Virus record (IMG/VR): IMGVR_UViG_3300034118_001268
Coordinates: 1-56,286 of that record
Origin: a virus
Length of the DNA: 56,286 bases
Direction: 5' to 3' (one strand)
The position numbers and the translations under genes are program-made. Under the pieces are notes generated by a model, which saw nothing but the letters and a program-made list of their open reading frames with translations, had not been told where the DNA came from and searched no databases. This document shows positions 1 through 56,286 of this stretch, piece by piece; the first letter of the stretch is position 1, and each line of letters begins with the position of its first letter.

Positions 1-13
1 AAGGAGCCCAAAA

Positions 14-160
14 GTGAAGAACCAGAAGATGATGAAGAAGCCAATGAAGGATGCCGACGACTACGGCAAAAAAGGCTCGAACGGTGACAAGGGCAAAAAA
101 ATGCCAGCCAACAAATTGATGATGGCTGGCGGTCCGAAATCGAAGAGGAAGGATTGTTAG
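14..160 (+). CDS. Small lysine-rich basic protein, unknown function
   Basis: A 48-residue reading frame starts at GTG14 with a perfect AGGAG Shine-Dalgarno sequence at 2-6, seven bases upstream. The product is very basic (Lys-Lys pairs throughout, several Met) and has no recognisable domain. It lies on the late strand and ends at TAG160, overlapping by four bases the 3' end of the convergent dCMP deaminase gene. If the window is circular it would directly follow and partly overlap the outer spanin gene as the last gene of the late operon. The strong ribosome binding site is the main argument for it. A composition-driven spurious frame is the alternative. Confidence 0.5.
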   Translation: MKNQKMMKKPMKDADDYGKKGSNGDKGKKMPANKLMMAGGPKSKRKDC

Positions 161-174
161 GAGCCATCTCCTAA
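157..174. terminator. Hairpin at the convergent junction
   Basis: A perfect inverted repeat TTAGGAG (157-163), loop CCAT, CTCCTAA (168-174) sits exactly where the plus-strand small gene and the minus-strand dCMP deaminase gene converge; both stop codons lie in or beside it. No U-tract follows on either strand, so it is only a weak candidate bidirectional terminator or RNA-end structure. Confidence 0.3.
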
Positions 175-732
175 CTGTTCCCAATCGCGGCCAGAAGAGA
201 TCCACAATTTTCTGGCCGCGGGATGGGGGTACTCATCCTTGTATATGATCCTCCGACAACTTGTATTGAGAAGCAGTTTGGTGCAGGCAATGCACGGACT
301 TGCGGTCACATACGCAGTGTCGATGCTGTGAACATCCTTACATTGGAGTAGAGCATTTTGCTCGGCGTGGATTGCTTGACACGAGTCAAGGTCCGTGCCA
401 GACTTTGACGTGGCTCCAAGACAGCGGTGCGGGAAATACAAGCCGTCTGGTCCCAGTCTTTGACCATTAGCCACAAGGCAGTCGTGAGACACGTCGTATT
501 GGACAGCCGACCAATCCAAATGTTTCTGGTTCAGGTGGTCCCCAATGTCCACCTTTACCTGTTCATTGCAGTGCGGTTGGCCAGACGCGACGCCGTTATA
601 TCCCGTGGCAATTACGTGGCCTCTAGCGTTTAGTAGGACGCAACCAACCTGCCTTCTAAAACAAGTGGCTCTGCGCGCAGTCGTGATTGCCAGGTCCATG
701 GCCCAACGATCCCGTGTCGGTCTCACTTCCAT
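157..732 (-). CDS. dCMP deaminase (zinc-dependent cytidine deaminase fold)
   Basis: Converts dCMP to dUMP in the cytoplasm. Visible motifs are the zinc/catalytic HAE (residues 122-124 counted from ATG732) with a following QNALLQC helix, and PCIAC (Cys147 and Cys150) supplying the other zinc ligands. Between the first strands and HAE lies an insertion of about 40 residues rich in Cys and His, as in the larger phage (T4-like) dCMP deaminases. Length 191 aa is normal for that group. ATG732 is preferred over GTG750 because a GGGAG sequence lies eight bases upstream; it gives a 10-base overlap with the end of the thymidylate-synthase-fold gene, so the two are translationally coupled. It is the last gene of the leftward nucleotide/modification operon and could supply dUMP to a hydroxymethylase or methylase. 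Confidence 0.9.
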   Translation of the reverse strand: MEVRPTRDRWAMDLAITTARRATCFRRQVGCVLLNARGHVIATGYNGVASGQPHCNEQVKVDIGDHLNQKHLDWSAVQYDVSHDCLVANGQRLGPDGLYFPHRCLGATSKSGTDLDSCQAIHAEQNALLQCKDVHSIDTAYVTASPCIACTKLLLNTSCRRIIYKDEYPHPAARKLWISSGRDWEQLGDGS

Positions 733-1607
733 TCTGACTTCTCCCACCACCGAATGTCGTCGCCCTTAGACGACTCTCTGAGAGACTTCAAGAATTGCAA
801 AACGTGGGGCAATCCTTGTCTCTCCATTGGGGAAAAGCATAAATTCCCCGGGACTGGCTTTGTGGGGGACAGTTGACCAAGTTCCCACAAACATTTCTGA
901 GCTGGTTCAAAGTCTTGTTCATACAGATGGCTGCTCGCGGCCGTCAAATACAGAGCGCCCGGAGTCACCAATCTTTCATTGTTAGGCGCTTCGTTTCGAA
1001 TGTGGTTCACGATGTGTTTTGTGTTCAATATGCAACACACGGCAAACGCCAGCATCGAGAAGTTGAACACGTCGTAGGGGAGTCCGAGCCAAACATCAGA
1101 AGATCTCATGAAGACGTGAAGGTTCAACTTGTCACCACGAATTTTGAAATCGAAGGCCACCGTGCACGGAATATCCTTCGACTTTTCGGGGTTTGCCCTC
1201 CACGTGGTCAGTACGGCCTGGCGAGTATCTCTGTCGGTGGACAATTTTTCTACGACGTATCCCAATTGTTCAATGATCCTTGGTCCGTAGGCTCCATAGA
1301 ACCTATGGCCATCATCGCTAAATTGAGCAATGTGTTTGTTCCACGGGGTGATACCCTCGACAGTGTCGTCACCCGACAAAATCCAAAAGGCCTCGGCAGC
1401 CATGAATTTGTAGCTGAGCCTTCTGCTGGGAAAAGTCAACACCGGGTAGTTCATGTTGACTGCGACGGTGTGTTGCGGCAATTCCTTGGTCAATCTCCCT
1501 CTGGGAGATACCTCAAACCCCTCCTCTAGGATTTTCCTGACAACGGTGAACCACTGAAAATCGAGAGTGTTGAACCACTCACTCGACTGCTTCGGCACGT
1601 TATTCAT
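723..1607 (-). CDS. Thymidylate-synthase-fold dCMP hydroxymethylase-like enzyme
   Basis: Transfers a one-carbon unit from methylenetetrahydrofolate to C5 of a pyrimidine deoxynucleotide. From ATG1607 the protein has 294 aa. It has the catalytic PCT cysteine (Cys148), the RSSD phosphate-binding loop (168-171), an AEAFWILSG segment with the conserved Glu and an FYGAYG segment. In thymidylate synthase the LGLPFN motif carries the Asn that recognises the uracil ring; here it reads LGLPYD with Asp179. Asp at this position is the hallmark of dCMP-acting members such as T4 gp42 (known Cys148/Asp179), and the Cys-to-Asp spacing is the same. The gene therefore probably makes 5-hydroxymethyl-dCMP or 5-methyl-dCMP; plain thymidylate synthase is less likely. 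ATG1607 is chosen over an upstream start because it overlaps the kinase stop by eight bases. Confidence 0.85.
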   Translation of the reverse strand: MNNVPKQSSEWFNTLDFQWFTVVRKILEEGFEVSPRGRLTKELPQHTVAVNMNYPVLTFPSRRLSYKFMAAEAFWILSGDDTVEGITPWNKHIAQFSDDGHRFYGAYGPRIIEQLGYVVEKLSTDRDTRQAVLTTWRANPEKSKDIPCTVAFDFKIRGDKLNLHVFMRSSDVWLGLPYDVFNFSMLAFAVCCILNTKHIVNHIRNEAPNNERLVTPGALYLTAASSHLYEQDFEPAQKCLWELGQLSPTKPVPGNLCFSPMERQGLPHVLQFLKSLRESSKGDDIRWWEKSEWK

Positions 1608-2223
1608 AGCTTGAAGCCCTCTTCGCAAGGTTGAACATTTGAAGACACGTGTCAAGATTGTTGACAAATACGTTCGGAGGACGCAAACTGTCAATTGCTC
1701 TTGGCGACCACGGTTTCATGGTCGTGTAATCATACCCGACCACGATGTTTGATGAGTTGTCCACAATTTGACTGAATTTGGAGAATTTATAGGCGAAGTA
1801 GACTTCCGACATCTGTTCTTCGCTTGAAAGCATTTCCTGACTTCGCCTGGAATTGAAAGTCTCCAGAACTTTTGCAAGAGGCGGGAGGCACATGATCATC
1901 ACAGCGCCACACATATTCCCCAGAATAGTCAAGTCTGCCGCTCGCTTTCCGAGACGATCCTCGCCATTCCGGTATGCATCACCATAGATCTTCTCGCTGT
2001 GCCACGAGCGATCAAGAACAATGTCTTGACAACCGTGCAATGCCGGAAGAATGGACTCGACGTAATGTCTTCCAATTTTGACTTCGCCTTTATAGGCGCC
2101 GTGGTGGATATACTTTGCGCCAGTCAATTCAGCAAATTGCTGGGCAGCAGTTGTCTTCCCACCACCGTCCGGGCCTTCGAAGATGGTCAATTTCGAAGTC
2201 GTGAATTTGTCCTTGTCCATCAT
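1600..2223 (-). CDS. Deoxynucleoside monophosphate kinase (thymidylate-kinase-like P-loop)
   Basis: Phosphorylates a dNMP. The P-loop FEGPDGGGKTT lies at residues 15-25 and an LDRSWHSEKIYGD segment corresponds to the DR-Y region of thymidylate kinases. Length 207 aa is usual. ATG2223 is used: it overlaps the TGA of the preceding MazG-type gene as ATGA, with AGGGAC upstream; the GTG further upstream would only add a tail inside that gene. In phages with modified bases a dedicated kinase lifts the modified monophosphate towards the triphosphate, and its place directly upstream of the hydroxymethylase-like gene fits this. A P-loop kinase acting on DNA-borne hydroxymethyl pyrimidine is the alternative, but the helical domain typical of those enzymes is not fused here. 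Confidence 0.82.
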   Translation of the reverse strand: MMDKDKFTTSKLTIFEGPDGGGKTTAAQQFAELTGAKYIHHGAYKGEVKIGRHYVESILPALHGCQDIVLDRSWHSEKIYGDAYRNGEDRLGKRAADLTILGNMCGAVMIMCLPPLAKVLETFNSRRSQEMLSSEEQMSEVYFAYKFSKFSQIVDNSSNIVVGYDYTTMKPWSPRAIDSLRPPNVFVNNLDTCLQMFNLAKRASSYE

Positions 2224-2717
2224 GCGTTGTCCCTGTCGAGGTGGATGAGATCGTCGAGACACCGACTTTCGTTGGAGACGTCACCGTCTGGGAAGAATTC
2301 TTCAACTCTATATCCAGCCTCCGTAAGGATGGCAAGAGTTTGGGGCCCCACCCAACCGGGCGGCTTCGTGACGTCGACCAGATTTCCGCGATGGGTTGTG
2401 CCAGGCACCTTGCGCATATTTGCCTCGTGGACGTCGTTCCACAATTTCGACCAGACCGACGTGAGGCCCAACATGACGGCCGAACCTTTGAGAACGTAGA
2501 CGGCATCGACCAAGGCGTCGGCCATTAGTGCCATGTCTTGAGCTGCCGCTGCCTTGGCAAATTCTTCGGAAGCTTCCTCAAAGTGGAATTTCACCCTTTC
2601 CAACATTTTCCTGCGGGTCAGATGGGTGATGTTTTCCGGAGCCAGCTGTCCAAATTTCAAATGAAATTCTTGGACGGCGTTGATTTCCGGGTCGGCATGG
2701 ACGGTGGGTTTGGTCAC
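2220..2717 (-). CDS. MazG-superfamily nucleoside triphosphate pyrophosphohydrolase
   Basis: All-alpha NTP pyrophosphatase. The metal-binding signature EEASEEF (about residues 47-53) followed by ADALVDAVYVLKG (about 67-79) matches the E-x-x-E ... D-x-x-D arrangement of the MazG / phosphoribosyl-ATP pyrophosphohydrolase superfamily. The C-terminal third (about 55 aa) is extra and unassigned. It starts at GTG2717, preceded by the extended GCTGAGGAG ribosome binding site shared by many early operons, although no promoter lies in the 40-base gap. It is coupled by ATGA to the dNMP kinase. In this operon it may hydrolyse dCTP or dUTP, supplying monophosphate to the hydroxymethylase-like enzyme and excluding the unmodified nucleotide from DNA, as phage dCTPases do; the substrate is an inference. 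Confidence 0.75.
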   Translation of the reverse strand: MTKPTVHADPEINAVQEFHLKFGQLAPENITHLTRRKMLERVKFHFEEASEEFAKAAAAQDMALMADALVDAVYVLKGSAVMLGLTSVWSKLWNDVHEANMRKVPGTTHRGNLVDVTKPPGWVGPQTLAILTEAGYRVEEFFPDGDVSNESRCLDDLIHLDRDNA

Positions 2718-2757
2718 GATTATTCTCCTCAGCTAAGATTTTCGGGATTTCAGTTTA

Positions 2758-3693
2758 CTACGGCTTGTCGAATGCTGACATATCCCCCCAATCAACATTC
2801 GACTTCAATTCAGACGACCCTTCTCTCACTGCAATAGTGTCAGGAGGTTCGGCTGCAACGTTCCAAAACCATGCGTTGTTGGAAGCGTGTTCACGTATGA
2901 AGCTCCAAGCCTTTGCGTCATACGATAGGACTGACGGAAAGGGCGGTGCTTCATCTTGCTTGACACTCTGGGTGAATGGCAAAGGATGGCTGTAAATCGA
3001 GGCTCTGCCTTTTTCCCCATCGTGAATGTTTCGAGCTACGGCAACTGCAAAGACCTTGGCTTTGGGCCAAGCCAACTGAAGGCCTCGACTTAGCACGCCG
3101 GTGCTAATCACAGTCCAGAATTCCTTGATCTTCATATAGTCACCAATCTCGCAATCCGCCACCAGTCGAGCCGTCTTTGCGATCCCAGCCACGGCCGCAG
3201 GCACGTCGAGACCGAGAGGAAAGAAGGTGTAGCCGTGATCCTCAGCAAACTTCCGTGCCATCCGTTGCAGATTGGGCATGGCGGCTACGCGCACAAACCT
3301 CAAATCTGCCCAAAGATTGTAGGCGGTCAATTGATGGTGCGAAGGTTTCGCAGCGGCTGGAGAGAAGAGAATGAGTTTGCGTCCGGTGTCTGAACATAAC
3401 TTGGCCAACGACATCGGCGCCCACCCAACTCTTGGGGCGACATAAACAATGGTCTTGGTCTTCTTGTATTCCGGTTGGAACAGGGCGGCTGATCCGGCTC
3501 TAGCCTTGGTTCCGAACCCCATCATGTCATCACGAACAACGTAGATCGTCCGTTTGGAGTCCAACTTGACCCTATCAACCCGCGGGACGGGCAACGGATC
3601 TTCCCAATCCCGAACTAGATCCATAAGACGCGACTCTCCCATCTGATCCAGCTCTTTGTGGACCGAAGACGAGGTGTGGTTCGTGTGCGTCAT
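2758..3693 (-). CDS. PLP-dependent enzyme, fold type II (PALP family)
   Basis: A 311-aa protein of the tryptophan synthase beta / ACC deaminase type. After VVRDDMMGFGTKARAG, Lys63 stands where the PLP-binding lysine of the family lies (compare GGNKxRK). YVAPRVGWAPMSLAKLC corresponds to the Asn-loop/helix region that follows, and STGVLSRGLQLAWPKAKVFAVAVAR near residue 205 matches the phosphate-binding glycine-rich turn, helix and strand, here degenerate. Such enzymes act on serine-, threonine- or cysteine-like amino acids. The reading frame overlaps its upstream neighbour as ATGA. Operon context suggests it makes or trims an amino-acid-derived group for DNA modification. No phage homologue can be named from sequence alone, so the reaction is unknown. 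Confidence 0.65.
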   Translation of the reverse strand: MTHTNHTSSSVHKELDQMGESRLMDLVRDWEDPLPVPRVDRVKLDSKRTIYVVRDDMMGFGTKARAGSAALFQPEYKKTKTIVYVAPRVGWAPMSLAKLCSDTGRKLILFSPAAAKPSHHQLTAYNLWADLRFVRVAAMPNLQRMARKFAEDHGYTFFPLGLDVPAAVAGIAKTARLVADCEIGDYMKIKEFWTVISTGVLSRGLQLAWPKAKVFAVAVARNIHDGEKGRASIYSHPLPFTQSVKQDEAPPFPSVLSYDAKAWSFIREHASNNAWFWNVAAEPPDTIAVREGSSELKSNVDWGDMSAFDKP

Positions 3694-4832
3694 TGATAGT
3701 TCCCTTCGGGTTGCCGCCCTTTGAAATAGCGGAGGCTTGAGTTGTTGAACAGTCCAGCTTCGCGCACGTGGTCGAAGCCCTTTTTAGGAACGTAGTTTTC
3801 CAACCATCTGATCAGGTCACATCCAGGGCTGGCGTCTTCGACGTCCATGGGAAGGGTCCCGGTCAAATTGCTGAACAATCTGGTTCCACGGTCAAAGAAT
3901 TCTTGGGAATTCATACGGACGGTTGGGCGCAAACAGACTGACAAGGCTTCTTGAGCGTTCTTTCCGTGGTAGCAATCTGAAGTAGCATCCACCAAGTGGG
4001 GCAGATACTCAGCCATGTCCATGACCCACGCAGTCAAAACAAACTTGAACTGCTTGCAGCCACGTTTGCGTTGATAGTCCAAAACTTGATCCACGGTTTC
4101 TTTGATCCCTGCCGGCCCCTTTCCGTATCGACATCTCTGCTCAAACCAAAACCACACGTCGTCCACCAGTTGAGGGGCGATCTTGACCAGATACTCAATT
4201 CCTGCCAGGCGGAAGAACGGATCCTTCAACTTATTGAATGGCGGGATTTGGTTTCCAATGCTTGTGAACATCGTCATGTGTCGGTTGTAACTGATCCACG
4301 AAGACATTGGTGGGATGCCAAGACTGTCGCTGACCATTAGAGGCACAATCGTGTTTCGCCAACCATGATCATGCTCGAAACTGGCGCCTGAACCTGTGAC
4401 TCGGTGGACCAGACAGACATAGAGCCACGCCCGGTCGTCACCCCTAAATCTGGGATAGTCCCAACCTTTGAGACGGTTGTTGACGATTTTGGGAGCTTGG
4501 TCCCCGTATCGCAGCTGTTCGAGAACATTTGAAAAGCCTGCAAAGCGGCGTCTCACAGTGTCATAGATCGGAATGTTGTCCTGAAGATCACAACCAGACT
4601 TGAAATTTTCAGGCACGTATCCGAGGTTCTTTTCCTGAAGACTTTTCGCCCTATGGTAGTAGTGGTAGGCTTCGACAAAGTACGGAGTGGGCTGCAAATC
4701 GTAAGTGGAAGCCAATTGAATTGCGTGAGAAGCTTCACGAAGACGCCTCTGCCACACTCCGGCCTTGGAAGGGATAACCAGGTCCTTCGACCTGGCTTCA
4801 TCTTCTACGTCCTTCAGATGCTGCTTGACCAT
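3690..4832 (-). CDS. Helical aGPT-PPlase / amino-acid:DNA-transferase-like protein (tentative)
   Basis: A 380-aa mostly helical protein. Segments resemble the order seen in the alpha-glutamyl/putrescinyl-thymine pyrophosphorylase and 5-hmdU-DNA-kinase helical-domain families: an aromatic helix with HRAKSLQEK (residues 60-68), then DNIPIYDTVRRRFAGFSNVLEQLR (85-108, like the family's rF-x-NV-x-R helix), an LVHRVTG helix (141-147), and near the end an aromatic helix FKFVLTAWVMDM then GKNAQEAL (290-297), like the family's GPGA-x-x-GL turn. These matches are weak and by eye. It starts at ATG4832, overlaps the SGNH-like gene by 19 bases and is coupled to the PLP enzyme. If correct it would attach a moiety to hydroxymethylated bases in DNA. 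Otherwise it is an unknown protein. Confidence 0.4.
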   Translation of the reverse strand: MVKQHLKDVEDEARSKDLVIPSKAGVWQRRLREASHAIQLASTYDLQPTPYFVEAYHYYHRAKSLQEKNLGYVPENFKSGCDLQDNIPIYDTVRRRFAGFSNVLEQLRYGDQAPKIVNNRLKGWDYPRFRGDDRAWLYVCLVHRVTGSGASFEHDHGWRNTIVPLMVSDSLGIPPMSSWISYNRHMTMFTSIGNQIPPFNKLKDPFFRLAGIEYLVKIAPQLVDDVWFWFEQRCRYGKGPAGIKETVDQVLDYQRKRGCKQFKFVLTAWVMDMAEYLPHLVDATSDCYHGKNAQEALSVCLRPTVRMNSQEFFDRGTRLFSNLTGTLPMDVEDASPGCDLIRWLENYVPKKGFDHVREAGLFNNSSLRYFKGRQPEGNYQ

Positions 4833-5818
4833 GATCCACCTTTCCAGATGTGTGTATACTGGGACGGACGAATGTGGACCGACTGGGGTTTCTCCATGAC
4901 GTCGAAGTCCAATTCGCCGGTGCCGTTCCAGAAATGACTAGGGTGACGGTAGACCGAGATGCCGTCCGTCGGCCACTTGCCCATCTCGTCCGCCCACCAG
5001 TCCCGAAGGTTGGCTCGGTCAGCCCACGAGCCGAAGAACGGAGTCCCCTTATACCAACCAGTCTTCGGGAGCTTTCGCGACTCGTTCTCAATGGGCAACG
5101 GCTCGGCCACGATGATCCGCTGCTTCCGATATTCTTTGACCAAATCTTTAAGCTGGCTGCGGTACTCCTTCAACAGCTCCCTGCCTGAGTTTTGACCGTG
5201 GCGTAGCACGTGGTGCCTGATGTCAATGTTGCCAAAATAGAACGTGATGCTCTGAATGGTCGGACACCAAGCTTGGTTGACCAAACTGGAAAGGCCGGTG
5301 TTGAGGGCACCATGCAATGTGAGACCGTCATTTCTGAAGATCCTCGACCCCTTCGTGTATAGGGACAGAGCATGACTGTCCCCGACCACGAGGTTCTTAG
5401 GCTTCGTCGTCGGCCACCTCTGTCCCACACTCTTGGCTATAACCCGGTAAAGACCCCGTTGATCAAACTCGGGCGCTAAAAGTCTAGCTCCCAATAGTTC
5501 ATCGTAAGGGGGCATGGTGCGATCCATGCTGAATAAACCGTAGCCAACCAATTCTCCAACTGCCTGGAATTTTCGAACCCTTTCATAGAGTTCCGGTTGT
5601 GGCCCTCCCGGGAAATTCAAAGCGTCTTTGAATTCCATTCCATGATAGACGTAGACAGTATCTCCGGGCTTGACGATGTCTGTCACACGGTCCATGTGGC
5701 TGGTTGTAATCAGCTTTGCGCCAATCTCTTCAGCCCAATACAAGGCCCATCCAGCCCTGTGACTAACCTCTATTCGGTCAGTCACAGGGGTCAGAGGGCT
5801 GAAAAGGTACAGCCCCAT
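4814..5818 (-). CDS. SGNH/GDSL-type hydrolase-like protein
   Basis: A 334-aa protein of two parts. Residues 1 to about 135 form an alpha/beta region (KPGDTVYVYHGMEF) of unknown type, possibly nucleotide- or sugar-binding. From residue 140, NLVVGDSHALSLY gives a GDSH block I with Ser148 as the expected nucleophile, and ITFYFGNIDIRHH gives a G-x-N block III (Asn197). A C-terminal acidic/His stretch could hold the D-x-x-H block, but it is not clear. Family members are esterases or acyltransferases. It begins at ATG5818 with AGGAA upstream, four bases after the preceding gene. In the modification operon it could transfer or remove an acyl group on a base adduct; this role is inferred only from neighbours. 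Confidence 0.5.
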   Translation of the reverse strand: MGLYLFSPLTPVTDRIEVSHRAGWALYWAEEIGAKLITTSHMDRVTDIVKPGDTVYVYHGMEFKDALNFPGGPQPELYERVRKFQAVGELVGYGLFSMDRTMPPYDELLGARLLAPEFDQRGLYRVIAKSVGQRWPTTKPKNLVVGDSHALSLYTKGSRIFRNDGLTLHGALNTGLSSLVNQAWCPTIQSITFYFGNIDIRHHVLRHGQNSGRELLKEYRSQLKDLVKEYRKQRIIVAEPLPIENESRKLPKTGWYKGTPFFGSWADRANLRDWWADEMGKWPTDGISVYRHPSHFWNGTGELDFDVMEKPQSVHIRPSQYTHIWKGGSWSSSI

Positions 5819-5821
5819 GTG

Positions 5822-6625
5822 TCAGTTCCTGGCCGAAGCTTCGGCCTTCGAGCCGGGCTTTGCAGGCCTGACGACCTTGGAAGTCTTGGCCAACCCAGGC
5901 TTGTTGGCCTGAGGTGCAGACTTCGCGCCGGCGCCACCAGTGGATTTCGCGCCGATCGGCTCAGGCGGGTTCATGCCCTGCTTCCTCAGGTGGTTCCGGT
6001 TCCAGGCAATGTAGCTGCGCTTGGAGTCATCAAGATCGAACTCCTTCTGCACTTCGGCAAAAATCTGGTCATCGGACATAGTCCCCTTCATGATCAAATC
6101 GCAGATCATGCTGGACACAGACGGGCGCTTCACCTTCGGCTCCTTGGCAGCCTTCGGTTCCTTGGCAGCCTTCGGCTCAGCAACCTTGGCAGCCTTCGGC
6201 TCGGCAACCTTGGCAGCCTTCGGTTCGGCAACCTTGGACTTGACGCCAGTGATAACTTTGCCGGGTGCTTTCGCCACACCCTTCTTCACACTTGCGGTAC
6301 TGGTAGCCATAACGATATTTTCCTTCTCATATGGTTTGAGGATGCGCCCCAAAAAATTCAGGGCCTCGGGCGTTGCGCCGAGCTGTTGGGCGTGCTCACG
6401 GTAGATCTTGGCGATGGCTTCAGGATCATCTTGTGTGCGCGCAAACTTGGTTTCGAATTCCTTTGTCGGCATCGAAACAACCGTCACCCACGGGTAGTCT
6501 TCCTCCCCAATCTGAGTGTCGGTCAAAAAGCTTGTGGTCGAACCTGTGTTCGCCACCACAATGACGGCAGGAAGGCCGTCCGCCACGGTTCCTTTTTTCG
6601 GGGCGTAGATGCGATATTCGATCAT
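5822..6625 (-). CDS. Lys/Ala-repeat protein with C-terminal phage domain (paralogue 1)
   Basis: A 267-aa protein from ATG6625, two bases after the preceding stop. Residues 1 to about 105 are a globular domain of unknown family. Then comes a low-complexity linker of KVAEPKAA repeats (encoded by tandem 24-bp repeats), then a domain of about 50 residues beginning RPSVSSMICDLIMKGTMSD and ending in a YIAWNRNHLRKQGM motif, then a basic Lys/Ala/Gly tail. The 50-residue domain recurs in two other genes of this window (6885-7367 and 21479-21907), each after a Lys-rich linker. Helical prediction by eye and the basic context suggest nucleic-acid binding. An internal ATG near 6310 could give a shorter form lacking the first domain. 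Confidence 0.75.
   Translation of the reverse strand: MIEYRIYAPKKGTVADGLPAVIVVANTGSTTSFLTDTQIGEEDYPWVTVVSMPTKEFETKFARTQDDPEAIAKIYREHAQQLGATPEALNFLGRILKPYEKENIVMATSTASVKKGVAKAPGKVITGVKSKVAEPKAAKVAEPKAAKVAEPKAAKEPKAAKEPKVKRPSVSSMICDLIMKGTMSDDQIFAEVQKEFDLDDSKRSYIAWNRNHLRKQGMNPPEPIGAKSTGGAGAKSAPQANKPGLAKTSKVVRPAKPGSKAEASARN
6146..6235 (-). repeat. Tandem 24-bp repeats encoding a KVAEPKAA linker
   Basis: Three 24-bp units (6164-6187, 6188-6211, 6212-6235) differ at one or two positions, and an 18-bp shortened unit lies at 6146-6163. They encode the Lys/Ala/Glu/Pro linker of the surrounding gene. In-frame expansion and contraction is the likely source of length variation. Confidence 0.9.
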
Positions 6626-6626
6626 C

Positions 6627-6812
6627 TTACGCTGCTCCCCAATTGTCAAGGAGGGCGATCGACGTCTTTGAGACGTCTCTGATTTGGATGGCTTTGATTT
6701 TCTCATTGCGCACTTTCAACGCAAGTTTTTCAAAATCAGCCATGGTCATGGTTCCGGGCACGAGGAAAGATCCAACGTCTCCAGACGTAAAGACAACTCG
6801 GATGTAGATCAT
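6627..6812 (-). CDS. Small protein, first gene of the modification operon
   Basis: A 61-aa protein starting MIYIRVVFTSGDVGSFLVPG, with a beta-strand-rich start and a helical middle; no family recognised. The upstream GTG at 6824 overlaps the GAGGAG ribosome binding site itself, so ATG6812 is taken as the start. It lies directly behind an early promoter (6848-6876) and stops two bases before the next ATG, so it is the first gene of the operon that runs to the dCMP deaminase. Confidence 0.7.
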   Translation of the reverse strand: MIYIRVVFTSGDVGSFLVPGTMTMADFEKLALKVRNEKIKAIQIRDVSKTSIALLDNWGAA

Positions 6813-6847
6813 GATTTTATGCACTCCTCAGCAAAGGTTGGTAGGAA

Positions 6848-6876
6848 ACTATACTAAGAGCTCGAGCTTTTGTAAA
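6848..6876 (-). promoter_or_regulatory. Early promoter P1 (modification operon)
   Basis: Read on the minus strand: TTTACA (6876-6871), 17 bases, TATAGT (6853-6848), then a GCTGAGGAG leader just before the first gene. The spacer contains the 10-bp palindrome AGCTCGAGCT. Upstream bases are A/T rich. Confidence 0.85.
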
Positions 6877-6884
6877 CAAAAAAC

Positions 6885-7367
6885 TCAGAGCAGGCCCTTC
6901 TTTTTTAGCTCCTCTCTATACCAATCAACACTCGTTCTCCTGAACGTGGGAAACTCTTTAAGGACCTTCTCAAAGATTTCGTCGTCGGAAATTTCCCTCG
7001 CCAAAATCAACTCTCTGGTCACGCTGGCCATAGACCTCTTCTTCTCCGCCTTTGGCCTAGGTTCCGATGTCGTCTGGCGCTTTTCGCCTTTCGAAGAAGG
7101 TTGTGGCTTTTTACCACTCACAATATCTTGGAGAAACGCTTCAGCCTCCTGTATGGAGGAGAATATGATTGGATCGCCAAAGCCGTCACCTTTCGTAGGG
7201 TGTCTAAAAGTCGCCTTCCAATCAGCGAGGTGGCTGTTATCTAGTTTCACCAAGTCGATCACTGTGAAGGATCCCTTCCTGACTCCACCGATCTCGAGAA
7301 TTTGGTATCGGTCGTGGAGCAGCGGGGATGAGTACCCACCATCTCCAGCTTTTTGGAGGATCAACAT
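6885..7367 (-). CDS. Protein with Lys-rich linker and C-terminal phage domain (paralogue 2)
   Basis: A 160-aa protein from ATG7367, preceded by GGGGGAG. The N-terminal ~85 residues form a beta-rich domain of unknown type that ends in an IIFSSIQEAEAFLQDIVSG helix. A charged Lys/Pro/Ser linker follows, then the same ~50-residue domain as in 5822-6625 and 21479-21907 (SMASVTRELILAREISDDEIFEKV ... WYREELKKKGLL). It is last in a three-gene operon behind promoter P2 and ends just upstream of promoter P1. Confidence 0.75.
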   Translation of the reverse strand: MLILQKAGDGGYSSPLLHDRYQILEIGGVRKGSFTVIDLVKLDNSHLADWKATFRHPTKGDGFGDPIIFSSIQEAEAFLQDIVSGKKPQPSSKGEKRQTTSEPRPKAEKKRSMASVTRELILAREISDDEIFEKVLKEFPTFRRTSVDWYREELKKKGLL

Positions 7368-7368
7368 T

Positions 7369-7587
7369 TTAATCTCCCCCACGCCCGAGGTCTTCGTAGA
7401 CTGACGACTTTCTCGTCCCCTCTTCGACCTTTTTGAAACTGTTGAAGCTCAGCATATTGGGTCCACGCACGGCGCGGAAGCACCACGGTTCGTGGAGAGT
7501 GACTGTGAACGATCCGGGCTCGTCCTCGTCAATAGCCATGATCCATGGCCGTTGACGGATCAAATAGGTCAAGCGTTTGTTGGCCAT
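7369..7587 (-). CDS. Hypothetical small protein
   Basis: A 72-aa protein, MANKRLTYLIRQRPWIMAID at the N-terminus, with beta-like segments around FTVTLHEPWCF. No family recognised. It sits four bases after the preceding gene and one base before the next ATG, in the P2 operon. The tight spacing and regular start support it as real. Confidence 0.7.
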   Translation of the reverse strand: MANKRLTYLIRQRPWIMAIDEDEPGSFTVTLHEPWCFRAVRGPNMLSFNSFKKVEEGTRKSSVYEDLGRGGD

Positions 7588-7591
7588 GGGG

Positions 7592-7861
7592 TCACACTCC
7601 TCTCTGCAACCAATTGGATACCACGCCGTCCATGTGGTAGGAAAGAGTGTGGGGAGTCCCTTGGGAAACCAGACCAGCTTCGACCAACAGAGACCCAGCG
7701 GTTCTCATAACATTCGTCGCCATCTTAACGCTGACAACCCCTTCAGGATCCTCAATCCGAACAGCCATGAAGCTGCCGACAAAACTGACCTGAATTTTCG
7801 GGCAGAACCCTTTGAAGATCCTGTTGAGATTGCGAGTGATCGGAGTGGTTGCGTTAGCCAT
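7592..7861 (-). CDS. Hypothetical small protein, first gene of the P2 operon
   Basis: An 89-aa protein starting MANATTPITRNLNRIFKGF. Alternating hydrophobic residues (IQVSFVGSFMAVRIED) suggest a compact beta structure; no family is recognised. It follows promoter P2 and a GCTGAGGA ribosome binding site. Confidence 0.7.
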   Translation of the reverse strand: MANATTPITRNLNRIFKGFCPKIQVSFVGSFMAVRIEDPEGVVSVKMATNVMRTAGSLLVEAGLVSQGTPHTLSYHMDGVVSNWLQRGV

Positions 7862-7894
7862 GATCGTTTTCCTCAGCTTGGGTGTCGATATGGA

Positions 7895-7923
7895 ACCCTA
7901 CCAAAATGCTCAAACGTCGTACA
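7895..7923 (-). promoter_or_regulatory. Early promoter P2
   Basis: Minus strand: TGTACG (7923-7918), 17 bases, TAGGGT (7900-7895), then GCTGAGGA before the gene at 7861. Just upstream of the -35 lies AGCTA-TTT-TAGCT (7926-7938), a short dyad that also contains the stop of the helicase gene. Confidence 0.7.
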
Positions 7924-7926
7924 CAG

Positions 7927-9459
7927 CTATTTTAGCTTTTTGCCAACTTTTTTGAGCCCCTCGTACAAAGCATTCTGCCCCTTCTCTTTGTGCCTTAGAG
8001 CCCACAAAATCGTCTCATCTATGGTGTCCTTGGCTATCAAATGGTGGTTGAATACTCTCTTCGCCTTTAGTCCTTGACGCCTGATACGTCGGATGAATTG
8101 GTCATAGAGTTCGTAGTCCCAGGTCAACGTGTGCCAACACACGTGGTTTCCCGACTGTTGCAAATTGAGACCATGGGCCACAGACTGGGGGTGCGCAAAC
8201 AGGAGTGGAAGCTCACCGTTATTCCAGGCGGCTTCGAGTTCCTTGAACTTTTTTTCTGACACGCCTGATCCGATATATGGGACGTCCGCTCCGAATTTAG
8301 ACCTGATCCTGTCCATGTCGTGTTGAAAATCGTAGGCCACTAACAGCGGAGCCCCTTGGAGCTCGTCAACCAAATCTTCCAACAATTCAATCTTCTCGTT
8401 GTGGAGATTTAACCATTCCCTCTTTCCCTTTTTTGCAATCTTCCCATCCAACAGTTCGATGATTTCCTGGTCCAGATAAATTCCCCCACTGGCCACTTGT
8501 CTGCACTTCATCGAAGCGACTGCGGAGGTTGACGCCACCACAACCTTCTGTTCAATCTTAGCGATCAGATCGTTGTGAAGGGCGTCGTAAATTTCCTTGA
8601 CCTTTTCTGGAAGGTCAAAACTGCGAACAATGTCCACAACCTCTGGCATATCGACGTAGTCTTCTGCCGCAAGGCGAAGCACTATTGGAGACAGTCTCTC
8701 GTAGATCTCTTCTTCGGCGCCTTCTCGAATGGTCCAACCAAATCCGTCAAACGACGGGTTGAAATAGTTGTTCCTATAGTGTGTGATACGGTGTCCAAGA
8801 CTTCTCCCCATGTCTATCACGTAGCATTGACCAAAAAGATCAAGGAAACCGTTGGCGACAAGGGATCCGGTCAGTCCCCACCGACGGGCAAAAGTGTTGA
8901 GAACGGTTCTCAAAGTTTTGAACCGACCAGAAGACGGATGTTTGAATTTTGTCAATTCGTCGACGACGAGAGTGTCGAAGCCAAAAGATTTGAACCTCTT
9001 CACATTGGTTGTCACAGACACTCTATTCTTGTTGTTGCGAATTTTCACAGCTTCCAGTAGCCAGTCAAGTCCATCTGGATTGATGACGCAAATGTCAGCG
9101 TCGGCAATCAGGTCGGCATTTCGGGTCTTCCCATGGAGGACGACCATCTTCAACCCATAGAAATCTGACCACTTCTCCAACTCTTTCGGCCAGACCAGGT
9201 AGCATGGCTTCAGAGGCGCTATGACCAACATCTTGGACGCCAACTTTTTCTTTTTGAGAACCTTAAACGCCCCTATGGTGACACTAGTCTTCCCCACGCC
9301 TGGGTCTGCTGCCAGAATTCCGCACGCGTGTTCGAGAAGAAACTTCATCCCTCTTTTTTGCCCTAGATGAGGCTTCCAAGGCTGTGACAACTGCGGAAAC
9401 AGCACCTTCGACGGTGTCGTGGACTTCGATGTCGTAACCAAGTTTTTTGAGGATCTCAT
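7927..9459 (-). CDS. SNF2-type DEAD/H-box DNA helicase
   Basis: A 510-aa superfamily 2 ATPase. Motif I ADPGVGKTS lies about 50 residues in, after the PHLGQKRGMKFLLEH Q-motif-like segment. Motif Ia is MLVIAPLKPC, motif II reads VVDELTKFKH (DELT rather than DEAH), motif III is WGLTGS, and the C-terminal lobe ends with HGLNLQQSGNHVCWHTLTWDYELYDQFIRRIRRQG (motifs V and VI). These are features of phage SNF2-like helicases involved in replication, repair or chromatin-like remodelling. The first residues from ATG9459 overlap the VRR-NUC gene by about 175 bases; a later start (GTG9405) is possible. It ends the replication operon. A helicase next to a VRR-NUC nuclease is a common phage pairing, probably acting on branched DNA. 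Confidence 0.9.
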   Translation of the reverse strand: MRSSKNLVTTSKSTTPSKVLFPQLSQPWKPHLGQKRGMKFLLEHACGILAADPGVGKTSVTIGAFKVLKKKKLASKMLVIAPLKPCYLVWPKELEKWSDFYGLKMVVLHGKTRNADLIADADICVINPDGLDWLLEAVKIRNNKNRVSVTTNVKRFKSFGFDTLVVDELTKFKHPSSGRFKTLRTVLNTFARRWGLTGSLVANGFLDLFGQCYVIDMGRSLGHRITHYRNNYFNPSFDGFGWTIREGAEEEIYERLSPIVLRLAAEDYVDMPEVVDIVRSFDLPEKVKEIYDALHNDLIAKIEQKVVVASTSAVASMKCRQVASGGIYLDQEIIELLDGKIAKKGKREWLNLHNEKIELLEDLVDELQGAPLLVAYDFQHDMDRIRSKFGADVPYIGSGVSEKKFKELEAAWNNGELPLLFAHPQSVAHGLNLQQSGNHVCWHTLTWDYELYDQFIRRIRRQGLKAKRVFNHHLIAKDTIDETILWALRHKEKGQNALYEGLKKVGKKLK

Positions 9460-9658
9460 GGATGTATTCCTGCTTCGGGTCCGGATCTTCTCCGGGACGT
9501 TTGAACTCTATGAAAAGCGGGCGTCCTCCAGGAATGAAGAAAATTCTGTCGGGCCACCCCGTGTCAGACCTGGTGTTGATCTTGATATTCCTGACACCGA
9601 GTCTTTCGGCTTGTTTGCAAGCCTTCCTCTCGATGTCAGTTTCTACTTCACCTCTCAA
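9284..9658 (-). CDS. VRR-NUC domain nuclease
   Basis: A PD-(D/E)XK-fold nuclease of the VRR-NUC family. The signature is GWPDRIFFIPGGRPLFIEFKRPGEDPDPKQ: catalytic Asp in GWPDR and the E-F-K of the active site. The family is linked to structure-specific cleavage and Holliday-junction resolution. TTG9658 overlaps the DksA-like stop by 11 bases and gives 124 aa. ATG9733 would give 149 aa but overlaps that gene by 86 bases. The C-terminal ~30 residues are basic (SSRAKKRDEVSSRTRVRNSG) and overlap the helicase reading frame, so the two proteins are likely made together. Confidence 0.85.
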   Translation of the reverse strand: MRGEVETDIERKACKQAERLGVRNIKINTRSDTGWPDRIFFIPGGRPLFIEFKRPGEDPDPKQEYIHEILKKLGYDIEVHDTVEGAVSAVVTALEASSRAKKRDEVSSRTRVRNSGSRPRRGED

Positions 9659-9893
9659 GCTTTTCGACTCTTGTCTGGCAGATGACGCACCGGACTCTAC
9701 CGTCTTTGATACGCAACTCCGGCAAAGGTTCATCGCAATCGAAGCAATTCACCCCATCCCAACCTTTGAATTGGGGAAGGTTTGACTGGCGATAGGCTTT
9801 TGCCATTCGCGCCGTAGCCGCGATTGTGCCACGATCAATCTGCTCAAAGATTTTCTCGATGTCGCCATCGTGTGTATCACCCATGGAATGCAA
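9648..9893 (-). CDS. DksA/TraR-type C4 zinc finger protein
   Basis: An 81-aa protein. Residues around 50-73 form the zinc finger C-x-x-C ... C-x-x-C (CFDCDEPLPELRIKDGRVRCVICQ), preceded by a long helix (IEKIFEQIDRGTIAATARMAKAYR). DksA/TraR proteins insert the helical hairpin into the RNA polymerase secondary channel and alter initiation, without binding DNA. Since this phage has no polymerase gene of its own, such a protein could retune host transcription. TTG9893 has AGAGG five bases upstream; ATG9884 is the alternative start. Confidence 0.8.
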   Translation of the reverse strand: MHSMGDTHDGDIEKIFEQIDRGTIAATARMAKAYRQSNLPQFKGWDGVNCFDCDEPLPELRIKDGRVRCVICQTRVEKLER

Positions 9894-10452
9894 TCGAACC
9901 TCTTCTAGCTGACGGCCTCAATATCCGAAGCAAGTGATTAGTCTGATTTTTTGCGTCGAATAGGGCGTTGTGATGTTGACCAAAGACCCGAGAAATTTTG
10001 ATTTCCGGGTGCAGAGATTTGACAGTCCTATAGCATCTGTTGTTCCAGAATTCCCACGGCTGTTTTTCGCCGATGGCTGCATAGGCGCTAACCAGAATAG
10101 CGTTGTCGAAATCGCTTCCGTTGCCCCAAACTTTGACGCTTTTATCTGAGGTCGAATGCAAAGATGCCAGAAAATCTCTGAACATCTTCAGCATTGTGAT
10201 GATGCCGTGCCCTCCGACCTCGCTCTCCTTGATGATATTTGAAACGGCCGGGTCTTGTTTGGACCACCATTCCAAAGTTTCTTCGTCTTCATGGAGACCG
10301 GCTTCAACGCAGGATCTTCTATTGATCACTCCGTAGAATTCTGGGCCAGTGATGTTCTTTTCAATATCGAAGGCCACAGCTCCGATACTGATAATGCTGC
10401 ATCCGGGTCTTCGACCGAAAGTTTCCAGGTCGACCATGACGTTATCCATCAT
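9877..10452 (-). CDS. 3'-5' exonuclease, DnaQ-like (Rv2179c type)
   Basis: A 191-aa DEDD-type nuclease. Exo I motif is VMVDLETFG (Asp8, Glu10), a GNGSDFDNAIL segment carries the second acidic motif, and HNALFDAKNQTNHLL near the C-terminus gives the H-x(4)-D motif of the DEDDh subclass. Similar phage proteins are annotated as exoribonuclease or single-strand exonuclease. The gene overlaps its upstream MazG-like neighbour (ATGA). It may serve in degrading nucleic acid or in repair; the family A polymerase has its own exonuclease domain. Confidence 0.85.
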   Translation of the reverse strand: MMDNVMVDLETFGRRPGCSIISIGAVAFDIEKNITGPEFYGVINRRSCVEAGLHEDEETLEWWSKQDPAVSNIIKESEVGGHGIITMLKMFRDFLASLHSTSDKSVKVWGNGSDFDNAILVSAYAAIGEKQPWEFWNNRCYRTVKSLHPEIKISRVFGQHHNALFDAKNQTNHLLRILRPSARRGSIAFHG

Positions 10453-10877
10453 TTTGGACCTTCCCCTTCCTTGACAAGTATGATGTGATGCAGGTAAGTC
10501 TGCACCGACCCGAATTTCCGAACTGTGGATTGTTGGACACGTTCTTCATCAACCAATCCCAGGAGTCGGCAGAGGTGGGCCGCTGCGCTGACGTGCCCCA
10601 TTTCTTCACTGAGCATTGCGAGATTGTTGTATTCGACCACCATTTCCCCGCTGCTATCTTGAGCGATCTTTCCATGGCGTAGAATTTTTGCCGAGGCTTT
10701 GATCACCTCAGAACATTCTTCCATCAGAAGGTGCAGAGCTTCCTGCTCGGCCAGAGTCAGATCGGTTGTAGGATGCTTGAACAAAGGAGCATCCCCACCC
10801 CCTTTCTTGTCGGCCGGTTTGCGGCTCTGTTCGGTACCCTTTTGCGCAAAGAATGGAATTGTAAGTGGGTTCCACAT
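10449..10877 (-). CDS. MazG-like nucleotide pyrophosphohydrolase (second copy)
   Basis: A 142-aa protein whose central EALHLLMEECSEVIKASAKILRHG matches the MazG helix 1 with the E-x-x-E metal site, followed by NLAMLSEEMGHVSAAAHLCRLLG as helix 3 and a C-terminal helix ERVQQSTVRKFGSV. The N-terminal 40 residues are a flexible Lys/Gly-rich leader. Superfamily members hydrolyse (d)NTPs or alarmones. It lies in the replication operon, separate from the MazG-type gene of the modification operon, and the two share little beyond the motif. Confidence 0.75.
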   Translation of the reverse strand: MWNPLTIPFFAQKGTEQSRKPADKKGGGDAPLFKHPTTDLTLAEQEALHLLMEECSEVIKASAKILRHGKIAQDSSGEMVVEYNNLAMLSEEMGHVSAAAHLCRLLGLVDEERVQQSTVRKFGSVQTYLHHIILVKEGEGPK

Positions 10878-10892
10878 CTGTCTTCTCCGTTT

Positions 10893-11636
10893 TCAGTATT
10901 TGCAAGGGCCGCCTTTAGAGGCGGAATAATCACACCATCCACACAGGTGCGAAGGCTTCGGGGCAAACGTCGTGTCATTCAACATCGGCTTGACACGCTT
11001 CTCCCAACTCTTCTGAAGAGATTTGAGGTCGGCTCCCTGATAGACCTTGGCCTCGGAAGTCCCAATGATGGGGTAGACAATACCAGCATCGAGATAGACA
11101 AGCCGAGGCTTGACTGTCAAACCTTTCGGGATCAGATGGCGCCACTTCAACAACGCGCCGAGGGCATACAGGTCGAGCTGTTCCAAATAATCTTCCTGAC
11201 TGTCTGGACGGTATTTCCCCGTCTTGTAATCTGTGACAATTACGACAGGAAGCTCGTCTTGCTCGATCAGATTTGAAACGTCAGTTTTGATCCTGACCCA
11301 ACATCCAGCCCAATCATTCCAAACGGTTTCAGACCAGTCTGTCTTGAAAGCCCATGTGTCCTCCACCGTAATCCGTTCCGGGTGTTTCTTCATCAGGGCT
11401 TTGAGAGACTTGAAGTCCTCAGTAAATTGGGACAGCTCCTTGGGGATGCGGGATATTTCACCCTTGAGAAACTTTTCAGCCATTTTATGGATGGCGTCTC
11501 CACGGATCATTGCCGCGTTCTTCTGAATGGGGATTTTGTCGATGTAGGACAACTTCGCCTTCAGAGGACACTGCTTGTAGGTGCCGTAGCGGCTATAGCT
11601 CCACGATGTGAGCTTGGTTGGTTTAGTCCATGACAT
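10893..11636 (-). CDS. PD-(D/E)XK nuclease, RecB/Cas4-like with probable Fe-S cluster
   Basis: A 247-aa nuclease. After TSWSYSRYGTYKQCPLKAKLSY (first Cys of the cluster) come the IRGDAIHKMAEKFL helix with the His motif, the VVIVTDYKTGKY active-site strand (Asp, Lys) and the QLDLYALGALL helix, and the C-terminus has HLCGWCDYSASKGGPCKY (three Cys). One N-terminal plus three C-terminal cysteines is the Fe-S arrangement of Cas4/AddB-type nucleases. ATG11636 is preferred to the upstream start because AAGGG precedes it and it overlaps the polymerase end by only 14 bases. Probable role: end processing or recombination during replication. Confidence 0.88.
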   Translation of the reverse strand: MSWTKPTKLTSWSYSRYGTYKQCPLKAKLSYIDKIPIQKNAAMIRGDAIHKMAEKFLKGEISRIPKELSQFTEDFKSLKALMKKHPERITVEDTWAFKTDWSETVWNDWAGCWVRIKTDVSNLIEQDELPVVIVTDYKTGKYRPDSQEDYLEQLDLYALGALLKWRHLIPKGLTVKPRLVYLDAGIVYPIIGTSEAKVYQGADLKSLQKSWEKRVKPMLNDTTFAPKPSHLCGWCDYSASKGGPCKY

Positions 11637-13593
11637 TGACTTGTTTTCCCTTCTTGTCAAAATCTTTCATTGACGCCCAATTCAACGCAGAGAACGCCCC
11701 CTCGGACAAGATCTTTACGTCAAATTCCACCGACTCCATGCAGAGCCTTAGCTCTTCCATAGCCTCGTAAAAATCGCTTTTAGGAACGCTGATCACGATT
11801 TCATCGTGCACCTGGAGAAGGATCTTCCACCCTCTGTTTCCCTTGCGCACAATGACGTCTGTGTAGAAGCGGATGACGGCCTCCTTCGTGCAGTCTGCCG
11901 CAGATCCTTGGACCAACACATTGACCATCTTGTAGTCAAAATGCATGATCCTACCTTTGACCAGCGCTGGAGGTTCGCAGTAGTATTCTCTTCCGCCCCA
12001 CGTTTTGATCGGTTCGTTAGCCTTTGCCCGTGCCTTCATGTCGTTATACATGTCTTTGAGGCCTGGGTAGAGGTTGTAGATCGCATCACGAATTTCTCTG
12101 GTTTCCTCAACGGTGGAACCATTCTTTTCAGCCAGCGATCCCACACCTTGGCCGTAGATGATGCCTAGATTGATATTTTTCACCGGCTTTCTATCATATC
12201 TCCGGCCCATGACACGCTCCAAATGTTCCTTAGCATTGTCATGATAGTCAATCCACGGGTCGTTTTCGTACTGCTCTTGCAATTCACCACCTTCAAAATG
12301 GGCCAAAATTCTAGGCTCTTGCTGGGAGTAATCTCGACCCAACAAAATTTCATCGTCGCTATACGGGATGATGTAGCCTCTGCACAGCGGGAGAGCGGGT
12401 AGATCAGGCCATGGGCAGGCGGGCAGATGCTTCGTCAGAACGTCTTTCGGGTCTTTGAAAATTTGGGTGAATTCTTTTGGAATGTTTTGAAAGTTTGGTG
12501 TTGAAGACAACCTTCCGGTGCGCGTGCCGGCTTCGGCCTTCACCTGGTTCCAAGTTGTGAAGATAAAACCGCCGGATGCGTGGGCCATCGCCAACCACGG
12601 AAGCATAAAGGTGCCTAGGCAAGTCTTCAACTGCGCCCTGTATTTCAGCACCGCCGCCATCACTTTGTCTGTGACGCCTGCAGATAGAGCCTCCTTATTG
12701 GTTTGAATTGCCCCTCCGGCCGTGACTCCCATCAATGATGGGTCGGCCTTCTTGGCCCTGATCAAAGCTTCGGCTAGTTGGGCTCCCGAGTCCAGATTGA
12801 GGGGCTCCATTTTCGAAGACCCTCTGGACTCCGGAAACATCGGATTGCCCAACTGCTTGCGGACCCACTCCTCGATAGTGAGCATCCAAGATGCGTAATT
12901 GTCAACGTCTCTTTTGAGTCGATCGTAGTCAACCCTGACGCCGTTACGCTCAGACTCAAGTAGAATTGGCATGAGTCTGCGCTCGCGATTATAGGCTTCC
13001 AACATGCCGCGTTCGACGGTCTTCTTCCAAAGGAGTTCGAAAAGCTTTTCAGTTCTGATCGTGTCGCCGTTAGCGTAGGTCCCGACCAAATCTCCCGGAG
13101 CATAGGCGATATATTTCCCAGGAGGATTTTTTGAGTTTTTACTTCTGCCGATTTTGATACCTGGAATGGGATGGTTGGTGGCAAGCCATTCGGCAACAGC
13201 GTCCTGCTCCTCGGAGGGCATATTCAACAGCCTGACTGAGGATGGCTTCAGTCCCAATTCCTTCTGGTGCGGATCGTCCAGAAATAGCAGAAACATCGTG
13301 TCGTGAATTTTGTCCCACTTGGGTATGGGCAGACCCATGTGGACTTCGGCGACGTCGACGTCAAATTTTCCGTTCTGAAACAGCACGCCGTCCGGGTTTG
13401 ACCACGCCTTTTCAAGCGCTTTTTTGGCCTCGCTCCAGGTAGAGTTGTTCCTAGACCTATGGCCCCAAGCATAATATCGAGGAGCCTTCCCCCACTCCTT
13501 AATGGACACACCTACCGGAACGGGCGGGTATTTCGGACGGCTCTCTATTCCGAAAGTTTCAAAATCGACAGTTGTGGGCTTTGGCTGTTTCAC
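11623..13593 (-). CDS. Family A DNA polymerase (PolA-like) with 3'-5' exonuclease domain
   Basis: Replicative polymerase, 656 aa. Exonuclease domain: TVDFETFGI near residue 10 and a QNGKFDVDV segment near 95. Polymerase domain: motif A LLGRDYSQQEPRILAHF, motif B RKPVKNINLGIIYGQG and motif C LLQVHDEIVISVPK. The residue matching E. coli Pol I Phe762 is Leu476 here (codon at 12166-12168). Known work on viral PolA links Leu at this site to slower, more accurate or temperate-type replication and Phe/Tyr to fast lytic phages. It starts at ATG13593, overlapping the small upstream gene (ATGA), and is the core of the replication operon with the nucleases downstream. Confidence 0.97.
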   Translation of the reverse strand: MKQPKPTTVDFETFGIESRPKYPPVPVGVSIKEWGKAPRYYAWGHRSRNNSTWSEAKKALEKAWSNPDGVLFQNGKFDVDVAEVHMGLPIPKWDKIHDTMFLLFLDDPHQKELGLKPSSVRLLNMPSEEQDAVAEWLATNHPIPGIKIGRSKNSKNPPGKYIAYAPGDLVGTYANGDTIRTEKLFELLWKKTVERGMLEAYNRERRLMPILLESERNGVRVDYDRLKRDVDNYASWMLTIEEWVRKQLGNPMFPESRGSSKMEPLNLDSGAQLAEALIRAKKADPSLMGVTAGGAIQTNKEALSAGVTDKVMAAVLKYRAQLKTCLGTFMLPWLAMAHASGGFIFTTWNQVKAEAGTRTGRLSSTPNFQNIPKEFTQIFKDPKDVLTKHLPACPWPDLPALPLCRGYIIPYSDDEILLGRDYSQQEPRILAHFEGGELQEQYENDPWIDYHDNAKEHLERVMGRRYDRKPVKNINLGIIYGQGVGSLAEKNGSTVEETREIRDAIYNLYPGLKDMYNDMKARAKANEPIKTWGGREYYCEPPALVKGRIMHFDYKMVNVLVQGSAADCTKEAVIRFYTDVIVRKGNRGWKILLQVHDEIVISVPKSDFYEAMEELRLCMESVEFDVKILSEGAFSALNWASMKDFDKKGKQVNVMD

Positions 13594-13793
13594 TTGGAAC
13601 CGCCTGACAATTTGATCAATTCCAATCTTTCTGATTGGGCTCTGACCTTATTCAAACGACTATGGATGCGGAGCATGAATTGCTTCCTCCGCTTCCCGCT
13701 TATTTCAATATGAAGTAATTTTCGACAATACTCCTCAGTCGCCGATTGGACTGCTTCGTTGAGTTTTGCCCAAGTTTTAAGTTCCTCGTCCAT
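13590..13793 (-). CDS. Small helical protein coupled to DNA polymerase
   Basis: A 67-aa, charged, probably all-helical protein (MDEELKTWAKLNEAVQSATE...). The last four bases overlap the polymerase start as ATGA, so translation of the two is coupled. No family recognised. Confidence 0.65.
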   Translation of the reverse strand: MDEELKTWAKLNEAVQSATEEYCRKLLHIEISGKRRKQFMLRIHSRLNKVRAQSERLELIKLSGGSK

Positions 13794-13870
13794 ATTTACA
13801 ACCTTCTCCTGTTTCGAAAAACGGCTCAGAGGATTTAGCTCTGAGCCATTCTTTCAGCCCCGCAACGGCG

Positions 13871-14836
13871 TCAGTATTTGCGTCCGCGGGACTGCTGTTG
13901 AGGGGCAGGCTTGCCTTTGGCGCCGCCACGAGATGGTGCCGCCCTACCACGAGCAGGTTGCTGACGCTCTTCCATTTCAAGGTTGTACGGGAATTCGATT
14001 TGTGATTTGGCTTCCTGGTTCCGCTTCATAATGATGGGCAGAAGAGAACTGGGGACTTCGCACAAAGGTTCGAAGATCACACGGAACTGGGTCTTCGGAT
14101 CGGCTTCCGTTCGAATTCTTGTCACGATGCCATGCGGCGGACGACGAAGAGTTCCAGCCACCTGCTTGACGAAGCCTGCAAAACCGTTGATCGATGTCAC
14201 AGGCAACTTCATATAGGCAAGAGTCGCCGAGGCAAAGTGGTCGTCATTATCGATCCATTGAAACCTGTTTTGGGCGTCAAAAGATCCGGCCGGGATGAGC
14301 GCCAATCGCCTGATATTTCTGCAAGCCTTCCCGCGACCGACATCAGATGATCCCCACTGGTTGTGAGGACATTCCTTGCAGTTTTCATTCACAGCTTGGT
14401 TCGCTGCAAAGACAGACTCATGCGGCGCCATTTCGTCATCGCGACCAAAGGCAAAGCACGTCGGGGGAGCAGGATTGTCAGGATCGTAACGGCCTTCGAA
14501 GAAGATGTTCTCAAAGATGTGGTCGACAATAATGACCGCCATCTGATTTCCAGGCATCTGCGCGTCATTGAATTTGAGTTGGCCACCTTGCATGGAGAAA
14601 AATTGGCCACCGCCAGATTTGGCCTCCATACCGGCAGCAATTTCTGCCTGCTTTGCAAGTTCTTCTTCCCAATTGACCAATGCCGTCGATTTCGACAGCT
14701 TTGCCGCAGTGTCAGATTTAGCAACACGAGCCATGAGAGTTCCATCCTTCCAGATGTTTGATGTGTGGTTGTCTGCGGTTTGAATTCCACAAACCTTCGG
14801 GTGTAGAACCCCGATTGGCCTGTCCGAGTGGGCCAT
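13871..14836 (-). CDS. Cys-containing protein, candidate single-stranded DNA-binding protein
   Basis: About 321 aa from ATG14836, which has a good GGAG six bases upstream; ATG14734 (287 aa, starting MARVAKSDTAAKL) is an alternative. A beta-rich core is interrupted by a four-cysteine zinc-like cluster (CFAFGRDD ... NCKECPHN ... KACRNIRRLALIP), followed by FASATLAYMKLPVTSINGF and a basic Gln/Arg/Gly-rich C-terminal tail. It lies in the replication operon immediately upstream of the polymerase pair, where phages often keep an ssDNA-binding or recombination mediator protein. The sequence alone does not prove that function. Usual SSB proteins have an acidic tip, and this one has a basic tail. Confidence 0.7.
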   Translation of the reverse strand: MAHSDRPIGVLHPKVCGIQTADNHTSNIWKDGTLMARVAKSDTAAKLSKSTALVNWEEELAKQAEIAAGMEAKSGGGQFFSMQGGQLKFNDAQMPGNQMAVIIVDHIFENIFFEGRYDPDNPAPPTCFAFGRDDEMAPHESVFAANQAVNENCKECPHNQWGSSDVGRGKACRNIRRLALIPAGSFDAQNRFQWIDNDDHFASATLAYMKLPVTSINGFAGFVKQVAGTLRRPPHGIVTRIRTEADPKTQFRVIFEPLCEVPSSLLPIIMKRNQEAKSQIEFPYNLEMEERQQPARGRAAPSRGGAKGKPAPQQQSRGRKY

Positions 14837-14876
14837 TCTCAACTCCAATCGCCTTGGATAAGGTCGTAGGAGTATT

Positions 14877-15158
14877 CTATGAACCTTCCTTTCTCACATA
14901 GAAGTTGCAATTCATGTGAGCGACAATCATGCCCGGCCTGACGTGCGTGTAGACCAATTCAACATGGAGCGGAATATCTCCAGGCACGGTCGGTTTTTCG
15001 TGGACCGTGCAATGGGTCATGAACTTAGCCATGTCTGGCAAAAGCCGCTTGGCGAATTTACACGTGGCACACTTTGTGGGCTCAGTGTAATTGCACACGG
15101 TGGAGATTGTCCTTTTTCGCACAAGCTCGAAGTATCTTTCAAGGTCTTGTCCGATCAT
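14877..15158 (-). CDS. Cysteine-rich small protein
   Basis: A 93-aa protein with a possible zinc site: VCNYTEPTKCATCKF (C-x(7)-C-x-x-C), then a THCTVHE segment and a final MNCNFYVRKEG. The middle has a beta-rich PLHVELVYTHVRPGMIVAHM segment. No family is recognised. It lies between the coiled-coil protein and the SSB candidate in the replication operon. Confidence 0.65.
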   Translation of the reverse strand: MIGQDLERYFELVRKRTISTVCNYTEPTKCATCKFAKRLLPDMAKFMTHCTVHEKPTVPGDIPLHVELVYTHVRPGMIVAHMNCNFYVRKEGS

Positions 15159-15171
15159 CGCCGTTCTCCAG

Positions 15172-15570
15172 TCAGATCTTTGTCAATGACACTGACACGA
15201 CTTGGAATGTCGACACACCTGGGACGGTCTTCCCAGTGTCCCAGATCTCAGACACGGCCGTCTCAGACAACCGCCTCTGGAGCAGGTCGAAGTTGTTGGT
15301 CCTCTTGATGTATTTGTAGAACTCATTCCAATCCTTCACCTGGGGAATGGTCTTAGTAACCACCGAGACTCTGTGAGTCTTACCTTGGGCGCCGGTGTCG
15401 GACTTGGGAAGCGTGTTGATAATATGCTCCTTAAGAGCCTTCTCCTCCTCTTCCAAGGCGTCAACGACCTTCTTCATCTCAAGACGACGGTCGCGGATCT
15501 TAAACAACATATCGGCGCATGCGCCCATTGACTTTGGGAATTTGTAGGCGGGTTCCTTAGTCACGTTCAT
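15172..15570 (-). CDS. Coiled-coil protein, first gene of the replication operon
   Basis: A 132-aa protein from ATG15570 directly behind the GCTGAGGAG ribosome binding site of promoter P3. Residues ~25-50 form a Glu/Lys-rich coiled coil (RRLEMKKVVDALEEEEKALKEH). The second half, IPQVKDWNEFYKYIKRTNNFDLLQRRLSETAVSEIW, looks like a compact helical domain found in many uncharacterised phage replication-region proteins. Function unknown. Confidence 0.75.
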   Translation of the reverse strand: MNVTKEPAYKFPKSMGACADMLFKIRDRRLEMKKVVDALEEEEKALKEHIINTLPKSDTGAQGKTHRVSVVTKTIPQVKDWNEFYKYIKRTNNFDLLQRRLSETAVSEIWDTGKTVPGVSTFQVVSVSLTKI

Positions 15571-15587
15571 TCTCCTCAGCAAGAGAG

Positions 15588-15619
15588 ATTATACTACCCA
15601 GCAGTCCTGACCTCGTACA
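15588..15619 (-). promoter_or_regulatory. Early promoter P3 (replication operon)
   Basis: Minus strand: TGTACG (15619-15614), 17 bases, TAGTAT (15596-15591), overlapping a perfect TATAAT (15593-15588, spacing 20). GCTGAGGAG follows nine bases after TATAAT. It drives the long operon from 15570 down to the SNF2 helicase. Confidence 0.75.
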
Positions 15620-15626
15620 TAGATAT

Positions 15627-15666
15627 TTTAGGGCGGGAAGGCATTTTAAGACCGACCCGCCCTAAA
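15627..15666 (-). terminator. Strong stem-loop after the DUF932 gene
   Basis: An 11-bp perfect stem, TTTAGGGCGGG (15627-15637) with CCCGCCCTAAA (15656-15666), lies three bases downstream of the DUF932 stop and just before promoter P3. The U-tract is poor, but the position between two transcription units makes it a likely terminator. Confidence 0.6.
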
Positions 15667-15669
15667 TTT

Positions 15670-16638
15670 CTACACGAGAGCCAGAGCTTTCCGAAGGGCA
15701 GCGGACTTGAAGGCGTCGCCACGGCCGAACAGAGCATTGTCCAGCTGGTGGCTAGGTGTCTTGCTCTTGGCGTGATGGTCGACATATTCCGTGATGCCGT
15801 TCACCAGACCCCAAAGAGTTCCATCGACGCCTTCCAATTCGGCGCCCATGGCAGTGCCGTCAACGAAGAGTTCACGGATCTTCTTGAAGGCGGTTGTGTT
15901 GGTCACTTCCTTGGCAGAGACCACATTATTCTCGACCAGAGCTTCGCCGATGAACTGCTCGGCTTCCTGAGTAGTGATCGGCTTGGAAGCCAGCCTCCGG
16001 GTTTCCAACATGAATTCGCGGAAAGATCCGGTGACAATGCCGAGTTGCTTCTTCATCGCCAAAGGATCAAAGGTTGTCCGGTGGGACATTGAGAAGGATT
16101 GGGTATTTTCCTTCAGAGCGATGGTCAGAGTGTTTTGGCAGACCACGCGTTCGGCAACAAACTTGGCCGTCGTCTTCATGCTGCCGTCGATGGCCGTGCA
16201 CAGAAGAAGGTGAGCCTTCACCCGGTCGTTGCCAATCACCACAGCGTCATCGGTCACACGGGCCAAAGCCCAAAAGCGGCGGCCGTCAAAAAGTGTGCCG
16301 GCAGTGTTCAGCTCATAACCATTACCGTTCGTCAGATCCCGGAAGAATTCCAGAACTTCACCGGGTTGGACGAGTTGAAATTTCTGACCAACAACTCCAA
16401 GAGGCTTCTTCGTGTCGGACCGGAAGATGACATGATGTTCGTCAAAGATCCGTTGGTTGTCGCCTTCTCCAAAGCGAACACGTGAGCGGCACGCAGTCCA
16501 TTCCATACCGGCTGCAATCTTCCACTCGTCAACTGACAGGCCGGGCTTCAGTTTTTGGCCAAGGCCGTGCCAAGGCTTTTCACCGACGTAAGCCATTTCG
16601 GTGAAGCCGTTATTCCTGATTGTGACAGCAGCAGTCAT
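15670..16638 (-). CDS. DUF932 / phage-plasmid-like protein TIGR03299
   Basis: A 322-aa member of the DUF932 family common in phages and plasmids: N-terminal TEMAYVGEKPWHGLGQKL, central RRFWALARV and VAERVVCQNTLTIAL, C-terminal TLWGLVNGITEYVDHH. The biochemical role of the family is not established; members are often highly expressed early. Here it stands alone between its own promoter (P4) and a strong stem-loop, which suggests independent, possibly high expression. Confidence 0.9.
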   Translation of the reverse strand: MTAAVTIRNNGFTEMAYVGEKPWHGLGQKLKPGLSVDEWKIAAGMEWTACRSRVRFGEGDNQRIFDEHHVIFRSDTKKPLGVVGQKFQLVQPGEVLEFFRDLTNGNGYELNTAGTLFDGRRFWALARVTDDAVVIGNDRVKAHLLLCTAIDGSMKTTAKFVAERVVCQNTLTIALKENTQSFSMSHRTTFDPLAMKKQLGIVTGSFREFMLETRRLASKPITTQEAEQFIGEALVENNVVSAKEVTNTTAFKKIRELFVDGTAMGAELEGVDGTLWGLVNGITEYVDHHAKSKTPSHQLDNALFGRGDAFKSAALRKALALV

Positions 16639-16684
16639 GAGAGTCTCTCCTCAGCTTTAGAGACGTGATTGTCTCTACTTGAGA

Positions 16685-16713
16685 ACCATACTCTCTGACG
16701 TCAGGATTGTAAA
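16685..16713 (-). promoter_or_regulatory. Early promoter P4 (DUF932 gene)
   Basis: Minus strand: TTTACA (16713-16708), 17 bases, TATGGT (16690-16685). The spacer carries the 10-bp palindrome CTGACGTCAG. The transcript leader holds an AGAGAC...GTCTCT hairpin before the GCTGAGGAG ribosome binding site. Confidence 0.8.
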
Positions 16714-16749
16714 CACCTATTTTAGGTCTTTTGCAAATTTTTTGCAAAT

Positions 16750-16890
16750 TTATGGGATGCAGAAATACGCCACTGCAAAACACGCGATAGCTAACACAAT
16801 GAAAAACCGCGAGTTGTTGCAACGCATGTCACGAGCTATCAGAAGAGATGCGGCCCCCATTAGCGACCACCAGAAGACAAAAAATGTCAT
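16750..16890 (-). CDS. Small membrane protein
   Basis: A 46-aa frame with two hydrophobic segments: MTFFVFWWSLMGAASLLIA and, after RDMRCNNSR, FFIVLAIACFAVAYF. GGAGGGAG precedes the ATG and the start overlaps the upstream stop as ATGA. It is the last gene of the P5 operon, ending just before promoter P4. A small inner-membrane protein, perhaps a superinfection or host-takeover factor, but function is unknown. Confidence 0.6.
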   Translation of the reverse strand: MTFFVFWWSLMGAASLLIARDMRCNNSRFFIVLAIACFAVAYFCIP

Positions 16891-17246
16891 GACAATCTCC
16901 CTCCAGGCTTTCTAAGAAGCGCCGAAGGTTGTGGTGGAACTTGAGGCTCCTCTTTGGTGGCGGCGTCGTATGCGTCAAAACATCGTTGGGCCCATTGATC
17001 GTTTGTCCCAGCTTTTTGGTCCCCTTCCACTGTTCGCTTGGTTCTGTGCTGAATTGCGTAAGACTTAAATTGCTCTCCAGCCTTGTGCAACATCCGAGCC
17101 GCCGAGTCTCTGGAATTTTTCAATTCAAGGTTCTCGGCTTTGAGAGCATCGCGTTCAACGAGAAGACTTGTGAGGGCTGTTGCAACCGGCCACATTTGCA
17201 TGATGCGGCACGCTTCGATCAACTTTTCGACATCTTCCTTTTTCAT
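16887..17246 (-). CDS. Hypothetical coiled-coil protein
   Basis: A 119-aa protein from ATG17246, which has GAGGA five bases upstream and follows the preceding stop by one base. Residues ~20-55 form a coiled coil (LLVERDALKAENLELKNSRDSA). The C-terminal part QWAQRCFDAYDAATKEEP is helical and ends in a Pro-rich tail. It resembles the two upstream products in having a coiled-coil ENxxLK segment. Function unknown. Confidence 0.65.
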   Translation of the reverse strand: MKKEDVEKLIEACRIMQMWPVATALTSLLVERDALKAENLELKNSRDSAARMLHKAGEQFKSYAIQHRTKRTVEGDQKAGTNDQWAQRCFDAYDAATKEEPQVPPQPSALLRKPGGRLS

Positions 17247-17247
17247 A

Positions 17248-17631
17248 TCAATCCTCATGCGTTTCATAAATTGGGTGACGGGTTTTGACAACCTTAAGGT
17301 GTGAAGCGTCTCCACGTGTCCAGTGCGCTTCCTCCTCCTTGGTAAACGGTCCGGCTTCCACTTGCCAAGGGTGTTCCTCGTCAACCACCCAAAATTGCTC
17401 GATGTGTTGCCTTTCGACCTTGCTCGAAGCGTTCTCCATTCGCAGCCTCCTGTTTTCAGCCATCAAATTTTGCAACTCATCGGCTGCGATAAACGGGGCG
17501 CGGTCATGCGTGCGCATGACATTTTTCCACCCAGAATGCTCTTCGCGCGTCCAATTTGGCGTGTTTCGAAGCTGCTTCACAAGTTCGTGCAACCTCTTAT
17601 CACGGCTCTCTATATCATCGTCTTCAGGCAT
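17248..17631 (-). CDS. Hypothetical coiled-coil protein
   Basis: A 127-aa acidic protein, MPEDDDIESRDKRLHELVKQ at the start, with a central ELQNLMAENRRLRMENASSK coiled coil and a C-terminal segment WVVDEEHPWQVEAGPFTKEEE typical of small uncharacterised phage proteins. It lies within the P5 operon. No family assigned. Confidence 0.65.
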   Translation of the reverse strand: MPEDDDIESRDKRLHELVKQLRNTPNWTREEHSGWKNVMRTHDRAPFIAADELQNLMAENRRLRMENASSKVERQHIEQFWVVDEEHPWQVEAGPFTKEEEAHWTRGDASHLKVVKTRHPIYETHED

Positions 17632-17649
17632 CTTCCTTCTCCTCTCGCG

Positions 17650-17958
17650 TTATGGTTTCCCTGCTGCGGCCTTCAATACGTCGTCCGCTATTGTCTTTGC
17701 GTTGGACCACGCTTTTGCCACAAACGCCATCTCGGCCGAAACTTGAGTCACAGCATCAGCCACCGCCAATGCCGTCTGAGCTGCACGTGTCGCTTCGGCC
17801 GCCAACTCTTTTGCCTTCAACGCATTTGCGTTTGCCGTTGCAAGCCCTTCGTTCACGACCAATACGGCTCCCACCAATGTCTTTAGATCTGGAGCCGACG
17901 TCACGTTTGCGGCCGCTTCGGCTGCCATCCTCAGATCTTCTCTAAGTCTGGGGTTCAT
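17650..17958 (-). CDS. Alanine-rich helical protein
   Basis: A 102-aa protein from ATG17958 (ATGA overlap with the preceding stop). Composition is dominated by Ala with regularly spaced Leu/Val (NANALKAKELAAEATRAAQT), consistent with a continuous amphipathic helix or coiled coil. No domain recognised. It belongs to the P5 operon of small genes. Confidence 0.65.
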   Translation of the reverse strand: MNPRLREDLRMAAEAAANVTSAPDLKTLVGAVLVVNEGLATANANALKAKELAAEATRAAQTALAVADAVTQVSAEMAFVAKAWSNAKTIADDVLKAAAGKP

Positions 17959-18383
17959 AGTTTTTCTCCAACAGCGTCGCGCGCATCCATAATGGATTTC
18001 CAACAGCACCAGACATCGTATTTGGCTCCGGCGCCGTAATGTTCCAACGCGTCTGCATACAACGCAGTGTGTGGAAGATGGGCATCCGGTCCTATGATGC
18101 TGGCCAGATGGTTTCCCCCGATCATTACAGATCGCAACGCCGCCTTCAGTTGTGCGTTCTCATTCTTCAACGCATTCTCGCGTTCCGTGGTCGGCACGTC
18201 GCTGACGAAAGCTTCTTTGACTAGGTCGTATTCACTGTCCAGGCCAGAAACATACTTACCTTTGACGTTCCATGTGAATAGTTGCGTCACAAAGAAATGG
18301 CCATCGTTGGTATTGGAGATGTCCAATGGTCCAACAACTTCGCCATCTCGCCTCCAATAGTATTTGCCTGCTTCAATTCTCAT
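17955..18383 (-). CDS. Hypothetical protein with coiled-coil segment
   Basis: A 142-aa protein from ATG18383, which overlaps the HTH gene's stop (ATGA) and has GGGAGGG upstream. The N-terminus MRIEAGKYYWRRDGEVVGPL with following strands resembles a small GYF-like or SH3-like beta fold; the middle has an ERENALKNENAQLKAALRSV coiled coil; the C-terminus KYDVWCCWKSIMDARDAVGE is helical. Function unknown. Confidence 0.65.
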   Translation of the reverse strand: MRIEAGKYYWRRDGEVVGPLDISNTNDGHFFVTQLFTWNVKGKYVSGLDSEYDLVKEAFVSDVPTTERENALKNENAQLKAALRSVMIGGNHLASIIGPDAHLPHTALYADALEHYGAGAKYDVWCCWKSIMDARDAVGEKL

Positions 18384-18664
18384 TTTTCTACCCTCCCCTG
18401 CCCTTTGCGCACTGTTCCCACCAACCACGAAATGGCCTCAGCCAGATCAGCGGCCTTCTTGGCTTTTGCCTCTTCGGAAATCTCGGCATTCTTTGGATTG
18501 CCTCTGATGTTCCAATTGCCCAATACGGCTCGGCTGACTGACGCCTGAGACACGTTGAACTGTCTGGCAAGAGTATGTTGTGAGACATTGCCAGCAGCGT
18601 AGGCTTTGCGAATGTCTCGGGCCATCTCAAGAGTGATCGTCACTCGCTTTTTAGGTCTGATCAT
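18380..18664 (-). CDS. Helix-turn-helix DNA-binding protein
   Basis: A 94-aa protein. After MIRPKKRVTITLEMARDIRK comes AAGNVSQHTLARQFNVSQASVSRAVLGN, a clear helix-turn-helix of the homeodomain-like / HNH-associated type (turn at FNVS, recognition helix QASVSRAV). The C-terminal half is Ala/Lys-rich helix. It could bind the dyads found in the early promoters, but no site can be assigned from sequence. P5 operon. Confidence 0.75.
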   Translation of the reverse strand: MIRPKKRVTITLEMARDIRKAYAAGNVSQHTLARQFNVSQASVSRAVLGNWNIRGNPKNAEISEEAKAKKAADLAEAISWLVGTVRKGQGRVEK

Positions 18665-18667
18665 CGG

Positions 18668-19036
18668 TCAGACTCCCAAATTCTTGAGCTTACGATTTGC
18701 GGCAATGACCCGGCGCTGGGCATTGCCCAATTCTGCGCGCCAGAAATCGTAGCCGGCAAACTTGTTATCAACGCGGATGTCTTTGCTGTGATAGGAGGCG
18801 CGACCAGAAATGGCGCGGTAGATGTCCCTGTTTGCCACTTCGGCCCATGTCTTGCCGGCCTTCCTTGCCCGGTTCAGAGTGCCCATGATTTTGAGGCACG
18901 CATTCCGAGCGGCTACGGCAGCAACGTATTCGTTGAGCGCGTTGGAGACTTCGATCTCCTCGGCGGTGGGCAGTGGCCCGGTGTGGGGCGGCAGAGCGAA
19001 GTATTCAGCATCGGCTTGCCATTCAGTGCGGATCAT
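18668..19036 (-). CDS. Hypothetical protein, first gene of the P5 operon
   Basis: A 122-aa protein from ATG19036, behind GCTGAGGAG. Mostly helical (ALNEYVAAVAARNACLKIMGTLNRA), with a GYDFWRAELGNAQRRVIAANRKL C-terminus. No family recognised; function unknown. Confidence 0.7.
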   Translation of the reverse strand: MIRTEWQADAEYFALPPHTGPLPTAEEIEVSNALNEYVAAVAARNACLKIMGTLNRARKAGKTWAEVANRDIYRAISGRASYHSKDIRVDNKFAGYDFWRAELGNAQRRVIAANRKLKNLGV

Positions 19037-19061
19037 GTCTGTTCTCCTCAGCAACAAGAGA

Positions 19062-19090
19062 ACTATACAGTTGATGAGCCGGGTTGTAAA
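19062..19090 (-). promoter_or_regulatory. Early promoter P5
   Basis: Minus strand: TTTACA (19090-19085), 17 bases, TATAGT (19067-19062), then GCTGAGGAG. The -35 lies in the loop of a 9-bp stem-loop (19076-19112). Confidence 0.85.
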
Positions 19091-19112
19091 CAATTATTTT
19101 TGCACCCGGCTC
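19076..19112 (-). terminator. Stem-loop after the RTX gene, overlapping promoter P5
   Basis: GAGCCGGGT (19076-19084) pairs perfectly with ACCCGGCTC (19104-19112) around a 19-base loop that contains the P5 -35. It is 11 bases after the RTX stop. Likely ends RTX transcription; may also couple termination and initiation. Confidence 0.5.
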
Positions 19113-19123
19113 ACTTTTTCAGA

Positions 19124-20242
19124 TTACAGCACCAGGAATGGGGCCTCAGCTGTCGTCAAACCGATGAAGAAATAGCTCTCGGATCCGGCGCGAGACGCCA
19201 AGAGTCCAGCTTCGCCATCGAGGCTTGTATTGGAGAAGACGACGTTGTCCACATACGAAGGATCCCAGTCGTCGATCCCCACTTGGAAGTCCGTGACCTT
19301 GATCGTTCCAGTGCCTGTGCCGTCTTTCCCAAAGACGTCGGCGCCAGAACCACCAGTGAGTCTTTGGCCACCAACTCCCCTGATCACGTCAGCGCCGCCT
19401 CCGCCATTGATGTTGATCAAGCCGGAAGTGTTGCCATTGATCACGTCGCTGAAATTGGTGGCAATGAGACCTTCGATGGCAGTGAAGGCAATTCCGCTGC
19501 TTGTCAGAACGATTTGTGGAGATTGCGAAGATTGAATGATCAGACCTTCACCCCAACCAGACATATCCAACACGTCAGTTCCGGCGCCGCCGTTGATGGT
19601 GTCGAAACCCTGGCTCATGACAAACAAGTCGTTGCCATTTTCACCCAAAATGTTGTCGTTGCCTGTGCCACCATTCAGTGTGTCATCACCGGCGCCACCA
19701 TATAGCGCGTCATTCCCAGCATCACCATTCACGGCGTCGTTACCGTTCTGGCCTTGGACGTTGTCATTGCCATCGCCACCGTGAAGTGCGTCATTTCCGT
19801 CGGCGCCTGTGATAATGTCATTGCCCGCCATGCCATACATTAGATCGGCGCCAAAATTGCCAATCATGCGGTTGTCCAAGCCATTCCCTGTGCCAGTAAA
19901 GCCAGAGAACGAGTTGCCGTTCGTCAGGCCTTCGACGTTATCTTGCAGAAGATAGTAGTTTGTGTTTGTGACACGGACGGTATCAATTCCCTCATTGGCG
20001 TGTTCAATCACTTGATCGAGGAAATTGTCGATGTTGTAGTAATCATCACCGGTTCCGCCATACATCACGTCGTAGCCGCTGTTCCCGTTCAACACGTCAT
20101 TGCCGGAACCGCCATACAAATAGTCGTCACCCAGGCCACCTTGCAGCGTGTCGTGACCGTTTTCACCATACAGGAAATCAGCGTGCATGGTTCCTTGCAG
20201 CCAGTTATTGCCGCCGTTTCCAAAAAGAATACTTCCGCTCAT
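19124..20242 (-). CDS. RTX-repeat (hemolysin-type calcium-binding) protein
   Basis: A 372-aa protein from ATG20242 (MSGSILFGNGGNN), with GGAGGA upstream. Two blocks of glycine/aspartate nonapeptides (G-G-x-G-x-D-x-L-x; for example GGLGDDYLYGGSGNDVLNG and GGAGDDTLNGGTGNDNILG) form calcium-binding parallel beta rolls, separated by a VIEHANEGIDTVRV linker typical of bacterial secreted RTX proteins. No signal peptide; the C-terminal ~100 residues could hold a type I secretion signal. Such proteins are usual in alphaproteobacteria but not in phage replication regions. It is bounded by a terminator-like hairpin upstream and a stem-loop downstream, like a moron gene. Surface adhesin or exclusion function is conceivable but unproven. 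Confidence 0.85.
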   Translation of the reverse strand: MSGSILFGNGGNNWLQGTMHADFLYGENGHDTLQGGLGDDYLYGGSGNDVLNGNSGYDVMYGGTGDDYYNIDNFLDQVIEHANEGIDTVRVTNTNYYLLQDNVEGLTNGNSFSGFTGTGNGLDNRMIGNFGADLMYGMAGNDIITGADGNDALHGGDGNDNVQGQNGNDAVNGDAGNDALYGGAGDDTLNGGTGNDNILGENGNDLFVMSQGFDTINGGAGTDVLDMSGWGEGLIIQSSQSPQIVLTSSGIAFTAIEGLIATNFSDVINGNTSGLININGGGGADVIRGVGGQRLTGGSGADVFGKDGTGTGTIKVTDFQVGIDDWDPSYVDNVVFSNTSLDGEAGLLASRAGSESYFFIGLTTAEAPFLVL

Positions 20243-20281
20243 GATAGATGGTCCTCCGAAGGTTAAACCGTTGTCACGGCC

Positions 20282-20327
20282 GACCACATCTGGTCGTTCT
20301 AGGGTCGGCGACAAAGCACAGACCCTA
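20282..20327 (-). other. Dyad-rich leader upstream of the RTX gene
   Basis: Two inverted repeats lie in this gap: TAGGGTC (20300-20306) with GACCCTA (20321-20327), and GACCA (20282-20286) with TGGTC (20291-20295). No copy of the early promoter consensus is present, so the RTX gene is probably controlled differently from its neighbours. Confidence 0.45.
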
Positions 20328-20355
20328 AAAGGACCAGACCCAACTAGTGGGTCTG
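20327..20355 (-). terminator. Rho-independent-type terminator after the endonuclease V-like gene
   Basis: On the minus strand CAGACCCA (20355-20348), five-base loop, TGGGTCTG (20342-20335), then GTCCTTTT. The 8-bp stem includes the stop codon of the upstream gene. It should separate that gene from the RTX gene. Confidence 0.6.
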
Positions 20356-20760
20356 TTGTGATGGCCACCAATACGGCAAGTCTGGACTTTCAGACCACCC
20401 GAACCTGCCGTAATACTCATCGTCCTTGCGAAGAAGGTTGCTGCGGTGCGATGCGTGCAAATCACGATTACCATACCACCACGGCATCACGATTTCTTCA
20501 GTTGGCATGATCAGGTTCATCGAGTTGTTATATCCTCGCTGAACCCATTCGATGATCATGGTATCGTGGTATTTTTCAAGGGCTGGTTCATATCCAGCCC
20601 ACATCAGAACAGCCGGATGGTTTCGCCATCCATTTGTCTTTTGCCGCCCGCGGAGAACGTTGATGATTTGCAGAGCCTCGACCCTCTGCTTCCCCAGCCT
20701 TCTATAGTCCAGCACTTCGGCTGAAGCTGTGAAGCTGGCAAAAGGTAGGAAGGTTTGCAT
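20344..20760 (-). CDS. Endonuclease V-like / MSMEG_6728-family protein
   Basis: A 138-aa protein of the family seen in many bacteria and phages with start MQTFLPFASFTASAEVLDYR, the RLGKQRVEALQI helix, and WRNHPAVLMWAGYEPALEKYH. This group is related to the pyrimidine dimer glycosylase/endonuclease V fold (Pyr_excise). Activity in this subgroup is not established, so a DNA repair or base-specific role is suggestive only. It follows the coiled-coil protein by four bases. Confidence 0.7.
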   Translation of the reverse strand: MQTFLPFASFTASAEVLDYRRLGKQRVEALQIINVLRGRQKTNGWRNHPAVLMWAGYEPALEKYHDTMIIEWVQRGYNNSMNLIMPTEEIVMPWWYGNRDLHASHRSNLLRKDDEYYGRFGWSESPDLPYWWPSQQTH

Positions 20761-20764
20761 ACCG

Positions 20765-21163
20765 TCACCGCGACTCAGCAGCTTCGGTCAAAACAATATG
20801 ATGATCCAGGTCGGGCATTTCAAGAGCATCGGGCTCCTCAATGCAAAGATCATCAAAACTCAGATTTCGCCACCCGTCGATGAATTCTTCGGTAACTTGA
20901 CCTGCGTCGCTTTCCTGCCAAAGTTCCGACTTGTCGGCCGCCTCATCTTCAAGGCGTCCTACCACATCATAGAGAAACTCCTGAGTCTCAGCAAGAGCCT
21001 CGTTATATTTCACCTCGTTGGCCTGGACGTGAAGGCTGAACAATTTCGACATTTCCTCATTAAATGTCTCGATGCCCTTGGAAAGGGCTGCGCCCGCCAA
21101 CTCTAAACTGGCGGCTAGTTCTTCACGGCGTTTGATCTCCGCCTTTGTCAGTTTGAAAGCCAT
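20765..21163 (-). CDS. Acidic coiled-coil protein
   Basis: A 132-aa protein with a helical N-terminal half (KLTKAEIKRREELAASLELA...) and a strongly acidic C-terminal half (DDLCIEEPDALEMPDLDHH). A perfect AGGAG lies nine bases before the ATG. No family recognised. It lies between the tRNA and the endonuclease V-like gene. Confidence 0.65.
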   Translation of the reverse strand: MAFKLTKAEIKRREELAASLELAGAALSKGIETFNEEMSKLFSLHVQANEVKYNEALAETQEFLYDVVGRLEDEAADKSELWQESDAGQVTEEFIDGWRNLSFDDLCIEEPDALEMPDLDHHIVLTEAAESR

Positions 21164-21254
21164 GAGCCATATCTCCTCTTTTCTGGCTGTTGGAAAATCG
21201 ACATTAACACGATCTCGACAGCTTAGATACTTCTAATGCTGCCGAGTTTAAGAT

Positions 21255-21331
21255 TGGCGCGCCCTGGTGGACTCGAACCACCGACCCACAGCTTAGAAGG
21301 CTGTTGCTCTATCCAACTGAGCTAAGGGCGC
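21255..21331 (-). tRNA. tRNA-Arg(UCU), CCA end encoded
   Basis: A full cloverleaf is visible on the minus strand: acceptor GCGCCCT/AGGGCGC, D arm GCTC-AGTTGGAT-AGAGC, anticodon stem ACAGC/GCTGT with loop CTTCTAA (anticodon TCT), T arm GGTGG-TTCGAGT-CCACC, discriminator G and an encoded CCA (21257-21255). It reads AGA, a codon that is frequent in these phage genes but usually rare in GC-rich alphaproteobacteria. The first 10 bases overlap the 3' end of a short gene, so it is probably cut from an operon transcript. Confidence 0.95.
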
Positions 21332-21477
21332 CCTAACTCTTGCCACTCGATGACGAAGTCAGCCTTCGTCTCGCGTTCAACTTCGATCCAGCGCCGAAGT
21401 TCATCTTCCGACACTTGATCCCAGTTGGCTTGCCACCCGTGGGCTTTAAGCCAACTGACCATCTCATTCCGCGTCAT
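21322..21477 (-). CDS. Small Trp-rich protein overlapping the tRNA
   Basis: A 51-aa frame, MTRNEMVSWLKAHGWQANWD then SEDELRRWIEVERETKADF, with four Trp. It starts at ATG21477 right after the preceding stop (TAATATG) and its final codons lie inside the tRNA-Arg 5' end. The sequence looks like a compact three-helix domain. Moderately likely to be real because of the tight spacing. Confidence 0.5.
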   Translation of the reverse strand: MTRNEMVSWLKAHGWQANWDQVSEDELRRWIEVERETKADFVIEWQELGRP

Positions 21478-21478
21478 A

Positions 21479-21907
21479 TTACGCGGCCACCGACTTGGCA
21501 ATGAGACCCTTGCGAACCATCATGGAGCGGTTCCAAGCAGGGTAATACTTCTTGGAGTCGTCCATGTTGAACTGGACCTTGACGTCATCCCAGATCTCGG
21601 CATTGGTCTTGCCAGCAGAGATCAAAGATTGGATCGTGCCAGACACGGAAGCCTTGCGATCGGCCTTTGCGGCAGACTTGGCAGGCTTGGCAGGCTTGGC
21701 AGCATTCTTCGCAGCCGCGGCCTTGGCGGTGGCAACGATCGCGAGGACGCGCTTGATGCCGGTCGGACGATCGGTAAACTTCTTGATCGTGCCAATGCCA
21801 AGCTTTTGGGCAAGGACGTTATAGACAGAGGCCAGTTCGGCGCCGCTCATCAGCTCGATCTGGGCTTCGGTCAGATTTTCAATCTGTTGGTTGGTGAAGG
21901 TACGCAT
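21479..21907 (-). CDS. Lys/Ala-linker protein with C-terminal phage domain (paralogue 3)
   Basis: A 142-aa protein. The N-terminal helical domain (NQQIENLTEAQIELMSGAEL... YNVLAQKLGI) resembles small proteins of phage replication regions. A KNAAKPAKPAKSAAKADRK linker follows, then the ~50-residue domain shared with 5822-6625 and 6885-7367 (KASVSGTIQSLISAGKTNAE ... YYPAWNRSMMVRKGLI). The basic linker suggests DNA or RNA contact. It is the first gene behind promoter P6. Confidence 0.75.
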   Translation of the reverse strand: MRTFTNQQIENLTEAQIELMSGAELASVYNVLAQKLGIGTIKKFTDRPTGIKRVLAIVATAKAAAAKNAAKPAKPAKSAAKADRKASVSGTIQSLISAGKTNAEIWDDVKVQFNMDDSKKYYPAWNRSMMVRKGLIAKSVAA

Positions 21908-21943
21908 CTTTCAATCTCCTCAGCAGGGGTTGTTGATGAAATG

Positions 21944-21972
21944 ATGATACCAAACTCCTAGGAGCATGTAAA
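21944..21972 (-). promoter_or_regulatory. Early promoter P6
   Basis: Minus strand: TTTACA (21972-21967), 17 bases, TATCAT (21949-21944), then GCTGAGGAG. The spacer contains the 10-bp palindrome CTCCTAGGAG. Upstream of the -35 is an A/T-rich GAAAATAGTTG element. Confidence 0.8.
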
Positions 21973-22001
21973 CAACTATTTTCAATTTTTTGAAAAAAAT
22001 T

Positions 22002-22280
22002 TTAGGCCTTACCGCTTCCCCAGCACAATTGACAAGTCATCTTTAGTGAGGAGAACCCGTTGTGAACTCCGACCCACCCTTTTCCCCCACATTGGAAGCA
22101 CTGCTTTTCACCAGACAATCTCAACGCATCTCTGAAAGCCGTTGCGATCTTTGAAAACTCTTCGGAAGTTCCACCCATATCTGGATGGTGGATCTTGGCA
22201 AGTGACAACCAAGCACTCCTGACTTCTTCCGAAGAGGCAGTTTCTGGGAGACCTAAAATTTCAAACGGGGATTTCTTCAT
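22002..22280 (-). CDS. Mini-DnaJ: J-domain with single zinc-finger pair
   Basis: A 92-aa protein from ATG22280. Residues 1 to about 55 form a J-domain (SPFEILGLPETASSEEVRSAW, then the HPD motif in IHHPDMGGTSEEF), which stimulates Hsp70 ATPase. Immediately after come two CxxCxGxG-like half sites (CFQCGGKGW ... CQLCWGSGKA), as in the DnaJ zinc domain but reduced to one pair. No substrate-binding C-terminal domain. It could direct host DnaK to phage replication or assembly complexes. Last gene of the P7 operon. Confidence 0.85.
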   Translation of the reverse strand: MKKSPFEILGLPETASSEEVRSAWLSLAKIHHPDMGGTSEEFSKIATAFRDALRLSGEKQCFQCGGKGWVGVHNGFSSLKMTCQLCWGSGKA

Positions 22281-22654
22281 CAGCTTCTTTTCTCTTTGAG
22301 AACCTTCGGCTGTTCGAGAAGAACTGCTGCCAATTTGTTGGCGTACCAAATCGCCTTGAGGTTATCCTCGACCGGATTGGCTTTCAACATCAGTCGCCAC
22401 TGATACTTGATCACTTGACCACGAAGGAACCCAATGAACTGTTCACGGCCCAACGCTGCTCTGATTGCATCGATGCACTCAATGCCGTTGTCCGACGCCG
22501 TGTAGTGTGGCGGATGGTTCACCAGATCAGGAGGACTGGTGTCGACTTCACCAAGAATGTCGCCTGACAAATCTGCTCCGCCGAGGAATGCGTCACCAGG
22601 CAGCAAATTTTCCTCATTGGGAAACAGGTCGTGCTGGTCTTCAATTTGTCCCAT
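22280..22654 (-). CDS. DUF3310 protein (phage nucleotide-kinase-like family)
   Basis: A 124-aa protein from ATG22654. The DUF3310 signature VNHPPHYTASDNGIECIDAI ... KYQWRLMLKANPVEDNLKAIWYANKLA occupies the C-terminal two thirds. The family is widespread in phage replication regions and sometimes called SaV-like or nucleotide kinase, but no enzyme activity can be seen here. It overlaps the next gene's start by one base. Confidence 0.85.
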   Translation of the reverse strand: MGQIEDQHDLFPNEENLLPGDAFLGGADLSGDILGEVDTSPPDLVNHPPHYTASDNGIECIDAIRAALGREQFIGFLRGQVIKYQWRLMLKANPVEDNLKAIWYANKLAAVLLEQPKVLKEKRS

Positions 22655-22964
22655 CTGGTATGTCCTCCGCTTGTTGGCCGATGAATTCAAGTTCCTTGAA
22701 GCTGGGCATCTTAATCAACCAGCCTCTGGTTTCGAACTCCTTAAACAGAGCCTCTGCCGTGTCGCAAGCTTTCGTAGCCACGTAGCCAGGATAGAGAGCC
22801 ACATCAGCCGTCGACATCATCGCACTTGCAAGGCTTTGCGCAAGGAACGCTCTTGGATCAAGATGCGTCCTCTGATGGAGGAAGGCGATAGTGGATCCCG
22901 GATTGCTCCGGGAGTCCACCAGCACGTCGACATGGTCGGTTCCTCCGATCCTTGTCGTGTTCAT
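22641..22964 (-). CDS. Hypothetical protein
   Basis: A 107-aa protein starting MNTTRIGGTDHVDVLVDSRS. The middle (AFLAQSLASAMMSTADVALYPGYVATKACDTAEALFKEFETRGW) resembles small uncharacterised phage proteins with a helical core. Overlaps its downstream neighbour by 14 bases and its upstream neighbour by four (ATGA). Function unknown. Confidence 0.65.
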   Translation of the reverse strand: MNTTRIGGTDHVDVLVDSRSNPGSTIAFLHQRTHLDPRAFLAQSLASAMMSTADVALYPGYVATKACDTAEALFKEFETRGWLIKMPSFKELEFIGQQAEDIPDGTN

Positions 22965-23248
22965 TCTTCGTCCTCGTCTTCATCCTCGTCTTCTTCAGGA
23001 TCTTCGTCGTCCTCCTGAGAAGAAGAGAGTTCGAGAACGTTCGGGATCAAGTCGTTGTTGATCCAGTCGAGAAGGCCCGCCTTGTCCGTAGGAATATCGA
23101 CCTCCTCAACAGAGGCCGCCTCCTTGGCCGCTTTCGAGCGCGGATTGATGCCCGCCGCTTCGAGAAGATCATCGCGCATGGCCTTTGCGTCTGACTGCGA
23201 CCCGGCAAAAGATGTGTGGCCCTGGCAGATTACTTGATATGCCTTCAT
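22961..23248 (-). CDS. Protein with C-terminal polyacidic tail
   Basis: A 95-aa protein. A MKAYQVICQGHTSFAGSQSDAK beta/alpha start, a VEEVDIPTDKAGLLDWINNDL helix and a final ~18-residue run of Asp and Glu. Such tails mimic nucleic acid or bind basic partners (compare phage ssDNA-binding proteins and DNA mimics). Role unknown. Confidence 0.65.
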   Translation of the reverse strand: MKAYQVICQGHTSFAGSQSDAKAMRDDLLEAAGINPRSKAAKEAASVEEVDIPTDKAGLLDWINNDLIPNVLELSSSQEDDEDPEEDEDEDEDEE

Positions 23249-23493
23249 TGATCGTCACCTCCCAGAAGTCCGAGAAGATCACCGCCAAGACCTTGAAGGC
23301 GACCAACGGCGTCTTTGTTGCCGGCCTGTTTGGCATCACCCGCATGAGCCTTCGTCGTCTCACGCATTGACTTGATCAGGCCACGACGTGCGGCCTTATC
23401 AGACTTGTCCCGCGCCGCCAAAGCCTTCGCGACTTCAGATGCAACGAGCTCAGCAATCGCAGGATCACTGAGTAGCTTACTGGCTCTCGCCAT
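23245..23493 (-). CDS. Hypothetical Ala/Lys-rich protein, first gene of the P7 operon
   Basis: An 82-aa protein from ATG23493 with AAGGAG seven bases upstream. An in-frame GTG at 23547 with AGGAA would add 18 residues and is possible. Helical, with a basic centre (ARRGLIKSMRETTKAH) and a Gly/Leu-rich end (LQGLGGDLLGLLGGDDQ). Function unknown. Confidence 0.6.
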   Translation of the reverse strand: MARASKLLSDPAIAELVASEVAKALAARDKSDKAARRGLIKSMRETTKAHAGDAKQAGNKDAVGRLQGLGGDLLGLLGGDDQ

Positions 23494-23577
23494 TTGGATT
23501 ATCTCCTTGAGATGGTTGAAAACGAACATAAATCTGAGGTTCGTCACTTCCTTGTCAGACTACCCCTCAGCAAGGCT

Positions 23578-23607
23578 ATTCTAAAGCGGTCTCGCGCTGA
23601 CTGTAAA
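23578..23607 (-). promoter_or_regulatory. Early promoter P7
   Basis: Minus strand: TTTACA (23607-23602), 18 bases, TAGAAT (23583-23578), then GCTGAGGGG about 10 bases further on. The first gene is 85 bases downstream, so the leader is longer than in the other units. Confidence 0.7.
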
Positions 23608-23630
23608 CAGTAAACTTGCGATGATCGCAG

Positions 23631-23840
23631 TTAACAAGGCGTCATATTTTTCAAAGAGAAAATTTCCACCTTGTTCGTGTCAAGAGCAAACGCTCTTATC
23701 AACCACTCTTCTTCGGCGTGCGATGAAATTCTCCCGAACCACATCCCTCTCGGCATGATCGTTCGAGTTGCAACAGTGCCTTCAGCATCAGTGTAAACGA
23801 CTTTGATCGCAGGCTTCAGTTCGAAGAGAATTTGGTTCAT
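23631..23840 (-). CDS. Hypothetical small protein
   Basis: A 69-aa protein, MNQILFELKPAIKVVYTDAE at the start, with alternating hydrophobic residues suggesting a small beta sheet. It overlaps the upstream gene by four bases (ATGA). No family. Last gene of the P8 operon. Confidence 0.65.
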   Translation of the reverse strand: MNQILFELKPAIKVVYTDAEGTVATRTIMPRGMWFGRISSHAEEEWLIRAFALDTNKVEIFSLKNMTPC

Positions 23841-24292
23841 GGGACGCCGTCATCCGTTTGGATCATTTCGATCCGCTGTCTGATATGACGCTTTGTCGCA
23901 ATCACGGTCCCACGCAAAGCGACCGCAGGGTTTTCGAGGATGGCCTTCAGTGTCTTCTCTGGTGGGTCACCAGGCAATTCAGGCTCTTCGTCCACAGCTT
24001 TGATTGCCAAAGCCTTGCCATCCTTCAGCCCCGCTCTATAGGCTTCTGCCTCGGTCGTGGTCATTTCACGTTTGTTCACGATCAGATCCTTCACGAAGTC
24101 GCCGAGTTGTGTCAACCACCAGAACTTCGGCGTGTTCATAACCAAGCCCAAAGCTTCCAGATTTTTGAGAAGCTCGGGCGATGCTGCGCCGCCATCAACG
24201 ATGATTTTCTTCTCTTCATCACTGAGTTCGGAAATAATCTGCTTCGGCCAACAGTATTGCCTGTCGGGCATCGGGTTGTCCATGCTAGCCAT
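23837..24292 (-). CDS. Hypothetical protein
   Basis: A 151-aa protein from ATG24292, preceded by GGAGGGAG. The N-terminal ISELSDEEKKIIVDGGAASP and FWWLTQLGDFVKDLI segments could form a small winged-helix-like fold. The remainder is an acidic, Pro-rich segment and a basic C-terminal helix. Function unknown. Confidence 0.65.
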   Translation of the reverse strand: MASMDNPMPDRQYCWPKQIISELSDEEKKIIVDGGAASPELLKNLEALGLVMNTPKFWWLTQLGDFVKDLIVNKREMTTTEAEAYRAGLKDGKALAIKAVDEEPELPGDPPEKTLKAILENPAVALRGTVIATKRHIRQRIEMIQTDDGVP

Positions 24293-24353
24293 TTTTTCTC
24301 CCTCCAAAAAGGATGTAAACGATAGCCAAGAATATCAGCAATTCCCCAAGCAT
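24285..24353 (-). CDS. Predicted 22-residue membrane microprotein
   Basis: A frame MLGELLIFLAIVYILFGGRK plus two residues starts at ATG24353 within TGATG, sharing one base with the primase-helicase stop and preceded by AAGGAAG. It is a single hydrophobic helix with a basic C-terminus. Its end overlaps the next gene's start by eight bases. Coupling on both sides supports it, but its length makes it uncertain. Confidence 0.4.
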   Translation of the reverse strand: MLGELLIFLAIVYILFGGRKNG

Positions 24354-26467
24354 CAGAATTTCTTCCTTCTCTTTGGTTTTGTATCCTCGGCAAGATAGGT
24401 ACGAACTTGGTCAAAAGTTGCCTTGACCCATTTCTCCCTATTCCTCAGAACGTAAAACCTATCTTGACCGTCTTCGGTTTTGATCGGCTTTCCGTCTAAG
24501 ACTTGTGGCACACCGGCTCTACGCAACTCTCTGCCTAGACCGTTTGCGGTGGTCCTTGTTCTCTGCTCTGGGTCGTAGATCTTCAACAGTTGGCGATTTG
24601 TAAAGAGATCACCCTTCATGGGAATGTCGCCAATCCGAAGAACCGCGTCAGGATTTTGGATCAACATACGGACCCAGCTTCCAAGATCGGAACGCACGTC
24701 AGCTGTCATTCTGTCTTTAGCAGCTGTGCGCATGGCTGGTGCCGCTGGGTTGAAATCGCTTGTGTCTATGTTCAAAAGATAGTGGAAAATTGCCGCCGAA
24801 CCCCCTGTGTCCAACCATATATCGTAGTCGACATAGAACTCTTCCGAGAGTGGGCCCACCATAACTTCATGGATGAAGAAACGTCGATCGTCGTCTTCAA
24901 GAAAGAACGCATCAGGCTGGTTCGATGTCCACAAATAGTTGATGCAATCAGGCACCACGTAGCTTGGAACATATTTCGGATTGAGTCTTAACTCGCGCTG
25001 AGTTATCAACTTCTTCAGCATGTCGGCATCAGCTCTTCTGTCTGATCCTGTGACGTCGTCACCCAACACAAACTGTTTGTTCTCAGCCCACTCGTTAAAC
25101 CCTGCGTGAAGGTCTGTCTGCTTGATCTCTGTGAAGTTGCGCCCATAGATACGACCAAGCGAGTAGCCAATGAGAGACTTGCCCGTCCCGTGTTTGATGC
25201 CATGAATAGCTGCGGACGAGAACATCTTTGTTCCTGGAAATTGTAACGGGTAGGCACACCAATTTATGAACCATTTTTTTGCCTCCGGGTCTGCACCTGT
25301 GAACAAATGATCGATCAACCGTAAGAATGGGGCCACGTCTCCCTTCTTCGGTTCAACTCCCCAGCCTGGCCACGTATTATACATGGAAGTCATGACTGAA
25401 CCTGTCGGGATTACTTGATCTCTTCCAGGAGCATAGGTCAGTTTTCCAACCTCTCTTCGCATCGGCCACTTCAACCATGCTTGCGCTGCTGACGCAGGCC
25501 TTAGCGAAATGTTGCCATTGTCCTTGACGACCTGTTCGACGTAATCGGCCGTCGAGAATGCGTGGTCTTTGAATTGCGATGGGGAAATCTTCTGACCTGT
25601 CTCATGCATAATGACGAGACCAGGATTATAGACGTAGGTCACTTGATCATTCAACCGCCAAAGACTCTGTGCCAGAGTCAGCGGGTACGACCCATCTCGC
25701 ATCAGTGAACCTAGCTCGTCTGCAGGCCTCGCTATAAGAAAGTCGTCTAGTCCTGTTTTCGCATTCTCGACCACATCCGGCAAAGGCACAAGATTTGGAA
25801 TTGCTCCTCGTTGCCGTAACTCTTCGGCTAATTCATTCAAGGCCGAACACACCATTGGATTGGACCTGAAGTCTGAGTCGTAGGCGATGTAGACGTACCG
25901 CTTGATCCAATTCACTCTTTCGAGTTCTTGTAGGAATGAAATTCCCAACTTGGCACTTTTGAAGTTGTAAACTCCACCAAGCCCTATTGTAGGGAACCCT
26001 TCCTTACAAGCCTTGGCAGCTTTGAATTCGCCTTCTGTAATGATGAGAGGTTGCCAAGTGTCGTTCAGTATTTCTTTCCAATTGATGTTTGGCAAATGGG
26101 GAAAATACGAGCAGACTCCTGAGTCGGGCTCTTGAACATACCTCGGGGGTTTTTTGTTGGCGAGGCTCGCAAAATCCGAAGGAGTTTTGAGATACCTCAG
26201 CCTATAAAATTGTGGCCACTTCGGCCAGCCGGTCAAAGGCTTCTGCGGATCAAATGGGTCGAAGTATGGAATTTTGAGACTCGGCACTGGTTTGAAATTC
26301 TTGTGAAGAGACTGCGTCTCTATCGGGTCTAAGAAGTGCATACCCAGATGCTGCGCATCCTCGGTAGTCAATCCTGACGATGCAAGCTTTGCCAAGCCAA
26401 GTTCCATGGTCTCGCCAGATTTGCGAGGCATCTTGGGTTGCGTTGATTTTGAAGAACTTTTCCCCAT
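24353..26467 (-). CDS. Primase-helicase: TOPRIM-like DUF3854 plus SF3 helicase DUF5906
   Basis: A 704-aa protein for replication initiation. Residues ~100-250 contain LIITEGEFKAAKACKEGFPTIGLGG and YIAYDSDFRSNP, the Glu and D-x-D elements of a TOPRIM-like fold (DUF3854). The C-terminal half has the superfamily 3 helicase Walker A HGIKHGTGKSLIGY, Walker B-like FVLGDDVTGSDRR, and WTSNQPDAFFLEDDDRRFF with sensor/arginine positions (DUF5906/primase-like). No separate primase gene is visible, so this may prime or unwind alone. It overlaps a small upstream gene by one base (TAATG). Confidence 0.9.
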   Translation of the reverse strand: MGKSSSKSTQPKMPRKSGETMELGLAKLASSGLTTEDAQHLGMHFLDPIETQSLHKNFKPVPSLKIPYFDPFDPQKPLTGWPKWPQFYRLRYLKTPSDFASLANKKPPRYVQEPDSGVCSYFPHLPNINWKEILNDTWQPLIITEGEFKAAKACKEGFPTIGLGGVYNFKSAKLGISFLQELERVNWIKRYVYIAYDSDFRSNPMVCSALNELAEELRQRGAIPNLVPLPDVVENAKTGLDDFLIARPADELGSLMRDGSYPLTLAQSLWRLNDQVTYVYNPGLVIMHETGQKISPSQFKDHAFSTADYVEQVVKDNGNISLRPASAAQAWLKWPMRREVGKLTYAPGRDQVIPTGSVMTSMYNTWPGWGVEPKKGDVAPFLRLIDHLFTGADPEAKKWFINWCAYPLQFPGTKMFSSAAIHGIKHGTGKSLIGYSLGRIYGRNFTEIKQTDLHAGFNEWAENKQFVLGDDVTGSDRRADADMLKKLITQRELRLNPKYVPSYVVPDCINYLWTSNQPDAFFLEDDDRRFFIHEVMVGPLSEEFYVDYDIWLDTGGSAAIFHYLLNIDTSDFNPAAPAMRTAAKDRMTADVRSDLGSWVRMLIQNPDAVLRIGDIPMKGDLFTNRQLLKIYDPEQRTRTTANGLGRELRRAGVPQVLDGKPIKTEDGQDRFYVLRNREKWVKATFDQVRTYLAEDTKPKRRKKF

Positions 26468-26619
26468 TACATTTTCCTGTCAGACAATAGTTGAGCTGCC
26501 TCAGCAACAGCCTTCCAATTCAGAACCTCAGCTTTCTGAACGGGGTGGCCGCCCGAACCGCCACCTTGCTGAGGAGTGTCTGACAGAGTGCGTAAGGCAG
26601 GAGAATACCCATCACACAT
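26467..26619 (-). CDS. Small protein coupled to the primase-helicase
   Basis: A 50-aa frame, MCDGYSPALRTLSDTPQQGG at the start and an AEVLNWKAVAEAAQLLSDRK helix at the end. It begins downstream of promoter P8 and ends in TAATG with the helicase start. Its ribosome binding site is weak. Moderate support from position only. Confidence 0.45.
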   Translation of the reverse strand: MCDGYSPALRTLSDTPQQGGGSGGHPVQKAEVLNWKAVAEAAQLLSDRKM

Positions 26620-26649
26620 CCGATCACGCGGTAAGGGCGACCGAGCCAG

Positions 26650-26679
26650 ACTGTATCGCGGTTTTTGCCGAACTGTAAA
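26650..26679 (-). promoter_or_regulatory. Early promoter P8 (primase-helicase operon)
   Basis: Minus strand: TTTACA (26679-26674), 18 bases, TACAGT (26655-26650). The spacer contains CGG-CAAAAA-CCG. The upstream sequence is AATAAAAAGTTG, A/T rich as in the other copies. Confidence 0.65.
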
Positions 26680-26686
26680 CAACTTT

Positions 26687-27190
26687 TTATTCCTCGCTGC
26701 CAGCGCCTTTTGGGAGCGGTGTTCTGTATTTCTTCTTTGGTTTTTCGGCGTGGTTGACAGCAAGAGTCTCCTTTGAAGTAGGAAATTCGCTTATCAATTC
26801 GTCGACTTTGCTCGACCTAAAAATCGTACAGACGTCGCCCCTGACAGTTCTTGTGATTGATGATTTGTCCAGAGACCTGGAAAAATAGACAATCAGAGTC
26901 GGTTTGCCGAGACCTGTCAGCTTTGCCAGATCCTCCCAACCGTGGACTTCTCCGACTATTCCGGTCGTGTGATTGGCAACTTTGAAGACTTCCTTGTTGC
27001 GTTCATACTTGGGTTTTTCGGTTTCGTATCCGATTTGTGTGTAGTGTTCGAGCTCTTTCAAAAGCTCTTGGACAGCTTCGACAACGTCATAAAGAGCGGG
27101 TGTGACCTTCTCAAGTTTTACACGTGAGCGATCCATCAAAATTCGGAGTCGCATTTTCTCCTTCAGTTTGAGTCCACGATGCACGGTCAT
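26687..27190 (-). CDS. Hypothetical protein, first gene of the leftward arm
   Basis: A 167-aa protein from ATG27190. Helical N-terminus (RGLKLKEKMRLRILMDRSRVKLEKV) followed by a NHTTGIVGEVHGWEDLAKLTGLGKPTLIVYFSR segment that resembles a small HTH or NUMOD-like DNA-binding unit (GWEDLAKLTGLGKPTL reads like helix-turn-helix). The C-terminus is Lys/Pro rich. It lies alone behind promoter P9 and could be an early regulator. Confidence 0.65.
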   Translation of the reverse strand: MTVHRGLKLKEKMRLRILMDRSRVKLEKVTPALYDVVEAVQELLKELEHYTQIGYETEKPKYERNKEVFKVANHTTGIVGEVHGWEDLAKLTGLGKPTLIVYFSRSLDKSSITRTVRGDVCTIFRSSKVDELISEFPTSKETLAVNHAEKPKKKYRTPLPKGAGSEE

Positions 27191-27226
27191 GATGTCCACA
27201 ACTCCATGAAATTAAAGGGAAATTTG

Positions 27227-27255
27227 CCTATACGCTACTTCGAAAATTCTGTAAA
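27227..27255 (-). promoter_or_regulatory. Early promoter P9
   Basis: Minus strand: TTTACA (27255-27250), 17 bases, TATAGG (27232-27227). The spacer includes TTCGAA. This is the outermost leftward promoter, next to the divergent AT-rich region. Confidence 0.8.
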
Positions 27256-27495
27256 CAGTGGGTTATAGCGCTCTGATACAGATCCGGAATACGGCGACCC
27301 CTTATCTCTATACCCCTATCTTATTTAGTTATTTCCTCTTTTCTATTATTATCTACTTATCTAATTATTTCTTACATAGAAGAAGATAAGAAGATTGTGT
27401 ATTGTATTATGTGAACTTTTGAGCTTTTGAAATCGACTCATTTTTGTTCCCCCTCCATGGTGCCGCATTTATTGCTCCGGCCACCGCAAATTTTC

Positions 27496-27527
27496 TTGTG
27501 TTATTGATATTTTTTGCATGCTATAAG
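27496..27527 (+). promoter_or_regulatory. Candidate late promoter (extended -10)
   Basis: TGCTATAAG (27519-27527) is an extended -10 element about 100 bases before the first late gene. The -35 is poor (TGTTAT at 17 bases, or TTGTGT at 20), suggesting that an activator is needed. Confidence 0.45.
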
Positions 27528-27561
27528 GTGCCGGGTTGCATATTGCATGGAACCTGAATAG

Positions 27562-27585
27562 AACTCGTCCGATGGTCGGCGAGTT
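27562..27585 (+). other. Stem-loop in the late transcript leader
   Basis: AACTCG(T)C ... G(G)CGAGTT forms an 8-bp stem including one G-U pair around an eight-base loop, about 25 bases before the GAGGAG ribosome binding site. No U-tract follows. It may stabilise the late RNA 5' end. Confidence 0.45.
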
Positions 27586-27632
27586 TAGGCCATTGAGCCT
27601 CCACCCACCAACCATAGAGGAGTGTCACACAC

Positions 27633-28859
27633 ATGACAGGAATGCTTCAGGGTTACCCTGGAATTGAGTTTGCAACTGGTGAAGAAGTTGGTCTCTTTGA
27701 TACCACTGGCCCAGTGCAGGTTGTTGATGCTGGTCTCATGTCGGCAATGCAGGTTGCCGGCTGCCTTGGCGTCGATCTCAAAAATATGTTGATGGGTGGC
27801 GACTTTGCCACAAATCCTTGGGCGCGAGGGACTTCTTTCACCGGCATTACCAACACTCCAGTTTACACAGCTGACCGGTTCTTCGCTGTTGGCGCCGCTG
27901 GTTCAAGCATCAGCGTTTCAAGACAGGCTGTCGCTGCGGGCGCGCTCTCCTCTCTTGGAAATCGTTTCACTCAAGCTCTGAGATTTGGTCGTGCGGCGTC
28001 GAACGCCGATTTGAATGAAATCTACCTCGGCCAGGTGCTTGAGTCTGCCCATTCTGCTCCATATCAGGGTCGCCGCGTTGCCTTTTCTTTCTGGGCGAGA
28101 GCGGGTGCAAACTTCTCTGCGTTGGGTAATCTCCTCAACGTTCGAGTGGTTACCGGCACGGGCACTGATCAATCTGCGGCGAACGCTGTTGCGGGCACGT
28201 GGACCGGTTACTCGAACCGTCAGCTTGCGGTTCCTTCGAACGGCGTCAGAAATATCGGCGGCGGTGCTGCCGGCAATCCTTCTGGCACTGAAGCTGCGGT
28301 CATTTTGACAAACGCAAACAATGTCCAGTTGACCACATCTTATGTGCGCTACTACCTGACGGCTCTCATTCCCGCGGATGCCAATCAGATCGGCGTGTTG
28401 CTTTCCTATGTGCCTGTCGGTACCGCCGGCGCCAACGACTTCTTCGAAGTCCTCGGACTCCAACTCGAACCGGTTGCCGCGACTCTCCCCTTCCCGTCTC
28501 CTTTCGAATTCAGAAAGGCGGCTGTGGAAGACCTGTTGTGCCGTCGCTATTGCCAATCCTTCCCGGAACCGGCTGCCGCCGTTGCCGTTGCTCCTGGGTT
28601 GGCGACTGGTGCAGCCGCTCAGAAGATCGCCATTCCGTTGTATCCGCCAATGCGTGCGGCTCCAACGATGACGATCCCGACCGCTGGGACGTTCCGCATC
28701 AACGTTGCCGGCACGCCGACTGCCGTCACACTCGCCGCAGCCACGTCTACCAGAAACTGCGGAAACCTCACGGGTGGCGCCACCAATACTGCTGGTCAAG
28801 CCGTTCTCCTTGAGGGCAACGGTGGCGCCGGGTTGATCGTGGCGTCTGCCGAACTGTAA
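27633..28859 (+). CDS. Virion fibre/decoration-like protein with jelly-roll segment
   Basis: A 408-aa protein, GAGGAG nine bases upstream. After a small N-terminal domain, NMLMGGDFATNPWARGT then VYTADRFFAV is the typical start of carbohydrate-binding-like jelly rolls found in phage fibre and minor structural proteins. PFEFRKAAVEDLLCRRYCQ (about residue 288) is the equally typical segment before the C-terminal tip of such proteins. The Ala/Thr/Gly-rich C-terminus is beta structure. It precedes the terminase genes, an unusual location for a fibre gene. Confidence 0.6.
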   Translation: MTGMLQGYPGIEFATGEEVGLFDTTGPVQVVDAGLMSAMQVAGCLGVDLKNMLMGGDFATNPWARGTSFTGITNTPVYTADRFFAVGAAGSSISVSRQAVAAGALSSLGNRFTQALRFGRAASNADLNEIYLGQVLESAHSAPYQGRRVAFSFWARAGANFSALGNLLNVRVVTGTGTDQSAANAVAGTWTGYSNRQLAVPSNGVRNIGGGAAGNPSGTEAAVILTNANNVQLTTSYVRYYLTALIPADANQIGVLLSYVPVGTAGANDFFEVLGLQLEPVAATLPFPSPFEFRKAAVEDLLCRRYCQSFPEPAAAVAVAPGLATGAAAQKIAIPLYPPMRAAPTMTIPTAGTFRINVAGTPTAVTLAAATSTRNCGNLTGGATNTAGQAVLLEGNGGAGLIVASAEL

Positions 28860-28907
28860 AAGATCAAACGCATTGGAAAGATCATGCCGCGAGTCAGGGG
28901 AATTACG

Positions 28908-29138
28908 ATGCCGAAACGTGAAAATGTCGAGTCCATAAGGGTTCGTCAAATTGAGAACGGTTATATCGTTTCGAAAGAGACGTATACATCTTCAAAAGGT
29001 TTTGAGTGTCGTGAAGTCTTCACTGACAAGCGTCCTGATCTTTCCGTCGCTGGTCTGAAACCAAAGTCTTCTGGAGGCGCCTCAAAAGCGCCTTCAAGTT
29101 CTCTCAACAAGGCCATCGGTGAGTTGAAAAAGAAATAA
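28908..29138 (+). CDS. Hypothetical small protein
   Basis: A 76-aa protein from ATG28908 (AGGGG seven bases upstream); ATG28884 is an alternative that adds eight residues. MPKRENVESIRVRQIENGYI then YTSSKGFECREVFTDKRP suggests a small beta domain with a basic tail. Such proteins often stand next to the small terminase. Function unknown. Confidence 0.65.
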   Translation: MPKRENVESIRVRQIENGYIVSKETYTSSKGFECREVFTDKRPDLSVAGLKPKSSGGASKAPSSSLNKAIGELKKK

Positions 29139-29164
29139 AGTCCAACAAGATAGGGATTTCAAAA

Positions 29165-29491
29165 ATGGCAAATGGTAAAGCCGGAAGACCCCTGGGCAGT
29201 AAAGACTCGAAGCCAAGGAATGCAGACCGACCGTTTGCCGATGCTTTGAGGGTTGCAATCCACAGAGCCATTGACTCCGGTGAACACAAAGGCAAGGTGC
29301 GATTGAATGTGATTGCTGAGAAGTTGGCAGTCGCCGCCATCAACGGAGACGCTTGGGCAATCAAGGAAATCGCCGATAGAATGGACGGTCGTCCTGCCCA
29401 ACAGATCAATCATGCAGGTTCCAATGGCGATGAGCTTCCAACCGGGATCTCGGTTGTCTTCGTCCCAACAGGCGGAAAGCCTAGTCCGTGA
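29165..29491 (+). CDS. Terminase small subunit-like DNA-recognition protein
   Basis: A 108-aa protein: [29 protein letters not shown] at the start is the DNA-recognition style of small phage packaging proteins (DUF5681-like), followed by [31 protein letters not shown]. It lies directly before the large terminase and overlaps its GTG by four bases. It probably selects DNA for headful packaging, but the family assignment is by resemblance. Confidence 0.65.
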
Positions 29492-30768
29492 CACAGGCTA
29501 GAGCCCAGTTTCCAGAGAAGCTCCAACTTCTCTTCAAGCCAAAGAGATACAAGGTTCTCCACGGCGGGCGCGGAGGCGCCAAGTCCTGGGGAATTGCTAG
29601 AGCGTTGTTGGTTCTAGCGGCATCGAAACCATTGAGAATACTCTGCGCCCGTGAGTTTCAAAACTCAATTGCAGAGTCGGTCCACCAACTTCTCTCACAA
29701 CAAATCGTGGCGCTCGGCCTTTCGGCATTTTATGATGTTCAAGAGACCAAGATCATAGGCAACAATGGCTCTGAATTTGTTTTTGCTGGTTTGAGAAAGA
29801 ACATCAACTCACTTAAATCATTTGAAGGCGTCGACATCGTCTGGGTCGAAGAAGCTGTGAACGTGTCAAAACGCAGCTGGGAAGTCTTGATCCCCACAAT
29901 CAGAAAGGACGGTTCTGAGATTTGGGTCAGCTTCAATCCCGAACTTGAGACTGATGAGACCTACGTTAGGTTCGTCAAGGATCCCCCTCCAAATGCGGTA
30001 GTGTCGGAGATCTCTTGGAGAGACAACCCCTGGTTCCCTGAGGTGCTTCGTGTAGAGATGGAGACACTGAAGGCCAAGGACCCGGATGCTTGGCTCCACG
30101 TTTGGGAAGGCAAGTGTTCTCAGACTCTGACCGGCGCCATCTACGCCAAGGAGCTTCGTGCTGTGCTCGAGGAGAAGCGCAGAACACGGGTTCCATATGA
30201 TCCTAGCAAACCAGTGTTCACGTTCTGGGACCTTGGCAGGTCGGATCACACGGCCATCTGGTTTGCCCAGCTTGTTGGCTATGAACGTCGCATCATTGAC
30301 TATTACTCAAACAACCTTCAGTCTATTGGTCACTACATGAAGACCCTTCAGACGAAGCCCTATGTGTATGATACTCACTACCTACCTCATGACGCTAGAT
30401 CGAAGACCATCATGCATCCTCTTTCAATCGAGGGTCAGATGGTCGCCGCTGGCTTCAAGGTGCAGATTGTCCCGAACATCAGCATCGAAGACGGCATCAA
30501 TGCGGCTCGCACCATATTTCCTTCTTGCGTCTTTGATGAGCAGAACACTCAAGACGGTTGGCAGTGTCTGAGCCACTATCAATACAAGGTCGACGAAGTC
30601 ACCGGCCAATTCAGCAAAGAACCGCTGCACAATTGGGCCTCCCATGGTGCCGACGCATTCCGCTACCTGGCGGTTGGTCTCAAAGAGGCCAAGCCGAAAG
30701 GTCTGAAACAACAGAAGACCATCAACGTTGAACTGCCCATGACCGGCGGTGCGTGGTTGTCGTCATGA
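29488..30768 (+). CDS. Terminase large subunit (PBSX / Terminase_3 type)
   Basis: Packaging motor ATPase and nuclease, 426 aa from GTG29488. Walker A-type [16 protein letters not shown] lies at residues 27-42, the [11 protein letters not shown] segment is typical of the PBSX-type family, Walker B is VDIVWVEEA near residue 117, followed by WVSFNPE (coupling motif). The nuclease domain has [14 protein letters not shown], the ...[11 protein letters not shown] segment and a final [13 protein letters not shown] (conserved Asp of the RNase H-like fold). Confidence 0.95.
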
Positions 30769-30781
30769 AGGAGCCGTCCAA

Positions 30782-33199
30782 ATGAGTGGCTATATCGAAG
30801 TTCCGCAGGGCGATGGTCTGGATCCTGAACAGTTCCTCCCCATTCTCGAACCTCAGAAGCCTGAAGACCTCTCACAAGAGGAAGATCCTCAGGCTACAAA
30901 GAAGGTTCCAAAGCGCCAAGGCGATAAGATCCTTGAAGAGGCCAAGGAGAGGTTCAAACTCTGTGCTGCGTGGGAAGCACTGACTCGAAAGAGAAACCTC
31001 GAGGACTTGAAGTTCGTTGAAGCTGACAGTGAGAACGGCTTTCAATGGCCGAACGATGTTCGCAAGGCCAGAGAGGTCGATAAAAGACCTGCGCTGACTA
31101 TCAACAAGACCAGGCAACACTGCCTGATGATCATCAACGACGCCAAGCAGAACAAGCCGACCATCAAGATCAAAGCGACAGGCGGCGGTGCCACGTATCA
31201 GGCGGCACAGGTGCTTGAGAGCATCGTTCGCAGCATTGAATACCACTCGAATGCTTCCAGTGCCTACGACTCAGCCACTGAGAGCCAGGTCAAAATGGGC
31301 ATCGGCTACTGGCGTGTGGTCACCGACTACGTGGCTGACGACTCATTTGACCAGGAGATCTTCATTCGAAGGGTCCGTGACCCGTTCTCAGTCTATATCG
31401 ACCCTGACATCAATGAGGTTGACGGGTCAGATGCCTCCTACGCATTCATCTTCCAAGATATGCCAGTCGATGAGTTCAACCGATCCTATCCGAACTTGAA
31501 GGGCAAGGTTGGTCGCAGCAATACCGGTCTCGATGAAGGCAACGACTGGGTTGATGATAAACACGTGCGCCGCGCCGAATACTTCAGACGCTTGGAACGT
31601 GAAGAGGAACTCATATCATTTGTCGACCCATCGAGCAACGAGAGGAAGGTTGTCAAGGCCTCGGACCTGAGTCCTGAGATCGTCGACATGGTTAAGAACG
31701 ACCCTATGACACGGACGAGGATGGCCTCAACATACGACGTTGAGTGGTTCTTGATCGTTGGCTCCATGGTTCTCGAGACCAAGATTTGGCCTGGGAAATA
31801 CATCCCGATCGTTCGAGTGATTGGTGAAGAGACCATCATTGACAAAGAGCTTGATCGCAAGGGCCATGTGAGGGCGTTGAAAGACCCTCAACGTGTTTAC
31901 AACTATTGGAGTTCGTCGGCCGTCGAGAACGTTGCCCTCCAGTCCAAGACACCATACATCGCATCTGCCGAGTCAATTGAGGGCTTCGAGAACCAGTACG
32001 GCAACGCCAATCAGATCAACTATTCGGTCCTGCCCTACAATGCCTACGATGACCAGGGGAGGCCGCTACAACCACCGAAGCGCCAAGAGCCTGTGTCCAT
32101 GCCTCAAGCATACATCACCGGCCTCCAGATTTCAAGCTCTGAAATGATGGCCGTCTCAGGCCAGTACGAGCCCACGCTCGGGGAGCAGGGTGATGAGAAG
32201 ACGGGCATAGCCATCCAGGAACGTCAGCGTACTGGCAACAAGGCGACATTCCACTACATTGACAACCTTGCTGTTGCCATTAGGTTCACCGGCAAGATCC
32301 TGATTGACCTGATCCCGAAGATCTATGACACGCCGAGAATGATCAGAATTCTGGGCGAGGATGGGACTGAGAGTCAAATTCAGATCGACCCTACTCAACA
32401 GCAGGCTTTGGCTGAAAGCAGGAAGCCATCACAACGTGAAATGGATAAACAGGTCGCCATCACCCAAATACTCAATCCAAACGTTGGGAGATACGAAGTT
32501 CAATCTGACGTGGGTCCGAACTACGCAACCAAGCGTCAAGAAGCTTTCAACTCATTCACTCAGATCATTTCCACCCGTCCTGAGTTGGTGCAGATCATCG
32601 GCGATATTCTCATGAAGGCTGGCGACTTCCCCATGGCGGACGAGGCCGCGGAGCGACTGAAGAGGATGGTTCCGAAGCAGGCGTTGGGCGAAGGACCTGA
32701 TCCTGAGACCCAGATCCTGATGGAACAGGTCGAAGGGTTGAAACAAAGCTTAGCAGCTGCGTTGCAAGCTCTGGCCGATAAAACCGGTGAAACCAAAGTC
32801 AGTCAGGAAAAAGTGGCCGTTGACACCTTCAAGGCTGAAACTGACCGGATGCAGACCATGATCGACCTTGTTGACAAGGCGTTGGCTAGAGCCGCCGATC
32901 CTGCCGCCATGGCTGACGCTGTCAGGAAAGTTTTGTTAGATACATTGGGCGACGAAGGTAGTAATATACCTGACCTCATACAAGGATACCAGAACATGGC
33001 ACCGCCTGACCAAGGCATCGATCAACCAAATTCACTGGCACAGCCCATGGGCAATCCTGGTGAAGCCACGCCGCGAGACATACAACCATCGCCGGATGAC
33101 ACACCCATCGAAGGGATGAGGCGTGCACCCGATGGTAAATACTACCTGCCCGACCCTGAGCGTCCGGGCAAATACCTCGAAGTTTTGGGGACTACCTGA
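30782..33199 (+). CDS. Portal protein, P22 gp1-like
   Basis: An 805-aa portal from ATG30782 (GGAG eight bases upstream), comparable to P22 gp1 in size. Typical segments are FKLCAAWEALTRKRNLEDLKF, KRPALTINKTRQH, NDAKQNKPTIKI, GIGYWRVVTDYV and RRVRDPFSVYIDPD. The C-terminal ~150 residues are helical (barrel-like). The last 25 residues, EGMRRAPDGKYYLPDPERPG then KYLEV, recur almost unchanged at the end of the next gene's product, a GNAT protein. It forms the dodecameric channel at the packaging vertex. Confidence 0.93.
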   Translation: MSGYIEVPQGDGLDPEQFLPILEPQKPEDLSQEEDPQATKKVPKRQGDKILEEAKERFKLCAAWEALTRKRNLEDLKFVEADSENGFQWPNDVRKAREVDKRPALTINKTRQHCLMIINDAKQNKPTIKIKATGGGATYQAAQVLESIVRSIEYHSNASSAYDSATESQVKMGIGYWRVVTDYVADDSFDQEIFIRRVRDPFSVYIDPDINEVDGSDASYAFIFQDMPVDEFNRSYPNLKGKVGRSNTGLDEGNDWVDDKHVRRAEYFRRLEREEELISFVDPSSNERKVVKASDLSPEIVDMVKNDPMTRTRMASTYDVEWFLIVGSMVLETKIWPGKYIPIVRVIGEETIIDKELDRKGHVRALKDPQRVYNYWSSSAVENVALQSKTPYIASAESIEGFENQYGNANQINYSVLPYNAYDDQGRPLQPPKRQEPVSMPQAYITGLQISSSEMMAVSGQYEPTLGEQGDEKTGIAIQERQRTGNKATFHYIDNLAVAIRFTGKILIDLIPKIYDTPRMIRILGEDGTESQIQIDPTQQQALAESRKPSQREMDKQVAITQILNPNVGRYEVQSDVGPNYATKRQEAFNSFTQIISTRPELVQIIGDILMKAGDFPMADEAAERLKRMVPKQALGEGPDPETQILMEQVEGLKQSLAAALQALADKTGETKVSQEKVAVDTFKAETDRMQTMIDLVDKALARAADPAAMADAVRKVLLDTLGDEGSNIPDLIQGYQNMAPPDQGIDQPNSLAQPMGNPGEATPRDIQPSPDDTPIEGMRRAPDGKYYLPDPERPGKYLEVLGTT

Positions 33200-33200
33200 T

Positions 33201-33830
33201 ATGTCAGGCAACATCAAAACCAGACCGGTTGATCACGATCCCTTTGCTCCTCAGTTGGTCAAAGCTCCAAAGACCAGAAGTGGTCGAGAAGAGTTGGTCG
33301 ACACTATGAGACGAATGGCGAGTCAAAGCACCGATGGGAATTACCGAGGCGCTCTCGATCAGATGGAGATGGCCATGTTCTCGGCCTATCCTAACCGCTT
33401 TCTTGCGATGCACAATGGCATGCCAGTTGGAGCAATAGCTTACGGCTCCTCAAAGGGTACGTCAGAAGACCACGTTGAAGTGCATCATCTCGGGTCCATC
33501 CACCCGGGCGTTGGTAAGATGCTTCTCGAACAAGCCATGCAGCATGCCACAAAGACCGACAAGATCATCCACCTCCATTCCACCGAAGAAGCTATTCCGT
33601 TTTATGAGCGGATGGGCTTCACTCAGAGGAATGAGTACGAGAATGATCCTGTCATGCAGTTCGATCCGAGTGGCATGGGGCCTGGTGAAACGTGGAAACC
33701 TGAGACAGAGGAGAAGGAACACCCGTTGATCGACGGTCTGCGCCAAGCAGCTGACGGCAATTGGTATATCCCAAACCCAGACAGGCCGGGCAAGTATCTC
33801 CAAGTTGTGGAACCTTCAAAAGGCGTTTGA
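33201..33830 (+). CDS. GNAT acetyltransferase with portal-like C-terminal tag
   Basis: A 209-aa protein from ATG33201, one base after the portal stop. Residues ~40-140 form a GNAT fold: AIAYGSS strand, HHLGSIHPGVGKMLLEQAMQHA (degenerate acetyl-CoA loop Q/R-x-x-G-x-G/A plus helix) and PFYERMGFTQRNEYE. The first 20 residues contain RPVDHDPFAP, related to the HDPF motif that ends the three ART-like proteins. The final 30 residues (DGLRQAADGNWYIPNPDRPG then KYLQVV) copy the C-terminal tag of the portal. Substrate unknown; virion association is inferred. Confidence 0.75.
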   Translation: MSGNIKTRPVDHDPFAPQLVKAPKTRSGREELVDTMRRMASQSTDGNYRGALDQMEMAMFSAYPNRFLAMHNGMPVGAIAYGSSKGTSEDHVEVHHLGSIHPGVGKMLLEQAMQHATKTDKIIHLHSTEEAIPFYERMGFTQRNEYENDPVMQFDPSGMGPGETWKPETEEKEHPLIDGLRQAADGNWYIPNPDRPGKYLQVVEPSKGV

Positions 33831-33833
33831 ACA

Positions 33834-34445
33834 ATGTCAGGATCCCAGAACCCGATCATCAAGAAGTTCGGATACTCTGATCTAGATGAGAAGGGGCAGA
33901 ACAAACTTTTTGACCAGTTCTCGTCGTCCTATAAAAAGGAGACTGGCTCTTCATGGGACCGACCTAAGTTTGAGAGCCGGGCACAGAATTGGGAGTTCCA
34001 TGGTGACACCGACGGCTTCATAGCAGTCAGACCTCAGCAGTCTGGCATGAAGAAGATGGTTGGGGTTGCCGGCGATCCGAGATCCATCATCAAAGGTGTC
34101 GACAGCCTTCAAGCAGAAGGCGGACCGATTTGGGGTGCCGTGTCTTCACCGTTAGCTGCCATGGCCAAGAAGCGTGGCATGATTGTGCCACACCTCCACT
34201 TCGGTGGACCCACGCTGATCAAAGCCATCATGCCGACGGTGCCCGACAAGGTCTTTGGAGGCGTGCGCCCTCAAGTCCAAAAGGATGGTGGCCTGGTCAT
34301 GGACTACCCAGACGTGGGGAAGACGACTAAATACCTTGTGATGAACAAGGAGTATTTGAATGAGATGCTGAAGCATCCTACTGCCTCCAAGACAATTGCT
34401 GGCAACGCAGCCATTAAGACATTCTTGAAGTTGGTGGGAGTCTAA
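33834..34445 (+). CDS. Hypothetical protein in the virion cargo block
   Basis: A 203-aa protein, MSGSQNPIIKKFGYSDLDEKG at the start. The middle (GFIAVRPQQSGMKKMVGVAGDPRSIIKGV and SPLAAMAKKRGMIVPHLHFGG) is alpha/beta and looks like a divergent GNAT fold with a degenerate acetyl-CoA loop, but this is weak. Located between the GNAT protein and the first ART-like protein, three to four bases from each. Confidence 0.7.
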   Translation: MSGSQNPIIKKFGYSDLDEKGQNKLFDQFSSSYKKETGSSWDRPKFESRAQNWEFHGDTDGFIAVRPQQSGMKKMVGVAGDPRSIIKGVDSLQAEGGPIWGAVSSPLAAMAKKRGMIVPHLHFGGPTLIKAIMPTVPDKVFGGVRPQVQKDGGLVMDYPDVGKTTKYLVMNKEYLNEMLKHPTASKTIAGNAAIKTFLKLVGV

Positions 34446-34447
34446 CC

Positions 34448-35788
34448 GTGTCTGGATCTTCCAACAAACTTGCTCCCATAATGGCATGGCACGCGTCGCC
34501 GTACGATTTCGACAAGTTTGGTGAAATGAAGAAGACTGTTGGGACAGGGCAAGGAGCTTCGTCCTACGGGAAAGGTGCGGCATACGTCGCTGAGTCTCGT
34601 TCCGTGTCAGGTCCCGGTCGATCAGAATATATGGAGGAATTTGCAAAGCATCCAGCATCTGTTGGCGAGAAGGTCGGTGGTTTCAGCATGGCCCAGATCC
34701 AGGATGACATGACTCCTAATAACTGGAGGGGGTTTTCTACGGCAAATCTTCCGCATCCTTTCAACACCTTGTCAACCCGCGCTTTTGAGTTGATTTCAGA
34801 GGCGACCTACGCCCACGCTTTGCACGGAGGTTCCGGCGCCAAAAGTCTTAAAGATCAGGTCAATCGTGATGCGGATCAGTTGATCGCAGAACCGGATGAT
34901 TATACAACTCATGGAGAGGACGCCCAGTTTCTGATTGCAGCAGCGAAAGAAGCCAAAGCATTCATCGAGAAACACCACACATCTCCCAAAAATAGCGGTC
35001 CATACTCATATCAAGTGGCCGTCCACCTAACGCCTGAGACGATGCTTGATTGGGATAGTGTCTTGGGAGATCATCATGAGCAGGCTCAGAAGAAGTTAGC
35101 CCCGTTGCAACACATGATGGAAGGAACTGAAACTCTAAGCGATTACGACCTTTCTCAAATGGACGAAGAAGACCGCAAAGCCTATGAGGAGGATAAATCG
35201 TCTCGAGGTTTCACAAATCCTAATAAGAGTGGACAGGATTTTTACCACGACTTGATGAGACACTTTGACAAAGGTGGAGTAGATATTGGTATTGCCGCGT
35301 CCGAAGCTCTTTACAATGCTGGGATCCACGGGATCCGGTATTTAGATGGTTTGAGCAGACAAATTCCTCCTGAACTCAAATACAACGATAAGCCAATAGG
35401 GAAATATCTAAATGAACTTGCAAAATCAGACAAAGTCGAGCCCAAATATGAGTCCCTGAACCTTATTGCGAAAGTTCATAGACAGATCACGCATGGTTCA
35501 ATGAATTTTGACCAATTGAAAAAGGTATTTGAAAGCAATCGTCCTCTTCCAATTCATTGGGAATTCGACTCCGATGTCTTATCCGAAGCTAGAGATTTAT
35601 TGAAAAATGAGGCATCGAAGTTTTCTACTTACCGCCCGTCAGCCAGCTACAACTATGTCATTTTCCACCCGGATTTTGTAGAAGCATTGTCTCAATACAA
35701 TATCAAGGGCGATAAGGTGAAAGACTTTGGGCCGGGTGTCCACCTGAAATCTGTTGAGCACGATCCGTTTAAGGACGAAGGCAAATGA
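34448..35788 (+). CDS. ADP-ribosyltransferase-like protein, ART-PolyVal type (copy 1)
   Basis: A 446-aa protein from GTG34448. Signatures of the ART-PolyVal family: AWHASPYDFDKF (residues 13-24, His15 in the H-x-S/T position), VGTGQGASSYGKGAAYVAES (31-50, like GTGEGAQAYGWGLYFAEN of the family), GPYSYQVAVHLTPETMLDWD (about 180-200), EALYNAGIHGIRYLDG (about 282-297) and YNYVIFHPDFVEALSQYNIK near the end. The final residues carry VEHDPFKDEGK. Such domains transfer ADP-ribose from NAD. The third catalytic residue cannot be assigned by eye, so activity is unproven. Central segments differ from copies 2 and 3. Confidence 0.75.
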   Translation: MSGSSNKLAPIMAWHASPYDFDKFGEMKKTVGTGQGASSYGKGAAYVAESRSVSGPGRSEYMEEFAKHPASVGEKVGGFSMAQIQDDMTPNNWRGFSTANLPHPFNTLSTRAFELISEATYAHALHGGSGAKSLKDQVNRDADQLIAEPDDYTTHGEDAQFLIAAAKEAKAFIEKHHTSPKNSGPYSYQVAVHLTPETMLDWDSVLGDHHEQAQKKLAPLQHMMEGTETLSDYDLSQMDEEDRKAYEEDKSSRGFTNPNKSGQDFYHDLMRHFDKGGVDIGIAASEALYNAGIHGIRYLDGLSRQIPPELKYNDKPIGKYLNELAKSDKVEPKYESLNLIAKVHRQITHGSMNFDQLKKVFESNRPLPIHWEFDSDVLSEARDLLKNEASKFSTYRPSASYNYVIFHPDFVEALSQYNIKGDKVKDFGPGVHLKSVEHDPFKDEGK

Positions 35789-37215
35789 GCGGTAGTGACT
35801 TTCGCAAAACTCTGACGGCGTGGCACGCATCCCCTTTCGACATCCCCGAAGGGCAGTTTGCTCCTATGCGGGCGTCTTCAGGCACCGGCCAGGGCGCGGC
35901 AGCTTACGGAAGAGGGGCAGCCTATGTGGCCCAGTCTCCAGCCTTATCAGGGCCTGGGGAGTCAGTCTACATGAAAGAGTTTTCTCGACACCGCGCCGTT
36001 ACAAAATCTGAAAAAAGGTGGCACATCAACATTGATGGTGAATGGGAACCACTTGATGATAGTTTTCACGATTTGTCAAGCGCCGTGGCTATGGATGAGG
36101 AACACAAAACAGCATTAGATCAAAGAGAAGCTGGTTTTAATTGGATCTCAAATCGTCTTAGCAAGTTTAACCAACACATGCACGATAATGCTTTAAACCA
36201 AATAGAGGTAGATCTCAATATGTTGGGAGACGAAGATTTTGCAAAGTATATGGGTATGCTGGCAGGGCCACCTGTCGACGATAACAATTACACGCCGGAC
36301 CACGCTAGAATGGTTAGAAGTGGGTTAGAGCTTGCAAAAAAGAAATTGAGATTTCTTGGAGATGACCCCACAGGTGGTCCATACTCATACGAAGTGGCTC
36401 TAGACTTGTCCCCTCACAACATGTTGGATTGGGATAACACATTAGAGGACCACCACCCGAAAGCTCTTGAAAAAATTAAGTCAGCTTTTTCCAACGTTAT
36501 TGAGGACGCAAAGCAGGAGACTCACCCTTTTGACGGTTTGTCCGGAAAATCGGGAGAAGAAGTCTATTCAGCCCTTCAAAGGCTCCATGCTTCTGGGTAT
36601 TCGTTGAAGGGGACCATTCCGGAACACGATTTGAAGTTCGACGCCTCTGAAGGTTTGCACAAAGCTGGAATTAGGGCAATCAGATATATGGATGGTGATA
36701 GTCGGGGGAAGTGGATTGATTACAAAAAAGACCTTGAGTTGAGCAAGCCGAGATATATTGAAGAAGTTGTCGGACTTGCCCCCAGAGAAGGTGCCGAAAA
36801 GAAGGTCACCAATCCAAAAGTTTTGGACGAAATAACTAGAACTCTTTTCCTATCGGACAATGTATTTGACAGAAAACCCCAGCCATCAATTCAAGGCGTC
36901 ATTAGCCATATCACTGATTTGCTTCGCGGCTATGACAAAAAGCCCGAAGAAGTTGCGCAATACGCCAAGTTCTTAAACTGGATTGCGGAAAATCAAAACC
37001 ACATTGAGGTCAAGAAGGTCACCAAAACCTTACCGCCTTTGAAGCCGGTCCCGGAAAAGCCCAAGAATTTGACTTACAACTACGTCGTTCTTGACCCAAA
37101 ATTCATCAAGACAATCGCCCAATACAATATCAAAGGCGAGAAGCTCAAGGACTACGGTTCTGGCGTCCACCTCCATCCAGTTGATCACGACCCGTTTAAG
37201 GATAGCGGCCAATGA
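35785..37215 (+). CDS. ADP-ribosyltransferase-like protein, ART-PolyVal type (copy 2)
   Basis: A 476-aa paralogue, start ATG35785 overlapping copy 1 (ATGA). Conserved blocks: AWHASPFDIPEGQF (11-24), GTGQGAAAYGRGAAYVAQS, GPYSYEVALDLSPHNMLDWD, EGLHKAGIRAIRYMDGDSRG and YNYVVLDPKFIKTIAQYNIK, ending in HPVDHDPFKDSGQ. The regions between blocks are longer, AT-richer and unrelated to copy 1 at the residue level. The order of blocks fits a single ART fold with variable insertions. Confidence 0.75.
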   Translation: MSGSDFRKTLTAWHASPFDIPEGQFAPMRASSGTGQGAAAYGRGAAYVAQSPALSGPGESVYMKEFSRHRAVTKSEKRWHINIDGEWEPLDDSFHDLSSAVAMDEEHKTALDQREAGFNWISNRLSKFNQHMHDNALNQIEVDLNMLGDEDFAKYMGMLAGPPVDDNNYTPDHARMVRSGLELAKKKLRFLGDDPTGGPYSYEVALDLSPHNMLDWDNTLEDHHPKALEKIKSAFSNVIEDAKQETHPFDGLSGKSGEEVYSALQRLHASGYSLKGTIPEHDLKFDASEGLHKAGIRAIRYMDGDSRGKWIDYKKDLELSKPRYIEEVVGLAPREGAEKKVTNPKVLDEITRTLFLSDNVFDRKPQPSIQGVISHITDLLRGYDKKPEEVAQYAKFLNWIAENQNHIEVKKVTKTLPPLKPVPEKPKNLTYNYVVLDPKFIKTIAQYNIKGEKLKDYGSGVHLHPVDHDPFKDSGQ

Positions 37216-38462
37216 GCGATAAGAGATTTGGCAACGCTCTAATGGCGTGGCACGCTTCGCCCTTCGACATTCCAGAGGGGAAGTTTGGCGCGATGAGTGA
37301 AGTGTCTGGCAAGGGCCAAGGCGCTGCGTCTTTCGGGCGTGGGGCTGCCTACGTGGCAGAGTCTCCAGCTTTGTCAGGTCCCGGCCAATCGGAGTATATG
37401 AAAGAATTCTCAACACATCCCGCGGTAGTTGACAATCGCGGAGCCCCAAACCTGCGGTTTAACGGCATAAACCTTCAAGAATTACATAGGGCAAAGACTC
37501 AGGACTATGATCGCTATTTGAAATTGCTTGACCTTTCGAGCCTTAATCGTAGTCCCCATCTTCTAGATAATTTGCACGAATTTATCAATGTTTACAATGA
37601 GGCCCATAGCGACACATTGTATGAAGCTCCCCAAAATTTGACAGAAGGTTTTGGTGCTTTTTTAAGGTATAAGATTGACGGGGAACATTATACAGATCAA
37701 AATTCACGACCTGAGGATATTGAAGCAAGAGATAAATTCTTGAGGGAGGACTCCGCAGAACTGTGGAGTAAAGTTCTACAATATACGACACCCTATGTTT
37801 CAAATGAGTCCGAGGGCCCTTACTCATATCAAGTCGCCGTCCACCTGACTCCCGAGACCATGTTAGATTGGGACAATCCGTTGAAAGACCATCATCCAGA
37901 AGCTCAAAATAAAATCCTTAAAGCTTTTGGAGACCCTATCGCAGCTGAACACCTGGGGGGCTCATACATCAGCGGAGAAAGAGTTTATAGACAGCTGCAG
38001 TCAAACAATCGCGGTTCAGACTTCGCCGCATCCGAAGCTCTTTATAACGCCGGCATCCACGGGATCAGATATATGGATGGTGCAACTCGTAGAAACACTA
38101 AATCCGTGATGTTCAAAGGCCAACTCCTAATTCCAGACGGGTCAACCTATGATCCTGTTTTGAGCGAAGTAAATCTTCGCCTTTTGGCAAATAACGGGGA
38201 CGTAGACCTATCTTTGGAACATATGAGGGAAAGAGGTGAACAATTTCCATCAACTGAACCAACTATGAAAAAAGCTATAGATTGGTTAAAAGAAAATAGA
38301 GAACATGTCAGCATAGCGGGACCCACCTACAACTACGTCATTTTCCACCCGGACTTCATTAAAGCTTTGGCCCAATACGACATCAAAGGGGACAAGATCA
38401 AGGACTATGGTCCAGGCGTCCATCTAAAATCGGTCGAACACGACCCATTCAAAGGAGAATAG
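37212..38462 (+). CDS. ADP-ribosyltransferase-like protein, ART-PolyVal type (copy 3)
   Basis: A 416-aa paralogue, again coupled by ATGA. Blocks: AWHASPFDIPEGKF (11-24), GKGQGAASFGRGAAYVAES, GPYSYQVAVHLTPETMLDWD (almost identical to copy 1), ASEALYNAGIHGIRYMDG and YNYVIFHPDFIKALAQYDIK, ending VEHDPFKGE. The DNA around 37430-37800 is markedly AT-richer than the flanks. Three copies with conserved ends and variable middles point to duplication followed by diversification. Confidence 0.75.
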   Translation: MSDKRFGNALMAWHASPFDIPEGKFGAMSEVSGKGQGAASFGRGAAYVAESPALSGPGQSEYMKEFSTHPAVVDNRGAPNLRFNGINLQELHRAKTQDYDRYLKLLDLSSLNRSPHLLDNLHEFINVYNEAHSDTLYEAPQNLTEGFGAFLRYKIDGEHYTDQNSRPEDIEARDKFLREDSAELWSKVLQYTTPYVSNESEGPYSYQVAVHLTPETMLDWDNPLKDHHPEAQNKILKAFGDPIAAEHLGGSYISGERVYRQLQSNNRGSDFAASEALYNAGIHGIRYMDGATRRNTKSVMFKGQLLIPDGSTYDPVLSEVNLRLLANNGDVDLSLEHMRERGEQFPSTEPTMKKAIDWLKENREHVSIAGPTYNYVIFHPDFIKALAQYDIKGDKIKDYGPGVHLKSVEHDPFKGE

Positions 38463-38467
38463 AGATC

Positions 38468-38776
38468 ATGAACCGTCGCGCACGTCAAATTCATTGCCAC
38501 AAGATGGTGGCGGATACCGCTAAAGGCATGGCCGCAGCGGTGTATGAAGAATTGGCCAAGAACAATGCTTGGTATGAATTGAACAGAAGCCAACAGGTCT
38601 TTGTGGAAAAGACCTACGGGAGCTTGGTCGAACAGGCTCGCCAAGTGTTGGCTCAGATGTTGAGTTCGAAAACTGTTGAAGAACAGCAGAAGGAAATCAT
38701 CTTCGAGGCTCTCCTTTTGGATAAGAGCCTCCAACAAGGTCGAGGTGTTCGCAGTAGAGTGATCAACCTCCAATAG
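38468..38776 (+). CDS. Hypothetical helical protein before the scaffold gene
   Basis: A 102-aa helical protein, GGAG eleven bases upstream. CHKMVADTAKGMAAAVYEEL and NRSQQVFVEKTYGSLVEQARQ have the look of small phage head-associated proteins. No family assigned. It is transcribed with the cargo block. Confidence 0.65.
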   Translation: MNRRARQIHCHKMVADTAKGMAAAVYEELAKNNAWYELNRSQQVFVEKTYGSLVEQARQVLAQMLSSKTVEEQQKEIIFEALLLDKSLQQGRGVRSRVINLQ

Positions 38777-38851
38777 AGCTTCGCCCATAGTGGGCAGGGG
38801 ATTACCGGCGATCCAACACACCGGGCACAATTATCCATGAGGATGGAGAAC

Positions 38852-39652
38852 ATGAGCGGTACTTCTGAAGAAACTCAAACAACGACCCCCGGTGACGACG
38901 CTATTCCTGTCACCTCCGAAGTCACTGAGGAGACTGGTGAGTCTGAAGGTGGGAAGGAGCAACAGGCTTCAAGTGGCGAGGAAGGCGAAAGTAAATCTGA
39001 AGGAAAGGAGGGGAAGAAGGAGAAACCCTGGTTCCAGACCAGAATTGACACTCTCACAAAAGATAAGTGGGATGCCAGACGTGAGGCAGAAGCGGCTTCT
39101 GCAAGGGCCAAGGAACTTGAGGCCCAGTTGGCCATCTATCGTGAAGGCCGTGGTGAAACACCACCCCAGGAAGAGACGCCGAAGGACCTCACAAAGGCCG
39201 AAATCGAGCGCCTGGCCGAGCAGAAAGCGGACGAAAGAATTCGCGCCGATGCCTTTAATAATGCGTGCAATATTGTGTACGACACCGGAAAAACGTTGTA
39301 TAACGATTTTGACGATGTTCTCACTAACTATAAGGACATTGGCGGCCTCACTCCGGCGTTTATCGAAGCCGCTATTGAAACCGGAGAGGGTCCAAAAGTT
39401 CTCTATGAGTTGGCGAAGGATCGGGATCTCGCTTTCAAAATTATGAGAATGAGCCCGGTGAAAATGGGGGTGGAAGTGGCCAAGGTGGCGGCCAGAGTCA
39501 GTCAGCCGCCAAAACCGGCACCGGTTTCGAAGGCGCCAGCGCCTATCAAACCTGTCAAAGGCTCAACCACAGCCGAAGCCGACCCTGAAAAAATGTCCAC
39601 ATCTGAGTGGATGGCCTGGCGCGAAAAGCAACTTCAAAAGAAACAGGCCTGA
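38852..39652 (+). CDS. Scaffolding protein-like
   Basis: A 266-aa protein from ATG38852 (MSGTSEETQT; GAGGA eight bases before). Very acidic N-terminal 60 residues, a coiled-coil centre (WDARREAEAASARAKELEAQLA), an AEIERLAEQKADERIR helix and a Lys/Pro-rich C-terminal region that would bind coat. Its place between portal and coat is that of scaffolding proteins in P22-like phages. Not packaged in the mature virion by analogy. Confidence 0.85.
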   Translation: MSGTSEETQTTTPGDDAIPVTSEVTEETGESEGGKEQQASSGEEGESKSEGKEGKKEKPWFQTRIDTLTKDKWDARREAEAASARAKELEAQLAIYREGRGETPPQEETPKDLTKAEIERLAEQKADERIRADAFNNACNIVYDTGKTLYNDFDDVLTNYKDIGGLTPAFIEAAIETGEGPKVLYELAKDRDLAFKIMRMSPVKMGVEVAKVAARVSQPPKPAPVSKAPAPIKPVKGSTTAEADPEKMSTSEWMAWREKQLQKKQA

Positions 39653-39693
39653 GTTTGAGGCAATACGACCTCCAAGGTTAGCGTAAAGCCGCT

Positions 39694-39754
39694 CGCAGAC
39701 CGGTTATAGTCTGCGCCCTGCCTGCTTCAAAAGGCTTGGTCTCGGGCACCAAGC
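39694..39754 (+). other. Two hairpins in the coat gene leader
   Basis: CGCAGAC (39694-39700) with GTCTGCG (39709-39715), and GCTTGGT (39734-39740) with ACCAAGC (39748-39754), both perfect 7-bp stems in the ~200-base gap before the coat gene. No U-tract follows either, so RNA stability or processing is more likely than termination. No clear promoter was seen in this gap. Confidence 0.55.
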
Positions 39755-39854
39755 GACCCCAGGTGAATGCAAAAGATCTTTCAACTGGTTTCGCACCAAC
39801 AACCCAAAACGGTCTTCGGACCTTGAGATCAACCATTGGAACAGGAGCCCAAAG

Positions 39855-41069
39855 ATGGCTAACTCGATGCTCACTATCAACCAGATCACTCGCGAAGCTG
39901 TGAGACTCTGGAAGAACACAAATGCCTTCCTCCAAAATATCGATACGCAGTACGACGACTCGTTTGCCAACACCGGCGCGAAGATCGGCACGAGTCTCCG
40001 TATCCGCCTGCCGAATGACTACGTCGTTCGTTCTGGCCCGGCCGCGCAGATCCAAGACACCGTTGAGCCCAGCACCACGTTGGTGCTTGCCACTCAGAAG
40101 GGTGTCGACGTGGCGTTTTCCTCTGTTGACAGAACCATGTCGTTGGACGATTACTCGAGACGCGTTCTTGCTCCGGCCGTGAACAACGTTGCCGGCGCCG
40201 TTGCCGCTGACGTGATGGGCGGCGTTGAAGGCGGCATTTGCAACTTTGTCGCCAATGTGGACGGTTCCAACAACATCTTGACCCCGATCGCCTCCACCTT
40301 CTTGAATGCTGGCGCTCTTCTCGACATCAATTCTGCTCCAGTCGGCAGCAGAAAGGTGATCAACGACCCGTTCACTGAAGCCCGTGTGCTTGCTTCATTG
40401 GCCGGTCTTTTCAATCCGTCCGGTGCAATCAGCCGTCAATACTCCACCGGCCAGATGCAACAGGCTCTCGGCTTTGATTGGATGAAGGACCAGACCGTCA
40501 TCAAGCATACGACTGGCAGCCTGGGTGCCGGTGCCACCATCAACGGCGCCGGTCAAACTGGTCAAAATCTTGTCGTCAACGCCCTTCCGGGCACTCTACT
40601 TGCTGGTGACATCATCACAATCCCTGGCGTCTTTGCCGTCAACAGGATCACGAAGCAGTCCACCGGCCAGCTGCGCCAGTTTGCCGTGACCGCCAACGTT
40701 CCTGCCGGTGCAACGTCCATTCCAGTCTATCCCGCCCTTGTTCCAGCGGTCCTCGGCAACCCTGTGCAGTTTCAAACCGTCACAGCGTCTCCTGCCAATG
40801 GCGCCGCAGTGAACCAGGTTTCCAATGCAAACGTCACGTACCGGAAATCGTTTGTCTATTGCCCTGAAGCGGTAACCATGGCCAGCGCTGATTTGGAACT
40901 GCCGAGGGGTGTTCACGAAGCTGCTCGTGAAAGCTTCGATGGCGTGTCAATGCGTATGGTCACTGCCTACAATGTCGGCAATGACCAGTTCATCACGCGT
41001 CTCGATATCCTGTACGGCTATCTCTGGGTTCGTCCGGAGTGGGCGTGCGTGGTGGCTGACATTCTGTAA
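39855..41069 (+). CDS. Major coat protein, P22 gp5-like
   Basis: A 404-aa coat. N-terminus NSMLTINQITREAVRLWKNT and the following GTSLRIRLPNDYVVR with DTVEPSTTLVLATQKGVDVAFSSVD are typical of the P22 coat family (HK97 fold with an inserted domain). It ends with the DILYGYLWVRPEWACVVAD strand that many members share. GGAG lies ten bases upstream. It is followed by a strong terminator, so coat expression is bounded on both sides by RNA structure. Confidence 0.93.
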   Translation: MANSMLTINQITREAVRLWKNTNAFLQNIDTQYDDSFANTGAKIGTSLRIRLPNDYVVRSGPAAQIQDTVEPSTTLVLATQKGVDVAFSSVDRTMSLDDYSRRVLAPAVNNVAGAVAADVMGGVEGGICNFVANVDGSNNILTPIASTFLNAGALLDINSAPVGSRKVINDPFTEARVLASLAGLFNPSGAISRQYSTGQMQQALGFDWMKDQTVIKHTTGSLGAGATINGAGQTGQNLVVNALPGTLLAGDIITIPGVFAVNRITKQSTGQLRQFAVTANVPAGATSIPVYPALVPAVLGNPVQFQTVTASPANGAAVNQVSNANVTYRKSFVYCPEAVTMASADLELPRGVHEAARESFDGVSMRMVTAYNVGNDQFITRLDILYGYLWVRPEWACVVADIL

Positions 41070-41090
41070 GATTGTCGGCCTTTCTACAGG

Positions 41091-41117
41091 GCGGGGAATT
41101 CTTCCCCGCTCTTTTCT
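41091..41117 (+). terminator. Rho-independent terminator after the coat gene
   Basis: GCGGGGAA (41091-41098), loop TTC, TTCCCCGC (41102-41109), then TCTTTTCT. An 8-bp GC-rich stem with a short U-tract, 22 bases after the coat stop. Read-through must serve the downstream tail genes unless a promoter was missed. Confidence 0.85.
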
Positions 41118-41143
41118 GAAACCCTAGTCTGAGGAGTGCGAGT

Positions 41144-41416
41144 ATGTCACAACAAGCTGGATCGATAATTTTCGCCAACATGAAGTTTCCTGAATATCAA
41201 TTTCAGGAATATCCGAAGTGGGTGACAAATGAGGCCGGAGAGCGGGTCGTCGTTCAAAACCACGACGAAGAGCTGATTGTAACCGGCAAATCGGCTGGAG
41301 AAGCTGCGGTGCACACCGTTGATGTGGAAGAAGGTGGTGCCGACCAGCGTCAGGGTCAGGGTCGTCGCCGCGGTTCGACCAGACGTTCTCGTAGACAAGC
41401 AGCCGAAGAAGAGTAA
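41144..41416 (+). CDS. Hypothetical small protein between coat and gp4-like genes
   Basis: A 90-aa protein: KFPEYQFQEYPKWVTNEAGERV, then ELIVTGKSA and a basic Arg-rich C-terminus (QGRRRGSTRRSRRQ). The N-terminal motif YPKWV-x(6)-V-V is seen in small head-associated phage proteins of this type. Role unknown; possible head-tail joining or DNA contact. Confidence 0.65.
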   Translation: MSQQAGSIIFANMKFPEYQFQEYPKWVTNEAGERVVVQNHDEELIVTGKSAGEAAVHTVDVEEGGADQRQGQGRRRGSTRRSRRQAAEEE

Positions 41417-41422
41417 GGCTCC

Positions 41423-42409
41423 ATGCCTACACCACTTGACATCATCCAACTTGCGTTGAAAGACGCAGGAGCCATTGGTATCGGACAGACTCCTCTGACT
41501 GAGGATGTGAACGACTCATTCCAACGACTCAATTGGATGGTGTCGACGTGGGCTCGCAAGCGTTGGTTGATTTGGCACCTTGTTGACGTTGCAAAAGTCA
41601 GCACCGGCGCCCAATCCTATACTGTGGGGCCGGGTGGTGACTTCAACCTTGCTAGCCGGCCCGACAAACTGCATGCCGCATACGTGCGCTTTAATTTCGG
41701 CCCGTCCATTCTGACCAACCCTCCCCAAAGCATAGTGCCTACGGGCTCACCATTCGTTTTTATAGCGCCGTCGAATGGGAACGTCCTGGTCGGCGGAGGA
41801 ACAGTGACGGGATTGTTCGTCTCATACATCAACGGCAATCCGTCGTGGCAAGTAGCCACTTCTCCAATTGCTGTAACCCAGGGCGACGCCATTCAGGTGA
41901 TTTACACGACTGCTCCGGCAATGTCGTTCACTCCGGCAGTTCCCGCTCTTGCGCCAGGCGACGTTCCGCCGAACGCCACTGACGTCACTCTCCAGATCAT
42001 TGACAGCAGGGAAGATTACGCGCTCTTTAGGCAGAAGGGAATGTCGGGCACAACCAGTCACATTTTCTATGACAGCGCGTATCCAGTTGGAAAGGTGTGG
42101 CCGTATCCGTCCCCTACGATAGGCCAAGAACTCCACCTCATTGTCAAAGAGCAACTTCCAGAATTCACGTCAACATCTCAGAACATCATTCTGCCTCCAG
42201 AATATATGGCGGCACTTCATTACAATTTGGCAATCAGGTTGAGGGCAGCCTACGGGCTGCCAACCCCTCAAGTTGATGTCGTTGCTGGTTTTGCTGCAGA
42301 CGCTCTCAACGTCATTCGCAGTGCGAATGCCCAGATTAAAAGATTGCAGATTGCCCCGGAACTCGGTCGGATAGGGTTGTATAATATCATCTCCGATGAT
42401 GTTTACTGA
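41423..42409 (+). CDS. Tail accessory / head completion protein, P22 gp4-like
   Basis: A 328-aa protein. N-terminal LDIIQLALKDAGAIGIGQTP and WMVSTWARKRWLIWHL followed by GAQSYTVGPGGDFNL are the standard start of the P22 gp4 family. It binds the portal and stabilises packaged DNA. In P22 gp4 also has some peptidoglycan activity; no catalytic residue is assigned here. Extended beta insertion in the middle compared with P22 gp4 (166 aa). Confidence 0.88.
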   Translation: MPTPLDIIQLALKDAGAIGIGQTPLTEDVNDSFQRLNWMVSTWARKRWLIWHLVDVAKVSTGAQSYTVGPGGDFNLASRPDKLHAAYVRFNFGPSILTNPPQSIVPTGSPFVFIAPSNGNVLVGGGTVTGLFVSYINGNPSWQVATSPIAVTQGDAIQVIYTTAPAMSFTPAVPALAPGDVPPNATDVTLQIIDSREDYALFRQKGMSGTTSHIFYDSAYPVGKVWPYPSPTIGQELHLIVKEQLPEFTSTSQNIILPPEYMAALHYNLAIRLRAAYGLPTPQVDVVAGFAADALNVIRSANAQIKRLQIAPELGRIGLYNIISDDVY

Positions 42410-42424
42410 TGGGGGAACGGCCAC

Positions 42425-43849
42425 ATGAAGATCCCTCTTAAAGGCGGAGCATATACGGCGAGAAGCCTTATTGCAAATGCTCAGCGTTGCGTGAACCTGT
42501 TTCCGGAAAAGAACCCCGAAGACGCTGCCGCCGAGTTCACGCACTACACTACTCCTGGGCTTGTCGCATTGGCCACAGCTCCAAATTCTGCCCCAGTTCG
42601 TGGACTATATACAGCTTCCAACGGGAAGCTTTATGCCGTTGTGGGACACAAAGTCTACTTTGTGAACAGTTCTTGGGTCATGACTGAAATTGGAACACTC
42701 GCAATTCTTAACGGGACGACCCCGGTAAAAATGCGTGACAACTCGGCGTTCATGGTAATTGTGGACGGGTCAATACACGGCTATCTTGTCGACATTAACT
42801 CAAATGCATTTTCTCAAATTACAAGTCCCGCCTTTTACGGGGCGACGACTGTCGCCTATTTGGACACCTTTCTTTTGTTCAACCGCCCCAATACTAAGCA
42901 ATTCTACTCGACGGAGTCCGACACCACAATTTTCAATGCTTTGTATTTTGCCCAAAAAACGGCCGCACCCGACGTGTTGAAAGCAGTTGCAGTCAAGCAC
43001 CGGGAACTCTGGCTCCTCGGGGAAAAAACTTCTGAGGTGTGGTATAACGCCGGCAACCAAAATTTTCCGTTCCAATCTTTGCCAGGCACGTTTGTTGAAC
43101 ACGGGGTGTGCGCCCCACATTCGGTGGCAATTGATGGCGTTTCCCTGATATGGTTGAGCAAAAATGATAGAGGCAGGGCAGTCGCAGTCAGAACCGCCGG
43201 TTACGAACCGATGAAGATTTCAACTTACGCCTTGGAAGCTGAGTGGGCAACCTACGCTGAAGTTGACGACGCAATTGGATACACTTATCAGAGTTCCGGT
43301 CACTCCTTCTATGTTTTGATCTTTCCAACGGCCAACAAGACTTGGGTCTATGACGGTCTTGAAAACCTCTGGCACGAAAGAGCTTGGATGGACAACTTTG
43401 GTGTTCTCCACAGGCATAGATCGAATTGCTATTCATATGCCTACAATAAGCACGTCGTGGGCGATTTTCAAAACGGCCGACTGTATGAAATGAACGACCA
43501 AACGTATACCGACGACGGTAGCGCTATTTTGAGGCTGCGTTCATTTCCACATTTGGGGGCCGAAGCCAAAAGAGTGATCTACAACCAATTTGTTGCCGAT
43601 ATGGAAGTCGGCACGGCGCTTGTCGGTCTGACTTCTCCAGTTGTTTCCCTGAGGTGGAGTGACACAAGGGGTCAAACCTTCGGCACGCCAGTTCAACAGA
43701 CGGTAGGTTTGACAGGTCAGTTTCTCACGTCCGTCCAGTGGAGACGATTGGGTCAGGCCAGAGATCGAGTGTTTGAACTCTCGTGGTCTCAACCGTATCG
43801 CACCGCCCTCAATGGAGCCTACGTTGATTATACGGTGTGCGACACATGA
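42425..43849 (+). CDS. Packaged DNA stabilisation protein, P22 gp10-like
   Basis: A 474-aa beta-propeller-like protein: GGAYTARSLIANAQRCVNLFPEKNPED, then TTPGLVALATAPNSAPVRGLY and LYAVVGHKVYFVN repeats are hallmarks of the gp10 family. It binds gp4-like protein to close the portal channel and holds the tail. C-terminal VSLRWSDTRGQTFGTPVQQ is also conserved. GGGGGAA precedes the ATG. Confidence 0.9.
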   Translation: MKIPLKGGAYTARSLIANAQRCVNLFPEKNPEDAAAEFTHYTTPGLVALATAPNSAPVRGLYTASNGKLYAVVGHKVYFVNSSWVMTEIGTLAILNGTTPVKMRDNSAFMVIVDGSIHGYLVDINSNAFSQITSPAFYGATTVAYLDTFLLFNRPNTKQFYSTESDTTIFNALYFAQKTAAPDVLKAVAVKHRELWLLGEKTSEVWYNAGNQNFPFQSLPGTFVEHGVCAPHSVAIDGVSLIWLSKNDRGRAVAVRTAGYEPMKISTYALEAEWATYAEVDDAIGYTYQSSGHSFYVLIFPTANKTWVYDGLENLWHERAWMDNFGVLHRHRSNCYSYAYNKHVVGDFQNGRLYEMNDQTYTDDGSAILRLRSFPHLGAEAKRVIYNQFVADMEVGTALVGLTSPVVSLRWSDTRGQTFGTPVQQTVGLTGQFLTSVQWRRLGQARDRVFELSWSQPYRTALNGAYVDYTVCDT

Positions 43850-44850
43850 GCGGCAGCATAAACCCACAGGGCTTCCCCTTCCACAATATGCCCGTTGTAG
43901 ACCCTCGGACTGGGATGTTGTCTCAACCGTGGTTGCAGTTCTTTGTGTCGCTGTGGAACAGAACGGGTTCAGCAGAAGGCTCCAACATCAATGAGTTTCA
44001 AGTCAGTTCCACGGTGTATGATGGAGAAGACCAGCCTGACCTCTTTCCTGAAACTCTTCTGAATGGAATAGTTCTTTCTGACGATGAAGGTTCTGTCGAT
44101 TTAGATCAGGTATCTTTGAAGTCCGAAGCGATGGCCGGCGATGAAAGTCATCTTCTTTTGGACGAGGTTGCTTTACAATCTTTTTCAATGGTTGCAGAGT
44201 CAGATGATGCCTCTCTAGACGAGGCTAATCTGAAAGCTCTAGCCATGATCTTGGAAGATGGTAGTGAGTCTGTCCAATTTGCCAACCATCCTGGCTACGT
44301 TCCTGGAAGATTTTACTCGATATGGGACGGGAACGTTGGAGCGACTGGCGCGATTGGCGCAGTTGATACCATTTACCTATATCCGTTTTTCATTGCCGAA
44401 GACGTCCAAATCTCGTCGCTTTTCCTAAGAGTGGTGACGGCTGGGGCCGGCAGTTCGGCGAAGGCTGGAATTTGGTCCAACAGAAACGGCAAACCGACGG
44501 GGACTCCGATCGTCGTTGACAATGCTGGAGTGTCCACGGCCACCACGGGGATGAAGGCCTTTTCGATTACTGCAACCACCCTAAGAAGAGGTTGGTATTG
44601 GGTCGGGGTGAAATTTACAGGCACCCTCCCAGTTTGCACAAACATAGTCGGAACGTCTGCCCTCATGTCGTCGAGAGTTGGTGGATCGTCTGATGCTAAT
44701 TCTGTCAACAATGGCGCAACCAATCAAATTTCTGGTCAATCTTTCACTGACGCGTATGCAAACAATATGCCGGACTTGACGTCGTCAAGTTTGACAGATG
44801 TTTCAATCGCGTCGGCCGGAATTCCAGTTTTTGGTTTTGGCGTCCCTTAA
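43846..44850 (+). CDS. Tail structural protein, fibre-like
   Basis: A 334-aa protein from ATG43846 (MSGSINPQGF; ATGA overlap). The first 40 residues (NMPVVDPRTGMLSQPWLQFFVSLWNRT) are a capsid- or tail-attachment motif common in phage fibre proteins. Acidic repeats follow (SLKSEAMAGDESHLLLDEVAL style), then a beta-sandwich of jelly-roll type (YLYPFFIAEDVQISSLFLRV ... AKAGIWSNRNGKPTG). Likely needle- or fibre-associated. Confidence 0.65.
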   Translation: MSGSINPQGFPFHNMPVVDPRTGMLSQPWLQFFVSLWNRTGSAEGSNINEFQVSSTVYDGEDQPDLFPETLLNGIVLSDDEGSVDLDQVSLKSEAMAGDESHLLLDEVALQSFSMVAESDDASLDEANLKALAMILEDGSESVQFANHPGYVPGRFYSIWDGNVGATGAIGAVDTIYLYPFFIAEDVQISSLFLRVVTAGAGSSAKAGIWSNRNGKPTGTPIVVDNAGVSTATTGMKAFSITATTLRRGWYWVGVKFTGTLPVCTNIVGTSALMSSRVGGSSDANSVNNGATNQISGQSFTDAYANNMPDLTSSSLTDVSIASAGIPVFGFGVP

Positions 44851-44864
44851 GGAGGATAGTAAAC

Positions 44865-45200
44865 ATGGCAATCGTACCCGCAGCTTTGACGGCATCGACC
44901 CAACTTGGATCTACAGCTGCCGCCATTTATACGACGCCCGTTCAAGGTCAAACCTTGATCAAAAGAGCCGTCTTTACAAACACCGATACGTCGCCCAGAA
45001 CCATCACCGTTCATAGAGTTCCGAACCTCGGTTCAGCGGCCATTGGCAACAGGGTCATCAGTTCTTTTCGACTGTCTCCCGGGCAAGCCTACGTGGCTGT
45101 CGAATTGGCCAACATGATCCTGAATGGGGGTGACGCCATCTTTGCTCTTGCCGATACAGCAAACCAAGTCAACGTGACGATGAGCGGGTTTACGCTATGA
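44865..45200 (+). CDS. Small virion structural protein
   Basis: A 111-aa beta-rich protein with a strong AAGGAGG Shine-Dalgarno. The segment TLIKRAVFTNTDTSPRTITVHRV is typical of small phage decoration or tail proteins with a beta-sandwich fold. Coupled by ATGA to the oxygenase-like gene. Exact role unknown. Confidence 0.7.
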   Translation: MAIVPAALTASTQLGSTAAAIYTTPVQGQTLIKRAVFTNTDTSPRTITVHRVPNLGSAAIGNRVISSFRLSPGQAYVAVELANMILNGGDAIFALADTANQVNVTMSGFTL

Positions 45201-45751
45201 CAAATCATCACATCAAGCTGGCCGACTTGGGCGGCGAGATTTTGGACGTCGCCAAAACTCTCGTTCGTGAACATTTTGATGAGTTCGGATTGGTCGACAT
45301 TCGGGAAAACCACGAAGGGTCTCCTCATGTGGACACGAAGTCCATATATTTGCGAGCTCCGCCGTGGCCCTTCAAATCACTGAGAGATGCGCAAAATGAC
45401 ACGCGCGTGGTGAATTGGCCAGCTTTGCAGCTTGATCGAAGGTTCGACGCCGTTTTGACCGCTCTTCAACACGTTGTTGGTATGCCTCTTGCGAGAGTTT
45501 TGATCGTCGATCTTCGTGCTGGAGGTTCGATTAAGTCGCACAGAGACGAAGGCCAGTATGCTGAACAGACCGAGCGTTTTCACTATCCGATTGAGACGAA
45601 TGATAAAGCCGTCTCAAAAATCGGCGACGAGGAGATTAACATGCCCGAGGGCACCGTGTGGTGGTATGATAAGACCGTCGAACACAGTGCAAAAAATGAT
45701 GGAGAGAGTGGTAGGATCCACATCATCTTTGACTGTTGGAGACCCCAATGA
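45197..45751 (+). CDS. 2-oxoglutarate/Fe(II) oxygenase, Asp/Asn beta-hydroxylase type
   Basis: A 184-aa protein with the fold of aspartyl/asparaginyl beta-hydroxylases. RAGGSIKSHRDEG gives the H-x-D iron motif, HYPIETND with a later MPEGTVWWYDKTVEHSAKNDGESGRIHIIFDCW supplies the distal His and the Arg that binds 2-oxoglutarate. Small enzymes of this type hydroxylate amino-acid side chains or lipid-linked substrates. Its place among virion genes suggests modification of a virion protein or an injected enzyme; no substrate can be seen. Confidence 0.85.
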   Translation: MTNHHIKLADLGGEILDVAKTLVREHFDEFGLVDIRENHEGSPHVDTKSIYLRAPPWPFKSLRDAQNDTRVVNWPALQLDRRFDAVLTALQHVVGMPLARVLIVDLRAGGSIKSHRDEGQYAEQTERFHYPIETNDKAVSKIGDEEINMPEGTVWWYDKTVEHSAKNDGESGRIHIIFDCWRPQ

Positions 45752-46200
45752 TCTTTGCGGTCGAAAAATTCAGTGACATTGTTCAAGAATTGAAGGACTT
45801 GATTTTTGAACATTGGCGCGAAGTCACGTCGGAGCCAGAGACGCGTCCCCTCGACGTGCACTGGGATCAGTACTTTGAGCTCGAGAAGCAGAACATGATT
45901 TTTGCGTTGACGGCTCGTGCTGACGGGCGGTTGGTGGGATACATCATCCATCTTATCTATCGCCCTCTCCATTACCGCTATATGCTAATGGCGTCCGATG
46001 ATGCGCATTTCCTCAAGAAGGAATTTCGCAAAGGGCCGGCCGCCATGAAAATGTTCAAAGCTGCTGAAAAAGCTTTGAAGGAATTGGGCGTCAATTCTGT
46101 GACCTATCACAGCAAGACCCGTCCTGAAATAAACAAGCGGCCGGTATTTGAGCGTCTTGGCTATTCGGCGCACGAATATCTCTTCGTGAAACATCTCTAG
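45748..46200 (+). CDS. GNAT-family acetyltransferase-like protein
   Basis: A 150-aa protein from ATG45748 (ATGA overlap). FSDIVQELKDLIFEHWREV then LDVHWDQYFELEKQNM are typical of a GNAT subgroup that is common in phage late regions; RLVGYIIHLIYRPLHYRYMLMASDDAHFLKKEFRKGPAAMKMFKAAEKAL is the acetyl-CoA region. Substrate unknown. Both it and the upstream oxygenase might modify virion or host proteins. Confidence 0.75.
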   Translation: MIFAVEKFSDIVQELKDLIFEHWREVTSEPETRPLDVHWDQYFELEKQNMIFALTARADGRLVGYIIHLIYRPLHYRYMLMASDDAHFLKKEFRKGPAAMKMFKAAEKALKELGVNSVTYHSKTRPEINKRPVFERLGYSAHEYLFVKHL

Positions 46201-46212
46201 GGAGTTAGCACT

Positions 46213-47061
46213 ATGGCATTTTCAGCCATCGCCGTTGGAGCTGCCGTAGTAGGTGGCGCGACAGCAATAATAGGGGGCAACGCTGCGAGAGACGCGGCGC
46301 GAACTCAAGCAAATGCTACGCGTGAGGCTACAGCAGCCCAGACGGCAATTTACCAACAGAACAGGCAAGACCTTTCTCCGTATGTTAGCCTCGGCAATGC
46401 TGGCGCAGAAAGAATGCGTGAACTTTTGGACTCCGGAGCGTTGGATAGTCGGGGCCTGACCTACACCCCCTACAGGGAATTCACAGGCGTCAATGCTGAC
46501 AACGTCGCCCAAACTCCTGGTTATCAATTTGTAAGAAACGAGGGTTTGCGGGCTGTCACAAATACCAACACAGCGTCTGGTCTTGCTGGCTCAGGGGCTC
46601 AAGCTGCTGGAGCCGCCAGCTATGTGACCGGCCTCGCCGAGAACACTTACAACAGCCAGGTGCAGAACAATCTGGCAGAATACATGGCGGGATTGGAAGG
46701 CCACGTCAGAAACTTTGAAACTGGTTTCAACGCTGACCAGACCGGTCTCACAAATATGTATAACAGGATCATGGGTGTCACGCAAGTTGGTCAAGGGGCA
46801 GTTGCCACGCAGGCAAACGCTGGGACCATACTTTCTGGTCAGATTGGTCAAAATCTCACCGGGGCAGCTAACGCAAATGCCGCGGGCACAATTGGTGTGG
46901 CGAATGCGTATGCCGGTGGCCTTAACACTGCGTTCAGCGGCGTTTCGAACGCCTTGATTATGAACCAACTACTCAATAGGTACGGGTCGAGACCCGGAGG
47001 GTCTGGTCCCGTTAATACGGCGCCACAACCCGGGTCTAACACGCAGCAACAAGCTCGATAG
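46213..47061 (+). CDS. Internal virion (ejection) protein, P22 gp7-like
   Basis: A 282-aa protein. A hydrophobic Gly/Ala N-terminal segment (AIAVGAAVVGGATAIIGG) resembles the membrane-active start of small ejection proteins. Then NREATAAQTAIYQQNRQDLSPY and TPGYQFVRNEGLRAVTNTN, widely shared by P22 gp7-like DNA transfer proteins. Likely ejected before DNA to build the trans-envelope channel. Confidence 0.8.
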   Translation: MAFSAIAVGAAVVGGATAIIGGNAARDAARTQANATREATAAQTAIYQQNRQDLSPYVSLGNAGAERMRELLDSGALDSRGLTYTPYREFTGVNADNVAQTPGYQFVRNEGLRAVTNTNTASGLAGSGAQAAGAASYVTGLAENTYNSQVQNNLAEYMAGLEGHVRNFETGFNADQTGLTNMYNRIMGVTQVGQGAVATQANAGTILSGQIGQNLTGAANANAAGTIGVANAYAGGLNTAFSGVSNALIMNQLLNRYGSRPGGSGPVNTAPQPGSNTQQQAR

Positions 47062-47073
47062 GAGATTTGTCAC

Positions 47074-48747
47074 ATGTCAGGCGGACTCGATCCCTCCATC
47101 GCTCTTGGGTTTAAGCCCACAGCTCCCGCGGGGAACACCAATCCATTCAGTCAATTTTCGCAAACTGTTGACATGGCGAATTCCATCAACAGATTTCGGA
47201 GAGAGGACGAGACTTTCAACGCTCAACAGACTATCGGTAGAGCGTTGCAAAATTCTATGGACCCGCAGACTGGTCAGATCAATCAGGAAGCTTTCAAGGC
47301 CGAAATTGCCAATAATCCGATGGCGGGATTTTTGGCTCCACAAGCTCTTGCCCAAGCCAAAGCATTGGAACAGGGCAATCTGCAAGTTCAACAAACTCAA
47401 GCTCTCCTTGGTATGGCTCGACTCAACAATATGCGCCAATCTATTCAGGGATTGTTGGCAAACCCCAACGTGACCAGACAAGATGTGGTTTCGGCAGTCG
47501 GTGAATTGTTGGCCCTTCCTGAAAATGAACGGCCATTCTCAGCGACGGTGGCCGCTGCTACTCTTGCCAACCTCCCGACAAATCCTGCGGGGGTGCGCCA
47601 GTGGCTTCTTCAACAAATGGCATCTACGGACCAGGGTCTGCAGCAAATTCAAAGATTTCTGCCCAATCCTACTGGCGTCCAAACTGGAGCCGCCACAAGG
47701 TTTGTCGACACAAACCCTCTTACAAATCCCAATGCGGCTGGGCAGTCGGTCACAAACGAGCCTGGTCCGGACGCTCGGAACAATCTCGTCCAACGCTACA
47801 ATCCGAATACTCGTCAAATGGAATTCGTCCCTCGCCAGGAAATTGCTCCAATGGTGGGAGGAGAAGGGGCCCCTGCCACGGGCACCGCTCCCGGCCAGGG
47901 AACTCCTCCGGGCACAGGGGCACCGCGTCCACCAATGCCGACTCAACAGCCAGGAGGAAGACCTGGAATGGGGGATGGGAGGTATCCGGGCTCTCCAAGA
48001 CCTGGACAAGTGCCTGGAGCTTCAAGTCCTCCAACTGAAAGACCGACTCCTTCCGCCGCTCCTGCTGGACCCCCTCTTGGAGCTGCCGGAGCGTCTGAAG
48101 TTGTGGCGCAACGTTCTGCAGAATTGAGTATGGATTTGTCCAGAGAAGCCGGTCAAGTTCCTATGATGTTGGCGACGCTCGGAAATATGAAGACAATGTT
48201 GACTCAATTCAACACAGGTCCCGGTGCCGCCTGGACGCGTGAAATGGTCAACGCGTATAACCGAATTGCCCCTCCGACAATGCAGATCAGGGTTGAAGGC
48301 ACGGCAGCGCAGGAAGAATTTGTCAAACTCTCAACTCAGTTGGCTCAACAGCAGTTCCAAGCTCTTGGAGGGACTGGAGCTAACGAGCAGTTGGCCAGTG
48401 CTATGAGAACAAGTCCAAATGAAACTCTTTCAAAGATGGGTAACCAGAGCATCATTGCCCTTCTGCAAGGTAACGCAGATGCAATCAGGGTGAAGAGTGA
48501 CGAATGGCAGAAGTGGTTGTCTTCTGGCCGCGGTCCGGAAACCTACACCCAGTTCTCGAATGAGTTCAACAAGGGCTTTGATCCGAGGATCTTCCAGGCT
48601 ATACACATGAGCGCGGAAAGCCGTCGACAGATGATGAACGCCATGTCTCAAAACGAGCGTGAAGACTTCAACAGAAATTTCAGAACCGCTGTCGATAAGG
48701 GCTGGGTTCGCGTTCCAGGAACTGGGGCTCAGGGAGGAAGTCGATAA
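47074..48747 (+). CDS. Internal virion (ejection) protein, P22 gp20-position
   Basis: A 557-aa Gln/Ala/Pro-rich protein. N-terminal half is helical (FSQTVDMANSINRFRREDET), then a low-complexity Pro/Gly region (about residues 265-330, PGTGAPRPPMPTQQPGGRPG), then a helical C-terminal domain (ASEVVAQRSAELSMDLSREA). Length and position match the second ejection protein of P22-like phages. Sequence similarity to named families is not obvious. Confidence 0.7.
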   Translation: MSGGLDPSIALGFKPTAPAGNTNPFSQFSQTVDMANSINRFRREDETFNAQQTIGRALQNSMDPQTGQINQEAFKAEIANNPMAGFLAPQALAQAKALEQGNLQVQQTQALLGMARLNNMRQSIQGLLANPNVTRQDVVSAVGELLALPENERPFSATVAAATLANLPTNPAGVRQWLLQQMASTDQGLQQIQRFLPNPTGVQTGAATRFVDTNPLTNPNAAGQSVTNEPGPDARNNLVQRYNPNTRQMEFVPRQEIAPMVGGEGAPATGTAPGQGTPPGTGAPRPPMPTQQPGGRPGMGDGRYPGSPRPGQVPGASSPPTERPTPSAAPAGPPLGAAGASEVVAQRSAELSMDLSREAGQVPMMLATLGNMKTMLTQFNTGPGAAWTREMVNAYNRIAPPTMQIRVEGTAAQEEFVKLSTQLAQQQFQALGGTGANEQLASAMRTSPNETLSKMGNQSIIALLQGNADAIRVKSDEWQKWLSSGRGPETYTQFSNEFNKGFDPRIFQAIHMSAESRRQMMNAMSQNEREDFNRNFRTAVDKGWVRVPGTGAQGGSR

Positions 48748-51236
48748 TGTCGGTCGACAATTTCAACGATTTGATTGAAGAAGCGGCTCGGCGCCACAAC
48801 GTCGACCCTAATTTGATCAAAGCTGTCATGCACATTGAAAGTCGTGGAAATCCACGCGCATTCAACAGAGAGTCTAAGGCTGCCGGATTGATGCAAATCA
48901 TTCCTGACACGGCCCGCAGACTTGGCGTGACTGATCCATACGATCCAGCCCAATCTATCGACGCCGGCGCTCGCCACCTTGCTGAAAGTTTGAACAGACA
49001 CGGCGACCCTTCAAAAGCCATTTTGGAATACCACGGCGGAAGAAGGCAGGCAAATTGGGGGCCTAGAACTCAAGCCTATCTCGAAAACGTGATGAATAGG
49101 TTCAACGAAATCAACCAGCCACGTGATCCCCAGGCTGAAAACCAGACTCCAACCCAACCAGCAGCTCCTGTTGGAAACGCACAACCGACTTCCCAGCCAG
49201 GGCAAACTCAAACCAGTCAGACTGCTCAAGATCCGATTGAGATGTTTTTGTCAGGGGCTGGCCAGGAAAGCGCCGTTGCACCGACTGTCAGAGGCCCTAG
49301 AATTATCAGTCAAGCTTCGGCTTCTGAAAACACTCCGCAGGCTTCCACCGTGCCGGGTCCCAGAGCCATTCCAGATGGTATGGCCGATGATCCAATAGGC
49401 CAGTTCCTTTTCGGGGTTCAGAACGAAACTCAACGTCCAGATCCTGCAACAGGTCAAATCCCACCCCCTCGCAGACAAACCTCAGCCGGTGAAAGATTTG
49501 GGGCTGGGTTGGGTCGCGGTCTACGCGATGTTGTTGACGCGCCTGCTGAATTCCTTTCAAATCAAGCTGAAAAATCTGGACTGACCGGATATTTGAAAGA
49601 CAGCTCTTTTGGAAGGTTTTTGGAAAGGGCGGGAGTTCCGATCACTTCCGGCCAACAAACCAGAGAAGGAAATCTCGAAGAGCGGAGAAATTTCGAGAGA
49701 GATTTCGGAGACAGTGGGATGGCCTTGGCCGGAAGAGTTGGCGGCCAGGTAGCAGGGGTTCTCGGTCCTCTCAAAGCTGGAGGAGCTGTGATACGTGGAG
49801 CCGGCTCCATTGTTGGTGCCACTGCCCCAACGTTGACGGCCCCCATCGCTCCTGCAGCTCGGGCTCTGGCTGGAACCACGTCTCCCGCCAATCCGTTTTT
49901 GAGATTTGGTGCTAGAGCGACTACGGGCGCTGCCCAAGGTGCGGCAACCACAGCCATGACTCTCGATCCTACTCAAGACACAGGCACCCAGATGGCAATC
50001 GGGACGGGAGCTGGTGCCGTAGGTAATGCGGTGCTCGCGCCTGCCATTTCCGCCGGCGCAAATAGCATGAGGCAGTTCCTGTCTCCGTCTCTTAATCCTC
50101 AGGTTGCGGCGTTGGCCCAAAGAGCAGAAACTCTGGGCGTCCCAGTCAGAGGCAGTCAAATAAGCGAAAGCCCGTTCATCAAGTGGCTTGATGAAACTTT
50201 GAACAACATTCCTGGAAGCGGGCAAGTTGCGAGAAACGCTGAACAACGGTCTCAATTTACAAGAGCGGTCTCAAAAGCGATCGGGGAAAATACCGACGCC
50301 ATCACTCGAGATACTCTCCAAGCTGCTGAACGCAGAATTGGAAACACTATGAGCGATGTGGCAAGAAGAACCACTCTTCGTACTGACCAACAGTTCACAG
50401 ACGCTCTGCAAAAAATTGACGACGAGTTGTTGAGAATGCCACTGCCAGACGGGTCGGCAAAAGCTCTGGCGCGTCAGCTAGAAGACGTGAGAAATGCCAC
50501 GTCCTCCGGGACTATGTCTGGCGAAGCCTACCAAGCTTTTACCAGATACGGCACTCCATTGTCTATGGCTCAAAGATCTCCGGATCCGAACATCCGTCAT
50601 TTTGCGGGACAGGTTCGCGATGCGTTGGATGATATGCTTGAGAGATCAGCTGCGCCGGAACTTGTTGACACTCTTCGCAGAGCTCGTAGTCAGTGGAGAG
50701 CGATGGTGAATGTTGTCGAACCTATGATCGAAAAGTCTCCAAACGGTCAGATCGATCCAGCCGCCTTGTTGACCCGCATTCGTGCAGCGTACCCAGATTT
50801 CTTGAGAAAGGGGACTGGTGGAAACGAGCTTGGGGAATTGGCAATGATCGGCGCACAATTCATGCCGAGGATGCCAAATTCTGGTAGTGCTCAAAGAGTA
50901 GCTATCGGGGCAGGCATAGCAAACACTGGCGCCTATCTCTTAGACCCGTCAATGTTGGCCACTGGTCTCGGGGTCACAGCTGGTACGGCCGCCGTTGGAC
51001 GCGGAACTGGTGCTCTCCTTGCTAGTGACGTGTATAGAGACATGCTGTTGGGCAGAGGTATTCCAGGAGCCGTCGGTAGGGGAATTGATGAGGTCGGCGC
51101 TGGAGCTAATCGGCTTTTCCAAGCTGGAGGAGTTCCAGCCATGTCTTCAGCTGCTAGACAGGATTGGGCTAATGAACCTTTGCCCATGCCTGAACCCAAC
51201 GGTCAAGTCATTGAAATCTTCCCACCTCGGAGATAG
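48747..51236 (+). CDS. Ejection protein with N-terminal lytic transglycosylase
   Basis: An 829-aa protein sharing one base with the previous stop (TAATG). Residues 1-110 are a soluble lytic transglycosylase domain: IEEAARRHNVDPNLIKAVMHIESRGNP (catalytic Glu31 in ESRG), AAGLMQIIPDTARRLGVTDP and AILEYHGG. After a Gln/Pro-rich linker, the remaining ~650 residues are helical and Gly/Ala-rich hydrophobic stretches, as in P22 gp16 and T7 gp16. The enzyme opens peptidoglycan for the channel. Confidence 0.88.
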   Translation: MSVDNFNDLIEEAARRHNVDPNLIKAVMHIESRGNPRAFNRESKAAGLMQIIPDTARRLGVTDPYDPAQSIDAGARHLAESLNRHGDPSKAILEYHGGRRQANWGPRTQAYLENVMNRFNEINQPRDPQAENQTPTQPAAPVGNAQPTSQPGQTQTSQTAQDPIEMFLSGAGQESAVAPTVRGPRIISQASASENTPQASTVPGPRAIPDGMADDPIGQFLFGVQNETQRPDPATGQIPPPRRQTSAGERFGAGLGRGLRDVVDAPAEFLSNQAEKSGLTGYLKDSSFGRFLERAGVPITSGQQTREGNLEERRNFERDFGDSGMALAGRVGGQVAGVLGPLKAGGAVIRGAGSIVGATAPTLTAPIAPAARALAGTTSPANPFLRFGARATTGAAQGAATTAMTLDPTQDTGTQMAIGTGAGAVGNAVLAPAISAGANSMRQFLSPSLNPQVAALAQRAETLGVPVRGSQISESPFIKWLDETLNNIPGSGQVARNAEQRSQFTRAVSKAIGENTDAITRDTLQAAERRIGNTMSDVARRTTLRTDQQFTDALQKIDDELLRMPLPDGSAKALARQLEDVRNATSSGTMSGEAYQAFTRYGTPLSMAQRSPDPNIRHFAGQVRDALDDMLERSAAPELVDTLRRARSQWRAMVNVVEPMIEKSPNGQIDPAALLTRIRAAYPDFLRKGTGGNELGELAMIGAQFMPRMPNSGSAQRVAIGAGIANTGAYLLDPSMLATGLGVTAGTAAVGRGTGALLASDVYRDMLLGRGIPGAVGRGIDEVGAGANRLFQAGGVPAMSSAARQDWANEPLPMPEPNGQVIEIFPPRR

Positions 51237-51239
51237 ACT

Positions 51240-53627
51240 ATGTCGGGAAATCAAGGTGGCCAGGTCGTAAATGGTCGCCAGCAATTTATCGATGGAAACG
51301 GGAGACCTCTAGCAGGTGGTAGGGTCTTTTTCTACCTCCCAAACACGTCAACTCCTGTCGCGACGTATCAAGATCCAGGTCTGACGACCATAAACACCAA
51401 CCCGATCATTCTTGACGCTGCTGGCATGGCGACAATCCACACCAGCTACGACCAGCTCCGTCAAGTTCTGCAAGATCGTTTTGGAAACACGATTTGGGAT
51501 AAGTTGACTGGTATCGCCGCGGACTTGTCTACGTCCACGGTCAACTTGTTGAACATAGCTGCTTTGCGTGCAAATGTAGTTCCGTATCTCACTGTCTTTG
51601 TCAAAGGATATTCCACTCCTGGAGACGGGGGCGAAGGAATTTTCTACTACGTCCCATCGGACACGACTTCTCCAGACGATCTCGGTGCCATCATTGTTGA
51701 TGCTGCGGGCCACCGTTTCTACCGCTATCCGGATAAGGATGCCAGCCGAGTTAATATCCTTTGGTGGGGAGCAGTGGGTGATGGCGTCACCGACGATTAC
51801 CCAGCCATCCAAGCCTGTTTCAATTACGCACACGCCAACAAAATGATACCATACATCCCAGACAGAACTTACTACTGTTCGCAGGGACCGTGGCTTCTTG
51901 GTGGTGCTCCGGGACTTTGGATGGATGGTGTGATCCTCTCCCCTGGAAATTTCGCTGCTCTGACTTTGGGTTCCAATGGCAACGCCAACAATCAGAGCAA
52001 AAGATACGGGCCCCTTAGAGTAAAACGCACCACTGTTTCCAATTGGAGTAATGAGGCAGATGTTGGAATTCGAATTTACAATTGCGACGCATGTCATATT
52101 GAAATCCCTCTGATTGACGGATTTACCATTGGATTGGAGACGGTTGGAGACGGTAGAGGTTTCGAGGACTCGAACATTTTCCTCGGCCGCATTGTCGACA
52201 ACAGATACGGCATCAACGTGAGAACGCTTCAAGCCTCAAGCTGGAATAACGCCATTAGATATTTTGGTGGACACTTTGCTTGCAGGTCTAGCACAAACCC
52301 ACATCTCTCAAGATTTGGAGTAAGATTTTCCGCTGACGCTGGAGCATACGATAGACACAATGCCCACTTTTTCTACTCGCCAGCATTTGAACTTCAGAGA
52401 CAGGGGACGCCGGCCACAATTGAGGCTATTCCGTTTTTGTTTACGGCTGGAGACGAACGCGGGATTGTCGGTTGGGGCATCCGCATGGAAGGTTGCAGTG
52501 AATATGTCGCTAAAGCCGTCAGTCAGGTAAATGACTGCCAGTTTTGGGTGGCATTCACCGGGACATACGGCTTCAAAGGTAATCAAGTTTTGTACGATCC
52601 GGCCAACACTAGGTGCGGCGTTACTGTTTACACAAACCACCAGTCGAGCGGCGCCGAAGTCACACCCAGGTTGTTTGCTGACGCGTCCAATCTGAGAGCT
52701 TCTGCCTATAGGGACAACAGTCAATCAGCTTCGGGTGAAGCTTTGACTGGCGCCATAGGGTTTGAAAAATTGGTGTGCCTATCAGGTTCCCCAAATTCAC
52801 AAATCGTAAATCTTAGCAATGGCGTTTTCAACGGTTTGACTTTTGTAGACGCTGGAGCCACCTTACTGACTAATGATGGAGTCGGGTTAACCACGGCGAG
52901 AGCCTTAGCGTTTGTTGTCGACGTGTCCAGATGTAAGGAAATTTTCGTCGCCGCAGAGGGCAACGACCTTCGGCTGATCGTCCAACAATACGATGCTTCT
53001 GAGAACATACTCAATGAGAATTACCCAATCAGACTTTCGAACATGAACACGGTCGGAAATTTTAGCGTTCCTACCCCTCCTCCACATGCGCCTATGTGGT
53101 GGGAAGGCAATGTCAATTTAGACCAACCTTTGGAAATCTACAATAACGACTTCACCGTCCTGCTTCAAACCGTTCCAGACTTTAACAGGATGCAGAGAAT
53201 TCAACTCAACAATGCGGCAAAATACGCTGTCATTGGGGTCAGGGCGGGTGTGGCAGGAGCTGTGCTTAGATCGCTAAGACTTTACTGCGACGTTCTTCAA
53301 TCTCCTCCTCTACTATACGGGGCCAACAGACCATTTGGGGCTCAAGAACGTGCAGTCTTTGTTGAAGGTTTGGATCCACCGAGTCTATCTCCAGGGTCCA
53401 GATACTTCGTAACGGTGACTTTCCCCAACGCTAGAACTGGGGACCCTATGGAAGCGACATTTGTTCCAGACACGATTGGGACTTCTCTCATAGGTTATAT
53501 CAGGATCACGGCACAAGTTACGACGGCAAACAACGTTTTAGTGTGTTTTGAAAATCTCCACCCAAGCAGTACTGTCGACCTGACGATCGGCACCATCTAC
53601 GTCCAGGGGCGAAAGCTCCGTATATAA
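51240..53627 (+). CDS. Tailspike: head-binding domain plus pectate-lyase-type beta-helix
   Basis: A 795-aa receptor-binding protein. Residues 1 to about 95 form a P22-like head-binding domain (QQFIDGNGRPLAGGRVFFYL, STPVATYQDPGLTTINTNPI). From about residue 170, NILWWGAVGDGVTDDYPAIQACFNY is the start of the parallel beta-helix (Pectate_lyase_3) found in depolymerising tailspikes. The C-terminal ~200 residues are a beta-sandwich likely for host binding. Probably cleaves or binds O-antigen or capsule. Confidence 0.88.
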   Translation: MSGNQGGQVVNGRQQFIDGNGRPLAGGRVFFYLPNTSTPVATYQDPGLTTINTNPIILDAAGMATIHTSYDQLRQVLQDRFGNTIWDKLTGIAADLSTSTVNLLNIAALRANVVPYLTVFVKGYSTPGDGGEGIFYYVPSDTTSPDDLGAIIVDAAGHRFYRYPDKDASRVNILWWGAVGDGVTDDYPAIQACFNYAHANKMIPYIPDRTYYCSQGPWLLGGAPGLWMDGVILSPGNFAALTLGSNGNANNQSKRYGPLRVKRTTVSNWSNEADVGIRIYNCDACHIEIPLIDGFTIGLETVGDGRGFEDSNIFLGRIVDNRYGINVRTLQASSWNNAIRYFGGHFACRSSTNPHLSRFGVRFSADAGAYDRHNAHFFYSPAFELQRQGTPATIEAIPFLFTAGDERGIVGWGIRMEGCSEYVAKAVSQVNDCQFWVAFTGTYGFKGNQVLYDPANTRCGVTVYTNHQSSGAEVTPRLFADASNLRASAYRDNSQSASGEALTGAIGFEKLVCLSGSPNSQIVNLSNGVFNGLTFVDAGATLLTNDGVGLTTARALAFVVDVSRCKEIFVAAEGNDLRLIVQQYDASENILNENYPIRLSNMNTVGNFSVPTPPPHAPMWWEGNVNLDQPLEIYNNDFTVLLQTVPDFNRMQRIQLNNAAKYAVIGVRAGVAGAVLRSLRLYCDVLQSPPLLYGANRPFGAQERAVFVEGLDPPSLSPGSRYFVTVTFPNARTGDPMEATFVPDTIGTSLIGYIRITAQVTTANNVLVCFENLHPSSTVDLTIGTIYVQGRKLRI

Positions 53628-53658
53628 CCCAGCAACCAACGGAAGGATCAACCGCGCC

Positions 53659-54906
53659 ATGTCTGAAACTTTGACCACTCGCGATAAAATTTTTCGCCAA
53701 TTGAATTCAGCTTACAGGGCTGGGTATCCGTTGGCGGAGCAGAGATTTCTTGAGATTATTGCCAACCTGATTGCAGGCGGCGATGTGTCTCAAGTAAGTT
53801 CAAATCCTGCACAGCCGGGTTTGGCCGTCGGTGGTCAAACTTCCGGGCTCTTTACCCCAATTTTGGGGACGCTCGGTATTGTCGTACTTGGGGCTGAGCA
53901 GGTAAGATTTCTCGGCGTCTCGGACGCCGTAAACCGTGTCGAAATCTCTGGAGCTGCCGCGTCTTCACCGGTGACGGTTGCAGCGGCCGGCTCTGACACC
54001 AACGTCCAATTGAACATTTCGTCAAAGGGCACGTCCAATATCTCTATGAGAACTGGAGGCAATCAGCAAGTTCTCATCATCAATACGACGTCCGCGACCA
54101 ACTCCATCGGATTGACGGGGTCCACGGCATCGAGCCCAGTCCAGATTGCCGTTCAAGGTGGCGTCAACATTCCAATTGCGGTCGTGTCGAGAGGCACGGG
54201 TTCAATTCAATTTGCAACTCAGAACAGCGTTGCGCGGGTCCAGTTTGAAGTGGCTGACACTGCCGGCACGGTTGTCAATTTTGTCAGAGCGACCGGCAAC
54301 ATTGCATCAGCGTTCCCAATTGTCTCTGCTCAAGGTTCTGATGCAAATATCAACTTACGTTTGGAAGGTAAGGGAACTGGTTCGGTTGACCTGTCAAGTC
54401 ACCTCGCCAACTTCCTTCGCATTTCAGGCGCTGCTGCCACAATATCTCCGATTGTTGCAGCCGCTGGTTCTGACACCAACGTCAATCTCAGACTCCAGCC
54501 TAAAGGCACTGGGACGGTGGAAATTGGCGACAATCTTGCAAACTTCTTAAGAGTTGCCGGTGCCGCCACAACTCTTTCGCCGATTGTTGCAGCCGCTGGT
54601 TCTGACACCAACGTCAATCTCAGACTCCAGCCTAAAGGCACTGGGACGGTGGAAATCGGTGGCAATCTTGCAAACTTCTTGAGCGTCGCCGGTGCCGCCA
54701 CAACTCTTGCGCCAAATTTGTCAGCCCAGGGTTCAGATGCCAACATCGACCTGACTCTCACTCCAAAAGGCACCGGTCGGTTGAACATCGCGGGGACCGC
54801 CGTAACCGCCGCGACCTCGGCAGCGGCTTTCTCGGCCACAAGTCGAGTTCAGATCAAAATCAACGGAACCTCGTTCTGGATCCCAGCCTCTTCAGCCGCC
54901 TGGTAA
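53659..54906 (+). CDS. Repetitive tail fibre-like protein
   Basis: A 415-aa protein with a non-repetitive start (SETLTTRDKIFRQLNSAYRA) and then degenerate repeats of about 44 residues ending in QPKGTGTVEIG (two nearly identical at DNA level, others diverged: ISSKGTSNISM, LEGKGTGSVDL, LTPKGTGRLNI). The pattern N-x-L-R-L-x-x-K-G-T-G is a known triple-beta fibre type. It ends in a short VQIKINGTSFWIPASSAAW. Possibly a lateral fibre attached near the tailspike. Confidence 0.75.
   Translation: MSETLTTRDKIFRQLNSAYRAGYPLAEQRFLEIIANLIAGGDVSQVSSNPAQPGLAVGGQTSGLFTPILGTLGIVVLGAEQVRFLGVSDAVNRVEISGAAASSPVTVAAAGSDTNVQLNISSKGTSNISMRTGGNQQVLIINTTSATNSIGLTGSTASSPVQIAVQGGVNIPIAVVSRGTGSIQFATQNSVARVQFEVADTAGTVVNFVRATGNIASAFPIVSAQGSDANINLRLEGKGTGSVDLSSHLANFLRISGAAATISPIVAAAGSDTNVNLRLQPKGTGTVEIGDNLANFLRVAGAATTLSPIVAAAGSDTNVNLRLQPKGTGTVEIGGNLANFLSVAGAATTLAPNLSAQGSDANIDLTLTPKGTGRLNIAGTAVTAATSAAAFSATSRVQIKINGTSFWIPASSAAW
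54451..54656 (+). repeat. 132-bp period repeat in the fibre gene
   Basis: Two tandem copies (starting 54451 and 54583) are identical for about 74 bases, including the segment coding AAAGSDTNVNLRLQPKGTG. Recent duplication by slippage or recombination is likely. Confidence 0.85.
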
Positions 54907-54932
54907 ATCCTACAACCTTTGGGGAGATTGAG

Positions 54933-55259
54933 ATGCAGGAAAATTTCTTTGCTAGTGAAGCTGCTCAAGCGGCTGGAGCGGGAGCCCTCGGACTCCTAGG
55001 TCGTGTCATGACCCTAGCTCGAGCCGATAGAAGACCTCTAGGCTGGTCTCTGCTGTGGGAAATCCCAGTGGCGATTGGGATGGGGATTATTGGGTCCGGG
55101 TTGGCGGATTTTCTAAATCTTCAGAATTTCGCCCACCACGCCATGACTATTTCAACTGGCTATCTTGGGCCGAGAATTTTGGATCAACTATTCGATAGGT
55201 GGTTTCCACCTCCGCACAACAGAAGAAAGGATGACAAAAATGTCGACAACAACAAATAG
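54933..55259 (+). CDS. Holin (LydA-type)
   Basis: A 108-aa protein with GGGGAG six bases before the ATG. The segment RPLGWSLLWEIPVAIGMGIIGSGLADFL followed by FAHHAMTISTGYLGPRILDQL is typical of LydA-like phage holins; the C-terminus is charged (PPPHNRRKDDKN). It probably forms the inner-membrane lesion that releases or activates the endolysin. Overlaps the endolysin by 20 bases. Confidence 0.75.
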   Translation: MQENFFASEAAQAAGAGALGLLGRVMTLARADRRPLGWSLLWEIPVAIGMGIIGSGLADFLNLQNFAHHAMTISTGYLGPRILDQLFDRWFPPPHNRRKDDKNVDNNK

Positions 55260-55929
55260 ACGTCCTCCAGTGAGCTGGAGGAACAACAATCCAGGAAACA
55301 TTCGCTTTGTTCCTTCCATAAAGTGGCAGGGGCAGGAAGGCGAAGGTGACGGTGGTTTTGCCAAGTTCAAAACTCCTGAATTCGGGTTTAGAGCCTTGGC
55401 TCGCCAGCTCATGACCTACAAGGAGCGGTATGGGCTCGACACTCTCAGAAAAATTCTGAACCGTTGGGCCCCTCCGAATGGTTTTGCAAACGGGAAAAGC
55501 TACGAGCAAAACACCAACGGCTACATTGAAAAAGTGGCCAAAGACATGGGCGTCCACCCGGACGATCCTTTGAATGTCCAAAATGCCGCCACCATGTTGG
55601 CTCTGGTGAAGGCCATTGCCGACTATGAGGATGGGGCCGGTTGGAAGTGGCCGGACCATCACATGGTTGAAGGTCTCAGACTTGGCGGCTTCGACGTTCC
55701 TCCTGTCCCAGTATACCAGACCGGAACCGTCAGGACAGCCGCAAAGGTCGGAGCCGCCGGTGTGGCGGTCCAAGGAATTGGGCCTTTGACAGAGGGCATT
55801 GCCAAAGCGGTCCCAGCCATGTCCGTTCTGAAAGACCTGGCACCCTGGTTGGCAGCCTTGATCGTGGTCCTGGTGGCATCCTGGTTTGTCTGGGAGCGCA
55901 TCCAGAAGCATAAGGCTGACGCGCCATGA
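55240..55929 (+). CDS. Endolysin with C-terminal membrane anchor (P5/muramidase-like)
   Basis: A 229-aa protein from ATG55240. The N-terminal ~125 residues have the SWRNNNPGNIRF and DTLRKILNRWAPPNGFANGK motifs of the phage muramidase-like family often called structural protein P5. The C-terminus has a hydrophobic helix (APWLAALIVVLVASWFVWERI, about residues 200-220) followed by a basic end. No signal sequence at the N-terminus. It may be a tail-anchored lysin regulated by membrane energy state. Coupled to the i-spanin by ATGA. Confidence 0.75.
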   Translation: MSTTTNRRPPVSWRNNNPGNIRFVPSIKWQGQEGEGDGGFAKFKTPEFGFRALARQLMTYKERYGLDTLRKILNRWAPPNGFANGKSYEQNTNGYIEKVAKDMGVHPDDPLNVQNAATMLALVKAIADYEDGAGWKWPDHHMVEGLRLGGFDVPPVPVYQTGTVRTAAKVGAAGVAVQGIGPLTEGIAKAVPAMSVLKDLAPWLAALIVVLVASWFVWERIQKHKADAP

Positions 55930-56192
55930 TATGGGTATCCACAGCATGGGCTTTGTTTCGATCCAGCCGCATGGCCAGGTATCTTTTTCTTGCCGCCGGT
56001 ATGGTCGCAACGATCGGGATGGCACTGGTTATGGCCTTTGTCAGAGGCAATGCCCGGGGCCGCGCCAGGATCGACCACGAGTACGCGAAAAAAAGCTTGG
56101 AAAGGAGAGATGTTAGAGATGAGGTTGATCGCAACGTCACTCGCGATAATGACCCTAGCGGCCGGCTGTTCAAACACTGGTCGAGGGATTGA
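55926..56192 (+). CDS. Inner-membrane spanin (Rz-like)
   Basis: An 88-aa protein with one membrane segment (RYLFLAAGMVATIGMALVMAFV, residues ~18-40) and a following charged helix (RIDHEYAKKSLERRDVRDEV) ending in FKHWSRD. This is the usual layout of short alphaproteobacterial i-spanins. ATG55926 overlaps the endolysin stop. The outer spanin gene begins within it in a different frame, the classical nested arrangement. Confidence 0.8.
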   Translation: MIWVSTAWALFRSSRMARYLFLAAGMVATIGMALVMAFVRGNARGRARIDHEYAKKSLERRDVRDEVDRNVTRDNDPSGRLFKHWSRD

Positions 56193-56286
56193 TGCATGTG
56201 GTCCATGGCGTCCCATTATTGTGAGTCGCCAGGACCATTTCACCGAACTGACGGCCAGACAAATTCTGGCCCACAATGAAGCAGGC
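56119..56286 (+). CDS. Outer-membrane spanin lipoprotein (Rz1-like), cut by the window edge
   Basis: Starts at ATG56119 inside the i-spanin gene, GAGAGATGTTAGAG upstream. A lipoprotein signal sequence (MRLIATSLAIMTLAAGC) with lipobox LAAGC and acylated Cys17 is followed by CGPWRPIIVSRQDHFTELTA, typical of this o-spanin type. The frame is open to the last base (56 codons). If the sequence is circular, translation would continue to a stop at 85-87, giving 84 aa. Confidence 0.8.
   Translation, partial: MRLIATSLAIMTLAAGCSNTGRGIDACGPWRPIIVSRQDHFTELTARQILAHNEAG

Follow-up and report, generated by a model that had tools for sequence, protein, structure and literature searches.

Hypermodification of phage DNA of the amino-acid type has been described for thymidine, and none was found for cytosine in the literature open to search. 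In Pseudomonas phage M6, the gene cluster encodes ADDT (gp51), a PLP enzyme (gp52), a radical SAM protein (gp53), a 5-hmdU DNA kinase (gp54) and HMUDK_hel (gp55). The pathway of Salmonella phage ViI, which leads to 5-(2-aminoethoxy)methyl-dU, combines a hydroxymethyl pyrimidine, an attached amino acid and a PLP enzyme, with no radical SAM step. Other attaching enzymes act in the 5-hydroxymethylcytosine (hmC) carbamoyltransferase phages (MetaGPA, PMC8670742) and in T4 with its glucosyl-hmC, where an Asp-type TS homologue makes hmC, which is then derivatised in DNA by a carbamoyltransferase or by glucosyltransferases. Replacement of Asn177 by Asp shifts the specificity of TS from dUMP to dCMP and flags contigs with modified cytosine (PMC8670742). 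The Aeromonas phages 44RR, 31 and 25 have a gene 42 dCMP hydroxymethylase and no known glucosyltransferase, and a 2010 review of the T4 family did not settle what becomes of their hmC (PMC2993671).

Here, we analyzed a 56,286-nt stretch of viral DNA (the window; IMG/VR record IMGVR_UViG_3300034118_001268), in which genes for an SGNH-type protein (S), a helical protein (H) and a PLP enzyme, together with an adjacent cytosine-type hydroxymethylase, look like a widespread, undescribed enzyme set. In our judgment, S-H-PLP is probably a post-replicative hypermodification cassette for hmC in phage DNA. It would add a small molecule to hmC, probably an amino acid that is later trimmed, and the modification would most likely hide the phage DNA from bacterial defences. 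As in M6, a putative helical transferase gene stands directly before a homologous PLP gene (phrog_7093), with H filling the slot of gp51 upstream of gp52, and the same genome encodes a putative dCMP deaminase as well as a hydroxymethylase of the TS-like kind. Unlike M6, whose hydroxymethylase is of the dUMP (Asn) type, the window encodes a hydroxymethylase of the dCMP (Asp) type, lacks a PF18748 kinase and any radical SAM match, and has an H that falls outside the ADDT profile, with S as an extra component. The cassette also shares the ViI logic, whereas ViI acts on hmdU with a PF18748 kinase and its PLP-like protein Vi01_182 has no detectable homology to the window PLP enzyme (E 0.07).

Organization of the locus

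On the minus strand, S is followed by H, the PLP gene and then the nucleotide genes (Table 1). Both ORFs described in the earlier note were confirmed, along with their 19-base overlap, and the ATGA coupling of H to the PLP gene was located at 3693-3690 (a 4-base overlap). Shine-Dalgarno-like stretches were observed upstream of the starts of S (AGGAA), H (AAAGGTGGA) and the PLP gene (GAAGGGA). Homologues of all three genes occur in the same order at 41-54% identity in the related contigs L007 and L008, and at lower identity in a wider survey. Because such divergent homologues keep this order, the three are real genes and not chance ORFs.

Table 1. Predicted genes of the cassette and its neighbourhood in the window
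Product	Position	Strand	Basis
S, 334 aa; unassigned N-terminal ~135-aa alpha/beta domain and C-terminal SGNH-fold domain	4814..5818	-	ORF; phrog_13881, E 4e-51
H, 380 aa; predicted all-helical, amino acid:DNA transferase / aGPT-PPlase-like fold	3690..4832	-	AF2, BFVD matches
PLP enzyme, 311 aa; fold type II, M6 gp52 homologue by profile	2758..3693	-	PALP, E 1e-4; phrog_7093, E 2.4e-33
PRA-PH/MazG-type nucleotide pyrophosphohydrolase; candidate for dCTP/dUTP clean-up	2220..2717	-	PF01503, E 1.7e-8; phrog_671
P-loop dNMP-kinase-like; candidate kinase of hm-dCMP or of hmC in DNA	1600..2262	-	Thymidylate_kin, weak; phrog_761, E 2e-13
TS-like dCMP hydroxymethylase candidate, LPYDV	723..1649	-	PF00303, E 2.7e-21
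dCMP deaminase-like protein	157..750	-	PF00383, E 2e-19; phrog_174, E 3e-38

Co-occurrence in viral contigs

The cassette is common in environmental phages, with 206 relatives of H and more than 590 of S in IMG/VR. The earlier note had proposed looking for the three genes together elsewhere and for Asp-type TS-like enzymes beside them. Locus lists from viral contigs comprised the best 80 ranked by similarity; counts per cluster are also reported since these lists include near-duplicates. Co-occurrence of the three genes was clear: among loci found with H (best-80 list), S was adjacent upstream in 66/73 and nearby in 6/73 (together 72/73), and the PLP gene was adjacent downstream of 56 of 70 H genes and not beside the other 14. 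When H was clustered at 65% identity, S accompanied 21/21 and PLP 16/21 clusters. The TS homologues at S/H loci were likewise of the Asp type in all 92 resolved cases (best-80 lists) and in 26/26 clusters at 70% identity. Among these genes, S is the one kept most consistently. Single-ORF S-H fusions in some contigs (L017, L020) strengthen the suggestion that the two proteins form one complex or catalyse consecutive steps on DNA.

S has an SGNH-type fold and H resembles DNA-modification enzymes

Based on its AF2 model (pLDDT 86), S has the SGNH esterase fold with conserved Ser, Asn and His. Foldseek against PDB gave 28 matches at E<=0.001, of which almost every one was an esterase of the SGNH/GDSL type; they included 6xpg (E 5.6e-6) and PAF acetylhydrolases, with a target TM of about 0.5-0.66 for the best ones. 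The nearest folds were carbohydrate O-acetylesterases and PAF acetylhydrolases, and no nucleotide-sugar enzyme appeared among the matches. PF19040 matched S at E 9e-4, below the cut-off of that family. The GDSH and GNID blocks read earlier in S are present (residues 146-149 and 196-199) and conserved. Across 30 divergent members (25-46% identical to the window S), GDSH, I198-D199, R201, H203 and H315 are invariant and N197 is nearly so, which gives the catalytic Ser (S148 of GDS), Asn (N197) and His (H315) of SGNH enzymes. The Asp of the block V DxxH motif is absent from S, the position three before the His being mostly Q, K or R, and a conserved Glu309 lies six residues before His315. The N-terminal domain of about 135 residues matches no assigned family.

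For H, the AF2 model (pLDDT 83, pTM 0.84) supports the same all-helical fold as in the amino acid:DNA transferase / aGPT-PPlase / HMUDK_hel superfamily. Foldseek against BFVD retrieved A0A6J5L8T5 (E 3e-14), A0A6J5LCY1 (E 1.4e-3, prob 1.00) and Pplase1 entries (prob 0.96 and 0.84). Only two named BFVD families exceeded prob 0.6, namely 'Amino acid:DNA transferase' and 'aGPT-PPlase clade 1' (prob 0.84-1.00), and, with a TM of 0.39-0.50 normalised by query length, the fold match to named members other than H was moderate. The aGPT-PPlase/HMUDK resemblance noticed earlier thus held at the level of fold and not at that of sequence: hhalign of H against PF18724 (ADDT) and PF18723 (HMUDK_hel) was non-significant (E 0.05 and 0.035), as it was against the class B helical protein of a second contig set without H. 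Because of these results, homology of H is argued from fold alone. The ADDT and HMUDK_hel profiles do not detect each other either (hhalign E 0.03). Neither profile matched the window H or any of the sequences in alignments A4 and A6, H had no Pfam or PHROG match, and searches against PDB sequences and by tblastn against 50,697 phages were empty or at chance level. Foldseek against PDB found no relative of H and so gave no support for descent from a DNA glycosylase. Conserved motifs of H include TGSGASF, FTSxGNQIPxF, AxVMDxAEY, GxN, ED and CD. Both helical motifs reported before are there, RR(F/Y)AGFSNVLE around 95-108 and GKNA at 290-293 (within GKNAQEAL, 290-297), and all of 22 divergent members keep G290 and N292.

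The PLP enzyme resembles M6 gp52 and the TS homologue points to cytosine

Profile comparison identifies the PLP enzyme as homologous to M6 gp52 of the thymidine-hypermodification pathway (HMM match E 3e-14; hhalign prob 97.7, E 1.5e-12). M6 gp52 itself belongs to phrog_7093 (E 2e-159), as does the window enzyme, and the presumed PLP-binding lysine, K63, is invariant (alignment A5). The TS homologue carries Asp in LPYDV at the position of E. coli TS N177 and is a candidate dCMP hydroxymethylase similar to T4 gp42. Asn occupies this position in the true TS of Aeromonas phages 44RR and 25, and also the equivalent stretch of M6 gp58 (sequence read by eye). By profile, the kinase-like family resembles M6 gp54 (hhalign prob 96); its member in L007 carries a fused UDG-like domain. 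The P-loop 5-hmdU DNA kinase family PF18748 was matched in 0 of 23 S-bearing records tested, and the M6 and ViI controls matched; therefore, no known enzyme accounts for the activation step. No S-bearing record matched PF18724 (ADDT) in a search in which no control matched, M6 gp51 matching in another.

S occurs with alternative partners

In the second contig set, S is accompanied by myo-inositol-phosphate synthase (MIPS) and an HMUDK_hel protein, and the kinase-like gene was found at none of these S loci. H and the HMUDK_hel+MIPS pair are mutually exclusive at S loci (both in 0/132, Fisher p 7e-24, best-80 lists), with MIPS and HMUDK_hel at 0/74 loci that have H (best-80 list). Other companions of S relatives are a galE-like epimerase, UDP-galactopyranose mutase and an SSF solute symporter, and a GT-like family lies near 20 loci (best-80 lists). 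The Aeromonas phages 44RR2.8t and 31 (ORF233c) and 25 (ORF225c) also have S, together with the gene 42 dCMP hydroxymethylase (PMC2993671); the window S is 31% identical to ORF225c and, over its N-terminal part, to 44RR ORF233c. In 44RR, S and an HMUDK_hel-type domain form the single protein ORF233c, whose gene lies beside that of an SSF symporter; the C-terminal half was considered as a possible H, an idea rejected because that half is HMUDK_hel-like. In phage 25, S adjoins a UDP-galactopyranose mutase and a glycosyltransferase-like gene, with no HMUDK_hel or ADDT profile match and no recognised helical partner. Neither H nor a window-type PLP gene was seen in the stretch examined of 44RR and 25. 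S is thus the new, constant part, and the helical enzyme and supply genes swap around it. The cassette offers a candidate answer to the question of that 2010 review, namely what, if anything, is added to the hmC of these Aeromonas phages.

Proposed pathway and alternative explanations

The cassette is best read as a cytosine counterpart of the M6/ViI pathways, in which the final base and the chemistry of S are those that we infer. The Asp-type TS homologue very probably makes hm-dCMP. Supplying hm-dCTP and draining dCTP would be the task of the kinase-like and pyrophosphohydrolase/deaminase genes, so that the polymerase would very probably incorporate hmC into DNA. The hydroxymethyl group would then be activated in DNA by the P-loop kinase or by S. 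H, with its predicted transferase-like fold and held close to S, may let a free amino acid displace the activated oxygen and thereby transfer that amino acid to the base. The PLP enzyme would act in place on the attached amino acid, most likely by decarboxylation in view of its homology to M6 gp52, and an aminoalkyl cytosine would result. S is the partner that stays with the putative helical transferase, and the Ser-Asn-His site of S hints at ester chemistry on the hydroxymethyl or the attached group, the weakest step of the scheme. Counting against the scheme are the non-significant profile comparisons of H and its moderate fold match, the absence of PF18748 from the S-bearing records tested, the H genes that have no PLP neighbour, and phage 25, in which S has no recognised helical partner.

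The same nearest folds of S would also suit a late role, in which S is an SGNH acyltransferase/esterase acting on the distal end of a group on hmC (amine, inositol or sugar), either to cap it or to uncover it, with attachment still by H and the PLP enzyme and activation by the P-loop kinase. The neighbourhood of S in phage 25 fits this role, as do the kinase link to M6 gp54 and the UDG-like fusion. However, that link may reflect P-loop similarity of a generic kind, an hm-dCMP kinase would be required anyway, and the most constant gene of the set, fused to the helical protein, is likelier to encode a core component than a tailoring enzyme that can be dispensed with. We regard such a role as possible, though not the expected one. 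We are a little more doubtful of a broader reading that, taken as a whole, places S at the centre of a general machine for cytosine hypermodification whose cassettes can be exchanged: S would install an amino-acid-derived group on 5hmC with H and the PLP enzyme, an inositol-derived group with HMUDK_hel and MIPS (or the Aeromonas SSF solute symporter), and activate the hydroxymethyl via an SGNH serine ester, replacing the pyrophosphate-making DNA kinase of thymidine pathways.

It seems unlikely that hmC is glycosylated here, with S as an unusual sugar/cyclitol transferase, H as a mere DNA-binding or base-flipping partner and the PLP enzyme making an amino sugar or small precursor. The sugar- and inositol-related companions of S relatives and the GT-like family speak for it, but MIPS and HMUDK_hel are missing from H loci, the PLP enzyme has its match in a phage family of fold type II from an amino-acid pathway and not in sugar aminotransferases, and the structural matches of S lack nucleotide-sugar enzymes. 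An auxiliary role in the host cell's metabolism of amino acids or lipids, with nucleotide genes nearby by chance, would agree with the generic single-gene annotations (PALP, SGNH). The uniformly Asp-type TS neighbours, the presence of the families in hundreds of contigs with linkage kept across divergent clusters, and the DNA-modification fold of H make it highly improbable.

A cassette for hmC as favoured here would offer a way to predict phages resistant to restriction and Cas nucleases, and would provide S as a new enzyme part and amine handles on cytosine for biotechnology. The overall interpretation in the earlier note is supported, the chemistry of S still being what we infer. Three further observations went beyond its view: cytosine as the base, the sharing of S with an inositol-type cassette, and the M6 gp52 homology of the PLP enzyme.

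Conservation of the S-H-PLP gene order

ORF calls place the window genes for S (N-terminal alpha/beta domain and C-terminal SGNH-fold domain) and H (all-helical) where the earlier note had put them, with the 19-base overlap that it described. The coupling of H to the adjoining gene of a fold-type II PLP enzyme (hereafter PLP) was likewise confirmed, with an ATGA at 3693 forming the end of H and the start of PLP. Downstream of PLP, the window, which comes from a virus record, encodes PRA-PH/MazG-type pyrophosphohydrolase, P-loop kinase-like, thymidylate synthase (TS)-like and dCMP deaminase-like proteins (Pfam, PHROGs). Three minus-strand window proteins (5822-6706, 6885-7382 and 21482-21910) have one C-terminal domain in common; the first two match phrog_34102, and the first contains EPKAAKVA repeats.

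A tblastn search of H against 50,697 phage records gave no match; IMG/VR yielded 4 relatives at first, then 16 and finally 206 with a broader alignment, and more than 590 relatives of S. Among the first loci compared, the order S-H-PLP, followed by kinase, TS and deaminase, was retained down to 41-54% identity, and S and H are fused into a single open reading frame in two retrieved loci (L017 and L020). The co-occurrence that the earlier note had proposed to look for was found in the survey: S is near H in 72 of 73 H-found loci (directly upstream in 66, close by in a further 6), and PLP is directly downstream of H in 56 of 70. Since the locus lists include near-duplicates, counts were also made by cluster, and of 21 H clusters at 65% identity, all have S and 16 have PLP.

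Locations of the S and H genes and of other cassettes containing S (L-numbers, retrieved loci)
Feature	Location	Strand	Remark
S	5818-4814	minus	334 aa, ORF
H	4832-3690	minus	380 aa, ORF
Sister cassette: S, MIPS, HAD-like, HMUDK_hel	L301:5896-10568, L316, L324, L025, L026, L027 and others		~45 distinct loci
UDP-galactopyranose mutase, GT-like protein (phrog_14998), S	L033:2755-6026		Aeromonas phage 25

Predicted structures of S and H

The AlphaFold2 model of S (pLDDT 86) resembles SGNH esterases over its C-terminal ~200 residues (Foldseek; 6xpg, E 5.6e-6, and PAF acetylhydrolases). Among 30 aligned members, the others being 25-46% identical to window S, Ser148 and His315 are fully conserved and Asn197 almost fully, and the customary Asp ahead of His is absent. 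The predicted fold and these residues bear out the SGNH-type assignment that the earlier note had made from the sequence alone. The N-terminal domain has conserved SH, YHGME and GG motifs and is assigned to no family.

H has no match in Pfam or PHROGs. When its AlphaFold2 model (13 homologues; pLDDT 83, pTM 0.84) was compared with BFVD by Foldseek, the top three matches were H-like proteins, one of them labelled amino acid:DNA transferase (ADDT) in UniProt. The next was the ADDT A0A6J5LCY1 (E 1.4e-3, prob 1.00), and those following included two aGPT-PPlase clade 1 proteins (prob 0.96 and 0.84) and then noise. By hhalign, H could be linked neither to ADDT (E 0.05) nor to HMUDK_hel (E 0.035), families that are likewise unlinked to each other (E 0.03). 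By its predicted fold, then, H belongs with the ADDT/aGPT-PPlase/HMUDK_hel superfamily and probably works like these proteins, formal profile membership not being found; the likeness proposed in the earlier note is thus supported for the predicted fold but not for sequence profiles. Two conserved loops, TGSGASF and FTSxGNQIPxF, lie partly in low-confidence stretches of the model, which would fit loops that become ordered on substrate. Near S/H, L175:103-1095 and 11 further loci encode another helical protein, which matches nothing in Pfam or PHROGs and is a distant H paralogue (hhalign prob 90, E 2e-6).

Modified base and proposed pathway

Asp occupies the position of E. coli TS Asn177 in all 92 resolved TS-like neighbours, the association with Asp-type enzymes that had been suggested as a check, and in 26 of 26 clusters at 70% identity. 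Aeromonas phages 44RR and 25 have an ordinary TS with Asn and a second, gp42-type enzyme with Asp. In the thymidine-modifying phage M6, Asn stands in the corresponding stretch of the enzyme, as read by eye. Replacement of this Asn by Asp turns a dUMP-using TS homologue into a dCMP-using one, and Asp is a marker of contigs whose cytosines are modified (PMC8670742). Judged from these sequences, the modified base of the S-H-PLP cassette is predicted to be cytosine.

The window PLP enzyme belongs to phrog_7093 (E 2.4e-33), as does M6 gp52 (E 2e-159; hhalign to the window PLP family, prob 97.7), and K63, the presumed PLP lysine, does not vary among 13 homologues. The M6 gene immediately upstream of gp52 is gp51, which encodes ADDT; H has this position relative to PLP and so occupies the ADDT slot. 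Lee et al. 2022 reportedly found that 5-hmdU first receives amino acids, which PLP-dependent decarboxylases, among other enzymes, subsequently trim; because of this route, decarboxylase activity would be expected of PLP. The window gave no radical SAM match, and thus an M6-type rearrangement is not expected. A route via hmdU, a DNA kinase and alkylamine transferases has been described (PMC6449724). PLP homologues with 32-38% identity in Erythrobacter phage R6L (L003:7932-8762) and Microcystis phage Mae-JY30 (L004:7989-8702) are annotated as DNA modification methylase, the latter adjoining ParB/sulfiredoxin genes; neither record has a TS-like match, and we read these homologues as another PLP-based system.

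Gene order, fusions, co-occurrence, the Asp-type TS, the predicted S and H folds and PLP homology form the observed basis of a pathway in which phage DNA would contain 5-hydroxymethylcytosine (hmC), H would attach an amino acid to it, PLP would trim that amino acid, and S and H would form a complex. We regard this reading as a whole as reasonably probable. Among pyrimidines, thymidine is already known to undergo amino-acid-type hypermodification; no cytosine counterpart with an SGNH partner came up in the searched literature, which took in a minority of subscription papers and preprints.

The activation step could proceed in two ways. None of 23 S-bearing records contains the recognised DNA-base kinase, PF18748, which was present in M6 and ViI as positive controls; the role of this kinase may be taken by the operon P-loop protein, which resembles the DNA kinase M6 gp54 by profile (hhalign prob 96), a resemblance that may be generic. 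A C-terminal UDG-like domain on one such kinase (L007:9975-10970; PF03167, E 0.0015) hints at action on DNA bases; a similar fusion is probably present in L008:9913-10890. Alternatively, S might activate the hydroxyl through ester chemistry, a role for S that we consider less likely than not.

Exchangeable cassettes around S

A search led by S of 44RR revealed a second arrangement, in which S is accompanied by a myo-inositol-phosphate-synthase homologue (PF01658, E 2.5e-8), a small HAD-like protein recognised by eye and an HMUDK_hel protein (PF18723, E 2e-15 in L026). Among 132 distinct S loci, H occurs in 74, the inositol/HMUDK_hel set in 45 and both in none (Fisher p 7e-24, a value inflated by near-duplicates, the zero overlap being the informative part); PLP is present in 61 of the 74 versus 0 of the 45. 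S is thus common to exchangeable cassettes. The TS-like enzymes seen in the inositol/HMUDK_hel class have Asp as well, and this sister cassette, the lead of greatest novelty, suggests an inositol-derived cytosine modification.

In Aeromonas phage 44RR, an HMUDK_hel-like domain is fused to S, and the adjoining gene encodes an SSF sodium:solute symporter (L002:6387-10367; 44RR2.8t ORF234c-233c), which possibly imports inositol or a sugar for modification. The gene set of Aeromonas phage 25 is a candidate for furanose modification of hmC; its GT-like family adjoins a mutase in Erwinia phage FBB1 too. Phages 44RR, 31 and 25 have gene 42 without homologues of glucosyltransferase genes (Petrov et al. 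2010, PMC2993671). The additional gene most often seen near S/H encodes an all-alpha dUTPase_2-type protein (L110:3853-4281 and 53 other loci), a possible dCTPase/dUTPase. At L156:2893-3729 and 19 further loci, a GT-like protein (phrog_1574) is encoded within a few kb of S/H; it may serve to attach a sugar or be unrelated.
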